Below are positions 1 through 64,000 of a stretch of 64,000 nt of DNA, one piece after another. The stretch lies in contig NZ_AP014723.1 of NCBI RefSeq assembly GCF_001548035.1, forward strand, positions 558,001 to 622,000, given 5' to 3'. The notes below the pieces were generated by a model. It was not told the DNA's origin. It did not search any database and saw only the letters and a program-made list of their open reading frames with translations. Every line of letters starts with the position of its first letter. Position 1 is the first letter of the stretch. The translations under genes and the position numbers were made by a program. The stretch is from Sulfurospirillum sp. UCH001 (lineage in GTDB: Bacteria > Campylobacterota > Campylobacteria > Campylobacterales > Sulfurospirillaceae).

Positions 1-675
1 CTCAATAGCTTTTTCAAAGAGCTGGAGAGTATGCCAATTTCAATGATAAAAGAGCAATCAAACCATAAAATCGAAGTACTTAAAAAGCTTTGTGCAGAGT
101 ATGATTTACATGTCATTGCTCCTATTGTCAATGTGAAGGGCGAGTTTTGTTATAAATGCAATGCTCATTTTTCACCAAAATCCGTTCATTTTTTTGATCA
201 ACAGTTTTTGATTAACTATAAACATTGGAATGAAGAGAAGTTCTTTGCCAACACGGTTTCTAAATACACACTTCCGCTCTTTTTATTAGGCGGTATTCGT
301 TTTGGTATCGTCAGTGGTTATGAGCTTCATTTCGATACCGTGTGGATGGAAGTCATGAAGAAAAATGTAGATGTGGTTTTAACAGCCACTTCGTCCACAT
401 TTGATTCGGCACGTCGTTGGGAAGAGCTTTTAAAAATGCGTGCTATGCTAAACAACGTTTACATCTTACGCGCCAATCGTGTGGGAAGCTATAAAGAAGA
501 AGAGACATGGCAGTTTTATGGACAAAGTAGCCTTATCTCTCCATTTGGCGATGTGGAGTTGACATTGGGTGATAAAGAAGAAATGCTTGTTGCTACCATC
601 GAAAAAGAGAGTCTTGTTGAAGCACGAAAACTTTGGGGATGGAAAAAACAAGTCAGTAAAAGGGAAGCGTTATGA
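1..675 (+). CDS. Nitrilase-superfamily protein, 5' end outside window, catalytic Cys absent
   Basis: The frame is open from base 1 (LNSFFKELES precedes the first Met at 31), so the start lies upstream and 224 residues are visible. The fold signature is a carbon-nitrogen hydrolase: a Lys-bearing segment NYKHWNEEKFF, then FGIVSGYELHFD, then DVVLTATSS and RANRVG. In active members the nucleophile sits in a motif like ICYELRF. Here the matching residue is Gly (codon 316-318), so hydrolysis by the usual Glu-Lys-Cys mechanism is not expected. The stop overlaps the next start (ATGA at 672-675). C. jejuni carries a carbon-nitrogen hydrolase homolog near murC and mutS2 as I remember it. Family call is firm; function is unknown. 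Confidence 0.8.
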   Translation, partial: LNSFFKELESMPISMIKEQSNHKIEVLKKLCAEYDLHVIAPIVNVKGEFCYKCNAHFSPKSVHFFDQQFLINYKHWNEEKFFANTVSKYTLPLFLLGGIRFGIVSGYELHFDTVWMEVMKKNVDVVLTATSSTFDSARRWEELLKMRAMLNNVYILRANRVGSYKEEETWQFYGQSSLISPFGDVELTLGDKEEMLVATIEKESLVEARKLWGWKKQVSKREAL

Positions 676-1337
676 TGCGCTATTTCCACAGGCAAGTCCA
701 GCTGTGGGGAGAGGCAACACAAGAGAGTTTACAAACCAAAAAAATTGTTATCATCGGTTGTGGAGGTCTTGGAAGCTCTTTAGCGTATGCTTTAGGAAGC
801 TCGGGTATTGGTGAAATTCACCTTGTTGATTTTGATGACGTGAGTGTTCATAACATTCACCGCCAAATCGCATTTAAAGTAGGCGATGAGGGTAAACTAA
901 AGGCTAATGTAGTCAAAGAGAGCATCGAAAGCCGTTCCCCTTTTGTGAAAGTGCATGCGCATATAGGACGTTTGGAAGATTTTATAGCGAAAGAAATTAC
1001 GGTTGATCTCATTATTGATGCTACCGACAACTTACCTACACGTTCGCTTATTGATACGTATGCCAAAGAAGTTAATACACCTTGGCTTTATGGCTCAGTG
1101 GAAGCTTTTAATGGGCAGGTGTGTTTTTTTGAAAAGAGTAGTTTTAAAGCTTTTCAAATCAGCAATAAAACTCCAGCAGGCATTGCAGCACCTATCGTAA
1201 TGCACATAGCATCCCTGCAAGCGAATTTGGCGTTGCGTTATCTCGCGGGGCTCAGTGTGAAAAAAGATTTGTTGTACTATCTGTACATCAATGAAGAGGG
1301 TGAGCTTATTACCCAAAAATTTAGAATGCCCTATTAA
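672..1337 (+). CDS. Compact E1-like (ThiF/MoeB/HesA) adenylyltransferase
   Basis: This 221-residue Rossmann-fold protein matches the ATP-binding E1-like family that adenylates the C-terminus of sulfur-carrier or ubiquitin-like proteins. GCGGLG is at residues 29-34, the acidic DFDDV at 53-57, N61 with R64-Q65 form the ATP/Mg site, and DATDN is at 116-120. The two CxxC pairs that bind zinc in MoeB and ThiF are missing, and the region where they and the catalytic Cys would lie is shortened. No ThiS or MoaD gene is adjacent. It is translationally coupled to the nitrilase-like gene by an ATGA overlap. It could act on a remote ThiS/MoaD-like carrier or on a small molecule or RNA, as TcdA does. Family sure, substrate unknown. 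Confidence 0.78.
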   Translation: MMRYFHRQVQLWGEATQESLQTKKIVIIGCGGLGSSLAYALGSSGIGEIHLVDFDDVSVHNIHRQIAFKVGDEGKLKANVVKESIESRSPFVKVHAHIGRLEDFIAKEITVDLIIDATDNLPTRSLIDTYAKEVNTPWLYGSVEAFNGQVCFFEKSSFKAFQISNKTPAGIAAPIVMHIASLQANLALRYLAGLSVKKDLLYYLYINEEGELITQKFRMPY

Positions 1338-1367
1338 AAAATTGTTTTACATCTAAAAGGAAAACCC

Positions 1368-2498
1368 TTGCATTTTGAACCCTATCCCTTTGAAAAATTA
1401 GCAGAGTTATTAAAAGATATTACGCCAAATAGTGACTATCTAGCAATTTCACTGACTATTGGCGAACCACAGTTCGATACGCCTGATTTTATTCAAGAGG
1501 CGTTTAAAAAAAACAGTGCCTTACTCAATAAGTATCCAAAATCTTCAGGTGAGGCGTATGTGAATGAAGCCCAACGTAATTTTGTCCAAAAGCGTTTTGG
1601 TGTTGCGTTAAAATCAAGTGAACTTCTGTGTACGTTTGGAACCAGAGAAGTGCTTTTTAACTTTCCACAGTACCTCTTACATGATAAACAAAATCCTGTG
1701 ATGGCATATACAAATCCTTTTTATCAAATATATGAAGGTGCAGCAATCGCAAGTCGTGCAAGGACTGTTCATCTTAACCTCACCAAAGAAAATTCTTTTA
1801 AACCAGACATTAATTTGCCAGCTTTAAAAGAGGCTGATCTTATTATTCTCAATTTCCCCAATAATCCAACCACATCGGTTTTGAGTCTTGAAGAACTTGG
1901 TGAGTGGGTGAAGTTTGCTCTTAAATACGACATTGTGCTTCTCAATGATGAATGTTACAGTGAGATTTATGTGGGTGAAAAGCCACCATCGTTACTAGAA
2001 GCAAGTGTCCATGTAGGAAATGAGAGTTTTAAAAATATTTTAGTCATCAATTCTATCTCTAAGCGCAGTTCTGCTCCAGGGCTTAGATCTGGTTTTATCG
2101 CAGGAGATGAGAAGATTCTTAGTGGTTATATGAAGTATCGAACCTACATAGGTGCAGGTATCCCTTTACCGCTTCAAATAGCATCTGCTGTTGCATGGAA
2201 TGATATGGAACATGTCGAACTCACGCGTGCTCAATATGCAAAAAACCTTCGTTTAGCACATGAGATTTTAGGCGTACAAGAAATTGATGCGACATTTTAT
2301 CTGTGGTTAGAAGTAGGGGATGATTTGGAATTTACCCGCAAACTGTATGCAGAAAAAAATATTAAAGTACTTCCAGGTCGTTTTTTGGGCCGTGGTGGTA
2401 TGGGAGATGGTTATGTTCGTATCGCACTGGTTGAAAACAGTGTGAAAACGGAAGCGATATTAAAAGAGATAAAAGATTTTATAAAAGGTTTGAATTGA
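1368..2498 (+). CDS. dapC: Succinyldiaminopimelate aminotransferase (class I/II PLP aminotransferase)
   Basis: This 376-residue fold-type I PLP enzyme probably transfers an amino group to N-succinyl-2-amino-6-oxopimelate in the diaminopimelate/lysine pathway. NFPNNPT is at 162-168, the cofactor-ring Asp is D194 in NDECYSE, the Schiff-base Lys is K232 in SISKRSS, and the phosphate/carboxylate Arg lies in PGLRSGF. The start is TTG at 1368, five to seven bases after AAAAGGA. The substrate is inferred from context: murC follows with a 4-base overlap and dapE, the next enzyme of the succinylase route, is 4 kb downstream. The aminotransferase family alone would not settle this. Length is normal. 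Confidence 0.82.
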   Translation: MHFEPYPFEKLAELLKDITPNSDYLAISLTIGEPQFDTPDFIQEAFKKNSALLNKYPKSSGEAYVNEAQRNFVQKRFGVALKSSELLCTFGTREVLFNFPQYLLHDKQNPVMAYTNPFYQIYEGAAIASRARTVHLNLTKENSFKPDINLPALKEADLIILNFPNNPTTSVLSLEELGEWVKFALKYDIVLLNDECYSEIYVGEKPPSLLEASVHVGNESFKNILVINSISKRSSAPGLRSGFIAGDEKILSGYMKYRTYIGAGIPLPLQIASAVAWNDMEHVELTRAQYAKNLRLAHEILGVQEIDATFYLWLEVGDDLEFTRKLYAEKNIKVLPGRFLGRGGMGDGYVRIALVENSVKTEAILKEIKDFIKGLN

Positions 2499-3805
2499 AA
2501 AAAGTTCATTTTGTAGGCATTGGTGGCATAGGACTTTCTGCATTAGCAAAATATCTCAAGCAAGAGGGTTATGAGATTACAGGCTCTGATATTAAAGCAA
2601 CGAAAATTACAGCAGGACTCGAATCGTTAGGTATTCCTGTGCGTATTCCCCATGATCCTGAGTGTATTACCGATCAAGATTTGGTGGTGTATTCGGCGGT
2701 GATTAAACCTGATAACGTAGAACTTGTACGTGCCCGTGAAAAGGGTATGAGCATTATGCCTCGTCGTGAAGCACTGTTATTTATCTTGAAAAACAGACGT
2801 GTTTTTTCTGTGTGTGGAGCACATGGAAAAAGTACTACCAGTGCAATGCTTGCTTCCATGGTTGAAGGCTCACTCGTCATCGGAGCTGAGAGTAAACAGT
2901 ATGGCTCAAATATGTACTACAAAGAGGGAAATAATGTGATTTTTGAAGCGGACGAAAGTGATGAAAGCTTCTTAAACTCTAATCCTTACATCGCGATTGT
3001 AACCAATGCAGAACCAGAGCATATGGAGTATTATAACTACGATTTAAACCGTTTTTATGGCGCATATAGACACTTTTTAGAGAGCGCGAAGATTCGCGTT
3101 ATTAATGCCGAAGATCCTTTTTTAAGTACGCTCACTGAACTTGAAGCATATCGTCTTTATCCAAGCCGCGATATTCGTGAGATCGAAACGGTTATGAGAG
3201 ATGGCGAGCCTTATACATCATTTGTTTTGAAAGATTTAGGACGTTTTGAGGTATGGGGTATTGGTTCCCATATGGCACTTGATGCGTCTTTAGCGATTTT
3301 GGCAAGTTTGCATGAGATGGATGTTGAGACAGCACGCGAAAAGCTTAAACAGTATAAAGGTATCAAAAAACGTTTTGATCTTCTAACCAAGAATGAACAT
3401 TTTGCTTTGATCGACGATTATGGGCATCACCCAACAGAGATTAAGGCGACATTGGGTTCTGCTAAAATTTATGCAAAACTTATGGGACTTAAAAAAATTA
3501 CAGCCATTTGGCAACCGCATAAATACTCACGAACTATTGATAATTTAGAAAGTTTTGTGAACTGTTTTGAAGGTGTCGATCAGCTCATTATTTTACCAGT
3601 ATGGAGAGCAGGAGAGAAAGAGGTTTTTATCGATTTTGAAAAAGAGTTTGCACGGTACTCTCCACTTTTTCCACCGCGTATTTACCGAAAAGATGATAGT
3701 ATAGAGATATTTCCTTGTGAAGCAAATCAGCAGATTTTTGATGAAGGTTTGGTCATTAGCTTTGGCGCAGGCGATATCACCTATCAACTCAGAGGAGCGA
3801 TGTAA
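2495..3805 (+). CDS. murC: UDP-N-acetylmuramate--L-alanine ligase
   Basis: The product (436 residues) is the cytoplasmic Mur ligase that adds L-Ala to UDP-MurNAc, the first step of peptide-stem synthesis. The N-terminal UDP-binding glycine loop GIGGIG is at 8-13, the ATP P-loop GAHGKST at 108-114, EADESDESF carries the central-domain acidic residues, and the C-terminal domain contains DDYGHHPTEI and WQPHKYSRT. The start is TTG at 2495 inside the stop of dapC (TTGA overlap), so the two are translationally coupled. The stop overlaps the next gene by one base. Length is slightly short for MurC but all domains are present. Confidence 0.95.
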   Translation: MKKVHFVGIGGIGLSALAKYLKQEGYEITGSDIKATKITAGLESLGIPVRIPHDPECITDQDLVVYSAVIKPDNVELVRAREKGMSIMPRREALLFILKNRRVFSVCGAHGKSTTSAMLASMVEGSLVIGAESKQYGSNMYYKEGNNVIFEADESDESFLNSNPYIAIVTNAEPEHMEYYNYDLNRFYGAYRHFLESAKIRVINAEDPFLSTLTELEAYRLYPSRDIREIETVMRDGEPYTSFVLKDLGRFEVWGIGSHMALDASLAILASLHEMDVETAREKLKQYKGIKKRFDLLTKNEHFALIDDYGHHPTEIKATLGSAKIYAKLMGLKKITAIWQPHKYSRTIDNLESFVNCFEGVDQLIILPVWRAGEKEVFIDFEKEFARYSPLFPPRIYRKDDSIEIFPCEANQQIFDEGLVISFGAGDITYQLRGAM

Positions 3806-4149
3806 TGCAATTCATACTTTTTTTGGCAGTGGCTTTTTTGATTGTCTTTGGACTGTATGCAAAAAAAAGTACATTACCTAAAAAAGCGAAAATTGCGTTA
3901 CTTGTAACCTTAGTGCTCATTATAGGTTTTGCATGGTGGTACGAATCGTACAATGCAAAAGAGAGTGAACAAAATAGAGCGATGATTAGTGCCTTTAAAC
4001 AAGGTAAAACGCTCTATTGTGAAGGTAGAGAAATTAGTTCTGCTACATTTGTTTTTGTGAGTGGAACACTCAGTTTTATTCCTAATGATAAAAATAAAAA
4101 TGATAAAGGCGTAGTCATCGATATGGCTACATGTACGATTGAACGATAA
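3805..4149 (+). CDS. Small two-helix membrane protein between murC and mutS2
   Basis: This 114-residue protein is not assigned to a named family. A hydrophobic helix spans about residues 1-18 and a second about residues 28-47 (LLVTLVLIIGFAWW). They are followed by a soluble segment of about 65 residues with two Cys (YCEGREI and the C-terminal TCTIER), which probably sits in the periplasm if both ends face out. It overlaps murC by one base (TAATG) and mutS2 by one base, so it is certainly read as part of this operon. As I remember it, C. jejuni has a membrane protein gene in the same position, which argues for a conserved gene, not a spurious frame. Confidence 0.75.
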   Translation: MQFILFLAVAFLIVFGLYAKKSTLPKKAKIALLVTLVLIIGFAWWYESYNAKESEQNRAMISAFKQGKTLYCEGREISSATFVFVSGTLSFIPNDKNKNDKGVVIDMATCTIER

Positions 4150-6350
4150 TGGAAAAACTTTTTTCTAAACTTGATCTTGCTGATTATGCAAGTTCCTTTA
4201 AACACTTTTTGGCACGTCAAAAACCTCTGTTCATGGAAGGCGATGCCAATTTGCATTATAAGCTCATTCATGAACTTTTAATGCGTGATCGCCTCAAACC
4301 ACTTCCCGAAGTTCCCTCTTTAGATGTAAGTTTAATGCATCTGAGTAAAATGGGAGTTTTGCGACTTCAAGAGATTTTTGCATTTGTTCAGATTATCAAT
4401 TATATGCAGTATCTTAAAAATATATTGAATGACCAAAGTCTTGGTGAGTGGATACAGCGTATTCTTATTCCTAGCGAGATTACAAACATTTGTGGCTATT
4501 TTGATGACAAAGGTGAGCTTAAAGCCAGTGTAGATGAGCAGTTTGCAAGTATTGCTCAAAGTCTTAAAATGGTCAAAGATGAGATGAATAGCACACTTCG
4601 TCGTCTTATCTCAACGGAGAAAATTGCACTCTACCTAGCAGACAAGCAAATTCACTACATCAATAACCAAGAAGCGCTTTTGGTTCGTGGCGGTTTTAAC
4701 CATGTTTTAAAAGGTAATGTCATCGGGCGTAGTAGCAGTGGTTTCTTTTATGTAGTCCCCGAAGCACTTTCTAAATTAGTGAGTCGTGAGAGTGAACTCT
4801 TAGACCGCAAGGAAGAACTGACTTATAAGTATGCGAAACAGATCTCTTCTGTTTTTACCAAACAGCTTAAATTTTTAGGCTTTATCAACAAAGAGTTTGA
4901 CCGTTTTGATGCGTATTATGCCAGAGTGGCTTACGCAAGGGAAAAAGATATGGAATTTGTACTTCCCTCTAAAAACAACGTCATTAAATTAGATAATTTT
5001 GCGCATCCAGCTTTGGCAAATCCTAAGCCGATTACGATTGATTTTTCTAAGCAAGTTTTGATGATTACCGGTGTGAATGCAGGTGGTAAGACGATGCTCT
5101 TAAAGTCCATCCTCTCCGCAGCCATTTTAAGTAAATACCTCCTTCCAATGCGCATCGATGCAAAACACACGAGCATTGGTTCATTTAAAGAGATTTTTGC
5201 GATTTTAGATGATCCTCAAAATGTTAAAAATGACATCTCAACGTTTGCAGGACGTATGAGCGAGTTTAGTAAACTCTTTGGCAAGAAAACAGCTTTAGTA
5301 GGTGTCGATGAGATCGAACTTGGAACAGACGCGGATGAAGCAGCCAACCTTTTTAAAGTGATGATTGAAAAACTCATCGATAAAGAGATGAAAATCGTCA
5401 TTACCACACACCATAAACGCTTGGCTTCCTTACTTGCAACCCATCCTGAAGTGGAACTTTTGGCTGCTATTTATGATGAAAAAACGGAACGCCCAACCTA
5501 TGGCTTTTTAAAAGGAACCATTGGAAAGAGTTATGCGTTTGAAACAGCCCTTCGTTACGGCATTCCTCAAATGCTCGTTGCTGAAGCACGTGTGCTGTAC
5601 GGCGAAGATAAAGAGAAGCTCAATGAGTTGATTCAGAAAAATATTGACCTTGAACTAAAGATGCGTCAAACCTCTGAAGAGCTTGATGCAAGGCTCAAAG
5701 AAGTAGAAAAACTCAAAGAGTCTTTAAGAGATGAAAAAGAGCGTGTCAGAGAAGAGTTTGACCATGCTTACTCTAAAATGTCTAAAGAGTTTAATCAAGC
5801 CATAGGGGAAGCAAAAAAGGCGATTAAAAGCTCGGACACCAAAGAGTCTCACCGCCTTCTAAACAAAGCAAACCAGCTTCATCAAGAGACTAAACGTGTT
5901 GTGCCTGAGCAAAAAGCAGAGTCTTTAGTTGTGGGCGATAAGATTAAGTATGGAAGCTCAAAAGGTGTGATTAAGAGCATCAAAAAAGATGAAGCAATGA
6001 TAGAATGCGATGGCATTAGCCTTCGTGTCCCACTTTCTAAACTCAAGCGAAGCGGCAATCAGCCAAAAGTACACAAATCAGGGGTTGTCATTTCTAAAGA
6101 GACACCGAGTGGTTCAATGATTTTAGACTTACATGGACTAAGAGCCGATGAAGCGGTTGAAAGACTCGATAAGTTTTTAAGCGATGCTCTCATTAATGGC
6201 TTTGATGAGGTGTTAGTTTATCATGGCATTGGAACAGGAAAATTAGCATACGCAGTACGAACGTTTTTAAGTACCTATCCTTCCTTAGTTTCCTATGGAG
6301 ATGCACCTATGAATATGGGTGGCTTTGGGGCGACACTTATTAAGCTTTAA
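4149..6350 (+). CDS. mutS2: MutS2 family ATPase with C-terminal Smr domain
   Basis: This 733-residue protein belongs to the MutS2 branch, which lacks the mismatch-recognition domain of MutS. Family members suppress recombination or act on collided ribosomes. The core helices come first, then the ATPase with P-loop TGVNAGGKT at 307-315 and Walker B VGVDEIELGTD. A charged coiled coil follows at about 490-590, then a KOW-like stretch, and a Smr nuclease domain with LDLHGLRADEA and the HGIGTG turn in the last 80 residues. The P-loop has Val where TGPN is usual. It overlaps the membrane protein gene by one base and closes the murC operon. Confidence 0.93.
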   Translation: MEKLFSKLDLADYASSFKHFLARQKPLFMEGDANLHYKLIHELLMRDRLKPLPEVPSLDVSLMHLSKMGVLRLQEIFAFVQIINYMQYLKNILNDQSLGEWIQRILIPSEITNICGYFDDKGELKASVDEQFASIAQSLKMVKDEMNSTLRRLISTEKIALYLADKQIHYINNQEALLVRGGFNHVLKGNVIGRSSSGFFYVVPEALSKLVSRESELLDRKEELTYKYAKQISSVFTKQLKFLGFINKEFDRFDAYYARVAYAREKDMEFVLPSKNNVIKLDNFAHPALANPKPITIDFSKQVLMITGVNAGGKTMLLKSILSAAILSKYLLPMRIDAKHTSIGSFKEIFAILDDPQNVKNDISTFAGRMSEFSKLFGKKTALVGVDEIELGTDADEAANLFKVMIEKLIDKEMKIVITTHHKRLASLLATHPEVELLAAIYDEKTERPTYGFLKGTIGKSYAFETALRYGIPQMLVAEARVLYGEDKEKLNELIQKNIDLELKMRQTSEELDARLKEVEKLKESLRDEKERVREEFDHAYSKMSKEFNQAIGEAKKAIKSSDTKESHRLLNKANQLHQETKRVVPEQKAESLVVGDKIKYGSSKGVIKSIKKDEAMIECDGISLRVPLSKLKRSGNQPKVHKSGVVISKETPSGSMILDLHGLRADEAVERLDKFLSDALINGFDEVLVYHGIGTGKLAYAVRTFLSTYPSLVSYGDAPMNMGGFGATLIKL

Positions 6351-6424
6351 AAAAGCTTGATACAAGAGCATAAACTTTAAAATCATATAAAATCTAAACA
6401 AGACTCTTTTATAATAAAGGTACT

Positions 6425-7537
6425 ATGGTGAAAACAGAAGAACTCTTTTTAAAACTTTTACGCTTTGTTTCAGTCACGCCTGAGGATGGCGGTGCATTTG
6501 CATTTATGAAAGAGTACCTCAGTGACTTTGAAGTGATTGAAGTCAATGTTGAACAGACAAAAAATCTCTTTTTATACAAACGCTTTGGGGATGGTCCTCA
6601 CCTTTGTTTTGCGGGTCACATTGATGTTGTTCCAGCAGGTCTTGGTTGGGACAGCGATCCGTTTGAGCCTTTAATCAAAGAAGGTGTTGTATTTGCTAGA
6701 GGTGCACAAGATATGAAAAGCGGTGTGTGTGCCTTTTTACAAGCACTTAAAAGTGCGCAAAATTTTCATGGTACTCTCTCTGCCCTCCTAACCAGTGATG
6801 AAGAGGGTGATGCAAAACATGGTACAATAGAAGTATTAAAAGAGCTACAAAAACGCTCTTTTTTACCCGATTATGCCATTGTCGCTGAGCCGACATCGGA
6901 AGTCGTGTTTGGAGATGCTATTAAAATAGGACGTAGAGGTTCTATTAATGGGGTGATTGAGATTTTAGGAAAGCAAGGTCATGCGGCATATCCTGAAAAA
7001 GCGATCAATCCTGTTCACCAAATAGCCCCAGTTTTGGAACACCTAGCGGGTCACCTACTGGATGCTGGCGATGAAGCTTTTACCCCATCTCAAATGGTTA
7101 TAACAGACATCAGAGGTGGCATGGAAGTGACAAACGTAACGCCAGGAAATCTAAAAATTATGTTCAATGTTCGCAATTCAACCAAAACAGATGAGAAGAA
7201 AATTCGCTCTTATGTAGAAGGTGTTTTATCAGGACTTAATTTTTCATTGCAGCTTAGCCAAAGTGCACATCCTTTTGTAACCTCAAAAGATTCGTTTGTT
7301 GTTCGAGCCGTCCAAAACGCACTTTTGCATGTAACAGGTAAATCGCCTAAGCTCTCAACAGCGGGAGGAACAAGCGATGCACGATTTTTTGGAGCTTTTG
7401 GAGTTGCAACCATTGAATGTGGTGTCGTAAACGATACCATCCATGCACCAAATGAGTGTTGTCCATTGCATGAGGTTGAATCGTTGGTAGAAGTGTTTAA
7501 ACATGTAATAGCAAATTTTGAAAAGGAAGATGTATGA
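6425..7537 (+). CDS. dapE: Succinyl-diaminopimelate desuccinylase
   Basis: This 370-residue M20-family dizinc hydrolase releases succinate from N-succinyl-LL-diaminopimelate to give LL-diaminopimelate for lysine and the cell wall. Metal ligands and catalytic residues are visible in FAGHIDVVPAG, ARGAQDMKSG, TSDEEGDAKHGT (catalytic Glu pair), the AEPTS loop, and the C-terminal NECCPLHE His. The AAGGTACTATG context provides a ribosome site directly before the ATG. RidA follows with a 4-base overlap. With dapC upstream, this fixes the succinylase variant of the pathway. Confidence 0.93.
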   Translation: MVKTEELFLKLLRFVSVTPEDGGAFAFMKEYLSDFEVIEVNVEQTKNLFLYKRFGDGPHLCFAGHIDVVPAGLGWDSDPFEPLIKEGVVFARGAQDMKSGVCAFLQALKSAQNFHGTLSALLTSDEEGDAKHGTIEVLKELQKRSFLPDYAIVAEPTSEVVFGDAIKIGRRGSINGVIEILGKQGHAAYPEKAINPVHQIAPVLEHLAGHLLDAGDEAFTPSQMVITDIRGGMEVTNVTPGNLKIMFNVRNSTKTDEKKIRSYVEGVLSGLNFSLQLSQSAHPFVTSKDSFVVRAVQNALLHVTGKSPKLSTAGGTSDARFFGAFGVATIECGVVNDTIHAPNECCPLHEVESLVEVFKHVIANFEKEDV

Positions 7538-7905
7538 AGATAGTCTCAACGACCAATGCACCTGCTGCTATTGGTCCGTATTCACAAGCTATTGTTGTGA
7601 ATGATATGGTGTTTACCTCTGGGCAAATCGCACTTAAGCCCGATGGTAGCTTTTTGGAGGGTGATGTGGAAGCACAAGCAACCCAAGTGTTAGAAAATCT
7701 CCAAGCCGTTCTTGCAGAAGCGGGCAGTAGTTTGCAAAAGGTAGTTAAAACAACGATCTTCTTAGCAAATATGGATGATTTTGCGAAAGTGAATAGTGTA
7801 TACGGCTCTTTTTTTGGAGAGCACAAACCTGCGCGGAGTACGGTTGGCGTGAAAACATTGCCTAGAAATGCATTGGTTGAAATTGAAGCAATTGCAGTAA
7901 AGTAA
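7534..7905 (+). CDS. ridA: RidA/YjgF family reactive enamine/imine deaminase
   Basis: This 123-residue protein has the full RidA pattern: TTNAPAAIGPYSQA near the N-terminus, FTSGQIAL, the VVKTTIFLANM segment, and the C-terminal LPRNALVEIEAIA with the Arg that binds the carboxylate of the imine. The family hydrolyses 2-aminoacrylate and related imines released by PLP enzymes. Its ATG overlaps the dapE stop (ATGA), so it is coupled to an amino-acid pathway gene, which fits its housekeeping role. Confidence 0.92.
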   Translation: MKIVSTTNAPAAIGPYSQAIVVNDMVFTSGQIALKPDGSFLEGDVEAQATQVLENLQAVLAEAGSSLQKVVKTTIFLANMDDFAKVNSVYGSFFGEHKPARSTVGVKTLPRNALVEIEAIAVK

Positions 7906-7934
7906 CAATTTATTTTAAATAACTTTAAAGTTTT

Positions 7935-7940
7935 TATAAT
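7935..7940 (+). promoter_or_regulatory. Putative -10 element for mqo
   Basis: A perfect TATAAT follows a run of T residues, without an obvious -35 box, in the 78-base gap before the mqo start. This is the usual appearance of vegetative promoters in Campylobacterota. Confidence 0.5.
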
Positions 7941-7983
7941 AGAATGTCACACCCTAAAATCTTAGAGTAGGAAGTTGTTTAGC

Positions 7984-9324
7984 ATGACAAAAAATCACTA
8001 TGACGTCTTGGTCGTCGGTGGCGGAATCTCAGGTGCAGCTCTGTTTTATGAGCTTGCAAAATATACAGACGTTAAGCGTATCGCACTCGTCGAAAAATAT
8101 GAGCGTTTAGCAAAATTAAATTCTGCTGGAACGTCAAATTCTCAAACCATTCACTGTGGTGACATAGAGACCAACTATACTCTAGAAAAAGCCAAAAAAG
8201 TTAAAGAAACTGCTAGCATGATTGCAAAATATTGTGTTAATCATGGGCATGAGGGCAAATTCTTATTTGCACATCAAAAAATGGCTATCGGTGTGGGTGA
8301 CACCGAAGTTGAATACATGCAAAAACGTTATGAAGAGTTCAAAGAACTTTATCCGTATTTGGAAGTATTTGATAGGGAAAAACTCTCTAAAATTGAGCCT
8401 AAGCTTCTTTACGATGCAAATGGTAAAGAACGTCCTGAAAACATTATCGGTGTTGGTGTTGAAGGTGGCGAGTATAGTACTGTTGATTTTGGTGCTATGA
8501 CAGAGAGTTTGGTCAATGAAGCGCAAAAGATTGAAGGCAAAGTTGCTGATGTCTTTTTGAATTCACAAGTAACCAATATCACAAAGCTTGGTGATATGCA
8601 TGTTGTTATGACAAAAGATCATACCTTTACGGCAGATTTTGTTGTTGTTAATGCAGGTGCACATTCACTTTATCTTGCTCACGAGATGGGTTATGGACTT
8701 GATTTTGCATGTTTACCAGTCGCTGGTAGTTTTTACATGACAAAGAAAAAAATGCTTAATGGTAAAGTCTATATGGTGCAACACCCTAAACTTCCATTCG
8801 CAGCATTACATGGCGATCCAGATATTTTAGCAGATGGCTGTACACGTTTTGGTCCAACAGCGTTGGTTCTTCCAAAATTGGAGCGTTATACAGGCGGTAC
8901 GTATCTTGATTTCTGGCAAACACTCCAGTTTGATAGTAAAGTTGCAAAAGTATTCTATGATTTGATGAAAGACAGCGACATTCGTAATTATATTTTCAGG
9001 AATTTCTTCTTTGAAGTACCAAAATATGGTAAAGAACTCTTTGTAAAAGATGCACGTAAAATTGTACCTTCACTACAAGTAGAAGACATTGAATATGCAC
9101 ATAACTTTGGTGGTGTAAGACCTCAGGTTATTAATAAAACAGAACAAAAATTGATGCTAGGTGAAGCAAGTATCAATCCGGGTACTGGTATCATCTTCAA
9201 CATGACGCCAAGTCCAGGAGCAACAAGCTGCCTTGGTAATGCACGCCGTGACGTTAGAATCGTGTGTGAATACTTAGGTAAAACCTTCAATGAAGAGCTC
9301 TTTAAACAAGAACTCGTTGATTAA
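7984..9324 (+). CDS. mqo: Malate:quinone oxidoreductase
   Basis: This 446-residue FAD enzyme is peripheral to the inner membrane and passes electrons from malate to the quinone pool, replacing or assisting soluble malate dehydrogenase. The dinucleotide-binding VVGGGISGAALFYEL is near the N-terminus, followed by NSAGTSNSQTIHCGD and the C-terminal FAD segment FNMTPSPGATSC. A TTG codon at 7975 also opens the frame, but AGGAAG at 7969-7974 would then be too close. The ATG at 7984 has nine bases of spacing and is preferred. It is flanked by its own promoter and a downstream stem-loop. Confidence 0.9.
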   Translation: MTKNHYDVLVVGGGISGAALFYELAKYTDVKRIALVEKYERLAKLNSAGTSNSQTIHCGDIETNYTLEKAKKVKETASMIAKYCVNHGHEGKFLFAHQKMAIGVGDTEVEYMQKRYEEFKELYPYLEVFDREKLSKIEPKLLYDANGKERPENIIGVGVEGGEYSTVDFGAMTESLVNEAQKIEGKVADVFLNSQVTNITKLGDMHVVMTKDHTFTADFVVVNAGAHSLYLAHEMGYGLDFACLPVAGSFYMTKKKMLNGKVYMVQHPKLPFAALHGDPDILADGCTRFGPTALVLPKLERYTGGTYLDFWQTLQFDSKVAKVFYDLMKDSDIRNYIFRNFFFEVPKYGKELFVKDARKIVPSLQVEDIEYAHNFGGVRPQVINKTEQKLMLGEASINPGTGIIFNMTPSPGATSCLGNARRDVRIVCEYLGKTFNEELFKQELVD

Positions 9325-9335
9325 ACTATCTTCAT

Positions 9336-9357
9336 GGGGCTTTCGTAGTAAAGCCCC
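9336..9357. other. Stem-loop after mqo
   Basis: GGGGCTTT at 9336-9343 pairs perfectly with AAAGCCCC at 9350-9357 around a six-base loop. On the plus strand it is followed by A residues, not T residues, so it is not a classical intrinsic terminator. It may stabilise the mqo 3' end or act as a weak terminator. Confidence 0.6.
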
Positions 9358-9372
9358 AAAAAAAGCTTACAT

Positions 9373-10062
9373 ATGATAAATCCTCTTGATCTTTATGCCA
9401 AAATAGAATCACTCATTGGTTTTGATGCACAGTATGAAAAACTGTATCAGGTTTACTTGCAGCTTCTTGATTCATTGCATGTCAAAACTATTTTAGATGT
9501 GGGATGTGGCAATGGTAAATTTCTAAAGCATTTAGAAGGTAAACAGTTTAGTGCATGTGGCATCGACAGAAGTGCTACTATGGTGGAGCGCGCATGTGCT
9601 TTAGGTGTTGATGCAAGTACTAAAGAGCTTGATGCTTTTAGTGAAGCTTCCTTTGAGTGCGTTGTAGCGATTGCCGATGTGCTGAATTATATTCCTGTAA
9701 CAGAGTTAGACTCTTTTTTTGAGGCAGTGGCAAGAGTATTGCCAAAGAATGGCTATTTTGTATGCGACATCAATACGCTGTATGGTTTTGAAGGTGTAGC
9801 AGAAGGGGTTATGTGTCAAGACAAAGAGAGTCAATTTTTATGCGTTGAGGCAACATTTGAAAATAAAGAACTGTTAACAAAAATTGTTTTATTTGAAAAA
9901 GAGGGTGATTTTTACCGTAAAGAAGAGGGATTGATTACGCAGTATTTTCATCCGCTATCTTTTTTTAAAAAAATGAAAATGTTTAAACTCTGTTCTACCA
10001 AGCCCATCACACTTTTTGGGGACGAGCCTGATAAAACAATCTTAGTTTTTCAAAAACGTTAA
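9373..10062 (+). CDS. SAM-dependent class I methyltransferase, substrate unknown
   Basis: This 229-residue protein has motif I LDVGCGNGKF at 41-50, the acidic second-strand residue in CGIDRSAT, and motif IV in VVAIADVLNYIP. These define a Rossmann-like methyltransferase of the UbiE/Methyltransf_25 type. The C-terminal part with phenylalanine- and lysine-rich strands resembles small-molecule methyltransferases, but nothing identifies the substrate. It converges on the next gene with a 4-base overlap of their stop codons. Confidence 0.8.
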   Translation: MINPLDLYAKIESLIGFDAQYEKLYQVYLQLLDSLHVKTILDVGCGNGKFLKHLEGKQFSACGIDRSATMVERACALGVDASTKELDAFSEASFECVVAIADVLNYIPVTELDSFFEAVARVLPKNGYFVCDINTLYGFEGVAEGVMCQDKESQFLCVEATFENKELLTKIVLFEKEGDFYRKEEGLITQYFHPLSFFKKMKMFKLCSTKPITLFGDEPDKTILVFQKR

Positions 10063-10544
10063 CTCATTTTTTGCAAGAATGTACTCAATGTTGAATTTTG
10101 CTGATCAAGCTTATTTTCTGCATTGAGCTTATCCATCAGTTGTTTACGAAAATCACTCAACATCTGATCTAATGTTGCGAGTGCTTCGGTTCTTGCATTA
10201 CCTGTTAATGGCGGTTGTGCTGATTCGCCAAGCCCTAGCTTATCCATCAGTTCTGCTTTTTTCTCTTCAATCATTTTTTCAATTTTTTCATTGTTGTAAT
10301 CTTGGAAAAATGTTAATGCGCCTTTTGTTCCTAAGGTATTTTTGAACTCTTCTACCATTGTATCTGATTCACTGGTTTCAGTCGCAGCAGGCTTGTTTGG
10401 ATTTGTATTGCTGATAGAAGCGAGTTGTTTATGAAATTCCTCTGCAAAAGAAGATATTAAATCTGAAGCGTTCTCTTTTTTAGTGATATTAAGCGTATTG
10501 CTAAACAATTGTCCGATCTTATTTTCAGTATCTTTGATAGTCAT
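10059..10544 (-). CDS. Hypothetical alpha-helical protein
   Basis: This 161-residue protein has no family I recognise. It is highly charged, has no signal peptide or membrane helix, and appears mostly helical, with a Lys/Glu-rich stretch NEKIEKMIEEKKAEL and a Gln/Asn-rich C-terminus. A linker rich in Asn, Pro, Thr and Ser (about residues 47-65) separates two helical halves. TTG at 10547 opens the frame one codon earlier, but GGAG at 10551-10554 gives better spacing to the ATG at 10544. It is transcribed against the methyltransferase gene and divergently from the GNAT gene. Confidence 0.65.
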   Translation of the reverse strand: MTIKDTENKIGQLFSNTLNITKKENASDLISSFAEEFHKQLASISNTNPNKPAATETSESDTMVEEFKNTLGTKGALTFFQDYNNEKIEKMIEEKKAELMDKLGLGESAQPPLTGNARTEALATLDQMLSDFRKQLMDKLNAENKLDQQNSTLSTFLQKMS

Positions 10545-10626
10545 CAAAAACTCCTTATAGCATTATGATTTCTAACAAGCAAAAAAGGTTCCGATTGTTA
10601 CAATTAGAGAAAGAGAAAGGAGTACT

Positions 10627-11094
10627 ATGTTGATCGTTGAAGAGGCAAAAAGTTCAGATATTGAAGACTTAGTTGATTTATTGATATTGCTCTTTTCTCA
10701 AGAAACAGAGTTTGTGCCAGAACGTGATCTTCAAAGAGCTGGTCTTAGAAGCATTATAGAAGATGCTTCTATTGGAACGATCTTTGTACTCAAAGAGAAA
10801 GGTGTAATTATTGGTATGGTAAGCCTTCTATGGAGTGTTAGCACTGCACTTGGTGGTAAAGTGGCTTTTTTAGAAGATATGATTGTACGACCGGAGTATC
10901 GAGGGCAAAAAAAGGGAACTGTATTGATTGAGTACGCCATAGCATATGCAAAAAAACATGCGTGTAAACGTATTACGCTTTTAACTGACAACGATAACTT
11001 TGCAGCGCATCATTTTTATAAACACTTTGGGTTTAGAAATTCATCAATGCAACCGATGCGTTTGATTTTAAACAACACATCATGTGAAAGTTGA
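10627..11094 (+). CDS. GNAT family N-acetyltransferase
   Basis: This 155-residue protein has the GNAT fold: an N-terminal helix-strand segment (EEAKSSDIEDLVDLL), strand 4 FLEDMIVRPEYRG followed by the acetyl-CoA-binding QKKGTVLI loop, and the C-terminal NFAAHHFYKHFGF with the conserved Tyr. Substrate is not predictable. An AAAGGAG site lies seven bases before the ATG, and TACAAT at 10599-10604 is a possible -10 box. Confidence 0.82.
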   Translation: MLIVEEAKSSDIEDLVDLLILLFSQETEFVPERDLQRAGLRSIIEDASIGTIFVLKEKGVIIGMVSLLWSVSTALGGKVAFLEDMIVRPEYRGQKKGTVLIEYAIAYAKKHACKRITLLTDNDNFAAHHFYKHFGFRNSSMQPMRLILNNTSCES

Positions 11095-11156
11095 TTTTTG
11101 CAAAAAGAGTGTGAAAATAGTACTATTATAGAAATAGGATAAAGAAGGATTTTTTT

Positions 11157-12305
11157 TTGAGACGTTTTTTTATTTTTTTAAGTATCATGTTGACCCTGCT
11201 CAATGCCACACCGAACGACCCTTACCTTTTATATCAGGAAGTTGTACAAAAGATCAAAGATGAATCTATTCATCCTTTTGATGAAAAGCGTCTTATGGAG
11301 AATTGTTTAGATGGAATGGTGAATAGTGTTGATAAAAATGGACGTTATTTGAATGAAGAAGAGTATGAAACACTTTACCTTAGTTCTAAGCCAGTTGCAG
11401 GCATTGGGCTCTTCATTGCACAAAAGCGCAATCGCATTCTTGTAAAGTCTGTTGTTGAGCATTCTCCTGCACATAAGGCAAATCTTCAAAAAGGCGATGA
11501 AATCATTCAGGTCGATGGCATTTTAGTCCGCGATCTTGACTTTGATGAGGTTGTCTCTGCATTAAGAGGCTCGCCCAATACCAAAATAAAATTGATTGTA
11601 CAAAAAGCCAATACTTCGAAGCCTATTGAACTTTCGTTAACACGTAAAGTCGTCAATATTGATCTGATCAGCTCCTTGATGTTTGAAAATAACATTGCCT
11701 ATATCAAGATAAGTTCTTTTGCACAAGATACGCTTCCTACAATTTTAGAAGCAATAAAATATCTTTATGAGGCGCAACATCATAAAATTAATGGAATGAT
11801 TTTAGACCTGCGTGATAATCCAGGAGGAATTTTTAGCAGTGGTATCGCTGTGACGTCTCTTTTCTTGGAAAAAGAAAAACTCATTATAAGTGTTAGAAGC
11901 CGTCATAAAGAGGACAAAAAACAGTATAAAAACACGCCTCAAGATTATGAAGGAAGTGAGTATGTAGATAAAATAGAAGCACTCTCATTTTTAAAGAGTG
12001 TTCCTTTAGTGATCTTGGTGAATGCCGATTCTGCAGGAAGTTCCGAAATTGTCTCTTCCGTACTACAAGAGTACAATCGTGCTACGGTTATAGGTGTTCC
12101 AACATTTGGAAAAGACACCTTTGCAACACTCTTCCCACTCAGTGCAAATACTTCAGCCGTCAAGTTTGCAACAGCACGTTGGTATACGCCAAAAGGTAAA
12201 AGTGTGTGGCCAAGTGGTGTGATTCCTAATATTGAAGTAAATCAAGAAAATGAAGAGGAAGATCTCCCTCTTCAAGAAGCATTAAAAGTATTGCAGAAAA
12301 AATAG
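11157..12305 (+). CDS. Periplasmic S41-family C-terminal processing protease homolog
   Basis: The 382-residue product has a signal peptide (about 1-16, MRRFFIFLSIMLTLL), an N-terminal helical part, a PDZ domain at about 75-155 and an S41 core at about 175-380. It resembles CtpA, which trims or degrades periplasmic proteins by a Ser-Lys dyad. K319 in TFGKDT matches the general-base Lys. The Ser-containing loop reads DSAGSSE at 291-297. In E. coli Prc the nucleophile is 25 residues before the Lys, which falls on Gly294 here, so S295 may substitute or activity may be lost. The TTG start has an AGAAGGA site seven bases upstream. Confidence 0.85.
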   Translation: MRRFFIFLSIMLTLLNATPNDPYLLYQEVVQKIKDESIHPFDEKRLMENCLDGMVNSVDKNGRYLNEEEYETLYLSSKPVAGIGLFIAQKRNRILVKSVVEHSPAHKANLQKGDEIIQVDGILVRDLDFDEVVSALRGSPNTKIKLIVQKANTSKPIELSLTRKVVNIDLISSLMFENNIAYIKISSFAQDTLPTILEAIKYLYEAQHHKINGMILDLRDNPGGIFSSGIAVTSLFLEKEKLIISVRSRHKEDKKQYKNTPQDYEGSEYVDKIEALSFLKSVPLVILVNADSAGSSEIVSSVLQEYNRATVIGVPTFGKDTFATLFPLSANTSAVKFATARWYTPKGKSVWPSGVIPNIEVNQENEEEDLPLQEALKVLQKK

Positions 12306-13361
12306 TTACTTTGTGATAAACATATAAAAAGGTTTCTCATCAAGTTGCATATCAATCCAAACGCCGTTTGAACCGAGCGTGTCACTTAGTGCTACTTGTA
12401 AAGAAAGATACGTTTTTGGCAATTCGAAAAGAACTTTTAATTTTTTGTTTGAAAAGGTAACTTTAGCTCCGCCAGTAATGATATTGCAAAACTCAGCAAC
12501 ACCATCTACAATGGCTGCTGTATCATCTGCTTCAAGGCTTTCTCCGAGCATCGCTTCCAGTGCTACAAGCGCTAGTTCACGAGGGAAAATAAGAAAGAAA
12601 ATACCACTGATATCTCCTTTAAATTTCATAGCAGCGATAATGACTTGTGAAGGAATTTTCTCATTAAACGGTCGTATTTCGTGTTTAATCTTTTGCGCTT
12701 CTAGTCCTGTAATCGTTACGAGTGAATTTACTGCCGTATCGATAAAAACAGGAAGATTGAGTACCAGTTGCTTTGAAAGCCCCAAGCTTTGGGTTGTTGA
12801 AGATTTGCTCTTGTTTTGATTAATGGCTGTATGTGTAATCGTCATATCATACTTTTTAGCAGAAGCTTTTATTTTGAAATCTTCTGCATTTTGAGCATGA
12901 ACGATAGAATATCCTAGTTTAACAAGCTCTGTAGCAATTTTATCGGCGTTTTCTCTGTCTTCATCGTAAATGAGTACAGCAAGTTCTTTTTTGAGCGCAC
13001 TTGGGTTAAAAAAGAGAAGAGCCGTGTTAATGTTTTGGAAGAGTTTAACCGATGTATCAGAACTAAGTTTTTTGAGATACGAAAATGTGTCTCTTTTGTA
13101 GTCTCCAATGGCTATAGGTATATCGATTGAATGACTGAGTTTATCAAGTTGAGCTACTAAGTTCTCTAAATTAGGATTTTCCTGTTTTACTAGAGGAGAA
13201 TAGGGTGCATCTTTGAGTGAGACGAGAATACCTTTAATGCCTTTTTCTTTCAGAGTGACTTTTTGTCCTAGAATAGTATTGCATAAGACAGTATTACGGC
13301 TTTCAAGGATAGTTTCGTTATAATTGAAAATAAGAATAGAGTGTTGGATGATGCTTGTCAT
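12306..13361 (-). CDS. CheX-like chemotaxis phosphatase fused to degenerate receiver
   Basis: This 351-residue protein has three parts: an N-terminal unassigned alpha/beta segment (1-120), a receiver-like domain (about 126-185), and a C-terminal CheC/CheX/FliY-type domain (about 205-345). The CheX domain retains the phosphatase ExxN signature E290-x-x-N293 in VAEFCNIITGG. The receiver keeps an acidic pair (D133, E134), but the phosphoacceptor strand reads YDMTITHT, with His177 where Asp is expected. It therefore probably cannot be phosphorylated. It probably dephosphorylates CheY or a related receiver. Its stop abuts that of the S41 peptidase gene, so the two converge. Confidence 0.78.
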   Translation of the reverse strand: MTSIIQHSILIFNYNETILESRNTVLCNTILGQKVTLKEKGIKGILVSLKDAPYSPLVKQENPNLENLVAQLDKLSHSIDIPIAIGDYKRDTFSYLKKLSSDTSVKLFQNINTALLFFNPSALKKELAVLIYDEDRENADKIATELVKLGYSIVHAQNAEDFKIKASAKKYDMTITHTAINQNKSKSSTTQSLGLSKQLVLNLPVFIDTAVNSLVTITGLEAQKIKHEIRPFNEKIPSQVIIAAMKFKGDISGIFFLIFPRELALVALEAMLGESLEADDTAAIVDGVAEFCNIITGGAKVTFSNKKLKVLFELPKTYLSLQVALSDTLGSNGVWIDMQLDEKPFYMFITK

Positions 13362-13450
13362 GACCTTGTTTCAACCGTTTATATTAATTAGGATTATGAG
13401 TAAGGATGATACCATAGAAAGCTTTTAATTTTATTGAATTGATCTGACGG

Positions 13451-13456
13451 TATAAT
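13451..13456 (+). promoter_or_regulatory. Putative -10 element upstream of 13473 gene
   Basis: A perfect TATAAT lies 16 bases before the first ATG of the following gene, in the divergent region with the CheX-like gene. No convincing -35 is present. Confidence 0.45.
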
Positions 13457-13472
13457 ACAGATTAAGAAAACT

Positions 13473-13943
13473 ATGAGGTACAAAAAGCCGATGAAATCTC
13501 GTTTTGCTGATATTGATAACGCTATAAAAGTCTATATTACTAACGAAATTTCTATGGAAAAAAATAAAGAACTCGAAGAGTTAGTTTTCTTCTCAAGCTA
13601 CACTATTAAATTTGATGTTTTTAAAAAAGCCACTCAAAAACTCAAAAAAATATTACGTCAAAAACTTCCATATGAATGGCATGTATGGAATGAAGATGCT
13701 ACACATATCATTGAAAAATACCAACTCGATGTAGCATATGGAAGCGAGCGTTATACCTACCTTTTGCAATCCCTTCTTAAAGCACAAATTAAAATTAATG
13801 AAGCTGTTATGGGACATTTTATTGGTCTATGTAAAAGAGCACACTCATTTGAATATATCGAAAGTCGAGCAGAGCAAATTTACAGACTACTTTTTGATGA
13901 TGCCGAAAAAGAGACTATGGCTAAAACTTCATCACTACTTTAG
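13473..13943 (+). CDS. Hypothetical helical cytoplasmic protein
   Basis: This 156-residue protein matches no family I recognise. It has no signal or membrane segment and is rich in Lys, Glu and aromatic residues, with probable long helices. Two starts are possible: ATG at 13473 (MRYKKPMKSRF) or ATG at 13491 (MKSRFADIDN). Neither has a strong ribosome site; a GAGG at 13476-13479 could serve the second. A perfect -10 box sits just upstream, and pyruvate kinase follows behind its own promoter, so this gene is probably monocistronic. Confidence 0.62.
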   Translation: MRYKKPMKSRFADIDNAIKVYITNEISMEKNKELEELVFFSSYTIKFDVFKKATQKLKKILRQKLPYEWHVWNEDATHIIEKYQLDVAYGSERYTYLLQSLLKAQIKINEAVMGHFIGLCKRAHSFEYIESRAEQIYRLLFDDAEKETMAKTSSLL

Positions 13944-13962
13944 GGATTTGGCGTGACGCTTA

Positions 13963-13971
13963 TGATATAAT
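13963..13971 (+). promoter_or_regulatory. Extended -10 promoter for pyk
   Basis: TG-A-TATAAT (TG at 13963, hexamer 13966-13971) is a good extended -10 element. A second candidate, TACAAT, lies at 13990-13995. Both are within 60 bases of the pyk start. Confidence 0.5.
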
Positions 13972-14023
13972 TTTGTAACAAAAAAGTGATACAATAGAAC
14001 TCATTTTGAAAAAGGAAACAGAT

Positions 14024-15469
14024 ATGGATAAAAAGACAAAAATCCTAGCAACCGTTGGACCAGCAAGTGATAGCGTAGAAGTATTAGAAGGATTAATTAG
14101 AGCTGGTGTTAACGTATTTAGACTTAACTTTAGTCACGGAACTCATGAGTATCATGCAAGCACATTAGCAAAAATTAGAGAAGCAGAAAAAAATGTACAA
14201 AAAAAAGTAGGTGTTCTACAAGATATTTGTGGCCCTAAAATTCGTGTTGGCAAATTAGAAGATGACTTTTATTTAGAAGCTGGCGATAAGCTTTACTTTA
14301 CAAAAGAGCAAATTGTTGGTAAAAAACTTGAAGAGGGCAAGTACGAACTCTGCATTAACCAACCTCAAATTTTAGATATGCTCAAAGAAGGTGAATACAT
14401 TTACCTTTATGATGGCAATATCCGAGCGAAAGTAATTGAAACTGGGAAAAAAATTGTCACTGAAGTTGAAAACAGTGGTAAGCTCTCATCCAATAAGGGT
14501 GTGAATTTCCCTAATACCGTGATTAATATTGAAGTCATCACTCCAAAAGATGAAGCAGACCTTTTATGGGGTGCGCAACACGGTGTTGATTTTGTTGCCG
14601 TATCTTTTGTTCAAAATGCTAAAGATATTTTACATGTTCGAAAAATTCTTAAAGAGCACAAGTCTCGTGCCCATATTTTTGCAAAAATTGAAAAATTTGA
14701 TGCTGTTGAGAGAATTGATGAAATCTTAGAAGTGAGTGATGGTATTATGGTTGCTCGTGGAGATCTAGGTATTGAAGTACCTTACTACAAAGTTCCAAGT
14801 ATCCAAAAGAAAATTATTGCAAAAGCAAATGCTGCTTCTAAACCTGTTATAACAGCAACGCAGATGCTTCTTTCTATGGCTGAAAAAGAGATGGCAACCA
14901 GAGCAGAAATTAGTGACGTAGCTAATGCTGTTCTTGATGGAACCGATGCCGTTATGCTCTCTGAAGAGAGTGCTATTGGTAAAAATCCAATCCATGTTGT
15001 TGAGGTTATGTCCAATACAATTAAAGAGACAGAATCGATTTATCCTTATGGTAAATTTGAGGTTTATCCTTTCTTAGACGAAACCGATATTATCTCTTCT
15101 TCAACAGCACGTTTAGCGGATCGTTTAGGTGTTGAAGCGATGATTTCATTGACCAGTTCAGGTAAATCAGCACGTAAATTAGCACGTTATCGTATTAAAG
15201 CAGATATTTATGCCGTAACACATGATGAACGCACAGCTCGTTCTTTAACCATCGCTTGGGGTATCAAACCGATTATGAATATTGAAGCAAGTAACCTCAA
15301 TATGATGCTCGGAAAAACCCTTCAAAGAGGTATTGAACGTGGTGTAATCGACAAAGAAAAAACATATATCGTTACAGCGGGTTATCCAGCGGGTGTTGAA
15401 GGTAGCACAAACTTTATTCGTATTTTGAAAAAAGCGCAGATTGAATACTACACTGACATGGTGTTGTAA
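14024..15469 (+). CDS. pyk: Pyruvate kinase
   Basis: This 481-residue glycolytic enzyme converts phosphoenolpyruvate and ADP to pyruvate and ATP. It has the N-terminal TKILATVGPAS, the substrate-binding RLNFSHG, the active-site signature IFAKIEKFDAVERIDEI, MVARGDLGIEVP, and the metal/ADP residues in TATQMLLSM. The C-terminal allosteric domain is complete. TTG at 14006 extends the frame, but AAAGGAAA at 14011-14018 points to the ATG at 14024. The gene stands alone between its own promoter and a terminator. Confidence 0.96.
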   Translation: MDKKTKILATVGPASDSVEVLEGLIRAGVNVFRLNFSHGTHEYHASTLAKIREAEKNVQKKVGVLQDICGPKIRVGKLEDDFYLEAGDKLYFTKEQIVGKKLEEGKYELCINQPQILDMLKEGEYIYLYDGNIRAKVIETGKKIVTEVENSGKLSSNKGVNFPNTVINIEVITPKDEADLLWGAQHGVDFVAVSFVQNAKDILHVRKILKEHKSRAHIFAKIEKFDAVERIDEILEVSDGIMVARGDLGIEVPYYKVPSIQKKIIAKANAASKPVITATQMLLSMAEKEMATRAEISDVANAVLDGTDAVMLSEESAIGKNPIHVVEVMSNTIKETESIYPYGKFEVYPFLDETDIISSSTARLADRLGVEAMISLTSSGKSARKLARYRIKADIYAVTHDERTARSLTIAWGIKPIMNIEASNLNMMLGKTLQRGIERGVIDKEKTYIVTAGYPAGVEGSTNFIRILKKAQIEYYTDMVL

Positions 15470-15485
15470 TTTTACAGAGAAACAA

Positions 15486-15530
15486 ATTGAGCCTTTGTGA
15501 GTGTTTCAGGAAGGCTCAATCCTTTTACTT
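15486..15530 (+). terminator. Intrinsic terminator after pyk
   Basis: ATTGAGCCTT (15486-15495) pairs perfectly with AAGGCTCAAT (15511-15520) across a 15-base loop. A T-rich tail (CCTTTTACTTT) follows. Confidence 0.78.
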
Positions 15531-15536
15531 TAATCT

Positions 15537-15601
15537 TACCTTAAAGAAGCTTTAGGTAAAATCCATACCTCAAAATAAATCTCTCCCAGAAGGACATACG
15601 G
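15537..15601 (+). promoter_or_regulatory. Leader/promoter region of rplU-rpmA
   Basis: The region holds an imperfect dyad (TTACC-T-TAAAG against CTTTA-GGTAA) ending near 15558 and an A/T-rich hexamer TAAAAT that could be a -10 box. L21 operons often have structured leaders, but this one matches no named element I can recall. Confidence 0.3.
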
Positions 15602-15910
15602 ATGTATGCAATTATTAAAAATGGCGGGAAGCAATACAAAGTTCAAGAAGGCGACTATTTAAACATCGACAAACTTGACGCTCAGCCAAAAGAGAAAATC
15701 GTAGTGACGGAAGTTTTAGCTGTAAATAACGGCGAACTTAAAGTGGGCGCTCCATTCGTCAATGGTGCTACAGTAGAACTAGAAGTTGTTACTGAAGGCA
15801 AAGACAAAAAAGTTATTACTTTCAAAAAACGTAGACGTAAAGACTCAAAAGTCAAACGTGGTTTTAGAAGACAATATACTAGAGTAAAAGTTGTAAGCAT
15901 TAAAGCTTAA
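15602..15910 (+). CDS. rplU: 50S ribosomal protein L21
   Basis: The 102-residue product has the full L21 pattern: [18 protein letters not shown] at the N-terminus and the basic [17 protein letters not shown] tail that contacts 23S rRNA. It is followed 38 bases later by rpmA, the near-universal arrangement, and then by obg. Confidence 0.98.
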
Positions 15911-15948
15911 CCCACAAACGTTACATAAGAAAAGATTAGGAGTAACCA

Positions 15949-16209
15949 ATGGCTCACAAGAAAGGTCAGGGAAGTACCCAGAATAATAGAGACTCAGCTG
16001 GACGTAGACTGGGTGTTAAAAAATTTGGTGGCGAATTTGTACGTGCAGGCAATATTATTATTCGCCAACGTGGAACAAAAGTACATGTAGGAAATAACGT
16101 AGGTATGGGTGTTGATCACACTATCTATGCATTAGTTGATGGTTTTGTACAATTTCAACGTAAAGATAAAACACGAAACAAAGTTTCTGTTATCCCCGCA
16201 AGCTTGTAA
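15949..16209 (+). CDS. rpmA: 50S ribosomal protein L27
   Basis: This 86-residue protein starts [16 protein letters not shown], the L27 N-terminus that reaches the peptidyl-transferase centre. It begins directly with the mature-type sequence and has no cleavable N-terminal extension of the Firmicutes kind. AGGAGTAACC precedes the ATG. A strong terminator follows, separating it from obg. Confidence 0.98.
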
Positions 16210-16215
16210 TTTAAA

Positions 16216-16243
16216 GGTGGAGTTCGCTCCACCCTCTTTTTTC
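16216..16243 (+). terminator. Intrinsic terminator after rpmA
   Basis: GGTGGAG pairs with CTCCACC around a TTCG tetraloop (16216-16233). CTCTTTTTT follows. This is a textbook hairpin plus T tract. Confidence 0.93.
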
Positions 16244-16266
16244 TCCCCAAAATATTAAAATACCTC

Positions 16267-16296
16267 TAATGATTATACGCTTTCATGTAATGATTA
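16267..16296 (+). promoter_or_regulatory. Direct repeat TAATGATTA upstream of obg
   Basis: The nonamer TAATGATTA occurs at 16267-16275 and again at 16288-16296, with starts 21 bases apart, or two turns of the helix. TATTAT at 16300-16305 could be the -10 of obg. The nonamer is nearly palindromic, so a dimeric regulator could bind each copy. No regulator is identified. Confidence 0.35.
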
Positions 16297-16331
16297 AAGG
16301 TATTATTCTACACAATTAAAAGGTTTTTACG

Positions 16332-17438
16332 ATGTTTATAGACAATGTATCACTCACACTAAGTTCTGGTAAAGGCGGCCCTGGTTGTGTCTCTTTCAGA
16401 AGAGAAAAGCATGTTATCCAAGGTGGTCCTGATGGCGGAGATGGAGGTCGTGGCGGAAATGTCTATTTTCAAATTGATAGAAATACACATACCCTTTCAC
16501 ACTTTCGTAACAATCAGCACTTAAAAGCTCGCAATGGCGAACAGGGTATGGGAAAAAAGATGTACGGTAAATCAGGCGAGCATTTGATCGTAACTGTTCC
16601 TCCTGGAACACAAGTTTTAGATGCAGAAACAGGTGAAGTACTTTTAGACCTTATTGACGATACAGATAAAAAGCTTTTCTTAGAGGGTGGAATAGGCGGA
16701 CTTGGAAATACACACTTTAAAAGCTCAACAAACCAAAGACCTGAATTTGCACAACCTGGCAGACCGGGTACAACCAAAGCAGTTAAACTTGAACTCAAAC
16801 TTATTGCGGATGTTGGACTAGTAGGTTTCCCTAATGTTGGAAAATCAACGCTTATTTCGGTTGTTTCAAATGCTCAACCTGAGATTGCGAATTATGAATT
16901 TACGACACTAACACCAAAACTGGGTGTGGTTGTTACGGATGATTTTCGCTCTTATGTTATGGCGGACATTCCTGGAATTATTGAGGGTGCGAGTGAAGGT
17001 AAAGGACTTGGTATTGAGTTCTTACGCCATATTGAGCGTACAAAATTCTTACTTTTCATGGTCGATCTTGCAAATTACCGTGATCTTAAAGAACAGTACT
17101 ATACGCTTAAACAAGAGCTACGAAAGTTTTCAGAAAAATTAGCGCTTCGTGATTATGCGATTGCACTGACACGTTGTGATACATTAAGCCCTGAAGAAAC
17201 CAATGAAAAAGTAGATCAATTTTTAAAATTACTTGGCCTTGAAGCAAATAAGTTGGCTGATAAGTATAAAGTAAGAGAAGATTTGCATACGTATTGCCAA
17301 GATGTCCATGAAAGAGAAAGAGCTTTGCCATTCTTCGTGATGCCGATTTCTTCTGTTTCTAAGATCAATATTGATCCTATTAAATATGCCCTATCAGATG
17401 TTATAACAAAGGTTCGTGATGAAAAGAGTAGTTGTTAA
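16332..17438 (+). CDS. obg: Ribosome-assembly GTPase Obg
   Basis: The 368-residue product has the glycine-rich Obg fold at 1-158 ([30 protein letters not shown]). A G domain follows with G1 [11 protein letters not shown]3 DIPGIIEGA and the G4-type TRCD. It acts in late 50S assembly and stress control. It stops about 20 residues after the G domain, so the variable C-terminal OCT domain is absent. The gene overlaps proB by 20 bases. Confidence 0.96.
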
Positions 17439-18183
17439 GGTTGGCACGCATGTCCTTAGCGAGCAAAACCGTTTATGTAAAGAGCGCATTCTTAATTTAG
17501 TTGAATTTTTAGTCGCGCTTATGGAAAAACATGAGGTCATTTTGGTCTCTTCAGGTGCTGTTGCTGCTGGTTATTCTATTTTAAAACTCGATAAAAAATT
17601 ACTGCATAATCGCCAAGCGATTGCTGCAGTAGGACAACCGCAACTGATGGCAACCTACAATAAAAAATTGGAAAAATTTGGTAAAAGTGGTGCACAACTT
17701 CTCTTAACAGCAGATGATTTTGACTCACGAAAACGCTGTTATCATGCAAAATGTACAATAGATACATTGCTCGAAAATGGTATTTTGCCTATCATTAACG
17801 AAAATGATGCAACAGCAACAGAAGAGCTTGTTTTTGGTGATAACGATCAACTCTCTTCTCGTGTAGCATACTATTTTGGTGCAGATCTTTTAATTTTACT
17901 CTCTGACATTGATGGCTATTATGACAAAGACCCTCATAAACACGATGATGCGAAAATGCGAAAAATTGTTCATGAGATTGAGCCTTCTGAATTGGAAGTT
18001 GAGAAATCCACTAATTTTGCATTTGCGACAGGTGGCATTGTTACAAAACTCAAAGCAGCAGACTTTTTACTCGAGCGTAAAAAATCAATGTTTATTGCCA
18101 GTGGATTTGATCTTAGTGATGTCAAAAGTTTCATGTTAGAGGGCGTTCATAAAGGTGGAACACTCTTTACTTCTAAGGACTAA
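17419..18183 (+). CDS. proB: Glutamate 5-kinase
   Basis: This 254-residue amino-acid kinase phosphorylates glutamate in the first step of proline synthesis. It has VVKVGTHVL at the N-terminus, [24 protein letters not shown], and [13 protein letters not shown]. The C-terminal PUA domain of longer ProB proteins is absent, a short form I associate with Campylobacterota. GTG at 17416 precedes the ATG at 17419. AAAGG at 17408-17412 has better spacing to the ATG. The start lies inside obg. Confidence 0.94.
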
Positions 18184-18184
18184 A

Positions 18185-19108
18185 ATGCGCGTTGTTTTTA
18201 TGGGAACACCCTCTTATGCGACAACTATTTTGAGAGCATTGTTTAATGACGCAGATATTGAAGTAGTACTTTTGGTGACTCAAGAAGACAAACCAGTAGG
18301 GCGAAAACAGGTTTTAACACCTCCGCACATTAAAGCGTGGCTTCTTGAGCAAAATGTGCACATTGAAATTTATCAACCAAAAACCTTACGTGACAAAGAG
18401 GCACACGCAAAGATTGCCTCTTTAAAGCCAGATTTTATTGTTGTAGCAGCGTATGGACAAATATTGCCTAAAGCAGTGCTCGATATTGCTCCATGTATTA
18501 ATCTTCACGCTTCACTGCTTCCAAAATATAGAGGTGCTAGTCCTATTCAATCCACTCTTTTAGCAAATGAAATGTATGCAGGTGTCACTTCGATGCTTAT
18601 GGAAGAAGGGCTTGATACAGGTGCAATGCTTGGTTTTTCGTACTTAAAAATCGAACCAAAGCATAATGCCTCTCTTTTATTTGATGAATTAGCAGAGTTA
18701 GCAGCAAAACTTACCCTCACAACTCTTAAAAATTTTACTTCTCTTCAACCATTGACGCAAGTGGGTGCTAATGCTACGCATTGTAAGAAAATTAAAAAAG
18801 ATGACGGTTTAGTCACATTTGAACAAAATGCACAAGATATTCTTATCCGTTATAAAGCTCTTTCTCCATGGCCTGGAATTTTTCTAGAATCTGGATTAAA
18901 ACTGCTTGATATTGAATTTGTTCCTAATAACAATAATGCAACATCTCCGATTGGTGTTATTCAAGAAATAACACATACGGGTTTTATTGTTTCATGTAAA
19001 CAAAATTCACTTCTTCTAAAAATGCTTCAACCTGTTTCCAAAAATGCAATGAATGCACAAGATTATATTCGTGGTAAAAGGCTTAGCATTGGTGATTCAT
19101 TGGTTTGA
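18185..19108 (+). CDS. fmt: Methionyl-tRNA formyltransferase
   Basis: This 307-residue enzyme formylates initiator Met-tRNA from 10-formyl-tetrahydrofolate. VVFMGTPSYA is at the N-terminus. The catalytic region contains INLHASLLPKYRGASPIQ and the DTGAM motif. The C-terminal tRNA-binding OB fold contains LSPWPGIF. The ATG at 18185 has AAGGA five bases upstream, just inside the end of proB. A longer in-frame extension into proB is not supported. Confidence 0.96.
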   Translation: MRVVFMGTPSYATTILRALFNDADIEVVLLVTQEDKPVGRKQVLTPPHIKAWLLEQNVHIEIYQPKTLRDKEAHAKIASLKPDFIVVAAYGQILPKAVLDIAPCINLHASLLPKYRGASPIQSTLLANEMYAGVTSMLMEEGLDTGAMLGFSYLKIEPKHNASLLFDELAELAAKLTLTTLKNFTSLQPLTQVGANATHCKKIKKDDGLVTFEQNAQDILIRYKALSPWPGIFLESGLKLLDIEFVPNNNNATSPIGVIQEITHTGFIVSCKQNSLLLKMLQPVSKNAMNAQDYIRGKRLSIGDSLV

Positions 19109-19724
19109 TACGCTTCCTTCTACCCATAATTATTTAATAGCGTCCCTTCGTGAAGGTACACTTTTTGCACCATGTGCCATCGGCGCTACGATACAGACAC
19201 ATGGCGTAGGAAGTCGTGGTAACAGTTGGCTTGGAGAAGCAGGAAATCTCTTTTTTTCTTTTTGTGTAGAAGAGAAACAATTACCACAAGATTTGCCTCT
19301 TGCATCAGTTTCGATCTATTTTTCTGCTTTGATGAAAGAAGTTTTAGAAGAGCAAGGCTCGAATGTATGGTTAAAGTGGCCTAATGATTTTTACCTTAAT
19401 GAAAAAAAAATTGGAGGAATGATTACTACAAAAATTGGTTCAACCATTGTAGGCTCCATAGGCCTTAATATCAGCATAGCACCTGAGAATTTTGGGATTT
19501 TAGATATCTCTATTGCTCCTTATGCTTTAGCTGAGCAATTAATTGAGAAGGTTGAGGAAAAAATATCGTGGAAGAAAGTTTTTAGTAAATATAAGATAGA
19601 ATTTGATCAAAATCGAAATTTTTCTTTCCATTTAGATGGCAAATTGGTCTCGTTGCGTGATGCAATATTGTGTGATGATGGCTCTATAGAGCTAGAAAAT
19701 AAAAAGGTGTACAGTTTACGATGA
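19092..19724 (+). CDS. birA: Biotin--[acetyl-CoA carboxylase] ligase, catalytic type
   Basis: This protein of about 210 residues attaches biotin to the biotin carboxyl carrier subunit of acetyl-CoA carboxylase. Visible motifs are FDTLPSTHNYL at the N-terminus, the glycine-rich biotinyl-AMP loop GVGSRGNSWL, and WLKWPNDFYLNEKKIGG. There is no N-terminal winged-helix domain, so it cannot be a DNA-binding repressor. The start is GTG at 19092 or TTG at 19089, both downstream of AAAAGG (19076-19081), inside the 3' end of fmt. It overlaps parA by 4 bases. Confidence 0.92.
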   Translation: MIHWFDTLPSTHNYLIASLREGTLFAPCAIGATIQTHGVGSRGNSWLGEAGNLFFSFCVEEKQLPQDLPLASVSIYFSALMKEVLEEQGSNVWLKWPNDFYLNEKKIGGMITTKIGSTIVGSIGLNISIAPENFGILDISIAPYALAEQLIEKVEEKISWKKVFSKYKIEFDQNRNFSFHLDGKLVSLRDAILCDDGSIELENKKVYSLR

Positions 19725-20506
19725 GTGAGATTATAGCGATAGCAAATCAAAAGGGCGGAGTTGGTAAAACAACGACTGCTATCAATTTGGCTGCCTCCTT
19801 AGCAGTTGCTGAAAAGCGCGTTTTATTGATCGATATTGATCCACAAGCCAATGCTACAACTGGTCTTGGTTTTCACAGAAGTGACTATGAGTATAACATT
19901 TATCATGTTCTTATTGGAAGAAAGCGTCTTTCTCAAGTTATCCTTGAAACATCTCTTTCAACGTTACATGTAGCACCGTCCAATATTGGTCTTGTTGGCG
20001 TTGAAAAAGAATTTTACGACAATAACACCAAAGGGCGTGAGCTCATTTTAAAAACAAAAATTGAAGAGATTAAAGACCAATACGATTATATTATTATTGA
20101 TTCACCTCCTGCTCTTGGAAGTATTACCATTAATGCTTTAAGCGCAGCAAATTCAGTCATTATTCCTATTCAATGTGAATTTTTTGCATTAGAAGGTTTG
20201 GCTCAGCTACTTAATACTGTGAAATTAATTAAGAAAACAATTAATCCAACCTTGGAAATTAAAGGCTTTTTACCAACCATGTATAGCACGCAGAACAATC
20301 TCTCTAAACAAGTGTTTGCAGATCTTAAAGAGCATTTTAAAAGCAAATTATTTATTGACAAAGAGAGTGCTTCTTACGTGGTTATTCCTAGAAATATCAA
20401 ACTTGCAGAATCCCCAAGTTTTGGTAAACCTATTATTTTATACGATGTGGAATCGCCTGGTTCTAAAGCGTACCAAAATCTTGCCAATTCAATTTTAGTG
20501 AGCTAA
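19721..20506 (+). CDS. parA: Chromosome-partitioning ATPase ParA (Soj)
   Basis: The 261-residue deviant-Walker ATPase contains NQKGGVGKTTTAINL, the switch/Walker B IIDSPPALGS, and the DNA-binding C-terminal basic surface. It forms ATP-dependent dimers on the nucleoid that move ParB-bound origins. The start overlaps the birA stop (ATGA). parB follows immediately, which makes this the chromosomal parAB pair. Confidence 0.96.
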   Translation: MSEIIAIANQKGGVGKTTTAINLAASLAVAEKRVLLIDIDPQANATTGLGFHRSDYEYNIYHVLIGRKRLSQVILETSLSTLHVAPSNIGLVGVEKEFYDNNTKGRELILKTKIEEIKDQYDYIIIDSPPALGSITINALSAANSVIIPIQCEFFALEGLAQLLNTVKLIKKTINPTLEIKGFLPTMYSTQNNLSKQVFADLKEHFKSKLFIDKESASYVVIPRNIKLAESPSFGKPIILYDVESPGSKAYQNLANSILVS

Positions 20507-20510
20507 TGTG

Positions 20511-21365
20511 ATGAGTGCAAAGAAGGTCTTAGGACGGGGATTAAGTGCAATTATTGAGGATGTAGAGGAAGCGTATAAGCAAGATATCGAACAGGCAAAA
20601 GACTTGGTTCGTGAAATTGACATTGAACGTATTACGCCTAACCCGTATCAACCTAGAACACATTTTAATGAAACGGCATTAAAAGAGCTTAGTGAGTCAA
20701 TTAAGCGTCATGGCTTATTGCAACCTATCATTGTTGTTGCTAAAGATGAAGGATATATGCTTCTTGCTGGTGAGAGGCGTCTTAGAGCAAGTAAACTTGC
20801 AGGTTTTAAGAAGATTAAAGCCATTGTTGCAGACATTGAATCAAAAAACTTACGTGAATTAGCACTTATCGAGAATATTCAAAGAGAAGATCTCAATCCT
20901 GTTGAACTTGCTATTGCGTACAAAGAACTTATTGAAGAGTATAAAATAACTCAAGATGGTCTTTCTGAAATTATTCACAAAAGTAGAACACAAATTACCA
21001 ATACAATTCGTCTTTTAAGTTTGAGCGACCAAACGAAAAAATATCTTGCTGAAGGTGTTCTTTCTCAAGGTCATGCCAAAGTACTTGTAGGACTTGATCC
21101 AAAAGATGAAGAGACAATTGTAAACACTATTTTAGGCCAAAAACTAAGCGTTCGTGAAACAGAAACATTGGTAAAAAAACTAAAAAGTGCTGATGAAACA
21201 ATTGGTAAACAAGAAAAGACCAAATCCGCTATTCCTGAAGAACTCCATACGCTCAAAAACAGGCTTAAAGAGCTTGGTTTTGAGGCTACACCAAAAGCAA
21301 ATACTATAACAATCCATTTTAAAAACGGTGAAGCAATTTATACTTTTTTGGAGCAATTAAAATAA
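20511..21365 (+). CDS. parB: Chromosome-partitioning protein ParB (Spo0J)
   Basis: This 284-residue CTP-dependent clamp binds parS sites near the origin. It has KKVLGRGLSAII at the N-terminus, the CTP-binding segment with LLAGERRLRASK, IENIQREDLNPVE, and the helix-turn-helix with KSRTQITNTIRLL. The C-terminal dimerisation domain is complete. A GTG at 20508 lies directly before the ATG at 20511; either may be used, four bases or less after parA. No ideal ribosome site is visible, suggesting coupling to parA. Confidence 0.95.
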   Translation: MSAKKVLGRGLSAIIEDVEEAYKQDIEQAKDLVREIDIERITPNPYQPRTHFNETALKELSESIKRHGLLQPIIVVAKDEGYMLLAGERRLRASKLAGFKKIKAIVADIESKNLRELALIENIQREDLNPVELAIAYKELIEEYKITQDGLSEIIHKSRTQITNTIRLLSLSDQTKKYLAEGVLSQGHAKVLVGLDPKDEETIVNTILGQKLSVRETETLVKKLKSADETIGKQEKTKSAIPEELHTLKNRLKELGFEATPKANTITIHFKNGEAIYTFLEQLK

Positions 21366-21412
21366 TAAAATTAGTTATTTGAGTTAATTTAATAAACTAT
21401 TTTCCTTTGCTG

Positions 21413-21421
21413 TGTTACAAT
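21413..21421 (+). promoter_or_regulatory. Extended -10 promoter for the atp operon
   Basis: TG-T-TACAAT lies at 21413-21421 in the 143-base gap after parB. A GC-rich initiator and an AAAGGAG ribosome site for the first atp gene follow. No clear -35 is seen. Confidence 0.5.
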
Positions 21422-21508
21422 TCGCGCAAAATTTTGATACAGCAATCTTGTTTGTGCTAAAAAAATCTTAAAAATTGAGTCTGATCTCGAGCTAAAGGAG
21501 CAAGAAAT

Positions 21509-21931
21509 ATGTTGGATATTATCCCAGCACTGTTACTGGTGACTGGAACTGTATTTTTAGTTTTGTTAATCCTACTTAACAAAACACTTTATAAACCCCT
21601 GTTGGAGTTTATCGACAATAGAAATAACTCTATTAATCGTGATTTAGAAAATGCAGGAAAAAATGCCAGTGATGTTGTAGCCTACTACAAAGAAGTAGAG
21701 ACAATTTTGTCTGAGGGCAAAATGGAAGCAGCTAAAATTAGAGAAGCTGCGCTGAATGAAGCTAAAGAAAAAGCTGCAAAAAAAGTTGAGCAAAAAAAGA
21801 GTGATCTTGAAGCTCAAAGTGTAGCGTTTTTTAAAGCTTTAGAGTCTGAAAAAGATGAGTTCAAAAATGGTCTGTTGGCACAAATGCCTCTTTTCAAAGA
21901 GAGTGTTGCTGCTAAACTGAGCCATATCTAA
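21509..21931 (+). CDS. atpF': F0F1 ATP synthase subunit b'
   Basis: The 140-residue product has one N-terminal membrane helix (about 5-27) followed by a long charged helix of alternating Ala, Lys and Glu typical of the peripheral stalk. RNNSINRDLENAGKNA matches the b/b' family. It is the first of two b-type genes, so the stator stalk is probably a b/b' heterodimer as in cyanobacteria and Campylobacterota. AAAGGAG precedes the ATG. Confidence 0.9.
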   Translation: MLDIIPALLLVTGTVFLVLLILLNKTLYKPLLEFIDNRNNSINRDLENAGKNASDVVAYYKEVETILSEGKMEAAKIREAALNEAKEKAAKKVEQKKSDLEAQSVAFFKALESEKDEFKNGLLAQMPLFKESVAAKLSHI

Positions 21932-21942
21932 GGAGTGTATGA

Positions 21943-22458
21943 ATGAAAATAAACTATTTTTTAATCTTAGTAGCTCCAATCGCACTTTTTGCTAGTGGTG
22001 GTGAAGGTGGCGGGTCAACCGATATCATCCCTAGAACTATCAACTTTTTAATCTTTGCTGCAATTATGTATTACTATGTTGCAGATGCTGCTAAAGAGTG
22101 GTATCTTGGACGTAAAAATGAGATTGCAACAAAATTAGATTCTATTCAAGTAAAATTAAAAGAGTCTAATAGTAAAAAAGAGATTGCACTTGCTAAAGTT
22201 GAAGAAGCTAAAGCTAATGCAAGAGCTCTTGTTGAAACAGCAAAAAAAGAAGCAGTTCTTTTAAGCGAAAAAGTTGCACAAGAAACAGAAGCTGAGATTG
22301 AAAGCTTGGAAAAAGCATTTGAAGATCGCGTTAAAATTGAGCGTCGAAAAATGCAAAGAGTGATCGTTTGTGAAATTTTAGATGAAATGTTTAAAGAGGG
22401 TTCTATTTCTCTTGATAATGACGAGATTGTCAAAATTGTTAATAAGAAGGTTGCATAA
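21943..22458 (+). CDS. atpF: F0F1 ATP synthase subunit b
   Basis: This 171-residue protein begins with a signal-like hydrophobic stretch (LILVAPIALFASGG). A membrane helix (TINFLIFAAIMYYYVADAA) and a long coiled-coil helix follow. The extra N-terminal hydrophobic region is known for b subunits of Campylobacterota and may be cleaved. It forms the peripheral stalk with b' and docks on delta. Its stop overlaps the atpH start by one base. Confidence 0.92.
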   Translation: MKINYFLILVAPIALFASGGEGGGSTDIIPRTINFLIFAAIMYYYVADAAKEWYLGRKNEIATKLDSIQVKLKESNSKKEIALAKVEEAKANARALVETAKKEAVLLSEKVAQETEAEIESLEKAFEDRVKIERRKMQRVIVCEILDEMFKEGSISLDNDEIVKIVNKKVA

Positions 22459-22988
22459 TGAGTGGAGCTATAGCAAAGAAATATGTTAATGCTCTCATGA
22501 GTGGATGTAATGATGCAGAGTTAGCAGATGTTTATGGTTTACTAACTCAATTGGTTGAAGCATTTAAGATAGAAAAGTTTAACAACATTATTCTCTCTCC
22601 TGATGTTTCTGCAAAAGCTAAAGAAGAATTGGTTTTATCTTTAGTTGAAACTAAAAACACGAAATTTCAAAATTTCATTAAATTATTGAGTAACAATGAT
22701 CGATTGAAATTAATTCCAGTTGTAGCAAAAGAGTTAAAGTACCAACTCTCTTTGAAAAACAACACCTACGAAGGTAGTGTTTCGACAAACTTTAAAATGA
22801 GTCAAGCACAAATTTCTATGTTAGAAGATAATTTTAGTAAAAAATTTAATGCTAAAATCAAATTAAACGCTAATGAAAACAGCTATTCAGGAATTAAAGT
22901 AGAGCTAAATGACTTGGGTATTGAAGTGAGTTTCTCTGTTGAGCGTCTTAAAGCTCAAATGACAGAGCATATTTTAAAAGCAATTTAA
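22458..22988 (+). CDS. atpH: F0F1 ATP synthase subunit delta
   Basis: This 176-residue protein matches the delta/OSCP family: an N-terminal helical domain starting IAKKYVNALMS and a C-terminal strand region with GIKVELNDLGIEVSFSVERLK. It links the b/b' stalk to the top of the alpha-beta ring. It overlaps atpF by one base and is followed by atpA after 38 bases with its own AAGGAG site. Confidence 0.95.
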   Translation: MSGAIAKKYVNALMSGCNDAELADVYGLLTQLVEAFKIEKFNNIILSPDVSAKAKEELVLSLVETKNTKFQNFIKLLSNNDRLKLIPVVAKELKYQLSLKNNTYEGSVSTNFKMSQAQISMLEDNFSKKFNAKIKLNANENSYSGIKVELNDLGIEVSFSVERLKAQMTEHILKAI

Positions 22989-23026
22989 CAATAATAAATA
23001 GATAAAAGAAAGTTAAGGAGTAATTT

Positions 23027-24544
23027 GTGGGAGCAAAAATGAAAGCTGATGAAATCAGTTCAATCATTAAAGAGCGTATTGAAAACTTTGAACTCAATGT
23101 AGATATCGAAGAGACAGGAAAAGTTATTTCTGTAGCGGATGGTGTTGCAAACGTTTATGGTTTGAAAAACGTTATGGCTGGTGAAATGGTCGAGTTTGAA
23201 AACGGTGAGAGAGGAATGGCACTTAACCTTGAAGAATCAAGTGTTGGTATCGTTGTTCTTGGAAGCTGTAATGAAATTAAAGAAGGCTCTTCTGTTAAAA
23301 GATTGGCAAAACTTCTTCGTGTACCAGTTGGCGAGGCACTTGTTGGTCGTGTTGTTAACTCACTAGGTGATCCTATTGATGCAAAAGGACCAATCAATGC
23401 AACTGAAACACGTTTCGTTGAAGAAAAAGCACATGGTATTATGGCTCGTAAATCAGTACATGAACCACTTCAAACAGGTATTAAAGCGATTGACGCACTT
23501 GTTCCAATTGGTAGAGGTCAAAGAGAGCTTATCATCGGTGATAGACAAACAGGTAAAACAACGATTGCAATCGATACAATCATCAATCAAAAAGGTCAAA
23601 ATGTTACATGTATCTATGTAGCAATTGGTCAAAAACAATCAACAGTTGCTCAAGTTGTTAAAAAACTTGAAGAGCATGGTGCTATGGAATATACCATCGT
23701 TGTTAATGCAGGTGCAAGTGACTCTGCTGCAATGCAATTCTTGGCTCCATATGCGGGTGTATCTATGGGTGAATACTTCAGAGATAATGGTAAACATGCA
23801 TTAATCGTTTATGATGATCTTTCAAAACATGCGGTTGCTTATCGTGAAATGTCATTGATTTTACGCCGTCCTCCAGGTCGTGAAGCATATCCTGGTGACG
23901 TTTTCTATCTACACTCTCGTCTATTAGAAAGAGCTGCAAAAGTTAATGATGAATTAGGAGCGGGTTCTTTAACAGCGCTTCCAATTATTGAAACACAAGC
24001 AGGTGACGTTTCTGCGTATATTCCAACAAACGTTATTTCAATTACTGACGGTCAAATTTTCTTAGAATCAGACTTGTTTAACTCAGGTATTCGTCCAGCG
24101 ATTAACGTTGGTCTTTCAGTTTCACGTGTTGGTGGTGCTGCACAGATTAAAGCAACAAAACAAGTTGCAGGAACAATGAGACTTGACCTTGCACAATACC
24201 GTGAACTTCAAGCATTTGCACAGTTTGCAAGTGATCTTGATGAGTCAAGCCGTAAACAACTAGAGCGTGGTCAACGTATGGTTGAGATTTTGAAACAACC
24301 TCCGTATGCTCCAATTGCAATTGAAAAACAAGTACTTGTTATCTTCGCAGGTGCTAAAGGTTACTTAGATAGTATTGATGTTAAATCAGTAGGCCGTTTT
24401 GAAGCGGAACTTAACTCTTATGTTGAAGCAAAATATGCAGATATTTTTGAACAACTTAAAGCTAAAAAAGCGATTGATAAAGAGCTTGAAGAGCTATTAC
24501 ATAAGGCATTGAGCGAGTTTAAAGCGACGTTTGCAGTCAAGTAA
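23027..24544 (+). CDS. atpA: F0F1 ATP synthase subunit alpha
   Basis: The 505-residue regulatory nucleotide-binding subunit has the P-loop [23 protein letters not shown], and the conserved [17 protein letters not shown] signature. The start is GTG at 23027, six bases after AAGGAG at 23015-23020; this fits the [15 protein letters not shown]-terminus better than the internal ATG. Confidence 0.98.
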
Positions 24545-24553
24545 GGATAAGCT

Positions 24554-25438
24554 ATGGCAAACCTTAAAGAGATAAAAAGAAAAATTAAGAGTGTTCAGAA
24601 TACTCAAAAAACAACACGTGCTATGAAGCTCGTTTCAACTGCAAAGTTGAAGCGAGCGGAAATGGCCGCTAAACAGTCTCGTGTGTATGCCGTTAAAATT
24701 AACGAAGTACTCTCTGAAATTGCTTACAAAATCAATCAGTACAAAAATGGTGCTGTTGAAAGTCGTTTTTTTGATAAAAATGAAACTCCAAGTACAGTGG
24801 ACGTTATTTTTGTGACAGCTGATAAAGGTCTATGTGGTGGTTTTAATATTCAAACGATTAAAGCCGTTCGTAATCTTTTAGCAGAGTATGGATCACAAAA
24901 AGTAACAGTAAGACTTCGTGCTGTGGGAAGAAAAGGTATTGCGTTTTTTAATTTTCAAGGTGTAGAGCTTTTAACCTCTTATGCAGGGGTAAGCTCATCT
25001 CCAAGTTATGAAAAAGCACAAGAAATTATCAAGAGTGCAATCGATGATTTTGTTGAAGGTAAAACAGACAAAGTTATTTTAGTACATAATGGTTATAAAA
25101 ATATGATTTCTCAAGAATTGAAAATCGTGGATGTTGTCCCTGTACAATCTCCTATCGAATCACGCGAGACAAGCTCTCTCATGGAGTTAGAGCCTGATGA
25201 GAGTGGTGAAGAGATTTTAGATTCTTTATTGCAAAAATATTTTGAATACAACATGTATTATGCACTGATTGATTCATTAGCGGCTGAACACAGTGCGCGT
25301 ATGCAAGCAATGGACAATGCAACGAATAATGCGAAAGAACGTGTTGGTGTTTTAACACTGGCATATAATAAAGCTAGACAAGAGTCTATTACTACTGAAC
25401 TCATTGAGATTATCAGTGGTGTAGAGTCTATGAAATAA
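24554..25438 (+). CDS. atpG: F0F1 ATP synthase subunit gamma
   Basis: This 294-residue protein is the central rotor stalk. The N-terminal helix begins [21 protein letters not shown]. The middle Rossmann-like part has [11 protein letters not shown]. The C-terminal helix has [13 protein letters not shown], and both helices form the coiled coil inside the alpha-beta hexamer. AAGGATAAGCT precedes the ATG. Confidence 0.97.
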
Positions 25439-25449
25439 ACTGTTTGTAA

Positions 25450-26868
<1,419 letters not shown>

Positions 26869-26887
26869 GAAGCGATAAGGTTAAAAA

Positions 26888-27283
26888 ATGAATACATTAA
26901 AATTGGAAATTGTGACTCCTGAGGGTCAGATTTTTGCCAACGATGTAAAAAGTGTTACGCTTCCAGGTAAAGAGGGTGAGTTTGGAGTACTTCCAAACCA
27001 CGCCTCATTAGTAACGCTTTTACAAGCAGGTGTGATTGATATTGAGCTTAAAGATGGTAACCATGATGTTGTCGCTATTAATTGGGGACATGTGAAGGTT
27101 GATGAAAATTCTGTCACTGTCTTAGCTGATGGAGCAGTTTCAATTGGTGGAGCTAGTGAAAGTGAAGTTGCTAAGTCATTAGAAGCAGCTAAAGCTCTTC
27201 TTGAGAGTATTAGTGATTCTGATGTCGCTATTGCTATGGCTACTGCTAAAATTGAGACTATTGCAAAAACAAGGAAATTTTAA
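26888..27283 (+). CDS. atpC: F0F1 ATP synthase subunit epsilon
   Basis: This 131-residue protein has the N-terminal beta sandwich (LEIVTPEGQIFANDVKSV, LPGKEGEFGVLPNHA). Its C-terminal part, of about 45 residues, is Ala-rich and helical and could regulate ATP hydrolysis. It ends the F1 genes and tolQ begins only five bases after its stop, so the ATP synthase and Tol transcripts are probably continuous. Confidence 0.95.
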   Translation: MNTLKLEIVTPEGQIFANDVKSVTLPGKEGEFGVLPNHASLVTLLQAGVIDIELKDGNHDVVAINWGHVKVDENSVTVLADGAVSIGGASESEVAKSLEAAKALLESISDSDVAIAMATAKIETIAKTRKF

Positions 27284-27288
27284 ATCTT

Positions 27289-27876
27289 ATGTCATCGTTT
27301 GAATTATTCTTGAACTATTTTGCAAGAAGTGGTTTTTTTACATGGGTTATTTTGATTTGGTTGTCAGCCTATTTTGTAATTACATTTGGTATTTTCTTTA
27401 GTAGATACTTGTACTTAGGGCATTGGCTTTCTATTGAGAAAAGTTCTCTAGAGTCAATGCTAATGGGTGCAAAAAATGTACGCGATGATTCTATTTTACG
27501 AAAATGTTCTAGTGCTGCAGGTGCGTCAGAAAAGTTACTTAATGTATGTAAAAATGTTGCTGAAAAAAATGCAACCAGTGGTTTATGGATGCTTTCTATT
27601 ATTGCCTCGACTGCACCATTTATCGGATTGTTCGGTACGGTTGTTTCTATTTTGGAAACTTTTAGTGGCCTTGGTCAATCTGGAAGTGCTTCTTTGGGCG
27701 TTATCGCACCAGCGATTAGTGAAGCGTTAGTTGCAACGGCAACAGGTATTTTTGTTGCGATTCCTGCATACAGTGCCAATCTATTTCTTAGAAGAAAAGC
27801 GTATGAAGTAATTGTATATGTACAAAGAGAAGTAGATATCTTACTTTCTGCAAATGAGTCAAGAAGAGATAGCTAA
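27289..27876 (+). CDS. tolQ: TolQ/ExbB/MotA-type proton channel subunit
   Basis: This 195-residue inner-membrane protein has three probable helices: about 15-38, and two C-terminal helices in the TAPFIGLFGTVVSIL and ATATGIFVAIPAYSANL regions. Both are typical of TolQ/ExbB. It uses the proton-motive force to drive TolA or TonB. The call TolQ, not ExbB, rests on context: the next genes are tolR, a tolA-like gene, tolB and pal. Confidence 0.9.
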   Translation: MSSFELFLNYFARSGFFTWVILIWLSAYFVITFGIFFSRYLYLGHWLSIEKSSLESMLMGAKNVRDDSILRKCSSAAGASEKLLNVCKNVAEKNATSGLWMLSIIASTAPFIGLFGTVVSILETFSGLGQSGSASLGVIAPAISEALVATATGIFVAIPAYSANLFLRRKAYEVIVYVQREVDILLSANESRRDS

Positions 27877-28269
27877 ATGATGAGTCAATTGGATGAAGTA
27901 CCTGAGTTAAATATTACGCCATTAGTTGATATTATGCTAGTACTCCTTGCCATCTTAATGGTAACGACACCTGCTTTGGTGTACGAAGAGGTTATTAAAT
28001 TACCTGATGGGAGTAAATCTTCTGTTGTGAGTAAACTTCCAGAACTAGAAATCAGGGTGACAAAAGATCGTAAAGTTTACATTAAAAATGACAGCTTTAT
28101 GCTTGCGGAATTCCCTGATAGTTTTATGATGCAAAAAAGTAAATATCCTCTTAAAAGTATTGTTTATATCAAAGCGGATGAAGGTCTCTCATATAAAGAC
28201 GTAATGTTTGTACTTAAAACGATTAAACAGGCTGGTTTTACTAACGTATCTTTAGAAACGAATGGATAG
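27877..28269 (+). CDS. tolR: TolR/ExbD-type membrane protein
   Basis: The 130-residue product has a short cytoplasmic start (ELNITPLVDIMLVLLAILMV). The single membrane helix contains the Asp needed for proton translocation (the D of PLVDIM). A periplasmic domain of about 90 residues follows. It directly abuts tolQ with no gap and is followed by the TolA-like gene. Confidence 0.92.
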   Translation: MMSQLDEVPELNITPLVDIMLVLLAILMVTTPALVYEEVIKLPDGSKSSVVSKLPELEIRVTKDRKVYIKNDSFMLAEFPDSFMMQKSKYPLKSIVYIKADEGLSYKDVMFVLKTIKQAGFTNVSLETNG

Positions 28270-28274
28270 ATTCT

Positions 28275-29048
28275 GTGTCAAGTGTGAATAGATATGCCTC
28301 TTTCGGATGGACTTTGTCCATCCTCCTCTATGTTTTTCTCTTAGTTTGTCTTGCTTATGTTTTGAGTTCTCAAAAAGATACGATCAAAAATTATACTTCC
28401 AACAAAGAACCAATGAATGTTGCTTTGGTTGAACGTAAAAAAAATGATTCTGAAAAATTAAAAGAAGAACGTAAAAAAGAAGAGGTTCAAAAACCCGTTG
28501 AAAAACCTGTTGAAAAACCTGCAGAAGAGAAAAAAGTTGCTTCTTCTCCTAAAGAAGCTGTCAAAAGTCAATCACTAAGAGGTCTATTTGAAGATATTAA
28601 TACTTCAAAATTACCTCCTGAAGCAAAAGAACAGAAAAAAACTCAAACTGCACCAACTCGTGTGAAACCAAATAAAGATGAAACAAAAGAAAAAAGTGAA
28701 AGTGCTGCATCAAAAATTGCAAATTCACTCAATTTCTCAGAGCAAAAACATTTGGTTGATAGTAAAAAAGGTGGTGAATATGATCCATTTATTGGTAAAG
28801 TTCAAGAGATTCTAGAAGAAAATTGGCAAAAAACAATTGATACTGAAAATGGCAATGTTGCGAAGGTTGTCATCAAAGTAAGTGACAAAGGAACTTTTAG
28901 TTATAAAATAGTTTCATTGTCTTATAATAATGACTTTAACAATAAGCTTAAAGAATTCCTCAAAGTAATGGAAGGAGTTGAGTTCCCTAAATATGAAAAG
29001 GGACCACTTTTTGAAATGCAAGTGGAATTCAAAGATATTAAGGAGTAA
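28275..29048 (+). CDS. tolA: TolA/TonB-like energy-transducing protein
   Basis: This 257-residue protein has one N-terminal membrane helix (about 10-30). A Lys/Glu/Pro-rich periplasmic linker follows with the repeated EKPVEKPVEKPAEEKK motif. The C-terminal domain of about 90 residues starts near DPFIGKVQEILEENW and resembles the TolA/TonB C-terminus. Placed between tolR and tolB, it most likely spans the periplasm to contact TolB and Pal. Sequence alone cannot separate TolA from TonB. The start is GTG at 28275. Confidence 0.82.
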   Translation: MSSVNRYASFGWTLSILLYVFLLVCLAYVLSSQKDTIKNYTSNKEPMNVALVERKKNDSEKLKEERKKEEVQKPVEKPVEKPAEEKKVASSPKEAVKSQSLRGLFEDINTSKLPPEAKEQKKTQTAPTRVKPNKDETKEKSESAASKIANSLNFSEQKHLVDSKKGGEYDPFIGKVQEILEENWQKTIDTENGNVAKVVIKVSDKGTFSYKIVSLSYNNDFNNKLKEFLKVMEGVEFPKYEKGPLFEMQVEFKDIKE

Positions 29049-29051
29049 AAT

Positions 29052-30320
29052 ATGATTAAAAAGCTCGTTGTCTTCTTATGTTTGACAGTTTTTTCATATG
29101 CTGCTGATGCAACAGTTGAAATCGTAAAAAAGATAGATGTACTTCCAAAAATTGCAGTTCAAGATGCAAGTCCTAAAAATGTCGATTTAGAGTCTAGGAA
29201 AAGTTTTTTTAAGCTCATAGCAGGTGACTTACGTGTAAGTAGCCATTTCAATGTACTTGATGATTATTTGCAAAGTAGCTACGAAGGTGGTCCATTAGAA
29301 AACTTTTTGTCAGATAAAAAAGTTGATATGATCCTACGTTTTAGCCTCACTCAAGATATGAATGCGGCAACAGCAAACGTAAAATTGATTAATGCAAAAA
29401 CAGGTGTCACAACATTTGAAAAAGTATATAGCATCACGGATAAAAAGAGAAACCCTTTCTTGGCACATAAAATTGTTGTTGATGTAAATGACCAAGTAGG
29501 TGCACCTTCTGTTAAGTGGATGGAACAGTCAGTTATTTTTGCAAGATATACCGATGCTAAAAAAAGTGAAATCGTAATTTCTGATTATACGTTGAGTTAT
29601 ACAAGAACAATCATTACCGGAGGACTCAATATTTTCCCTAAATGGGCGAATAGTGAGCAAAGTGCATTTTATTATACTTCTTACAGTGGCGCTGAGCCAA
29701 CAATCTACCAGTATGATTTAAAAACTGGCAGTAGAAAAAGTATTATTTCTAGTCCAGGTATGGTTGTATGTTCTGACGTATCTAAAGATGGAACAAAATT
29801 ACTTTTAACAATGGCACCAAAAGATCAAACAGATATTTATCTTTATGATCTTAATACAAGAAAAATTAATAAGATAACAGATTATTCTGGTATTGATGTA
29901 AATGGTAATTTTATCGATGATGATAAAAGAATTGCATTTGTTTCTGATCGTTTAGGAAGTCCTGATATCTTTGCTCAAGGTATTTACGATAAAAGTTTTG
30001 AAAAACTTGTATATCATGGTAAAAATAAAAACTCTATTTCTACATATGATAATTATATTGTTTATTCAAGTAGAGAAGCTGATAGTGAATTCGGAAGAAA
30101 TACGTTTAATCTTTATTTGATTTCTACAAAAACAGATTATTTACGTCAATTAACAGCAACAGGTGAAAATCTTTATCCACGTTTTGCGAAAGATCCTGAT
30201 ACAATTATGTTTATTAAACAGTTTGGAAATCAGAGTGCATTAGGCATAATTCGCCTAAATGCGAACAAAACGTATCATTTTCAGCTAAAAACTGGCAAAC
30301 TTCAGTCAATTGACTGGTGA
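29052..30320 (+). CDS. tolB: Periplasmic beta-propeller protein TolB
   Basis: The 422-residue product has a signal peptide (MIKKLVVFLCLTVFSYA), an N-terminal TolB domain to about residue 150, and a C-terminal six-bladed propeller. The blades contain repeated W/Y-D segments such as FPKWANSEQSAFYYTS, SKDGTKLLLTMAPKD and FVSDRLGSPDIF. It shuttles between Pal and the TolA complex during envelope constriction. It starts three bases after the TolA-like gene. Confidence 0.94.
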   Translation: MIKKLVVFLCLTVFSYAADATVEIVKKIDVLPKIAVQDASPKNVDLESRKSFFKLIAGDLRVSSHFNVLDDYLQSSYEGGPLENFLSDKKVDMILRFSLTQDMNAATANVKLINAKTGVTTFEKVYSITDKKRNPFLAHKIVVDVNDQVGAPSVKWMEQSVIFARYTDAKKSEIVISDYTLSYTRTIITGGLNIFPKWANSEQSAFYYTSYSGAEPTIYQYDLKTGSRKSIISSPGMVVCSDVSKDGTKLLLTMAPKDQTDIYLYDLNTRKINKITDYSGIDVNGNFIDDDKRIAFVSDRLGSPDIFAQGIYDKSFEKLVYHGKNKNSISTYDNYIVYSSREADSEFGRNTFNLYLISTKTDYLRQLTATGENLYPRFAKDPDTIMFIKQFGNQSALGIIRLNANKTYHFQLKTGKLQSIDW

Positions 30321-30336
30321 TTTTTTAAAAAAAGTA

Positions 30337-30345
30337 TGCTATAAT
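30337..30345 (+). promoter_or_regulatory. Extended -10 promoter for pal
   Basis: TG-C-TATAAT lies at 30337-30345 after an A/T-rich stretch, about 40 bases before the pal start. It allows pal to be made independently of, and probably above, the upstream Tol genes. Confidence 0.65.
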
Positions 30346-30386
30346 TCCGAAGTTTTTAAATTTGAACTTTTAAAAAGGATCTAATA

Positions 30387-30884
30387 ATGGGTAAATTAGC
30401 TTTAACAAGCTTAGCGGTAGCGGTTTTGGTTTTAACAGGTTGTAGCCAAAAAAGTCCAGAAGTCGATATGACTAAAGGTACTAGTGATACAAAAGGTACT
30501 ACAGATGGTATGAGTGCACTTCAAAAATTGATTGCTTCTTTAGAGGCTAACTCTAAAACAATCTATTTTGATTTTGACAAATACAACATCAGAAAAGATC
30601 AACAAGCTAATATCGATGCAAACGCAGCATTATTCAACTCTGCTGAAGCAAAAAGCTTCTCAATCAAAGTTGAAGGTAACTGTGACGAATTCGGTACAGA
30701 CGAATACAACTATGCACTTGGTCTTAAAAGAGCAAAAAGTGTTAAAGATGGTTTAGTTGCAAAAGGTATGGTTGCTGATAGAGTAACTGTAGTAAGTTAT
30801 GGCGAGAGCAATCCTGCATGTACAGAGCACAATAAAGATTGTTGGTCTAAAAACAGAAGAGCAGAATTTAAAGTACTTCCATAA
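30387..30884 (+). CDS. pal: Peptidoglycan-associated lipoprotein Pal
   Basis: This 165-residue protein has a lipoprotein signal with lipobox VLTGC (Cys at about 19) and a C-terminal OmpA-like peptidoglycan-binding domain from about residue 55. That domain shows IYFDFDKYNIRKDQ, VEGNCDEFGTDEYNYALG, KRAKSVKDGL and NRRAEFKV. It anchors the outer membrane to the cell wall and is the terminal partner of Tol. AAAAGGA precedes the ATG. Confidence 0.96.
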   Translation: MGKLALTSLAVAVLVLTGCSQKSPEVDMTKGTSDTKGTTDGMSALQKLIASLEANSKTIYFDFDKYNIRKDQQANIDANAALFNSAEAKSFSIKVEGNCDEFGTDEYNYALGLKRAKSVKDGLVAKGMVADRVTVVSYGESNPACTEHNKDCWSKNRRAEFKVLP

Positions 30885-30895
30885 TTTTTGCTTTG

Positions 30896-31837
30896 ATGAA
30901 AAAACAAATTTTTCTATTTTCGATAGCGTTGCTGCCTATAGCAGCGCTATCGAGTGAACCCTCAGCTTTTGGATCCAGCGATTTTAGTAGCGGAACTTCC
31001 AGTTCTTCTTCATATAGTAACACAGTAAGTGTTAGTGACAAAAAACCTCAAAACAATCAAAGAACAGCAACTATTAATGAAAGTATAAGTAGTAGTAGCA
31101 AAGCTGATTTGAGTAATGTTTCTGAACAGTACGAAGGAATGCGTTCTGTCATGGACAGTTATGCGACTAAAATTGCCAAACAAGATGAAAAAATGCGTCA
31201 GCTTGAAGAAGAAAATAAAAAACTTCGAGAGTATGTTGAAGAAAGTCGCAAAATTCAGATTGAAAACCAAGATAAAATCAAAGTTGTTGTTGGTGAACTT
31301 GGTACACTAATTGATTCAATCAATAAAAACTATGTTCCTAAAGATAAATTTGATCAACTTGCTAATGAAGTTAGAGGCGGCAAAGGAGCTTCTTCTAAGG
31401 CCACTACAGCACCAGAAACCACAAAAAAAGACGCTACTAAAGAAACAGCGCCAGCATCTTCAAAAGTAATTTCAGCGAAAGAGTTGAGCACAAAAGATAG
31501 TGCAACGCTAATGAAAGAGGCAGATGAGTATTATGATAAAAAGTCTTATACTGAAGCGCAAGCTTTATATAATGAGCTTTTAAATCGTAATTATAAACCT
31601 GCAAAAGTAAATTTTAATCTTGGTGAAATTTCTTTTAGCCAAAAATCCTACACTACTGCGATAGAACACTATAAATCAAGTATTGCACTCTTTGATAAAG
31701 CTGCCTATACTCCTACACTTCTTTACCATACAGGTGCTTCATTTGAAAAACTTGGAAAGACTAAAGAGGCTCAAGGTTTTTACAAAGCTCTTAAAGAGAG
31801 TTATCCTGACTCACCAGAAGCTAAAAAAGTTAAATAA
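30896..31837 (+). CDS. cpoB: Tol-associated coiled-coil/TPR protein (CpoB/YbgF)
   Basis: This 313-residue periplasmic protein has a signal peptide (MKKQIFLFSIALLPIAALS) and a Ser-rich stretch. A coiled coil lies at about 75-150 (MRQLEEENKKLREYVEE). A Thr/Ala/Lys linker precedes C-terminal tetratricopeptide repeats from about 210 (YYDKKSYTEAQALYNELL and two more). CpoB coordinates Tol function with peptidoglycan synthesis in E. coli. TTG at 30893 precedes the ATG at 30896. There is no good ribosome site, so coupling to pal, 12 bases upstream, is likely. Confidence 0.88.
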   Translation: MKKQIFLFSIALLPIAALSSEPSAFGSSDFSSGTSSSSSYSNTVSVSDKKPQNNQRTATINESISSSSKADLSNVSEQYEGMRSVMDSYATKIAKQDEKMRQLEEENKKLREYVEESRKIQIENQDKIKVVVGELGTLIDSINKNYVPKDKFDQLANEVRGGKGASSKATTAPETTKKDATKETAPASSKVISAKELSTKDSATLMKEADEYYDKKSYTEAQALYNELLNRNYKPAKVNFNLGEISFSQKSYTTAIEHYKSSIALFDKAAYTPTLLYHTGASFEKLGKTKEAQGFYKALKESYPDSPEAKKVK

Positions 31838-31910
31838 CACTTTTTTAACCATACTTTTGCACAAAAAATAGACTTAAAACTTCCGCCTAAGGGCATATAC
31901 AACAAATATA

Positions 31911-31919
31911 TGTTACAAT
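31911..31919 (+). promoter_or_regulatory. Extended -10 promoter for slyD
   Basis: TG-T-TACAAT lies at 31911-31919, 29 bases before the slyD ATG, in the 110-base gap after cpoB. No clear -35. Confidence 0.5.
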
Positions 31920-31947
31920 CCCTTGTTTATAAATTAAGGGAGAACAT

Positions 31948-32577
31948 ATGAGTATTAGTGATAATCAAGTAGTTTCAATCCATTATGAGCTTAGAAATGT
32001 TGATAATGGTGAAATATTAGATAGTAATATTAATGCAGCACCACTCTCTTTTATCGTTGGAAAAGGTCAAATTATTCCAGGATTAGAAGAGAAAATCAAA
32101 GATCTTAAAGTTGGTGAAAAAGCAGATATTAAAGTAGCAGCAGTAGATGCATATGGTGTATATGATGATAATGCTGTTCAAACATTACCAAAAGAGCAAT
32201 TTGCTGGACTTGAGCTTCAAGTTGGTATGACTCTTTATGGTCAAGGTGAGCACGGCGAGACAGTTCAAGTTATTGTTAAAAACTTTAATGATGAGACTGT
32301 TGAAATCGATTTTAATCATCCATTAGCTGGAAAAGATCTTTTATTTGCAATCAATGTTGTTGAAGTACGTGATGCAACAGCTGACGAAATCTTAAATGGT
32401 TACGTTGGTGGTGGACACGGTGGTTGTGGATGTGGTTCAGGTGGCAGTTGCCACACTACAGATAGTGATGATGATGAATGTTGTGGTGGTCATGGACATG
32501 ATCATGCGCATGGTGAAGGTGGATGCTGCGGCGGTGAAGGTCACTCACATGGTGGCGGATGCTGTGGATCACACTAA
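31948..32577 (+). CDS. slyD: FKBP-type peptidyl-prolyl isomerase SlyD with metal-binding tail
   Basis: The 209-residue product has an FKBP domain split by an insert-in-flap domain: VSIHYELRNVDNGEILDS at the start, FIVGKGQIIPGLE, and FNHPLAGKDLLFAI near 130. The last 60 residues hold 9 Cys and 9 His in patterns such as HGHDHAHGE, GGCC and CCGSH. This is a nickel/zinc-binding tail like that of E. coli SlyD, which feeds NiFe-hydrogenase maturation. The tail end overlaps the next gene in another frame. AAGGGAG precedes the ATG. Confidence 0.94.
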   Translation: MSISDNQVVSIHYELRNVDNGEILDSNINAAPLSFIVGKGQIIPGLEEKIKDLKVGEKADIKVAAVDAYGVYDDNAVQTLPKEQFAGLELQVGMTLYGQGEHGETVQVIVKNFNDETVEIDFNHPLAGKDLLFAINVVEVRDATADEILNGYVGGGHGGCGCGSGGSCHTTDSDDDECCGGHGHDHAHGEGGCCGGEGHSHGGGCCGSH

Positions 32578-33328
32578 TTATATAGCGAAATCAAGAGCCT
32601 CTATGGAGGCTCTTAAATCTGCGAATCTCCTCAAAAGTGTTACCATCAATGCACTGATTTTAGGCGAAAGTGGTGTGGGTAAGCAAACACTTGCTCAACA
32701 TATTGTCTCAGCACCTATTGTCGATGCGAGTGCTTTCAATGAACTCTTAGCGCTTATTGAAACAAACAGTAGTCTCATCGTCAAAAACTTTCATAAAATT
32801 ACAAATTATAAAAAACTAAAAATTGCATTGGATGCACATAAAACACGCATTATTGCAACTTCAAGCTTGCCAATAGGTGAGCCATTAATGGATGAATTCT
32901 TTAGTCTCAAAATTGTTATTCCACCACTGCGTGAACGAGAAGAAGATGTTATCCCATTAATGGAAAAATTTGCTCATGAGGCATGCATAATGTTTGATGG
33001 AGAGTTTGGAGAAACACCTTGTTTAGATGAGATTACACCAGATCTTACAAAGAATTGTTATTCACTCAGACGATCTGTTTATAATGCGTATTTAATGAAC
33101 TCATTTGGTGAAGATGAAATTCTAGTCATGATGGAACGTTTCTTGTCTCAACGTATTGGTGGACGAAATGACTATCGTGATCTCTTGTACCTTTTTGACG
33201 TGCCAATGATTAAAAGTGGTTATGCCAAATTTGGATCACAACTTGCAATTAGTGAAAAATTTGGACTTAATCGAAATACACTGCGTAAAAAAATCAACGA
33301 TTACAAAGATAGATTAAAAATAGACTAG
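32564..33328 (+). CDS. Degenerate sigma-54-activator-like AAA protein with Fis-type HTH
   Basis: This protein of about 254 residues is homologous to the central domain of sigma-54 activators but reduced. P-loop GESGVGKQ is at 34-41, and the late segment PPLREREEDVIPLM matches the LPPLRERxEDI motif. A C-terminal Fis-type helix-turn-helix has ISEKFGLNRNTLRKKI. The GAFTGA loop that contacts sigma-54 is deleted, and the Walker B acidic pair is replaced (LIVKNFHKI). It is therefore unlikely to activate sigma-54 polymerase by ATP hydrolysis but can bind DNA. The start is inferred as GTG at 32564, inside slyD, because similarity begins at NYIAKS. ATG at 32603 is the alternative. Confidence 0.78.
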   Translation: MDHTNYIAKSRASMEALKSANLLKSVTINALILGESGVGKQTLAQHIVSAPIVDASAFNELLALIETNSSLIVKNFHKITNYKKLKIALDAHKTRIIATSSLPIGEPLMDEFFSLKIVIPPLREREEDVIPLMEKFAHEACIMFDGEFGETPCLDEITPDLTKNCYSLRRSVYNAYLMNSFGEDEILVMMERFLSQRIGGRNDYRDLLYLFDVPMIKSGYAKFGSQLAISEKFGLNRNTLRKKINDYKDRLKID

Positions 33329-33387
33329 GTTTTACGTTTATTTTTTGACGTAAAAAACCTATATCATAAAATATAAAAGGTTAATCA

Positions 33388-34311
33388 ATGAATAATAGTA
33401 TCTTTATTTTTCCCGGACAAGGAAGTCAAAAAATTGGTATGGGAAAAGATTTTTACGACAACTCTTCACTCGCTAAAGAGATGATTGAAAAAGCAAGTCA
33501 AAGAGTAGGTTTTGATTTTGCACATCTTTTATTTGAAGAAAACGATAAATTAGATCAAACAGAATACTCACAACCAGCTATTTTATTGGTGAGTTTAATT
33601 GCGCACCGTCTTTTTGTCGAACAATGTAAAATAGCTCCTAAAGCAGTTTTAGGACACTCTTTAGGCGAATTTTCTGCAATTAGCGCAGCAGGTGCTATGG
33701 ATTATTTAGATGCGGTTGAATTGGTTCATCAACGAGGGCTTTTAATGAAGCAAGCATGTGAAGGCATTAATGCTGGGATGATGGCACTTTTAGGTCTAGA
33801 TGATGGTACCGTTGAAAATCTTACAGAAAAAGAAAGAGAACTAGGGAAAAAAGTTTGGGCTGCAAATTATAATGGTGATGGTCAGATTGTTATTGCAGGT
33901 AACAAAGATGATTTAGCATCTTTAGAGCCACTCTTTAAGGAGGCTGGTGCTAAAAAATCTGTTCTGCTTCCTATGTCTGTAGCGAGTCATTGTCCATTGT
34001 TAAGTTCTGCTCAGCCACAACTAGAGGCTTATTTGGATAAATGGCTTAAAGAGAGTTTTCTAACACCTGTAATCTCAAATGTGACAGCACGTGCTTATCA
34101 AACAAAAAATGAAGCTACAAAACTCTTATCAGAGCAATTAGTCTCACCTGTAAAATACAAACAGTCTATTTTAAATGTAGAGTCCTCGATAGAGTGTTTT
34201 ATTGAATTTGGTGGTTCTGTGTTAAAAGGGTTAAATAAACGAATTTCTCAAAAACCAACACATAGCATTACGGATATGAAAAGTTTAGAAGAAGTGCTTG
34301 CACTTTTATAA
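33388..34311 (+). CDS. fabD: Malonyl-CoA:ACP transacylase
   Basis: This 307-residue enzyme loads malonate onto acyl carrier protein for fatty-acid synthesis. It has FIFPGQGSQKIGMG at the N-terminus, the nucleophile elbow GHSLGEFSAI near 90, the Arg-bearing HQRGLLMKQA, and the catalytic His in SVASHCPLL. AAAAGG lies six bases before the ATG. Confidence 0.97.
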   Translation: MNNSIFIFPGQGSQKIGMGKDFYDNSSLAKEMIEKASQRVGFDFAHLLFEENDKLDQTEYSQPAILLVSLIAHRLFVEQCKIAPKAVLGHSLGEFSAISAAGAMDYLDAVELVHQRGLLMKQACEGINAGMMALLGLDDGTVENLTEKERELGKKVWAANYNGDGQIVIAGNKDDLASLEPLFKEAGAKKSVLLPMSVASHCPLLSSAQPQLEAYLDKWLKESFLTPVISNVTARAYQTKNEATKLLSEQLVSPVKYKQSILNVESSIECFIEFGGSVLKGLNKRISQKPTHSITDMKSLEEVLALL

Positions 34312-34322
34312 TAAGGATAAAA

Positions 34323-35018
34323 ATGAAAATAGCAATTATGGGTGCGATGGTCGAAGAGATTACTCCACTTTTAGAATTTTTTGGAAAATATGAAACATTA
34401 GAATTTGCAAAAAACCGTTATTACACAACAACCTATAAAGGTTTGGATTTAGTTATTGCATACAGCAAAATTGGTAAAGTGAATGCAAGCTTGACGGCTT
34501 CAACGCTTATCGAAAAATTTGGTGCTCAAAAACTTCTTTTTTCAGGTGTTGCAGGGGCCTTAAATCCTTCTTTAAAGGTAGGAGATTTACTTGTCGCAAC
34601 AAAGCTGACTCAACATGACCTTGACATTACAGCGTTTGGGCATCCTCATGGTTATGTACCAGAGGGCTCTGTGTATGTTGAAACAGATAAAAATTTAACT
34701 GCATTAGCTAAAAAAATAGCAACTGCTCAAAAGATTAAATTACTTGAAGGCATTATCGCGACAGGTGATCAATTTATCTGCGATAACGTTAAAAAAGAGT
34801 GGATTCATACAACATTCAATGCAGATGCTACCGAAATGGAAGGTGCCTCCGTTGCTGTTGTGTGTGATGCTTTAAATGTACCATTTTGTGTTTTAAGAGC
34901 AATCAGTGATGCTGCTGATATGGATGCTGGATTTAGCTTTGATGAATTTTTAGTAAGCTCAGCAAAAGAGAGTGCTGCGTTCATTATAGCGATGTTGGAC
35001 GAATTAGCCAATGCTTGA
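34323..35018 (+). CDS. mtnN: 5'-methylthioadenosine/S-adenosylhomocysteine nucleosidase
   Basis: The 231-residue enzyme cleaves MTA, SAH and 5'-deoxyadenosine. In Campylobacterota a related MTAN also serves the futalosine menaquinone pathway by hydrolysing 6-amino-6-deoxyfutalosine. Motifs are MKIAIMGAMVEEI, FSGVAGALNPSLKVGD, ATGDQFI, and the ribose/catalytic ATEMEGASVA and SDAAD. AAGGATAAAA precedes the ATG. It overlaps the following TtcA-like gene by 8 bases. Confidence 0.95.
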   Translation: MKIAIMGAMVEEITPLLEFFGKYETLEFAKNRYYTTTYKGLDLVIAYSKIGKVNASLTASTLIEKFGAQKLLFSGVAGALNPSLKVGDLLVATKLTQHDLDITAFGHPHGYVPEGSVYVETDKNLTALAKKIATAQKIKLLEGIIATGDQFICDNVKKEWIHTTFNADATEMEGASVAVVCDALNVPFCVLRAISDAADMDAGFSFDEFLVSSAKESAAFIIAMLDELANA

Positions 35019-35772
35019 AATTAGTAAACGTCTTTTACGTATAGCAGGTCGTACCAATGCACGTTATAACCTCATTAAAGAGGGCGATAAAATATTGCTC
35101 GGTCTTAGTGGTGGTAAAGACTCTTTAAGCCTTGCACATATTTTAAAACACATGCAACGTGTAGCTCCTTTTGATTTTGAATTTAAAGCAGTTACCATTG
35201 CGTATGGTATGGGTGAAGATCTCCAAACATTACATAATCACTGTTTAGAGCATGGTATAGACCATGAAATTGTTGATACAAAGATTTTTGATTTAGCACA
35301 AGATAAAATTCGTGAAAATTCTTCTTTCTGCAGTTTCTTTTCGCGAATGAGAAGAGGGGCATTATACACGTATGCACTTGAGCATGGTTATAAAAAATTA
35401 GCATTGGCTCATCATCTTGATGATGCTGTTGAGAGTTTTTTTATGAACTTTTCACACAACGGAACGCTACGTTCTATGCCACCCATTTATAAAGCACAAA
35501 ATGGTCTATTGGTTATTCGTCCACTTATACATGCGCGTGAGAGACAATTACGTGATTGTGCGAAAGAACACAATATGCCAACCATTGGTGATGAAGCATG
35601 CCCAGCAATGCGTTTTGATGTTAAAATGCCTGTTATGCGTGCACAAACAAAAGAGATGCTAGCCAATATGGAGAAAGAAAATCCTGAGCTTTTTGTTTCA
35701 CTCAAAAAAGCATTTGAGAATATTCAAGTAAGTAGTTTTTGCGATGAGCGTTTCTTAGAAGAACTTTCTTAG
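35011..35772 (+). CDS. TtcA-like PP-loop ATPase (tRNA thiolation family)
   Basis: This 253-residue protein has the PP-loop LSGGKDSLSLAH at about 33-44, which adenylates a tRNA base before sulfur insertion. It also has SRMRRGALYTYALE and LAHHLDDAVESFFMN of the TtcA/TilS group. TtcA binds a [4Fe-4S] cluster through a CxxC and a later Cys. Here the first motif reads C107-S-F-F110, lacking the second Cys, while a C-terminal Cys remains in DEACPAMRFD. Cluster binding may be altered or use another ligand. It probably modifies tRNA, but the exact base is uncertain. Confidence 0.82.
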   Translation: MLEISKRLLRIAGRTNARYNLIKEGDKILLGLSGGKDSLSLAHILKHMQRVAPFDFEFKAVTIAYGMGEDLQTLHNHCLEHGIDHEIVDTKIFDLAQDKIRENSSFCSFFSRMRRGALYTYALEHGYKKLALAHHLDDAVESFFMNFSHNGTLRSMPPIYKAQNGLLVIRPLIHARERQLRDCAKEHNMPTIGDEACPAMRFDVKMPVMRAQTKEMLANMEKENPELFVSLKKAFENIQVSSFCDERFLEELS

Positions 35773-35821
35773 CACATACTCTGCTTCGAAAGAAGTAAGC
35801 TTTAGCGTATAGTGCAGCGTA

Positions 35822-35846
35822 GGTTGTTAGGCTTTGCCTAACAGCC
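35822..35846. terminator. Stem-loop between convergent ttcA-like gene and recO
   Basis: GGTTGTTAGGC pairs with GCCTAACAGCC (one T-G wobble) around a TTT loop. There is no strong T tract on either side, so it may be a weak bidirectional terminator or a 3'-end stabiliser. Confidence 0.55.
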
Positions 35847-35859
35847 GTATAAAATAAAA

Positions 35860-36477
35860 TCAAAACCCTTCTAATAAAATTTTCCACAACACATCGATTT
35901 GTTCATCATCAAGCGCTATGGTGCTTTGTTCCTCAAAAAGATGTTTGATATGTTTATGTTCAAAAGTTTGATTCCACGCACATGTTTTATGTGCAGGTAA
36001 AAAAGCGCGTATAAGCGTTAAATCTTCTACAATCTCTTCTTCACAATTGAAACAGATAAAATCATCATGTAATCGCCCCTCATAGGCTAAAAGCTTGATA
36101 TACGCCTCAATAGCAATACGTTTAGGGTTCTGTTTATGCCAAATGGCAGAACACTCTTCTAGGAGTTCAAAATAGAAGGGATCAATAGTTGCGATATCTT
36201 TGAGATGCATGTAAAAGAGCCTAATAAAAGGCTGCCAAATGAGCATGCGTTCTCGCTGATTATTCCAAGGCGTTCCAAGATGCATAATGGAGCGAAGCTG
36301 TGATAGGGAAGATTTGAGAGAAGGAATAGCCTCAAAATCGATTTTATAACCCAAATGAATGGTAGAGTGGCGTGCACCATAAAATCTATAAACGGTTTTG
36401 ATGCTATTTTGCGTTAAAATAGTGACAATTAAGTCTTCATCTTTAACACGGTTCAAATTGATAATATATCCTTGCAT
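35860..36477 (-). CDS. recO: DNA repair protein RecO
   Basis: This protein of about 205 residues has the RecO N-terminal OB fold (MQGYIINLNRVKDEDLIVTIL). The helical domain contains one FICFNCE Cys pair, part of the zinc site. RecO loads RecA with RecR during gap repair. The frame continues five codons upstream (MIKFS), but the MQG-type start at 36477 matches the family. No ribosome site is clear for either start. It is shorter than the 240 residues of E. coli, as expected in this phylum. Confidence 0.85.
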   Translation of the reverse strand: MQGYIINLNRVKDEDLIVTILTQNSIKTVYRFYGARHSTIHLGYKIDFEAIPSLKSSLSQLRSIMHLGTPWNNQRERMLIWQPFIRLFYMHLKDIATIDPFYFELLEECSAIWHKQNPKRIAIEAYIKLLAYEGRLHDDFICFNCEEEIVEDLTLIRAFLPAHKTCAWNQTFEHKHIKHLFEEQSTIALDDEQIDVLWKILLEGF

Positions 36478-36554
36478 AGAGAATTTTATCATCTATCTAT
36501 TTTTTTATTCTTAAATAAAAAAATTAGTTAATATAATTTATATTTTAAAATTTA

Positions 36555-36583
36555 TTGACAATTAATTTTATTTATGGTAATAA
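36555..36583 (+). promoter_or_regulatory. Candidate promoter for gltB
   Basis: TTGACA at 36555-36560 and TAATAA at 36578-36583 are separated by 17 bases, with a TG-G extension before the -10. The 239-base gap is otherwise very A/T-rich and I see no gene in it. Confidence 0.5.
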
Positions 36584-36716
36584 AGTCTTGCAAACATCGA
36601 AAAATAGTGTTTAATTGAAAAATAAGCATTATTCGTGTATCATCCCTCGCTTTTAGCTTAAAAATTTGTCAGATTTCGTCAGAATTTTGATGAAAATTCC
36701 ACAAAAGGCTTGTGAA

Positions 36717-39700
36717 ATGGATCTTATTACAGGATTTAAAGACAATTGCGGTTTTGGTTTAATCGCAAATATAAAAAACATTCCAACCCATGAAAATGTT
36801 GAAGACGCTATCACGGCATTAGAGAGAATGATGCACAGAGGCGCTATTGCTGCAGATGGCAAGAGTGGTGATGGCAGCGGACTCCTTTTCTCTATGCCAA
36901 ATGAGTTCATGAAAAAAGAGGCACATAAATTAGGAGTTGATCTTCCAAAGCAATTTGCTGTTGCTATGATTTTTTTAACAACGGATGAGCAAAAACGAAT
37001 TTTTGAAGAAACCTGTGAACAAAACGATCTTAAAGTTCTTTTGTACCGCGATGTTCCTGTAAAAACAAAAGCCCTTGGTAAATTAGCACTTGATTCGTTA
37101 CCTCAAATTGTTCAAGCGTTTGTCACATCTTCTTCTTTAGTTGCAACAAAACGTTTTGAAGCGCTTTTATACCTTACCCGTAAAATGGTAGAGAAAAAAC
37201 TGGCAAATGAATCTGATTTTTATATTGCGTCATTTTCAAGTAAAGTGATTTCGTATAAAGGTTTAGTGATGCCTACCTACATCAAAACCTTTTTCCCTGA
37301 CTTAAGCGATACTGATTTTAAAGCAACGTTTGCACTCTTTCACCAACGCTTTTCAACCAATACTCTTCCAAAATGGAAATTGGCTCAGCCATTCCGTACT
37401 TTAGCGCACAATGGTGAAATTAACTCAATTTCTGCAAATCGTTTCTATACACAAGTGAAGAGTGAGTGCATTAAAAGTGCTATCTTCTCTGACGAAGAAC
37501 TTCAAAGACTTTATCCATTAACAACTAATGATGTCAGTGATAGTGCAAGTTTGGATAATATGTTTGAATTTATGCTGATTAATGGATTTGACTTTTTTAA
37601 AGCCGTTCGATCACTTATCCCAGCTCCATGGCAAAATGCCCCACATATGGACTCAGAACTAAGAGCATTTTATGAATTTTCAAGTATCAATTTTGAGCCA
37701 TGGGATGGTCCAGCAGCGATCTCTTTAACCGATGGTCGTCATATCGCCTGTGTTTTAGATAGAAATGGTCTTCGTCCTGCAAAATACATCATCACTAAAG
37801 ATGATCGTATCATTATCTCTTCAGAGTATGGTGTTTTAGATATCGAAGAAGACAACATCATTGAGCGAGGTCGTTTACAAAGTGGTCAGATGATCGGGCT
37901 TGATCTGAAATTTGGCAAGATCATGAAAAATGATGATATTAATGATTACCTCAAAAGTTCAAACACCTATACAGAGTGGCTCAATAAAGGGCTTGTTTAC
38001 TTACAAGAGTTCGTAGACATTCCTTTTTCAAAAACAACAGACTATGTACGTGAAAATTTAGAACTTGAACAACGCTACTTCAACATCACTCAAGAAGTCA
38101 AAAATATGGTTATTGAGCCGATGATGAAAGACGGTAAAGAGGGTGTTGGCTCTATGGGCGATGACACTCCAATGGCTGCCTTTAGTAAAGTACAACGTAA
38201 TTTTAGTGATTACTTTAAACAAAAATTTGCACAAGTTACCAACCCACCAATTGACCCAATTCGTGAGAAAGTGGTAATGAGCTTAAATACCAGCTTTGGT
38301 GAAATTCGCAATATCTTGGAAGAGAACCCAGGTCATGCGGTACGCATTAAATCAATTTCACCAATTATGATGCAAGAAAAATACGAAATCTTAGACTCTT
38401 TTGGAGATCCAAGTAAACCACGTTATAAAGATGAGTATAAAAACCGTTACTTCTCGACTCTTTTTGAAGATAACTTAAAAGGTAGCCTTGAAGATCTAGC
38501 GTATGACATCGTTCAAGCAGTTAAAAATGACGGTATTCGCATTATCTTCCTCGATGACCGTGGTATGAGCGCTAAATTAAAGCCAATGCCGATGATCATG
38601 GTTATTGGTCGTGTCAACCAAGTCCTTTTAGATGAGGGTGTTCGTTCATTGACATCTATTGTTGCCATTTCAGGCGAAGCGATCGATACACACTCATGTG
38701 CATGTATGGTTGGTTTTGGTGCGAGTGCTATTTACCCATATTTACTTTATGCAACGGTTTTAGATGAATGCAAAAAGAGTGAAATGGGCTCTTATGAAAT
38801 CAAAACAAAACTAAAAAATGTAAACCATGCTTTAGGACAAGGACTTTTAAAAGTCATGTCAAAAATGGGTATCGCAACCATCGCATCGTACAGAAACTCT
38901 GCATTGTTTGACGTTTTAGGACTTGGCAAAGATATGGTACATGAATGTTTTGATGGTGCTATTTCATTGATTCCTGGACTTTCATATGAAGATGTTGAAG
39001 AGCGTCTCGTTCGTAATCATCATCATGCGTATGAGTTAAACATTACTAAAAAACTATTCCCACTTGAAATTGGTGGTTTTTACAAATACATTGATGGTCA
39101 AGAGTATCATGATTATCATCCACATGCTATTCATGCAATTCATAAAGCAACCGTTACGGGAGATAAAAAAGATTTCCATGAGTTTACAAAGCTGGTAAAT
39201 AACCGTGGCTTTAAAATGATTCGTGACTTTTTTGAACTTAAATCGGATCGTGAGCCAATAGCATTAGAAAAAGTAGAGTCAAAAGAGGCAATCTTTAAAC
39301 GTTTTGCAACGGCTGCGATGAGTCTTGGTTCTATCTCACCAGAGGCACATGAGGCACTCGGTGAAGCGATGAATAAGATCGGTGGTATGAGTAACTCAGG
39401 TGAGGGTGGTGAAGCGCCAGAGCGTCTTAAAACCAATAAAAATTCAAAAATCAAGCAGATCGCATCAGGACGTTTTGGTGTTACTCCTGAGTATTTACGC
39501 TCAGCGACAGAGATTCAAATCAAAGTAGCACAAGGTGCAAAACCAGGTGAGGGTGGACAACTTCCAGGACATAAAGTAACGCCTTTAATTGCAAGCCTTC
39601 GTTACACCATCCCAGGTGTTACGTTGATTTCACCACCACCTCATCACGATATTTATTCGATTGAGGATTTGGCACAGCTTATTTTTGATATGAAACAGAT

Positions 39701-41141
39701 CAATCCTGAAGCAATCATTACCGTTAAACTCGTATCAACTGCGGGTGTTGGAACGATTGCAGCGGGTGTGGCTAAAGCGTATGCCGATAAAATCATCATT
39801 TCTGGTGGTGACGGTGGTACAGGTGCGGCTCCATTAACTTCGATCAAATTTGCGGGCAATCCATGGGAAATTGGCTTAAGTGAAGCACACAATGCACTTA
39901 AAGCAAACCATCTTAGAGATAACGTTCATCTTCAAACCGATGGTGGACTCAAAACAGGTCTTGATGTCATTAAAGCAGCTCTTTTAGGCGCTGAGAGTTA
40001 TGCATTTGGTACACTTTCTCTAACCATCATCGGTTGTAAAGTACTTCGTGTATGTCACCTAAACCGTTGTTCTGTGGGTGTGGCAACACAAGATGAGAAA
40101 CTAAGAGAGCACTTTGTTGGAACAGTTGATAAACTCATCAACTTCTTCACCCTGTTAGCAGAAGATGTAAGAGAGATCTTAGCGCATCTTGGCTACGAGA
40201 AATTGGAAGACATCATTGGTAGAAGTGATCTACTTAGCGTCATTGATGACGAATTTGCTAAAAAATTCGATTTCTCATCGGTACTCATGAGATTAGAAGG
40301 TCCAAATACACACAATGGTAAAGCGAACGATCCATTCGATAAAAATGAGTTTGAGAAAGAGATTTTAAAAGAGATCTATAAAGTCATCGAAAACCCAGAT
40401 GAGAAAATTGTTTTACATCGAAGTATTTGCAATACAAACAGAAGTTTTGGAACACTCATTAGTGGTGAGATTGCGAAATTCTATGGTAACAAAGGCCTTA
40501 AAGATGACAGCATTGTCTTTAGACTTAATGGCGTTGCAGGTCAATCATTGGGTGCTTTCTTGGCAAATGGACTTAGCATTAATCTTAAAGGTACCGCAAA
40601 TGACTATGTTGGTAAAGGTATGAATGGCGGTAAAATCGTCATTGCTCCAAAATTCCAAGGTAGAGGCTATTCATGTGCAGGTAATACCTGTTTGTATGGT
40701 GCAACGGGTGGAAAGCTCTACATCGCAGGTAATGTAGGAGAGCGTTTCTGTGTTAGAAACTCAGGTGCTACCGCTGTTGTTGAAGGAACGGGTGACCACG
40801 CGTGTGAATATATGACAGGTGGTGTTGTTGCAATCCTTGGAAATACAGGTGTCAACTTTGGTGCAGGTATGACAGGTGGTGTTGCATTTATCTACGATGA
40901 GTCACGTGATTTTATCGATAAACTCAACCAAGAATTGGTTATTGCAGAGCGTATTGATACCGATGATATGGATGAGGCACGTCACTTCCTAAAACGCCTT
41001 TTACGAACCCATATCAATGAGACAGCAAGCTTTAAAGCGACACAAATTTTAGAGAATTTCCGCCATGCGGTAAGAGATTTTTGGATAGTGCGACCTAAAG
41101 ACATGACCAAGGTACCACTCAATCCGGAGCAAGGAGACTAA
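36717..41141 (+). CDS. gltB: Glutamate synthase large subunit
   Basis: This 1474-residue enzyme makes two glutamates from glutamine and 2-oxoglutarate. In order it has an N-terminal glutaminase domain, a central domain, the FMN/2-oxoglutarate synthase domain (SGEGGEAPERL, KPGEGGQLPGHKV, ISGGDGGTGAAP), the 3Fe-4S cluster cysteines in CKVLRVCHLNRCSVG, and a C-terminal GXGXG helix. The catalytic Cys, exposed after propeptide removal, is in DNCGFGL. With the ATG at 36717 the propeptide is ten residues (MDLITGFKDN). TTG at 36666 would make it 27. gltD follows two bases after the stop. Confidence 0.95.
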   Translation: MDLITGFKDNCGFGLIANIKNIPTHENVEDAITALERMMHRGAIAADGKSGDGSGLLFSMPNEFMKKEAHKLGVDLPKQFAVAMIFLTTDEQKRIFEETCEQNDLKVLLYRDVPVKTKALGKLALDSLPQIVQAFVTSSSLVATKRFEALLYLTRKMVEKKLANESDFYIASFSSKVISYKGLVMPTYIKTFFPDLSDTDFKATFALFHQRFSTNTLPKWKLAQPFRTLAHNGEINSISANRFYTQVKSECIKSAIFSDEELQRLYPLTTNDVSDSASLDNMFEFMLINGFDFFKAVRSLIPAPWQNAPHMDSELRAFYEFSSINFEPWDGPAAISLTDGRHIACVLDRNGLRPAKYIITKDDRIIISSEYGVLDIEEDNIIERGRLQSGQMIGLDLKFGKIMKNDDINDYLKSSNTYTEWLNKGLVYLQEFVDIPFSKTTDYVRENLELEQRYFNITQEVKNMVIEPMMKDGKEGVGSMGDDTPMAAFSKVQRNFSDYFKQKFAQVTNPPIDPIREKVVMSLNTSFGEIRNILEENPGHAVRIKSISPIMMQEKYEILDSFGDPSKPRYKDEYKNRYFSTLFEDNLKGSLEDLAYDIVQAVKNDGIRIIFLDDRGMSAKLKPMPMIMVIGRVNQVLLDEGVRSLTSIVAISGEAIDTHSCACMVGFGASAIYPYLLYATVLDECKKSEMGSYEIKTKLKNVNHALGQGLLKVMSKMGIATIASYRNSALFDVLGLGKDMVHECFDGAISLIPGLSYEDVEERLVRNHHHAYELNITKKLFPLEIGGFYKYIDGQEYHDYHPHAIHAIHKATVTGDKKDFHEFTKLVNNRGFKMIRDFFELKSDREPIALEKVESKEAIFKRFATAAMSLGSISPEAHEALGEAMNKIGGMSNSGEGGEAPERLKTNKNSKIKQIASGRFGVTPEYLRSATEIQIKVAQGAKPGEGGQLPGHKVTPLIASLRYTIPGVTLISPPPHHDIYSIEDLAQLIFDMKQINPEAIITVKLVSTAGVGTIAAGVAKAYADKIIISGGDGGTGAAPLTSIKFAGNPWEIGLSEAHNALKANHLRDNVHLQTDGGLKTGLDVIKAALLGAESYAFGTLSLTIIGCKVLRVCHLNRCSVGVATQDEKLREHFVGTVDKLINFFTLLAEDVREILAHLGYEKLEDIIGRSDLLSVIDDEFAKKFDFSSVLMRLEGPNTHNGKANDPFDKNEFEKEILKEIYKVIENPDEKIVLHRSICNTNRSFGTLISGEIAKFYGNKGLKDDSIVFRLNGVAGQSLGAFLANGLSINLKGTANDYVGKGMNGGKIVIAPKFQGRGYSCAGNTCLYGATGGKLYIAGNVGERFCVRNSGATAVVEGTGDHACEYMTGGVVAILGNTGVNFGAGMTGGVAFIYDESRDFIDKLNQELVIAERIDTDDMDEARHFLKRLLRTHINETASFKATQILENFRHAVRDFWIVRPKDMTKVPLNPEQGD

Positions 41142-41142
41142 G

Positions 41143-42525
41143 ATGCAAAATTTTGTGAATGAAGAGAGATATGAGCCAAGAAAGCGCTCAACTGGCGATA
41201 GAGTAAAAGATTTTAAAGAAATTTACGAAATTTTTAGTAAAGAAGATGCATCGTCTCAAGCGGATCGTTGTATCCAATGTGGTGATCCATTTTGCCATAG
41301 TAAATGTCCTTTGCACAACTATATTCCGTTTTGGTTAAAGGCAACGAGTGCTATGAAGAGAGAACTTGCGTTTAATCTCTCCAATGAGACCAATCCGTAT
41401 CCTGAAATCACAGGACGTATTTGTCCACAAGACCGTCTTTGTGAAGGCGATTGTACGCTCAATGACGGGCATGGTGCAATTACCATTGGTGCGATTGAAA
41501 CGTTTATCTCTGAGGAAGGCTTTAAAAAAGGGCTTAAACCGACCTTCCCTGGTATTACTACTAAGAAAAAAGTGGCGGTTATCGGAGCCGGTCCTGCGGG
41601 ACTTGCTTGTGCGACATATCTATTACGTGCAGGTATTGCGGTTAGCATGTACGATAAACAAAATAAAGCGGGTGGTCTTTTAACCTATGGAATCCCTGGC
41701 TTTAAACTGGATAAAGATGTGGTAGCGCGCCGTGTTAGATGGCTTCAAGAGGCTGGTATGGATCTTCATGTTAACACATACGTTGGTAAGGATGTCAGCT
41801 TTGATGAAATCGCACACAGTCATGATGCACTCTTTTTAAGTATTGGTGCAGAAAGCCCTCGTAAAGCAAATGTAGCAAATGAAAATGCGCAAGGTGTTTT
41901 CATGGCGATTGATTTTTTACGCTCCATTCAAAAGAAACTTTTTGGTGAGAGTTACGATAAAAAATTTGAAGTAAAAAATAAAAATGTCGTCGTTATCGGT
42001 GGTGGTGATACCGCAATGGATTGTTTAAGGACATCTATTCGTGAAGGTGCTAAAAGTGTCACCTGTCTTTACAGACGCGATAAATACAATATGCCAGGCT
42101 CTAAAAAAGAGTTTAAAAATGCGATTGAAGAGGGCGCAGAGTTTGTGTATAACGTTACTCCTAAAGAGATTTTAGTGAACTCTGAAGGTCAAGTGATTGG
42201 TATCGATATGCATAAAACGATTTTGGGTGCAAAAGATGCAAGTTGCCGTCAATGCGTTGAAATCGTCAAAGGTGGCGATTTTAGAGTTGATGCAGATGTT
42301 ATTATCTTTGCACTTGGCTTTACACCAACTGTACCGACATTCCTTGCAGAAAATGGCATTGAAGTCAATAAAAACGGTTGTATTGTTGTCAATCATGAGT
42401 ACCAAACAACAAAATTGGGCGTTTATGCAGGTGGAGATTGTAAACGAGGCTCTGATCTTGTTGTAACAGCTGCTAAAGAGGGCAAAGAAGCCGCTCTTAG
42501 CATCATTAAAAAACTGCTTGGATAA
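41143..42525 (+). CDS. gltD: Glutamate synthase small subunit
   Basis: The 460-residue FAD/NAD(P)H-binding subunit supplies electrons to GltB. The N-terminal domain binds two [4Fe-4S] clusters with Cys in CIQCGDPFCHSKCPLHN and GRICPQDRLCEGDC. An FAD site VIGAGPAGLACA and an NAD(P) site VIGGGDTAMDC follow, then the C-terminal GVYAGGDCKRG. It begins immediately after gltB with an AAGGAG site. Confidence 0.96.
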   Translation: MQNFVNEERYEPRKRSTGDRVKDFKEIYEIFSKEDASSQADRCIQCGDPFCHSKCPLHNYIPFWLKATSAMKRELAFNLSNETNPYPEITGRICPQDRLCEGDCTLNDGHGAITIGAIETFISEEGFKKGLKPTFPGITTKKKVAVIGAGPAGLACATYLLRAGIAVSMYDKQNKAGGLLTYGIPGFKLDKDVVARRVRWLQEAGMDLHVNTYVGKDVSFDEIAHSHDALFLSIGAESPRKANVANENAQGVFMAIDFLRSIQKKLFGESYDKKFEVKNKNVVVIGGGDTAMDCLRTSIREGAKSVTCLYRRDKYNMPGSKKEFKNAIEEGAEFVYNVTPKEILVNSEGQVIGIDMHKTILGAKDASCRQCVEIVKGGDFRVDADVIIFALGFTPTVPTFLAENGIEVNKNGCIVVNHEYQTTKLGVYAGGDCKRGSDLVVTAAKEGKEAALSIIKKLLG

Positions 42526-42535
42526 TGAGCCTAAC

Positions 42536-43261
42536 GTGAGCTTTATAGAAGCTGCTTTACGTGCAAACAGAGAACTCTCAGAGCTTTTGCATATCAAAGG
42601 ATTGGATGTCTCACATCATCAATCCTTTGAAGTAGGTGCTGGGGGTGATAGAAGTGCTGGAATTGATCTTGAAGCAGAACAGATTTTTATAAAACATTTG
42701 CTTCCTTTTGGTGAAATTATTTCTGAAGAGAGTGGGGTTATAGAAAATCCTTCCTCTTCAGTGCGTATCGTACTTGACCCCATCGATGGCAGCGATAATC
42801 TTCTCTCTCATCTTCCTTATTATGGGACTTCCATTGCCTATTTTGAAAATGAGATTTGCACGAAGGCGATGATTACCAATCTTGCGAATGGTGACGTTTT
42901 TATTAAAGATGAAAATGGTTTACGTCAAGGTAAAATTGGTAAAAATGAGTTCTCTTTAGTCACCAATAACTCCTTTTCAAAGGTAGGAATATTTGAGCGT
43001 TCTTACTGCTCTTATGTAGCACACGAAAAGTTACAAAGTGCTCATATTAAGTATCGATCTCCTGGAGCATTTGCCCTCTCTTTAGCCTATGCACACGATG
43101 TTTCTTTTGTCCTTTATGAGGGAGCTATGCGTTCGTATGATGTTGAGGCAGGTCTCTTTATGTGCGAGGATTTACATAGCTTTTATGAGGGGAATATTTT
43201 CCTCGTAAGCAAAGATAAGGAAATTTTTGATAAAATAAAAAGTTTATTTATAAGCAATTAG
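42536..43261 (+). CDS. Inositol monophosphatase/FBPase-superfamily phosphatase
   Basis: This protein of about 241 residues has the metal-binding signatures IISEESG and VLDPIDGSDNLL (DPIDGSxN), followed by the weaker second motif SYDVEAGLF, where WDxAA is usual. These mark an Mg-dependent sugar or nucleotide phosphatase of the IMPase/CysQ/FBPase group. The substrate (inositol phosphate, fructose bisphosphate, PAP) is not predictable. The GTG at 42536 is my preferred start; TTG at 42518 lies inside gltD. No strong ribosome site is seen, so coupling to gltD is likely. Confidence 0.78.
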   Translation: MSFIEAALRANRELSELLHIKGLDVSHHQSFEVGAGGDRSAGIDLEAEQIFIKHLLPFGEIISEESGVIENPSSSVRIVLDPIDGSDNLLSHLPYYGTSIAYFENEICTKAMITNLANGDVFIKDENGLRQGKIGKNEFSLVTNNSFSKVGIFERSYCSYVAHEKLQSAHIKYRSPGAFALSLAYAHDVSFVLYEGAMRSYDVEAGLFMCEDLHSFYEGNIFLVSKDKEIFDKIKSLFISN

Positions 43262-43284
43262 CTTTAAAAAGAGGATAAAAACCT

Positions 43285-44163
43285 ATGCGATTTGCAGAAA
43301 TTTTCTCTAAAATCCGAAAGACTCAATCTGCTCCAAGCGAAGCTCCAAGCCACTGGGTTAAGTGCAGTGCATGCCAATCTTTAATGTATTACAAAGAGAT
43401 CGAACAACGTTTCAATGTGTGTCCTAAATGTGGTTTTCATATGCGTATTTCTGCGAAACAACGCATTGAACAGCTATGCGATGAAGGAAGTTTCGTTGAA
43501 TTTGATGCTAATTTAGTGCCAATTGATCCTCTCAAATTTGTGGATAAAAAATCGTACAAAAAGCGTATTGAAGAGGCGCAAGAAAAAACGGGCAAGAACT
43601 CTTCCGTCATGTGTGGTTCATGTAGCATTGATGGTATTAAAACACAACTAGTTGTATTTGATTTTGCTTTTATGGGTGGTAGTTTAGGTTCTGTTGAAGG
43701 TGAAAAAATTGTACGTGCCATAAATAGGGCTATTGCCAACAAAGAAGGCGTCATTATCGTGAGTGCCAGCGGTGGCGCTAGAATGCAAGAGAGTACATTC
43801 TCACTACTTCAAATGTCAAAAACATCTGCAGCGCTTAGTAAGCTTGCCGATGCTAAGTTACCTTACATTTCTATCTTAACTGATCCAACCATGGGTGGAG
43901 TTAGTGCATCATTTGCCTTTTTGGGCGATATTATTATGGCTGAACCTGGTGCTCTTGTAGGATTTGCAGGACAAAGGGTTATCAAACAGACCATAGGTGC
44001 CGATTTACCAGAAGGCTTCCAAAAAGCAGAGTTCTTGTTAGATCATGGTTTGATTGATATGATTGTGACACGTACTGATATGAAAAAAGTCGTTGCCGAT
44101 TTATTGAGACTTTTGGGCGAGAATTGTAAAAAAGATGACTTTGAGTTAAGACTCAAAGCATGA
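43285..44163 (+). CDS. accD: Acetyl-CoA carboxylase carboxyltransferase subunit beta
   Basis: The 292-residue product has the zinc ribbon C-x2-C...C-x2-C (KCSACQS and VCPKCGF) and the crotonase-like core with IIVSASGGARMQES and PTMGGVSASFAF. It transfers CO2 from biotin to acetyl-CoA to make malonyl-CoA, the substrate of FabD. It overlaps rlmH by 4 bases. Confidence 0.97.
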   Translation: MRFAEIFSKIRKTQSAPSEAPSHWVKCSACQSLMYYKEIEQRFNVCPKCGFHMRISAKQRIEQLCDEGSFVEFDANLVPIDPLKFVDKKSYKKRIEEAQEKTGKNSSVMCGSCSIDGIKTQLVVFDFAFMGGSLGSVEGEKIVRAINRAIANKEGVIIVSASGGARMQESTFSLLQMSKTSAALSKLADAKLPYISILTDPTMGGVSASFAFLGDIIMAEPGALVGFAGQRVIKQTIGADLPEGFQKAEFLLDHGLIDMIVTRTDMKKVVADLLRLLGENCKKDDFELRLKA

Positions 44164-44615
44164 ATGTAAAGGTCTTTACGATCGAAAAGAGTAGCGATAA
44201 GTCACTTGAGGCTATCGCAGGCGAATACACCAAAATGATCTCTCGCTTTGCAAAAGTTGAAGAGATCAAGATCTTTAATAAACAGATTGCCTCAGCACAA
44301 ATGATTGGTGAGAAAGAGGCACGTGCTTCTTACACAAAAGCATACGAACCTTATCTAAAAGGCTACAATGTTGCCTTAGATGTGGAGGGTGAACAGTTAA
44401 GCAGTGAACAATTTAGCGCACTTTTTGATCAAGATGTGAGTATTAATTTTTTCATTGGCGGTGCTTTTGGGTTTGATGAGGTCTTTTTAGGTAAAACTCA
44501 AAAGATTATAAGTTTAAGTAGATTAACATATGCGCACAAAATCGCTAAGGTGGTTTTATTTGAGCAGATTTATCGGGGATTGTGTATAAAAAACAACCAT
44601 CCCTATCATAAATAG
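44160..44615 (+). CDS. rlmH: 23S rRNA (pseudouridine1915-N3)-methyltransferase RlmH
   Basis: This 151-residue SPOUT methyltransferase has FFIGGAFGFDE and the C-terminal knot segment SLSRLTYAHKIAKVVLFEQ, followed by YRGLCIKNNHPYHK, diagnostic of RlmH. It modifies helix 69 on the assembled 70S ribosome. It starts inside the accD stop. Confidence 0.96.
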   Translation: MNVKVFTIEKSSDKSLEAIAGEYTKMISRFAKVEEIKIFNKQIASAQMIGEKEARASYTKAYEPYLKGYNVALDVEGEQLSSEQFSALFDQDVSINFFIGGAFGFDEVFLGKTQKIISLSRLTYAHKIAKVVLFEQIYRGLCIKNNHPYHK

Positions 44616-44620
44616 TTGAT

Positions 44621-44626
44621 TATAAT
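44621..44626 (+). promoter_or_regulatory. Putative -10 element for the dksA-family gene
   Basis: A perfect TATAAT (context GTTGATTATAATGCAGG) lies 43 bases before the gene start, in the short gap after rlmH. Confidence 0.5.
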
Positions 44627-44668
44627 GCAGGGCAATTTTAGGTCAATTTTTTGTAAAGGAAACAAAGG

Positions 44669-45028
44669 ATGAGAGAGCACGAATTAAAGCATTTTGAGGA
44701 CATTCTCAAAGAGAGAAGAGTTCAAATCAAAAAAAATATCGAAGACTCAATGCGAGAGATCGAAGACCTCAAAGATACCGATGTTGGCGATGAAGCAGAT
44801 CATGCTTCAGTAAGTACTGATCGTATGATTGAACAAGCAATTAGTGCACAGCAGATGAAAGAGCTTAATGAAATTGAGTTTGCTATCAATAAGATTAGAA
44901 ATGGTAGTTATGGTATCTGTGAAATGTGTGAAGAAGAGATAGGCTTTCAACGCCTTAAAGTAAAGCCACATGCAAGATATTGTATTGTGTGCCGTGAGAT
45001 TATTGAAAAATCAGCAAAAAATAAGTAG
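44669..45028 (+). CDS. dksA: DksA/TraR-family C4 zinc-finger protein
   Basis: This 119-residue protein has a coiled coil at about 5-75. DTDVGDEADHAS gives the acidic DxxDxA-type tip that enters the RNA-polymerase secondary channel. The C-terminal zinc finger has C-x2-C (ICEMCEEEIGF) and C-x2-C (RYCIVC). DksA adjusts transcription with ppGpp. AAAGGA lies upstream of the ATG. Classical DksA is about 150 residues, so this is a short version typical of Campylobacterota. Confidence 0.92.
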   Translation: MREHELKHFEDILKERRVQIKKNIEDSMREIEDLKDTDVGDEADHASVSTDRMIEQAISAQQMKELNEIEFAINKIRNGSYGICEMCEEEIGFQRLKVKPHARYCIVCREIIEKSAKNK

Positions 45029-45041
45029 GTAGGACAACCAA

Positions 45042-46052
45042 ATGGGAATCAAACGTTATATCATTGTAACATTAATCTATATGTTAGCCATTGGACTGTA
45101 TGTCTATAGTTTTAATGGTGAGAGTTTTACACTTGAATTGTTTGGTCTCTCATTGACCCTTCCTGTAGCATTTTGGATGGTTGTTCCAGTCTTATTATTG
45201 GCTATTGCTTCTATCGGACATTTGGTGTTTTATAACTTCAAAGATTTTTTATACAAAAGAGCTTTGAAAAAAGATATTGAACAGTTTCAAGAAGCGGCTA
45301 AAAGTCGTATTTTAGGTGAAGATGTTACTACGACTTATAAAACAGATGGTTTTAAATTTGCAGGTAAAGTGCTTCAAAGTATGCGCTTTGATACGACGTT
45401 ACCCGCATCTTTTATTGAAGAAGATGTTGCCAATGCATGTGCTGTTGCTATTAGCGTTGCAAATGGAAACTATGAAGATCTCAAAAAATACAAGTTATCC
45501 AAAACAAATCCTCTAGTGATTCAAAATAGTATTAATCGCCTCAAGATTGAGCCTCGTTTTGCGCTTGAAGTGCTTAAAAACTGCAAAGAGCTTAACAGTG
45601 AATTGTGCCTCAAAGCGTATGATGCACTTCTTGATTTTGCAAGTTTCAATGAAATTAAACGCTATGACTTCCCACAAGATAAACGTACGTTCCGCCGTAT
45701 GATGGAGCGTTATTTAGACGCTGATGATAGTTTTGATATGGATATTAAATCCATCGAAGATATGTTAGAGCAATTTAATGCAGACCGTGCAGATTATCTT
45801 GAGCTGGCACGAGAAATTAAAATTAAACTTAGCCCAGATGCGCTTATTGCCCTTTTTGAAAAGTTATACAACTCAAAAGGCAATGTTGCAGCTGACGCAT
45901 ACTTATATGTACTGTATGATTTACAAATGATTGATAAAATTCGTGAACTTTTACTCAACTCAGATCCTGAGGATTTTGTGAAGTTTAAAACGATTATGTT
46001 CCTTAGAGATCATGGTAAAAGTATCGACATTGACAAATTTTTGCGTTTATGA
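45042..46052 (+). CDS. Conserved membrane-anchored hypothetical protein
   Basis: This 336-residue protein has two N-terminal membrane helices (about 7-25 and 43-66). A cytoplasmic alpha-helical region of about 250 residues follows without a recognisable motif. It includes repeated helix-turn units, so a scaffold role is possible. It sits 13 bases after the dksA-family gene and overlaps dusB by 4 bases. As I remember it, C. jejuni has a membrane protein gene at the same place. No function can be assigned. Confidence 0.75.
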   Translation: MGIKRYIIVTLIYMLAIGLYVYSFNGESFTLELFGLSLTLPVAFWMVVPVLLLAIASIGHLVFYNFKDFLYKRALKKDIEQFQEAAKSRILGEDVTTTYKTDGFKFAGKVLQSMRFDTTLPASFIEEDVANACAVAISVANGNYEDLKKYKLSKTNPLVIQNSINRLKIEPRFALEVLKNCKELNSELCLKAYDALLDFASFNEIKRYDFPQDKRTFRRMMERYLDADDSFDMDIKSIEDMLEQFNADRADYLELAREIKIKLSPDALIALFEKLYNSKGNVAADAYLYVLYDLQMIDKIRELLLNSDPEDFVKFKTIMFLRDHGKSIDIDKFLRL

Positions 46053-46987
46053 TTCACGAGATAGATTTTGAGCGGGGCATTTTAGCCCTTGCTCCCCTTG
46101 CTGGCTTTACTGACCTCCCATTCCGTTCTGTTGTTAAAAAGTTTGGTGCAGATGTTACCTTTTCTGAAATGATTAGTGCAAATGCTTTGCGTTATCGTTC
46201 TGAGAAGACCTTTAAGATGTTGACAAAATCACCACTTGAAACACCTTACATCGTTCAAATTGCAGGCTCTGATTTGGAGTCCATCAAAGAGGCTGTATTA
46301 GTCCTTAATGATATTGAAGGCATTGATGGGATTGACCTTAATTGCGGTTGTCCTGTACCAAAGATTATCTCTCAAGAAGCAGGTTCCTCTTTACTTCTCA
46401 ATCTTCCGCATATGCAAAAGATCATTGAAACCATTAAAAAGTACTCTAATAAGCGCTATACCAGCGCAAAAGTACGCCTTGGTTTTACCACTAAGATTCC
46501 AGAAGAAATCGCAAAAGCGTGTGAAAGCGCAGGTGTAGACTTTATGAGTATGCATGGCCGCACTCGTGCAGGTGCGTATAAAGCAGAAGTTGATTATCAA
46601 GCTATTGCAAGAGCGCGTGCTGCTGTTAAGATCCCTCTTATTGCCAATGGTGACATTACGAGTTACGAAAAAGCGTTGCATGTTAAAGAGGTGACAGGCT
46701 GTAACAGCTTGATGATAGGACGAGGTGCTGTGGGAAATCCATGGATTTTTTACCAGATACAAAATGAACTCACACATGTTGAAAAAACAAAGATTTTAGA
46801 GATTGTCTTAGAACACTTCGATGCTATGGTGGATTTTTATGGAGAAAAAGGACACTCCATTTTTCGTAAACATTTGCATACCTACTCGAAAGGGTTTCGT
46901 GAAGCGTCTGAGTTTAGAGATAAAATAAACCGCATCGAAGATGATGCACTCATGCGCGAAACGATAGCGACTTTTTTCGCTCAGTAA
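46049..46987 (+). CDS. dusB: tRNA-dihydrouridine synthase (Dus family)
   Basis: The 312-residue FMN enzyme reduces uridine in tRNA D-loops. It has APLAGFTDLPFR, the catalytic Cys in GIDLNCGCPVPKI, the FMN phosphate site in LMIGRGAVGNPWIF, and MHGRTRAGAY. DusB versus another Dus subtype cannot be fixed from motifs. The 3' end overlaps the minus-strand hypothetical gene by 7 bases. Confidence 0.92.
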   Translation: MIHEIDFERGILALAPLAGFTDLPFRSVVKKFGADVTFSEMISANALRYRSEKTFKMLTKSPLETPYIVQIAGSDLESIKEAVLVLNDIEGIDGIDLNCGCPVPKIISQEAGSSLLLNLPHMQKIIETIKKYSNKRYTSAKVRLGFTTKIPEEIAKACESAGVDFMSMHGRTRAGAYKAEVDYQAIARARAAVKIPLIANGDITSYEKALHVKEVTGCNSLMIGRGAVGNPWIFYQIQNELTHVEKTKILEIVLEHFDAMVDFYGEKGHSIFRKHLHTYSKGFREASEFRDKINRIEDDALMRETIATFFAQ

Positions 46988-47343
46988 CCGTCATCAAAGC
47001 CTTGTGCTTTATGTTTTTCTTTTTTATAGCTTCCCCGATATTTCTCTTTCTCGAGCAAATTTGCCTCTTTCAAGAGGCGTTTATGCGTCTCTTCAATATC
47101 TCTATCTTCGATATGCGTAATGCTATTTGAAACTAAATTAACATAGTTTTGAAGAGCATTGGTGTAGGTAGAATCCAGTCTTGTTGGTTCAACTTTCTGC
47201 AGTGTTTTCAGACCTTTTTCTGCACGTTTCACAAAGAGTGCAAAGTCAAAGTTTTCATTTTTAAGGGCATTGACACAACTCCCTAAAAAGCGCTCTAGAG
47301 CTCTAATGTATTTGACTCTTGCATCTTTATCATTTATCTTCAT
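46981..47343 (-). CDS. Small hypothetical helical protein
   Basis: This 120-residue, charged, mostly helical protein starts MKINDKDARVKYIRALERF and ends in a basic KKEKHKAQGFDDGY tail. It matches no family I recognise. Its ATG overlaps the stop of the AEC transporter gene (ATGA), so it is the last gene of a minus-strand unit with fliN and fliO. An in-frame extension into the transporter gene is not supported. Confidence 0.65.
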   Translation of the reverse strand: MKINDKDARVKYIRALERFLGSCVNALKNENFDFALFVKRAEKGLKTLQKVEPTRLDSTYTNALQNYVNLVSNSITHIEDRDIEETHKRLLKEANLLEKEKYRGSYKKEKHKAQGFDDGY

Positions 47344-48269
47344 GGCATACTCACGATATTGAGGTAATGTAAAAGATTGCTCACTAAAATAAAGAAAGGG
47401 ATAAATACTAAAGATGTAAAAAAGACCAACACGGTTACATCCAGCGGTTTGCATTCATACAAAGCTGCTAGATTGACATTGGTTACTGCAAGTGGAACAA
47501 TGAGTTCAATGAAAATAAGTGTTGCGACCATCGGCTCTAAATTGAGTACTCCGTAAAGAATGGATGCAGCGATAATAGGTGTTATACCAAACTTAATGAA
47601 GCTTACATGTAAAAGCAGTTTATAATTGATACTGCGAAGCTTGATGTTGTAAAGGTACATTCCAAAGATAACAAGCTGAATGACCATGGTACAGTAAGCG
47701 CCCATTTCTAAAGGCGTTTTCATTGCAGGATGGAGTTTGATCTCAAAGACATTCATCAAAAGTGCTAAAGAGGCAAACCAAATCACAGGCAATTTTATGA
47801 TATTGAAAAGAGACTGTTTGATGCTAAAGTTACCGCGTGAATAGAAAAAGACACCGAGCGTGTAAACAATGAAAACATTGGTGATATTAATCATACTCAT
47901 GTAGATGATGGATGCGTCACCAAAAAGTGCAATACCTAAAGGAATACCTAAATTTCCTGTATTACCGATGATAACACAAATGATAATAATAGACTTTTCT
48001 TTGATGTCATCTTTGAAAAAGAGTATGGCTATAACGGAGCTGATAAGAACACAGATCAATGAAATCGCTAAGTACCAGAAAGGAGCTTGTAAAAGTGAAA
48101 AATCAATAGGTTTGCTTGAAAGTCCCCAAAACGATAGCATGGGTTGCAAAAAGTAGATGGAGAGAAGAATCATCCCTTTTTCGTTCATCTCATCTTTTAA
48201 CATTCTTTTTGCCATAAAACCAAGCAAAATAAAGGCATAAATAGACAAAATCGAGATGGCGATGGTCAT
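47340..48269 (-). CDS. AEC-family transporter (copy 1)
   Basis: This 309-residue integral membrane protein has about ten helices. NTGNLGIPLGIALFG and ELIVPLAVTNVNLAALY are hallmarks of the auxin-efflux-carrier family, which exports or imports organic acids such as malate. It lies six bases after the FliO-like gene, in the same direction, so it may be co-transcribed with flagellar genes. A close paralog is at 52658-53584. The substrate is unknown. Confidence 0.88.
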   Translation of the reverse strand: MTIAISILSIYAFILLGFMAKRMLKDEMNEKGMILLSIYFLQPMLSFWGLSSKPIDFSLLQAPFWYLAISLICVLISSVIAILFFKDDIKEKSIIIICVIIGNTGNLGIPLGIALFGDASIIYMSMINITNVFIVYTLGVFFYSRGNFSIKQSLFNIIKLPVIWFASLALLMNVFEIKLHPAMKTPLEMGAYCTMVIQLVIFGMYLYNIKLRSINYKLLLHVSFIKFGITPIIAASILYGVLNLEPMVATLIFIELIVPLAVTNVNLAALYECKPLDVTVLVFFTSLVFIPFFILVSNLLHYLNIVSMP

Positions 48270-48275
48270 AAGGTA

Positions 48276-49151
48276 TTAACGCATTGCATCTAAGGGCGTA
48301 TAATCTGCCGAAGCTTTATTTTTATAGGTGCTGAGTTTATTGTCTTGTAATTTGAGATAATCATCCAAACGTCTGCGATTTTCTTCAAAAACCTTTTCAA
48401 AATCATTGTCATCTTTGACTTCACCATTTTGAAATTTTTCCAAGAGAACATTGGAATTTCCTGTCATAACAAGGTATTTGATGGTGCCATATTCAAATAA
48501 AACGACACTGTTTTGATTGTCAATCTGTTTTTTGTGAAGTACATTGACCTCTTGTTGAGAGCCTGTTTTTGGGTTGAAAAGCCATGATTTTCCACCACCA
48601 TTACTCGCAGCAGCTGGTCTAATTGTTTGAATACCCAAGCGTTTTTTAATCCAGAACATCAAAGCAAGTAAGAAAAGCAACGTAAGAATAACAATAATAT
48701 AGCGTGTATCGATGAAATCTGTTGCGGAAGATGATGTCGCAGGTAGCGCAGTAGCAGCAGTAGTAGATTCTGCTGAACTTTGTGCAGGTGCTTGCATAAT
48801 GCTACTTCTGATGCGAAGACCAAAACCATCAACGGTTTTAGACGCAACAACACTGACTTTTTTATCACTTTTAAGAACGACTTTGAGTGTATTGTTTTTT
48901 TCAGGAATAATCGCGAGTTCTTGAATGATGTTAGAGTTAATACTCTTTTCGATCATTTTGTCATAACCAAGATCATTGATGGTGAGTGTGATAGAAGTAG
49001 CGTCACTTTTTTGAGAAATACCACCTTCATGAGGAGCATCGAAGGAGAGCATAACATCGACACGATCACTTCTTTCATAGACATTGTATGTTAAAAGATT
49101 AGAAGCACTTAGCCACGTTACTGCACTAATAAGAACGAATAAAAGTCTCAT
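48276..49151 (-). CDS. fliO: FliO-like flagellar export-apparatus protein
   Basis: The 291-residue product has a signal peptide (MRLLFVLISAVTWLSA) and a periplasmic AMIN-like beta domain (about 20-120). An Ala/Ser/Thr linker, one membrane helix (IIVILTLLFLLALMFW at about 150-166) and a FliO-type cytoplasmic domain follow. That domain carries VVLFEYGTIKYLVMTGNSNVLLE. FliO helps assemble the FliP ring of the type III export gate. The long periplasmic extension is a feature of this phylum. It overlaps fliN by 4 bases. Confidence 0.8.
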   Translation of the reverse strand: MRLLFVLISAVTWLSASNLLTYNVYERSDRVDVMLSFDAPHEGGISQKSDATSITLTINDLGYDKMIEKSINSNIIQELAIIPEKNNTLKVVLKSDKKVSVVASKTVDGFGLRIRSSIMQAPAQSSAESTTAATALPATSSSATDFIDTRYIIVILTLLFLLALMFWIKKRLGIQTIRPAAASNGGGKSWLFNPKTGSQQEVNVLHKKQIDNQNSVVLFEYGTIKYLVMTGNSNVLLEKFQNGEVKDDNDFEKVFEENRRRLDDYLKLQDNKLSTYKNKASADYTPLDAMR

Positions 49152-49459
49152 AGGCTCTCTTTTTTAAAGTATTGAATCACCGTTTTAGAATCTAATATTT
49201 CATTGATACGAATTGCAAGGTTTTTTTCATAAACCATGACTTCGCCTTTACCAAAAATCTTGCCGTTGATGTAAAGTTCCACGCTTTCACCTGCAGGTTT
49301 TTCAAGGTCAATAACAGAACCTTTTTCAAGTTTGAGCAGACGCTGAATCGTGATATTTGTCGTGCCAAGTTCTGCAACAAAGTCAACACTAATATCTAAA
49401 AGATTTTCAAACCCTGAGAGAAGTTTGCGTGCGACATATTCTTGATCGACTGCGTCCAA
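49148..49459 (-). CDS. fliN: Flagellar C-ring protein FliN
   Basis: This 103-residue protein is almost entirely the SpoA (FliMN_C) domain: ISVDFVAELGTTNITIQRLLKLEKGSVIDLEK is followed by VELYINGKIFGKGEV and NLAIRINEIL. FliN forms the bottom of the C ring and recruits export substrates. It is the first gene of the minus-strand operon and has a -10 box about 70 bases upstream. Confidence 0.94.
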   Translation of the reverse strand: MDAVDQEYVARKLLSGFENLLDISVDFVAELGTTNITIQRLLKLEKGSVIDLEKPAGESVELYINGKIFGKGEVMVYEKNLAIRINEILDSKTVIQYFKKESL

Positions 49460-49528
49460 TGTTATTCCTTTAAAGATGAGTTAACCTATGTAAGCAAAAA
49501 CTCTTCCAAACCTTGGTATATACGTCTT

Positions 49529-49534
49529 ATTATA
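49529..49534 (-). promoter_or_regulatory. Putative -10 element for the fliN operon
   Basis: ATTATA on the plus strand reads TATAAT on the minus strand, about 70 bases before the fliN start. I did not find a convincing sigma-54 (-24/-12) or sigma-28 element here. Confidence 0.4.
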
Positions 49535-49619
49535 GTTTATTTTGTTTAAATTGTTTATTAAGCTGTTTGTCTGCCATTGGTGTGTCTTTTTAGTGATAAC
49601 AAAAAAATATCTTAAATTA

Positions 49620-49633
49620 TTGAGTTGACTCAA
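49620..49633 (+). promoter_or_regulatory. Inverted repeat upstream of the sulfite-oxidase-like gene
   Basis: TTGAGT and ACTCAA form a perfect 6-2-6 inverted repeat centred about 41 bases before the -10 box TATAAT at 49665-49670. This placement suits an activator or repressor site. A second, shorter dyad TTGGT/ACCAA at 49644-49662 overlaps the core promoter. No binding protein is identified. Confidence 0.35.
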
Positions 49634-49664
49634 AAAAAGAGCATTGGTTTTTTCTATACCAAAC

Positions 49665-49670
49665 TATAAT
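49665..49670 (+). promoter_or_regulatory. Putative -10 element for the sulfite-oxidase-like gene
   Basis: Perfect TATAAT (AACTATAATGCTT), 40 bases before the gene, with a weak TTGGTT -35 candidate 15 bases upstream. Confidence 0.55.
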
Positions 49671-49709
49671 GCTTGGGTATCCCCATTTTGTTGACAACAA
49701 GGAGAATGT

Positions 49710-50984
49710 ATGAGTCAAAACGCATCCCTCGATCGACGTGGTTTTTTTAAGAAGAGTGGCATCCTTGCCCTTATGAGTGCAGTGGGAAGTGAAATCCCTT
49801 TTGTACGTAATTTTCCAGGAGGTCTAGTTCCCGTAGCTATGGCTGCACCCACTATGGTGGAGCTGAACATTCCTGGTAAGAGTTTAGAGTTGGTGGTTCT
49901 TGGTGATAAGCCAGTTGTGGCTGAAACACCACCGCACCTTTTGGATAGTGAAGTCACGCCAAACGATTTGATGTTTATTCGTAACAACGGCTTGGTTCCA
50001 ACCAACATCAATGCTGCGACATGGACACTCACCATCGGCTCTGAAGCAACACCAAATTCTCCAGCAAGGGAAAGTGAGTCCACTAAGCGTACAGTGACAT
50101 TTACGATAGCAGAACTCAAAAGTAAATTCAAAAACTACACCAGCAACTTGGTGATCGAATGTGGAGGTAACGGGCGTTCAGAATTTAACCCTCCAGCAAA
50201 AGGCAATCAATGGACATTAGGAGGAGTGGGCTGCCCTTCTTGGACAGGTGTGCGCCTTAAAGATGTACTAGAGTATGTTGGACTCAAAAACGATGCTGTG
50301 TACATTGGGTACTATGGTTCAGACCCACATTTGAGTGGTGATGCAACTAAAGTGCCGATTTCTAGGGGTGTTCCGATTAAAAAAGCGTTGCAAGAAGATG
50401 CTTTGATTGTATGGGAAATGAATGGAGCACCACTACCTATACAAAATGGCTATCCTTTGCGCCTTGTCATCCCAGGTTACCCAGCATCTGTGAGTGGTAA
50501 GTGGTTGAACCGCATTGTCGTGCGCAATAAAGTACATGATGGCCCTAAAATGGTGGACGACTATCGTAATCCTTGCACACCTGTAGAGCCTGCAAGCGAT
50601 GTGCCTAACAGCAACATGTGCGTCATTGAAGAGATGCCGATCAAATCACTTATTACCTACCCAGCATCCGGTGCAAAATTTAACTTCGGTGATAAAGTCG
50701 AAATACGAGGCAATGCGTGGAGTGGCATCGGTGATGTTAAAGAAGTGTTTGTTTCCATTGACTTTGGGGCAACATGGATCAAAGCAAACCTCAAAAAACC
50801 TGTCAACAAATTTGCATGGCAACGTTTTAGTGCCAATTTGAAATTTCCTTCTAAAGGGTATTATGAGCTGTGGGCGCGTGCTGTTGATAAAAAAGGTGTT
50901 TCTCAACCGATGGTAATTCCTGGATGGAATCCTAAAGGCTATCTCAACAATGCAACACACCGCATCGCTGTAAAAATTGTCTAA
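49710..50984 (+). CDS. Periplasmic sulfite-oxidase-family molybdoenzyme (SorA/SoxC-like)
   Basis: This 424-residue protein has a twin-arginine signal (DRRGFFKKS at 8-16), so it is exported folded with its molybdopterin. The molybdopterin domain contains the Mo-ligand Cys C151 in ECGGNGRS and the WTLGGVGCPSWTGV and PLRLVIPGYPAS segments. A C-terminal dimerisation domain follows at about 310-420. With the adjacent monohaem cytochrome gene it resembles the sulfite:cytochrome c oxidoreductase pair that I remember from C. jejuni (Cj0005c/Cj0004c). It likely oxidises sulfite to sulfate. AAGGAG lies before the ATG. Confidence 0.87.
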   Translation: MSQNASLDRRGFFKKSGILALMSAVGSEIPFVRNFPGGLVPVAMAAPTMVELNIPGKSLELVVLGDKPVVAETPPHLLDSEVTPNDLMFIRNNGLVPTNINAATWTLTIGSEATPNSPARESESTKRTVTFTIAELKSKFKNYTSNLVIECGGNGRSEFNPPAKGNQWTLGGVGCPSWTGVRLKDVLEYVGLKNDAVYIGYYGSDPHLSGDATKVPISRGVPIKKALQEDALIVWEMNGAPLPIQNGYPLRLVIPGYPASVSGKWLNRIVVRNKVHDGPKMVDDYRNPCTPVEPASDVPNSNMCVIEEMPIKSLITYPASGAKFNFGDKVEIRGNAWSGIGDVKEVFVSIDFGATWIKANLKKPVNKFAWQRFSANLKFPSKGYYELWARAVDKKGVSQPMVIPGWNPKGYLNNATHRIAVKIV

Positions 50985-50995
50985 AAGGAGTTCAG

Positions 50996-51409
50996 ATGGG
51001 AAAAATCACAACGAGTTTGTTGGTTTTTATCGGGCTTTTGGTGTTAGGGTGTGCTCCAAAAGAAGAAGCGAGCCTTGTGCCTGTTAAAGCAGAGCCTGCT
51101 AAAACGGTAAAAGCAGAAGCAAAAACCACTAAATCGCCTGAAATAGACAAAGAGACTGGCCTTGTTATCGCAGAAGGGTTTGAAGTCGTCAAAGGGAACT
51201 GTACGGTGGCGTGTCACAGTGCAACACTCGTGACGCAAAATCGCGGGAATGAAAAGTATTGGAAAGATGCCATTGTGTATATGCAAAAAAACCAAGGTCT
51301 TTGGGATTTGGGGGCAGATGAGCCACGCATCATCAATTACCTAGCAACACATTATGGGCAAAGCCCTGTGTATCGACGTTCGCCTTTAAAAGTGAAATGG
51401 CAAGAATAG
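50996..51409 (+). CDS. Monohaem cytochrome c lipoprotein with CX3CH motif
   Basis: This 137-residue protein has a lipoprotein signal with lipobox VLGC (C19), a Lys/Ala linker and a compact haem domain. The haem motif is C69-T-V-A-C73-H74, one residue longer than CxxCH. The rest (SATLVTQNRG, YWKDAIVYMQKNQGLW, NYLATHYG) matches cytochrome subunits of sulfite dehydrogenases, with M96 a likely sixth ligand. It starts 11 bases after the molybdoenzyme gene with an AAAAGGAG site, so it is almost certainly the electron acceptor. Confidence 0.85.
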   Translation: MGKITTSLLVFIGLLVLGCAPKEEASLVPVKAEPAKTVKAEAKTTKSPEIDKETGLVIAEGFEVVKGNCTVACHSATLVTQNRGNEKYWKDAIVYMQKNQGLWDLGADEPRIINYLATHYGQSPVYRRSPLKVKWQE

Positions 51410-51415
51410 TACGTC

Positions 51416-51443
51416 GTTAGCTCCTATGCATATAGGGGCTAAC
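51416..51443. terminator. Bidirectional stem-loop between cytochrome gene and xth
   Basis: GTTAGCTCCTAT pairs with ATAGGGGCTAAC (one T-G wobble) around a GCAT loop. The right arm contains the xth stop codon (51439-51441). T tracts are weak. Confidence 0.6.
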
Positions 51444-52203
51444 ACTCCAATTCTATGCCAACAGGGCAATGATCAGAGCCATAGATATGCGGTAAGATAA
51501 ACGCATCTTTTAGTTGTCCCTCTAGCTCTTTAGAGATAAAAAAGTAGTCAATCCTCCATCCAACATTTCGCTCTCTCGCTCCCGCTCGGTATGACCACCA
51601 CGAATAACACTCTGTTTTATCTCCATGTATATGCCTAAAGGTATCGATATACCCTTTCTCTAAAAGTGTGTCTATCCATGCACGCTCGATAGGTAAGAAG
51701 CCTGAAGTGTCTTCATTGGCTTTAGGATGAGTGAGGTCGATTTCACGATGCGCGGTATTGACATCGCCACAGATGATGATGCCTTTTCCCTCTTTGCGCA
51801 ATGCTTCAGTATGCGCTAGAAAATCGCTGTAAAACTTCATCTTGTGGGCAAGACGTTCTTCACTTTGTTGACCATTTGGAAAGTAAACATTGAAAAGTGC
51901 TATGTTATCAAAGTGATGCTCTAAAATACGTCCTTCTTGGGTGTGGTCGATGTGTAAAGCGGTATCGGTTTTTTCAAACATTCGTGTGGAAAAGCTCATC
52001 GTACCCGAGTAGCCTTTTTTGCTTGCAGAGTTGATGTGTTTTGAGGTAAAAGGGTGTTGAAAAAGCGGTTCAGGAATTTGATGTGCTTCTGCTTTGATCT
52101 CTTGCAAACACAGAACATCAGGTTTAACTTCATCGACCCACGTAAAAGCATTTTTACTCGCAACAGCACGAATGCCATTAACATTCCACGATATCAGTTT
52201 CAT
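51439..52203 (-). CDS. xth: Exodeoxyribonuclease III
   Basis: The 254-residue AP endonuclease/3'-5' exonuclease repairs abasic sites. It has MKLISWNVNGIRA, CLQEIKAE, the catalytic GDVNTAHREIDL, WRIDYFF and the C-terminal YGSDHCPVGIEL. The frame can start two codons earlier at 52209, but AAGGAG at 52211-52216 would then be one base away. The ATG at 52203 has seven bases of spacing. Confidence 0.95.
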   Translation of the reverse strand: MKLISWNVNGIRAVASKNAFTWVDEVKPDVLCLQEIKAEAHQIPEPLFQHPFTSKHINSASKKGYSGTMSFSTRMFEKTDTALHIDHTQEGRILEHHFDNIALFNVYFPNGQQSEERLAHKMKFYSDFLAHTEALRKEGKGIIICGDVNTAHREIDLTHPKANEDTSGFLPIERAWIDTLLEKGYIDTFRHIHGDKTECYSWWSYRAGARERNVGWRIDYFFISKELEGQLKDAFILPHIYGSDHCPVGIELEC

Positions 52204-52294
52204 ACGCATTCTCCTTTAATTCTCTGAAATGGTATCATAAGTAACTAAGGGCTTTGGTATATCTTTTGCAAAGGTGATCTAAAAAGGAGTAACT

Positions 52295-52661
52295 GTGTTA
52301 TCTTTTTCATGTGGGGCTAATGCCCATTTTCGCACTATCAATACCCATTTAAGCAGTGATTCATGCAACAATGTTTAGAGTATATCTGCAGGGAGTTTGA
52401 AAAAGTCAAAGACTATTTGCATTATCCAAGTCCTGCGAAAGAGCTGATTATCAACAATCTTTTTGAAAACTTTATGAAGTGCTTTTTAGAGTATCCGTTT
52501 GAAAAAAAGCGTTATCCCAAAGAGTTTTTAGAAACCGCCAATCTTTACAATGACGGTGATGTCGTGACACTCAAACGTTTTGAAGACATCGGTTGCGCTA
52601 TTTGCTCTTAAGTGACTTTTACGACTATGTGAAAATCACCCATCTCTACCAAAAAATCTAA
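52295..52661 (+). pseudogene. Small gene apparently broken by two frameshifts
   Basis: A strong AAGGAG (52284-52289) precedes a GTG at 52295 whose frame (MLSFSCGANAHFRTINTH...) stops at 52378. A second frame runs from ATG 52363 to 52611 for 82 residues (MQQCLEYICREFEKV... to DIGCAICS). A third frame then continues from about 52596 (LLLSDFYDYVKITHLYQKI) and ends at 52659-52661, overlapping the convergent transporter stop by 4 bases in the way intact genes here do. Joined, the pieces make one protein of about 120 residues of unknown family. Alternatively the 82-residue middle frame alone is the gene. Confidence 0.5.
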
Positions 52662-53584
52662 CCCAAATGTGCGATATCAAAGTAAGCGAGTAGGTAACTT
52701 ACCATCAGCAAAAAAGGAATAAACAGAAGCGAAGTAAAGAGTATGAGGCTTGCTACATCCACAGGTTTGCAGTCATAAAGGGCTGAAATGTTTACGTTGG
52801 TAACCGCCAGTGGCACGATGAGTTCTAAAAAAAGTACCGAAGCAACAAACGGCTCTAAGGGGAACACAAAAAAGAGCAGCCACACCGTAATGATAGGCAT
52901 GATGACAAATTTGATGAGGTGAACGTGCAACAACAGTTTGTAGTTCAGCTCTCCGAGTTTCATGTTGTAAAGGTACATTCCAAACACAATGAGTTGAAGT
53001 ACCACCATACAGTACGCCCCCATTTCCAGCGACTTAAAGAGAGTAGGGTGAATCACAATGCCTGCAAAATTAAGTCCAAGTGCGAACATCGCCGCCCAAA
53101 TGACGGGCAGTTTAAAGATGTTCAAAAATGCTTGTTTCATACTTGATGTACCTGCAGAGTAAAAAAATACACCCAAGGTATATGTCATAAGGGTATTGGC
53201 AACACTCATCATGCTGGTGTAGATGATAGAATCTTGTCCAAAGATGGCGATGCCAAGAGGAATGCCCAAATTGCCTGTGTTGTTAATCGCCGCGGCTATG
53301 GTCATGATGGAGCGCTCTTTCACATCTTCAAAAAACATTCTTGCAAAAATAAATCCTACGACAATGGTAAGAAGCGAAAAAAGGACATAATAAAACGGCA
53401 CTTGCAACAGCTCTAAGCTCATCGGTTTCGTGGAAAGTCCCCAAAATGAAAAGATGGGGTGCAGAAAATAGACCGAGAGAATGACCATACCGCGCTCAGC
53501 CAACTCTTCTTTGAAAATCTTTTTGGCAATGTATCCGAGTAGAATGAAAACATAAATGGCAAGAATGGAAAGCGCTATGTTCAT
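52658..53584 (-). CDS. AEC-family transporter (copy 2)
   Basis: This 308-residue integral membrane protein is clearly paralogous to the product of 47340-48269. It shares NNTGNLGIPLGIAIFGQDSIIY, SLEMGAYCMVVLQLIVFGMYLYN and LFLELIVPLAVTNVNISALYDCKP with only small changes. It probably carries an organic acid or similar anion. It is divergent from the marR gene. Sequence does not show whether it is in the MarR regulon, but its start lies about 80 bases from that promoter. Confidence 0.88.
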   Translation of the reverse strand: MNIALSILAIYVFILLGYIAKKIFKEELAERGMVILSVYFLHPIFSFWGLSTKPMSLELLQVPFYYVLFSLLTIVVGFIFARMFFEDVKERSIMTIAAAINNTGNLGIPLGIAIFGQDSIIYTSMMSVANTLMTYTLGVFFYSAGTSSMKQAFLNIFKLPVIWAAMFALGLNFAGIVIHPTLFKSLEMGAYCMVVLQLIVFGMYLYNMKLGELNYKLLLHVHLIKFVIMPIITVWLLFFVFPLEPFVASVLFLELIVPLAVTNVNISALYDCKPVDVASLILFTSLLFIPFLLMVSYLLAYFDIAHLG

Positions 53585-53662
53585 GGTAAAGCTTTATGTG
53601 CAAGATTTTGAAAAGGGTATTGTAACGCAAAATCTCTTTCTCCTATCCATAAAATGAGGCAC

Positions 53663-53691
53663 TTGACATTAATTAGATATCTAACTATAAT
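53663..53691 (+). promoter_or_regulatory. Sigma-70 promoter of the marR gene with embedded operator
   Basis: TTGACA (53663-53668) and TATAAT (53686-53691) are spaced by exactly 17 bases. The spacer holds the palindrome TTAGATATCTAA (53673-53684), so a protein bound there would block RNA polymerase. The start codon at 53699 is only eight bases after the -10, so the transcript has almost no leader. Confidence 0.8.
53671..53686. promoter_or_regulatory. MarR operator copy 1 (16-bp palindromic)
   Basis: AATTAGATATCTAACT, with a perfect 12-base palindromic core, sits between -35 and -10. It recurs in exact inverted form at 54148-54163, on the far side of the marR gene. Autoregulation is inferred. 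Confidence 0.72.
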
Positions 53692-53698
53692 GCGGCTT

Positions 53699-54133
53699 AT
53701 GAAAAATCAAAGACTTATAGCGCTTTCCAGCAGACTTGCAGAGAAAGCCAATAAATTTATTATTGCAGAGCTGAAAAAATATGAACTGACAGATATTGCG
53801 CCTAGTCATGGTGATATCTTAAGTTTATTATTTGATGGTAGTAGTTATGAAATGGGCGAAATCTCGCGTAAAATTCACAGAACAAAACCCACAGTAACGG
53901 TTCTAGTAGAAAAGCTTGAAAAAAGCGGTTATGTACAACGTGTAAAATCAGATGTGGATGCCCGTTTTACGATGATTTCTCTTACCGAAAAAGGGTTTGC
54001 GCTTAGACCCATTTTTGAAGCTATTTCGAAAGATCTCAATGCATTAGCCTATGCGGGGCTTAGAGAAGAAGAGGGGATGTTACTCGAGATATTGCTTGAA
54101 AAAGCAATTATTAATTTTGAAAAGAGAGAGTAA
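53699..54133 (+). CDS. MarR-family transcriptional regulator
   Basis: The 144-residue winged-helix protein has the recognition helix region YEMGEISRKIHRTKPTVTVLVEKLEKSGYVQR and the wing KSDVDARFTMISLTEKG, flanked by dimerisation helices. The open frame extends upstream to 53654, but that stretch contains the promoter, so the ATG at 53699 is taken. It probably represses its own promoter and the downstream cupin gene through the paired palindromes. The effector is unknown. Confidence 0.88.
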   Translation: MKNQRLIALSSRLAEKANKFIIAELKKYELTDIAPSHGDILSLLFDGSSYEMGEISRKIHRTKPTVTVLVEKLEKSGYVQRVKSDVDARFTMISLTEKGFALRPIFEAISKDLNALAYAGLREEEGMLLEILLEKAIINFEKRE

Positions 54134-54147
54134 AAAATTAGCCATAT

Positions 54148-54163
54148 AGTTAGATATCTAATT
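54148..54163. promoter_or_regulatory. MarR operator copy 2 (inverted)
   Basis: AGTTAGATATCTAATT is the exact reverse complement of the 16-mer at 53671-53686. It lies 78 bases before the cupin gene. TATATT at 54189-54194 is a weak -10 candidate just downstream. Confidence 0.7.
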
Positions 54164-54240
54164 AATTAAGGAGGCGAAAAGTCATTTTTATATTTTAAAT
54201 TTAGTGTGAATAAACAATAAACTCAATCAAAGGAAAAATT

Positions 54241-54636
54241 ATGGAAAAAGTAGGACAAAATTATAAAGTTATCTCATGCGGTGATGTCGCATCATTAGGT
54301 CGTGTTGTACTGCACGATGTTTTGGCATTAAGTGGTGCAGAAGTCTCTGTCAATGAACTCCCTGCAGGTGTAAGTGTTCCTTTTGTACATGCACATAAAA
54401 ACAATGAAGAGATTTATGTAGTGCTTAGTGGCAAAGGGCTTTTATACATTGATGGCGAAGAGTTTGCCATAAAAGAGGGCGATGCGTTTCGTATAGACCC
54501 TAAAGGGGAGCGTTGCATCAAAGCGGACAATGCAAGCTCACTTCGTTTCATCTGTATTCAAGCCAAAGCAAAGAGCTTAGATGGCTATACCGAGAGTGAT
54601 GGTGTTGGGGTTGACGCAAAACCGTCGTGGTTATAA
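54241..54636 (+). CDS. Cupin-domain protein
   Basis: This 131-residue protein has the two cupin motifs: PFVHAHKNNEEIYVVLSGKG (metal ligands H, H, E) and GDAFRIDPKGERC. It is a single small beta barrel with no second domain. The ligand and activity are unknown; small cupins bind metals, sugars or oxylipid-like compounds. AAAGGA precedes the ATG. Its location behind the marR gene and the second operator suggests it is a target of that regulator. Confidence 0.85.
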   Translation: MEKVGQNYKVISCGDVASLGRVVLHDVLALSGAEVSVNELPAGVSVPFVHAHKNNEEIYVVLSGKGLLYIDGEEFAIKEGDAFRIDPKGERCIKADNASSLRFICIQAKAKSLDGYTESDGVGVDAKPSWL

Positions 54637-54660
54637 GATTGCCTCGAAAGAGGCAATCTT
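54635..54660. terminator. Perfect hairpin after the cupin gene
   Basis: AAGATTGCCTC and GAGGCAATCTT form an 11-base perfect stem with a GAAA tetraloop, immediately after the stop codon. The T tract is short, so termination strength is uncertain. Confidence 0.75.
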
Positions 54661-54737
54661 AGTTTGCAGAGTTAATTAGCATTTTGGAGCACTTTTTTAA
54701 CGCCTTCGTGTTAGACTAAAAATAAAAAAGTGAATCC

Positions 54738-55223
54738 ATGAAAGAATTTATCGCAACTATTCAAACTGCCATCATCGGTACCCTTGATAGTAAAGGGCAC
54801 CCTTTTAGCTCTTACGCACCTTACATTTACAACAATAACCGTTTTTACGTTTATATCTCCGACATTGCAACACATGCTAAAAATTTGCAAAAAAATCCCA
54901 AAGCATCACTCTTTTTTGTAGAAGACGAGAGTAAAACCGACAACCTGTTTGCACGAAAACGTGTGAGTTTACAATGCGATAGCCAAAAGATAGAGAGAGG
55001 AAGTGAGCGTTTTGTGGAAGTGTTAGGACTTTTTGCTAAGAAGTTTGATGCCAAGATGGTGGGGACACTTAAAAAGATGTTGGACTTTAATCTCTATGAG
55101 TTCAAAGTAATGTACGGCGAAGCGACCTTTGGATTTGGAAAAGCCTATTTTGTGGGTGGGGAAAATATGGATGAGCTGATTGCTAGAACTGAAGGCAATG
55201 GACATCATGGAGTAAATAAGTAG
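54738..55223 (+). CDS. HugZ-like FMN/haem-binding split-barrel protein
   Basis: This 161-residue protein has the pyridoxamine-phosphate-oxidase-like split barrel (AIIGTLDSKGHPFSSYAP, FYVYISDIATHAKNL, SLFFVED). It ends in FGFGKAYFVGGENMDE plus a His-rich EGNGHHGVNK tail. HugZ and ChuZ, haem oxygenases of Helicobacter and Campylobacter, share the barrel and a C-terminal His that binds haem. Those are about 250 residues, so this is a shorter relative lacking the N-terminal domain. Haem degradation is plausible, not proven. Confidence 0.8.
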   Translation: MKEFIATIQTAIIGTLDSKGHPFSSYAPYIYNNNRFYVYISDIATHAKNLQKNPKASLFFVEDESKTDNLFARKRVSLQCDSQKIERGSERFVEVLGLFAKKFDAKMVGTLKKMLDFNLYEFKVMYGEATFGFGKAYFVGGENMDELIARTEGNGHHGVNK

Positions 55224-55224
55224 T

Positions 55225-55253
55225 TTTTAGCCCTGCAAAAGGGCTAAAACTTT

Positions 55254-55255
<2 letters not shown>
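55225..55255. terminator. Bidirectional intrinsic terminator
   Basis: TTTTAGCCC and GGGCTAAAA form a perfect 9-base stem with a seven-base loop. T-rich flanks occur on both strands (CTTTTT on the plus strand). It serves the HugZ-like gene and convergent thiC. Confidence 0.88.
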
Positions 55256-57134
<1,879 letters not shown>

Positions 57135-57137
57135 TTA

Positions 57138-57230
57138 TTTCCTACGCTGGCATTACCCAGATCAGGTTCGTGAAGCCACATTAATGGACTTCTTGGGGTA
57201 TTATCTCAGCCCTAAGTTCGGCACCCCCAC
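57138..57230 (-). promoter_or_regulatory. TPP (THI-box) riboswitch of thiC
   Basis: Read on the minus strand it contains GGGGGTGCC, the pyrimidine-binding GCTGAGA (57204-57210), and the pyrophosphate-binding half ACCTGATCTGGGTAATGCC (57149-57167) followed by AGCGTAGGAA. This is the full conserved order of the element. The aptamer ends within about 15 bases of the ATG and I see no separate terminator, so control of ribosome access is likely. Confidence 0.95.
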
Positions 57231-57260
57231 AGACAATGGTAAACAATTAAAAGAAGTTGA

Positions 57261-57266
57261 TTATAC
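57261..57266 (-). promoter_or_regulatory. Putative -10 element for thiC
   Basis: ATTATA on the plus strand is TATAAT on the minus strand, about 30 bases before the first conserved riboswitch residue, which fits a transcript starting just ahead of the aptamer. Confidence 0.55.
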
Positions 57267-57355
57267 AGAACTATGCAAAGAGGCGACTTAAGAAAAAGAG
57301 TTGGGTTTAAAAAGCAGTACGTTTGTTTAAGTGTCGTTTCGTTTATTTACATTTC

Positions 57356-57772
57356 TTAACGTGCAATCACAAATGTACTGTTTTTGATGAGGTAATGGTG
57401 TGTGTCTTGAAGCTGAATGGGAAAAGGTCTACAAACATTGCCCATAAATTCAGGAACATTGAGTTGATAGGTATTATTGGGGTATTTTTCTTCTAAAAGA
57501 ACTTTTGCAGAACCGATGATTTGGTTGGCGATCTCTTTTAAAAGGTCATCTAAGTCATTTTCACAAAGATTTTCTTCAAAAAGAAGGTTAAATGCAATTT
57601 CACTCAGTACCTCTTTTTCAAAGAAAAGATACCATGTGTGTTCTGTATCGTTTTCAAGAAGAGAAATGGCAGAACCATAAAAGTATTCTCCCAAATTAGC
57701 TGCTTTTTGAGGCAGTTCACATAAAATAGTTTCACAAAAACTGCGTGTGGCTTCAATGACGGCTTGATTCAT
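57356..57772 (-). CDS. Small CheX-like phosphatase-fold protein
   Basis: This 138-residue protein consists of a single CheC/CheX-type domain. The phosphatase signature E80-x-x-N83 is present in LLKEIANQIIGSAK, preceded by the amphipathic YLFFEKEVLSEIAFNLLF strand-helix unit. It probably dephosphorylates a CheY-like receiver or forms complexes through its CheX fold. No chemotaxis gene is adjacent. It is the second protein of this type in the window (the first is at 12306-13361). Confidence 0.72.
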   Translation of the reverse strand: MNQAVIEATRSFCETILCELPQKAANLGEYFYGSAISLLENDTEHTWYLFFEKEVLSEIAFNLLFEENLCENDLDDLLKEIANQIIGSAKVLLEEKYPNNTYQLNVPEFMGNVCRPFPIQLQDTHHYLIKNSTFVIAR

Positions 57773-57934
57773 TCATAACCCCTTAATATGCGCTAAGAGA
57801 ACATTATATTTGAAACTATTTAAATTATATATTAAAGAAAATCCTAAGATGATAAAGTGATTTTAAAAAGAGAATTTTTTATACATAAGAATATTTTTTA
57901 ATCACAGCATTGGAATAATTTTTTTGAAAAACGC

Positions 57935-57940
57935 TACAAT
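57935..57940 (+). promoter_or_regulatory. Putative -10 element for the amino-acid permease
   Basis: TACAAT within CGCTACAATAGCG, with a weak TTGGAA -35 candidate 19 bases upstream. An AAGGAA ribosome site follows near the start codon. The rest of the 196-base gap is A/T-rich without recognisable content. Confidence 0.45.
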
Positions 57941-57968
57941 AGCGCGTTAATTTTTTTGAAGGAATTTT

Positions 57969-59306
57969 ATGCACACAAAAGGGCTTTCAAGAGGCTTGCA
58001 AAATAGACACGTCCAGCTTATTGCATTGGGTGGAGCTATTGGTACAGGTCTATTTTTAGGGGTTTCTACAACCGTACAATTGACAGGTCCCGCGGTACTT
58101 TTAGGGTATGCGCTGGGTGGATTTATTGCATTTATGATTATGCGACAACTGGGTGAAATGGTTGTTGAAGAGCCAGTTGCTGGATCATTTAGTCACTTTG
58201 CAAACAAATACTGGCATCCATTTGCGGGTTTTGCATCGGGCTGGAACTACTGGATTCTTTATGTTTTAGTAGGTATGGCAGAACTAACAGCGATTGGTAC
58301 GTTTGTTCACTTTTGGCTTCCAAACATCCCAACATGGGCATCAGCAGCGTTTTTCTTTGTTTTGGTTAACCTTGTAAACTTAGTCAATGTCCGTATTTAC
58401 GGTGAATTTGAGTTTTGGTTTTCTATCATTAAGGTAGCGGCTATTATTGCGATGATTGCATTTGGTAGTTACTTGCTTGTCAGTGGTAATGGTGGCGAGA
58501 GTGCACACTTTAGTAACCTTTGGGCATTAGAAGGCGGCTTTTTTCCACATGGGATTAAAGGCTTTTTGATGGCGATGGTATTCATCATGTTCTCATTTGG
58601 TGGGCTTGAGTTAATTGGTATTGCTGCGGCTGAAACAGACGATCCAAGTCATACCATTCCAAGAGCGACCAATCAAGTTATTTACCGTATTCTTATTTTC
58701 TACATTGGTGCACTTGCGGTACTTCTGTCTTTAATGCCATGGATGCAGATGACCAAAGAAGTCACGCCATTTGTAATGGTTTTTAGCACGATCAATCAAA
58801 ATGTTATTGCACATGTACTCAATGCGATCGTTTTAACAGCGGCACTTTCAGTCTATAACAGTGGCGTTTACTCAAATTCACGTATGCTGTTTGGTTTAGC
58901 AGCACAAGGCAATGCACCTAAAATGATGATGCGCCTAAACAGTAAAGGCGTTCCAGTCAATGCCGTACTATTCTCTGCGCTCATTACAGGTACATGTGTC
59001 GCGCTTAATTATTTTATGCCAGAGGGTGCATTTCAGTTTTTGATGGCACTTGTTGTTTCAGCGTTGGTAGTTAATTGGTTTATGATTAGCTTTGCGCATC
59101 TTAAATTCCGTTATGCAAAAATTAAAGAGGGCATAGAGCCTAAATTTAAAGCATTTTGGTTCCCAATGGGCAACATTATCTGTCTAGCGTTTTTCGTGAT
59201 GATTTTGGGTGTGATGCTTTTTATTGATGGTATCAATATCTCTGTTTATCTTATTCCTGCATGGTTGATTGTATTAGCCATTGGGTATAAACTCTCTCGT
59301 AAATAA
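57969..59306 (+). CDS. Aromatic amino-acid permease of the AroP/PheP type
   Basis: This 445-residue APC-superfamily transporter has about 12 helices. LIALGGAIGTGLFLG, IMRQLGEMVVEEPVAGSFSH, GFASGWNYW, MFSFGGLELIGIAAAE and TAALSVYNSGVYSNSRML follow E. coli AroP nearly word for word as I remember it. Such permeases import Phe, Tyr or Trp with protons. The closeness to enterobacterial proteins, contrasted with usual transporters of this phylum, suggests possible horizontal acquisition. Specificity could also be another neutral amino acid. Confidence 0.85.
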   Translation: MHTKGLSRGLQNRHVQLIALGGAIGTGLFLGVSTTVQLTGPAVLLGYALGGFIAFMIMRQLGEMVVEEPVAGSFSHFANKYWHPFAGFASGWNYWILYVLVGMAELTAIGTFVHFWLPNIPTWASAAFFFVLVNLVNLVNVRIYGEFEFWFSIIKVAAIIAMIAFGSYLLVSGNGGESAHFSNLWALEGGFFPHGIKGFLMAMVFIMFSFGGLELIGIAAAETDDPSHTIPRATNQVIYRILIFYIGALAVLLSLMPWMQMTKEVTPFVMVFSTINQNVIAHVLNAIVLTAALSVYNSGVYSNSRMLFGLAAQGNAPKMMMRLNSKGVPVNAVLFSALITGTCVALNYFMPEGAFQFLMALVVSALVVNWFMISFAHLKFRYAKIKEGIEPKFKAFWFPMGNIICLAFFVMILGVMLFIDGINISVYLIPAWLIVLAIGYKLSRK

Positions 59307-59313
59307 CTATTAG

Positions 59314-59343
59314 GCTCTTTGCATGAATTAAAATGCAAAGAGC
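59314..59343 (+). terminator. Intrinsic terminator after the permease gene
   Basis: GCTCTTTGCAT pairs perfectly with ATGCAAAGAGC across an eight-base loop. TCATCTTCTTTT follows. A good stem with a moderate T tract. Confidence 0.8.
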
Positions 59344-59428
59344 TCATCTTCTTTTAACATCCACTTTAAATCGTTTATTAAGAGCGCATCTAGTACAATC
59401 AATCATCTTATAATTAAAGTTGGCATAT

Positions 59429-60178
59429 ATGTTAGTGGGGCTTGCATTTTTCGGTATTTTAGTAGGATTTTCTTCTGGTTTCTTTGGCATCGGTGGAGGA
59501 ACGATTCTTGTACCTGCATTGATTTATTTTGGTTACGACATCAAAATGGCTATTGGTATTTCTGTTATGCAGATGATATTTAGTTCGATGTTTGGCTCCT
59601 ACGTCAACTATAAAGCAGGTGTCTTGCAACTTAACAGCGGTATTTTCTTAGGATTTGGTGCACTTTTTGGTGCAGCACTTAGCGGATTTATCGTTGACGC
59701 ACTACCTCGAATTGCGCTTTTAATTCTTTTTGCAACGATTTTAGCGATGTCTATTTATAAGTTTTTTACAGCACCCACTGTTTCGAAAAGTGAGCCGAAT
59801 GAGTCGAAGAGTTTACTCTTTGTTGTCGGTGTTATCATAGGTGCTATTGCCATTAGTACGGGAACGGGTGGTGCCATTTTCTTAACACCTGTTTTGGTAG
59901 GTTTTATGAATTGGGACATTAAAAAAGCGGTTGGTACAACACTCTTTTTTATTATTTTTGGTTCCATATCTGGGTTTATCAGTTTGGCTTCGCATGGGCA
60001 TGTGGATTATAATGCCGGTGTTGCTGTGGGCATTGGTTCGTTAATCGGTGTCTATTTTGGGGTGAAAGTTTCCCATAAAGTTGAAAAAAAGGTGCAAAAA
60101 AGAGCCCTTTTAATCTTGTATGTCATTATGTTTATACTAACAATCAATAAAATTTTAAGTGAGTTAAATGTCCTATGA
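59429..60178 (+). CDS. TauE/SafE-family anion exporter
   Basis: The 249-residue integral membrane protein has the duplicated glycine-rich halves typical of the family: GFSSGFFGIGGGTILVPAL in the first half and AISTGTGGAIFLTPVL in the second, with about eight helices. Relatives export sulfite, sulfoacetate or similar anions. The TTG at 59420 is in frame but the ATG at 59429 is preferred. Neither has a strong ribosome site. It overlaps uvrA by 4 bases. Confidence 0.88.
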   Translation: MLVGLAFFGILVGFSSGFFGIGGGTILVPALIYFGYDIKMAIGISVMQMIFSSMFGSYVNYKAGVLQLNSGIFLGFGALFGAALSGFIVDALPRIALLILFATILAMSIYKFFTAPTVSKSEPNESKSLLFVVGVIIGAIAISTGTGGAIFLTPVLVGFMNWDIKKAVGTTLFFIIFGSISGFISLASHGHVDYNAGVAVGIGSLIGVYFGVKVSHKVEKKVQKRALLILYVIMFILTINKILSELNVL

Positions 60179-62991
60179 TAAAAATTTACGGTGCTAAAGA
60201 GAACAATCTAAAAAATATCAATTTAGAAATTCCAAAAAATAAGCTTGTGGTTTTTACAGGTTTAAGTGGAAGTGGTAAAAGTACTCTAGCGTTTGATACG
60301 CTTTATGCAGAAGGGCAACGTCGCTACATCGAGTCTCTTTCTTCGTATGCGAGACAGTTTTTGGACCGTGTGGGTAAGCCTGATGTAGAGAAAATTGAAG
60401 GTTTAACACCTGCTATTGCGATCGATCAAAAAACAACCAGCAAAAACCCTCGCTCTACGGTAGGAACGATTACTGAGATTTATGACTATTTGCGTTTACT
60501 CTATGCACGCGTTGGTAAACAGCATTGTCATCTTTGTGGTAAAGAGATCTCACAAATGTCAGTGGCAGATATCATTGAACAGGTATTAAAGCTTCCTCCT
60601 GAGACAAAACTTTCTATTTTAGCGCCACTGGTACGTGAGAAAAAAGGTAGTTTTGCTGATATGATCGAATCTTTACGCCATAAGGGCTATGTACGTGCGC
60701 TTGTTGATGGTGTCATGGTGCGTTTGGATGAAGAGATAGAACTTTCTAAAACGAAAAAGCACACGATTAAAGTAATTATTGACCGTGTTGTGGTGCGTGA
60801 TGAGAACAAAGAGAGAATTGCTACTGACATTGAAAAAGCACTGTTGGAGAGTTATGGTGAAGTGGAACTTGATATCGCCAATGCCGAAGAAGTAGGCCTT
60901 GCAACTTCTCATATTCACTACAGTGAGCATTTGGCATGTTTTGATTGTAAGATCAGTTTTGAGCCACTTGAGCCACTTTCGTTTTCCTTTAACTCACCCA
61001 AAGGTGCATGTCCGACATGTGATGGTCTAGGCATTCGCTATACCCTCGATCTTAAAAAAATCATCAATGAAAATGTAAGCATCAGTGAAGGAGCAATCAA
61101 AATCTTTTACGGCTTCAATAAAAGCTTTTATGCCAAATTTTTAGAGGCATATTGTGAAGCAGCGGGCATTAGTACTCGTATTCCGTATGAAGAACTTGAA
61201 GAGCACCAGCAAAAGGCGATTTTACACGGTGGTGTGGAAGAGGCGACTTTCTTTTGGAAAAAACATAAACTCACCCGTAAATGGGATGGTGTCATCAAAA
61301 TTGCCTATGATATGCTTAAAGATGAAAAAGAACTAGGCGATTACATGAGTGAGAAGACGTGCGATACGTGTGGTGGATACCGTCTTAAAAAAGAGAGTTT
61401 AGCGGTAAGGCTTGCAAAGAAAAATATCGCAGATATTTTAGAACTTCCAATAGACCAATGTTTAGCTTTTTTCCAAGATGAAAAGAACTTTGCTTCTATG
61501 AAAGCACAGCACAAAATGATCTCTGAGCCTATTTTGAAAGAGATTAAAGAGAGGCTCTTCTTCTTATTTGATGTGGGACTTGGATACATTAGCCTTGGAC
61601 GGGATGCAAGAACTATCAGTGGCGGTGAAGCGCAACGTATTCGTATTGCTTCACAGATTGGTAGTGGACTCACAGGTGTTATGTATGTTTTAGATGAGCC
61701 TAGTATTGGGCTTCATGAACGTGACACGCTTAAACTGATTCGTACGCTTCGAAGCTTACAGAAAAAAGGAAACTCTGTCATCGTGGTCGAACACGATAAA
61801 GAGACCATTAAAACGGCAGATTTTATCGTGGACATTGGACCAGGGGCTGGAAAATTTGGTGGTGAAGTGGTCTTTAAAGGAACCAATGAAGAGCTGTTAA
61901 AAAGCAATACGCTTACAGCACAATACCTCAATGGCACACGAATCATTAACTACCGCGAAAACCGTAAACAAGAGCGTTGGATAGAACTCAATAATGTAAC
62001 TATTAACAATATCCAAAATCTCGATGTGAAAATTCCTTTAGGCAATCTTGTGGCGATTACAGGTGTGAGTGGTAGCGGTAAAAGTTCACTGATTCTCCAA
62101 ACGTTGCTTCCTGTTGCCAAAGAGTATCTCAACCGTGCAAAAAAAGTGAACAAGGTTGCAGGAGTAGAGTGTATAGGACTTGATCAGCTTGATAAAGTGA
62201 TTTATCTTGACCAAAGCCCTATTGGTAGGACTCCTCGCTCAAACCCTGCGACTTACACAGGTGTTATGGATGAGATAAGAGCACTCTTTGCCAAAACCAA
62301 AGAGGCGCAAATAAGGGGTTACAGTGTTGGTCGTTTCTCCTTTAACGTCAAAGGTGGACGTTGTGAGAAGTGTCAAGGCGATGGAGAAATCAAAATAGAA
62401 ATGCACTTCTTACCGGATATTATGGTGAAATGTGACAGTTGTAAAGGGCATCGCTACAATGCGCAAACGTTAGAGATCAAATACAAAGGCAAGTCCATCT
62501 CTGATGTACTCGATATGAGTGTTGATGAAGCCTTTGAATTTTTCAAAGCCATTCCAAAAATTCATCAAAAAATTCAAACCTTAGTAGATGTTGGTTTGGG
62601 CTACATCACTCTAGGACAAAATGCCGTTACACTGAGTGGTGGTGAAGCGCAGCGTATCAAACTAGCAAAAGAGCTTAGTAAAAAAGATACAGGCAATACC
62701 CTCTATGTTTTAGATGAACCAACCACTGGCTTACACTTCGCAGACGTAGATAGACTGGTAAAAGTGTTACACCATCTCACAGATATGGGTAACTCTGTTT
62801 TAGTGATAGAACACAACATGGATGTCATCAAAAATGCAGACTATATGATCGACATGGGACCTGAAGGTGGAAGCTATGGAGGGCGCATAATAGCGATAGG
62901 AACGCCATTTGATGTTGCTAGGGACGCTGAAGCATCTGGAAGCTATACAGGAAAATTTTTAGCATTAGAATTGGAATCAGAAAAGCAATAA
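60175..62991 (+). CDS. uvrA: Excinuclease ABC subunit A
   Basis: This 938-residue damage-recognition ATPase has two ABC modules: Walker A GLSGSGKST near 29-37 and GVSGSGKSS in the second half. Both signature loops read LSGGEAQRI. Zinc fingers include CPTCDGLG and CEKCQGDGEI. It loads UvrB in nucleotide-excision repair. It is coupled to the exporter gene through an ATGA overlap. Confidence 0.98.
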   Translation: MIKIYGAKENNLKNINLEIPKNKLVVFTGLSGSGKSTLAFDTLYAEGQRRYIESLSSYARQFLDRVGKPDVEKIEGLTPAIAIDQKTTSKNPRSTVGTITEIYDYLRLLYARVGKQHCHLCGKEISQMSVADIIEQVLKLPPETKLSILAPLVREKKGSFADMIESLRHKGYVRALVDGVMVRLDEEIELSKTKKHTIKVIIDRVVVRDENKERIATDIEKALLESYGEVELDIANAEEVGLATSHIHYSEHLACFDCKISFEPLEPLSFSFNSPKGACPTCDGLGIRYTLDLKKIINENVSISEGAIKIFYGFNKSFYAKFLEAYCEAAGISTRIPYEELEEHQQKAILHGGVEEATFFWKKHKLTRKWDGVIKIAYDMLKDEKELGDYMSEKTCDTCGGYRLKKESLAVRLAKKNIADILELPIDQCLAFFQDEKNFASMKAQHKMISEPILKEIKERLFFLFDVGLGYISLGRDARTISGGEAQRIRIASQIGSGLTGVMYVLDEPSIGLHERDTLKLIRTLRSLQKKGNSVIVVEHDKETIKTADFIVDIGPGAGKFGGEVVFKGTNEELLKSNTLTAQYLNGTRIINYRENRKQERWIELNNVTINNIQNLDVKIPLGNLVAITGVSGSGKSSLILQTLLPVAKEYLNRAKKVNKVAGVECIGLDQLDKVIYLDQSPIGRTPRSNPATYTGVMDEIRALFAKTKEAQIRGYSVGRFSFNVKGGRCEKCQGDGEIKIEMHFLPDIMVKCDSCKGHRYNAQTLEIKYKGKSISDVLDMSVDEAFEFFKAIPKIHQKIQTLVDVGLGYITLGQNAVTLSGGEAQRIKLAKELSKKDTGNTLYVLDEPTTGLHFADVDRLVKVLHHLTDMGNSVLVIEHNMDVIKNADYMIDMGPEGGSYGGRIIAIGTPFDVARDAEASGSYTGKFLALELESEKQ

Positions 62992-63122
62992 ATAAAAATG
63001 TTTCTTTTGGTAACTCTTTTTATCTTAAAAAATCCTATGAATTCATTTAGAATGAAACATACATAAGTTAGACATAATTTTTAACTATAATCGATTCATC
63101 TAAATATTCAAAAGGATCTTTC

Positions 63123-64000
63123 TTGGAACAGACAGTAAATGTTGTAAAGAAAAAGGACTGGAAAAGCTATACAATTAAAAGTTTAGCTTTCTGGGTTGTT
63201 TTTGCGATTATCGCGGGTATTGCGTTTGGTATGTATGACCCTAAAATGGCGATTGCAACAAAACCAGGTATTGATTGGTTTATTCAAGCACTTAAATGGC
63301 TTGTAGGACCGATTATCTTCCTAACAATCATTTCAGGTATCGTAGGACTTGAGAGCTTAAAAGAAGTTGGCTCTATTGGTCTTAAAGCGTTTATTTATTT
63401 TGAAATTGTCAGTACGTTTGCTTTAGCTATTGGCGTACTTTTTGGTAACGTATTTGGTCCAGGACACGGCATGAATCTTTCTGTTGAGTCACTTGATGCA
63501 AAAAGTGTGGCAAAATTTACGACAAATACAGGTGATGTAGGCTCAATTTGGTCTATCCTTAAAGGTGCGATTCCAAGTGATCCTATTACTCCATTCCTTA
63601 ATGGTCAAACACTTCAAGTATTAACAATGGCATTGGTTTTAGCAATCTTAATTTCTGCGTTTGGTGGAAAACATAAGCCTGCGATTTTAAAGCCTCTTGA
63701 AATTGCACAAAATTTCTTCTTTAAAATTTTAACTATCTTGATGTGGTTAAGCCCAATCGCTTCATTTAGTGCTATGGCATTCTTGATCGGTAAATTTGGT
63801 ATTTCATCATTGATTAACATGGCAAGCTTACTTGCTGTTATGTTAGTTTCTGTTTTAGTATTTATCTTTGGTGTTTTAGGAATTATTTTATGGTTCTATA
63901 AAATCAATGTTTTCAAATTTATGCGCTTTATCGCTAAAGAAGTACTTATTGTATTTGCAACATCTTCAAGTGAGTCTGCTCTTGCACCACTTATGAGAAG
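63123..64000 (+). CDS. Dicarboxylate/amino acid:cation symporter (DctA-like), 3' end outside window
   Basis: A frame starting at TTG 63123 (AAAGGA at 63111-63116, six bases upstream) stays open to the window edge: 292 full codons. It encodes multiple membrane helices with LVGPIIFLTIISGIVGLES and the re-entrant serine-rich loop ATSSSESALAPLM, both features of the DAACS family (DctA, GltP). The SSSES form is closest to DctA, which imports fumarate, succinate or malate. That would fit the malate:quinone oxidoreductase in this window. Its C-terminal third is not visible. Confidence 0.88.
   Translation, partial: MEQTVNVVKKKDWKSYTIKSLAFWVVFAIIAGIAFGMYDPKMAIATKPGIDWFIQALKWLVGPIIFLTIISGIVGLESLKEVGSIGLKAFIYFEIVSTFALAIGVLFGNVFGPGHGMNLSVESLDAKSVAKFTTNTGDVGSIWSILKGAIPSDPITPFLNGQTLQVLTMALVLAILISAFGGKHKPAILKPLEIAQNFFFKILTILMWLSPIASFSAMAFLIGKFGISSLINMASLLAVMLVSVLVFIFGVLGIILWFYKINVFKFMRFIAKEVLIVFATSSSESALAPLMR

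Follow-up and report, generated by a model that had tools for sequence, protein, structure and literature searches.

The window, the stretch of 64,000 nucleotides of the Sulfurospirillum sp. UCH001 genome that was analysed here, contains a pair of forward-strand genes related to those for sulfite dehydrogenases. The features considered in this locus are:

49710..50984, + strand: sorA, encoding the catalytic subunit of a molybdenum sulfite dehydrogenase, with an N-terminal RRGFF (Tat-like) signal (PF00174, PF03404 and NCBIfam SorA)
50996..51409 (stop included), + strand: sorB-like gene for a monohaem cytochrome c of 137 aa, with a predicted lipoprotein signal (open reading frame; NCBIfam SorB match below cut-off; model compared with 2blf_B)
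51041..51052, + strand: predicted lipobox V16-L17-G18-C19 (sequence inspection)
51200..51217, + strand: CX3CH haem motif C69-T-V-A-C73-H74 (codons and homolog alignment), longer by one inserted residue than the motif of every CxxCH homolog
51281..51283, + strand: M96 (invariant column, aligned with a Met of Starkeya novella SorB, 2blf_B)

The SorA protein matches PF00174 (Oxidored_molyb, the molybdopterin domain; E 2.5e-45), PF03404 (the dimerisation domain; E 9.7e-19) and the NCBIfam SorA model (E 2.3e-67), the last yet below the curated cut-off. The sorB-like gene follows after a gap of 11 bases (sorA ends at 50984, sorB starts at 50996). Its open reading frame, 50996..51406 (+), has an ATG start, and the stop codon is at 51407-51409. 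The haem motif is encoded in frame by TGT ACG GTG GCG TGT CAC, and the sequence around it reads ...VKGNC-TVA-CHSATLVTQNRGNEKYWKDAIVYMQKNQGLWDLG...; the residues, the position and the single clean extra residue reported in the first-pass annotation of this DNA were exact. The protein has only three cysteines, namely C19 of the lipobox, C69 and C73, and CxxCH is absent from the whole 137-aa reading frame. Two similar permease-like genes, 47340..48269 (-) and 52658..53584 (-), with MTIAISILSIYAFILLGFMAKRM... and MNIALSILAIYVFILLGYIAKKI..., respectively, flank sorAB, as does such a pair in G181 and G228. This gene pair may be a duplication around which sorAB was gained or lost.

The match to the NCBIfam SorB profile NF052246 (E 2.1e-7, 30.9 bits) does not reach the curated cut-off of 93. 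As the CxxCH relatives from G411 and L032 also miss this cut-off (22.2 and 27.3 bits), the profile appears to be narrow, and we therefore refer to the protein as SorB-like. A full-length structure model was useless (pLDDT 46), and a model of residues 48-137 with a mean pLDDT of 74 was used. The solved structure closest to it is S. novella SorB, 2blf_B (VIA-align Z 8.2, rmsd 2.2 Å over 68 residues; next best 5.7), which is also the top Foldseek match (E 1.7e-3). The Met of 2blf_B that is aligned with M96 is the distal haem ligand there. Residues G55, C69, C73, H74, W89, I93, M96, Q97, L102, W103, E109, Y115, L116, Y120, R128 and L131 are invariant in the CX3CH and CxxCH proteins, and the CX3CH proteins have Tyr replacing the Trp immediately before Met96.

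Like the SorB of the sulfite:cytochrome c oxidoreductases of S. novella (2blf_B) and Campylobacter jejuni (Cj0004c), the protein has a sorA neighbour, in the same gene order, a SorB fold, and His and Met at the ligand positions. It differs from them in having CX3CH where they have a single CxxCH site, and its predicted signal is of the lipoprotein type, not plain Sec. The other three CX3CH species have the lipobox as well, whereas inspection showed none in the Campylobacterota CxxCH SorBs seen, which have plain signal peptides; a membrane anchor occurs in the SorB of the Bacteroidota-labelled L032. The earlier designation of the gene as the cytochrome partner of a sulfite oxidase is borne out by its place directly behind sorA, the SorB profile match and the SorB fold of the model. 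The SorB-like protein would function as a variant SorB. It would be a monohaem cytochrome of the periplasm, probably held by a lipid anchor, and would accept electrons from SorA during oxidation of sulfite to sulfate, with His74 and Met96 as putative axial haem ligands.

SorB-like matches were found in 64 of the 397 Campylobacterota genomes, including 9 of the 44 genomes examined of the family, and a search of viral contigs returned nothing. Within the window's genus, CT[VI]ACH occurs in four species (G000, G181, G228 and G414, hereafter the carriers; 68-86% identity to the window's protein), and G411 has CTVCH, i.e. CxxCH. The homolog set comprised 4 proteins with CX3CH vs 51 with CxxCH, the latter made up of 41 further close Campylobacterota homologs, 8 distant ones, G411 and L032. 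The Campylobacterota CxxCH homologs are 35-50% identical to the window's protein. SorBs of Bacteroidota-labelled and Acidiferrales-labelled genomes, and of Vibrio, Spirosoma, Pontibacter, Leisingera and Photobacterium plasmids, also have CxxCH; the loci read outside Campylobacterota were two genome loci and six plasmid loci. A general occurrence of CX3CH in Campylobacterota is ruled out, as every homolog read beyond the four carriers has CxxCH.

In a maximum-likelihood tree, the four CX3CH proteins form one clade (support 99/99), requiring one change. This clade is not a product of the inserted column itself, because that column, filled in 4 of 50 rows, was removed by the gap filter. CX3CH is a single, lineage-specific, selected insertion in sorB. 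Conservation of CX3CH among Campylobacterota homologs, which the first-pass annotation had proposed to examine, thus holds within this four-species clade and fails phylum-wide, and the isolated change that the annotation had considered as the opposite outcome was not found. In the ancestor of the sorAB copies in the four species, one codon, now Ala, would have been inserted between the haem cysteines, converting CxxCH to CX3CH, and would then have been retained by selection.

Among the four carriers, dN for sorB is 0.08-0.23, with dS values of 1.3 or more that are partly saturated; for sorA, likewise, dN is 0.02-0.12. The codon for the inserted Ala shows synonymous variation only (GCG/GCA/GCT/GCT), and the codons for Thr (ACG/ACA/ACC/ACA), the second Cys (TGT/TGC) and His (CAC/CAT) also vary. 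At the protein level, the motif is fixed except for Val/Ile. Since the protein is fixed while the codons vary and synonymous sites are near saturation, the motif is conserved by selection. Chance or gene decay to a pseudogene is excluded by a sorB dN/dS far below 1 and by the synonymous variation of the Ala codon. The sorA-sorB order is kept in the other carriers, and SorA is intact, with the C-G-G-N-G-R Mo-site stretch conserved in the alignment. The SorA of the CX3CH clade (L031, L061 and L062) also has an insertion of approximately 11 residues in the SEATPNSPARESESTKRT region (about 50050..50105 in the window), which is missing in most other aligned SorAs.

A PF01578 search identified three CcsBA genes in the genome, where the first-pass annotation had suggested looking for more than one CcsBA-type synthase. 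The first (897 aa) is near a 699-aa MccA-like protein with seven CxxCH and one CX15CH (locus L058), the second (799 aa) is beside nrfH and an nrfA with CWTCK (CXXCK; locus L060), and the third (1051 aa) is unlinked to any cytochrome (locus L059). The same trio is present in Wolinella, where CXXCK and CX15CH need dedicated CcsBA enzymes (PMC10663686). The SorB-like protein resembles MccA and NrfA, both of whose systems are found in this genome, in being a Campylobacterota cytochrome with an unusual haem motif, but while those two have a dedicated CcsBA, no synthase gene adjoins sorAB or is present in the window, and the PF01578 search found no fourth CcsBA in the genome. Two or three CcsBA genes were found in every near-complete genome of the genus, with or without sorAB. 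An extra synthase in the carriers is rejected at the level of gene counts, as relatives without sorAB have the same kind of set. The annotation's idea of a dedicated synthase is not supported; by neighbourhood, two of the three CcsBA are assigned to CX15CH and CXXCK substrates.

For the 1051-aa CcsBA type, every residue that the four carriers share also occurs in at least one of the 17 non-carriers. The carriers are scattered on the tree of this type, with three changes forced by well-supported branches, which indicates that CX3CH sorAB coexisted with several synthase versions, by loss or transfer, and with no matching change in the synthase. The mccA-linked and nrf-linked types include a few residues specific to three carriers, in a comparison with few controls and with G414 left out. 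The annotation of sorAB in Sulfurospirillum bins has been reported previously (PMC5518199). The genome studied here combines an MccA-like sulfite reductase with CX15CH (L058, 12780-14876) and the SorAB sulfite dehydrogenase (49710..51409), which represent opposite directions of sulfite metabolism.

The reading that we consider probable as a whole is that of a periplasmic SorB variant whose CX3CH arose by a single insertion and whose haem is bound via both cysteines by the action of an ordinary CcsBA. Both cysteines would most likely be bonded to haem c, with a loop accommodating the extra residue, and the enzyme responsible would most likely be the unlinked 1051-aa CcsBA, acting as an ordinary System II synthase and not as a dedicated one. 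We regard as reasonably likely the more specific claim that a naturally occurring CX3CH in a single-haem cytochrome receives its haem, bound to both cysteines, from an ordinary System II CcsBA without specialisation. Purified Helicobacter hepaticus CcsBA depends on the two thiols as well as the His, and rejects D-Cys and Ser; homocysteine is accepted at the first cysteine ('vertical' flexibility) and rejected at the second (PMC8112865). In CX3CH only the first cysteine is displaced, by one residue, which is where CcsBA has shown tolerance, and the ordinary CcsBA would therefore probably load SorB via both cysteines. Counting against this, CcsBA rejected several small motif changes in vitro (PMC8112865), and the rare motifs CXXCK and CX15CH depend on dedicated CcsBA enzymes in Wolinella (PMC10663686).

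The first-pass annotation had anticipated an unusual maturation substrate, but CX3CH is less exceptional than this implied. In MmcA of Methanosarcina, haem was demonstrated by mass spectrometry at CXXXCH and CXXXXCH (PMC11024163), although MmcA is matured by Ccm-type archaeal machinery and not by CcsBA, and CX3CH has been described in ImcH of Geobacter and in some CymA homologs (PMC6295460). The spacing of the cysteines and His is the same in all of these CX3CH sites, but they lie in multihaem proteins with mostly CxxCH sites, whereas the protein described here is a predicted single-haem cytochrome of the SorB type. The literature searched yielded no report of CcsBA being tested with a CX3CH substrate. 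In the window's own genome, the CX3CH pattern has 332 raw matches at the DNA level, a number that is inflated because the reverse complement of the pattern reads as Met-Ala or Met-Thr codons. A partial sample of 40 stretches, picked by eye from the listed plus-strand sites, included no other CX3CH cytochromes; these were other enzymes or short, probably non-coding frames.

Among the alternatives, maturation of CX3CH by a specialised paralogue, with SorB relying on the re-used mccA-linked or nrf-linked CcsBA, is unlikely. The non-standard CXXCK and CX15CH motifs use such enzymes (PMC10663686), and G000, G181 and G228 have both paralogues. Against this, each paralogue adjoins its known kind of substrate, the carriers have no extra synthase, and both paralogues are also found in relatives without sorAB. 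Going by the title of Kern et al. 2010, unconventional motifs are reportedly insufficient for attachment by NrfI and CcsA1.

We also think it rather improbable that haem is held by one thioether only, at Cys73 next to His74, leaving Cys69 free. Single-thioether cytochromes exist, and the second cysteine retains its place beside the His. However, Cys69 is invariant while synonymous sites are near saturation, and in vitro CcsBA attached no haem to single-cysteine peptides (PMC8112865). Loss of covalent haem, with haem b or none bound and C69 and C73 forming a disulfide or another site, is suggested by the departure of the motif from the textbook form, but is very improbable given that His74, Met96 and other core residues are unchanged relative to the CxxCH homologs and that SorA is retained alongside under strong purifying selection. 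A sequencing or assembly artefact, which the first-pass annotation had rightly thought unlikely, or a decaying gene is already refuted by the identical insertion, with differing codons, in four genomes of different species and by dN/dS far below 1.

The preferred reading, attachment by an ordinary CcsBA, bears on synthase specificity. The System II synthase is reported to be strict in its need for CxxCH, and those exceptions known in Campylobacterota have their own synthases. If the ordinary CcsBA does load CX3CH, System II does not strictly require CxxCH spacing, and the distance by which the first cysteine can be moved could be tested with this SorB as a simple, naturally occurring substrate. 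A selected CX3CH in a small single-haem cytochrome that lacks a dedicated synthase, and that has CxxCH counterparts within the genus, provides a clean natural pair for specificity tests. Cytochrome counts that rely on CxxCH alone miss likely real cytochromes.

Two further observations concern SorB homologs on plasmids. In Leisingera plasmid records (L133 2417-2746 and similar), they lie directly behind a sulfite oxidase gene and are labelled 'aldehyde dehydrogenase' or 'hypothetical protein'. In a Photobacterium plasmid (L134, around 2501-2707; record without annotation), a two-haem protein, encoded by a single 252-aa frame with CKACH and CSACH, has the SorB homolog as its second domain.
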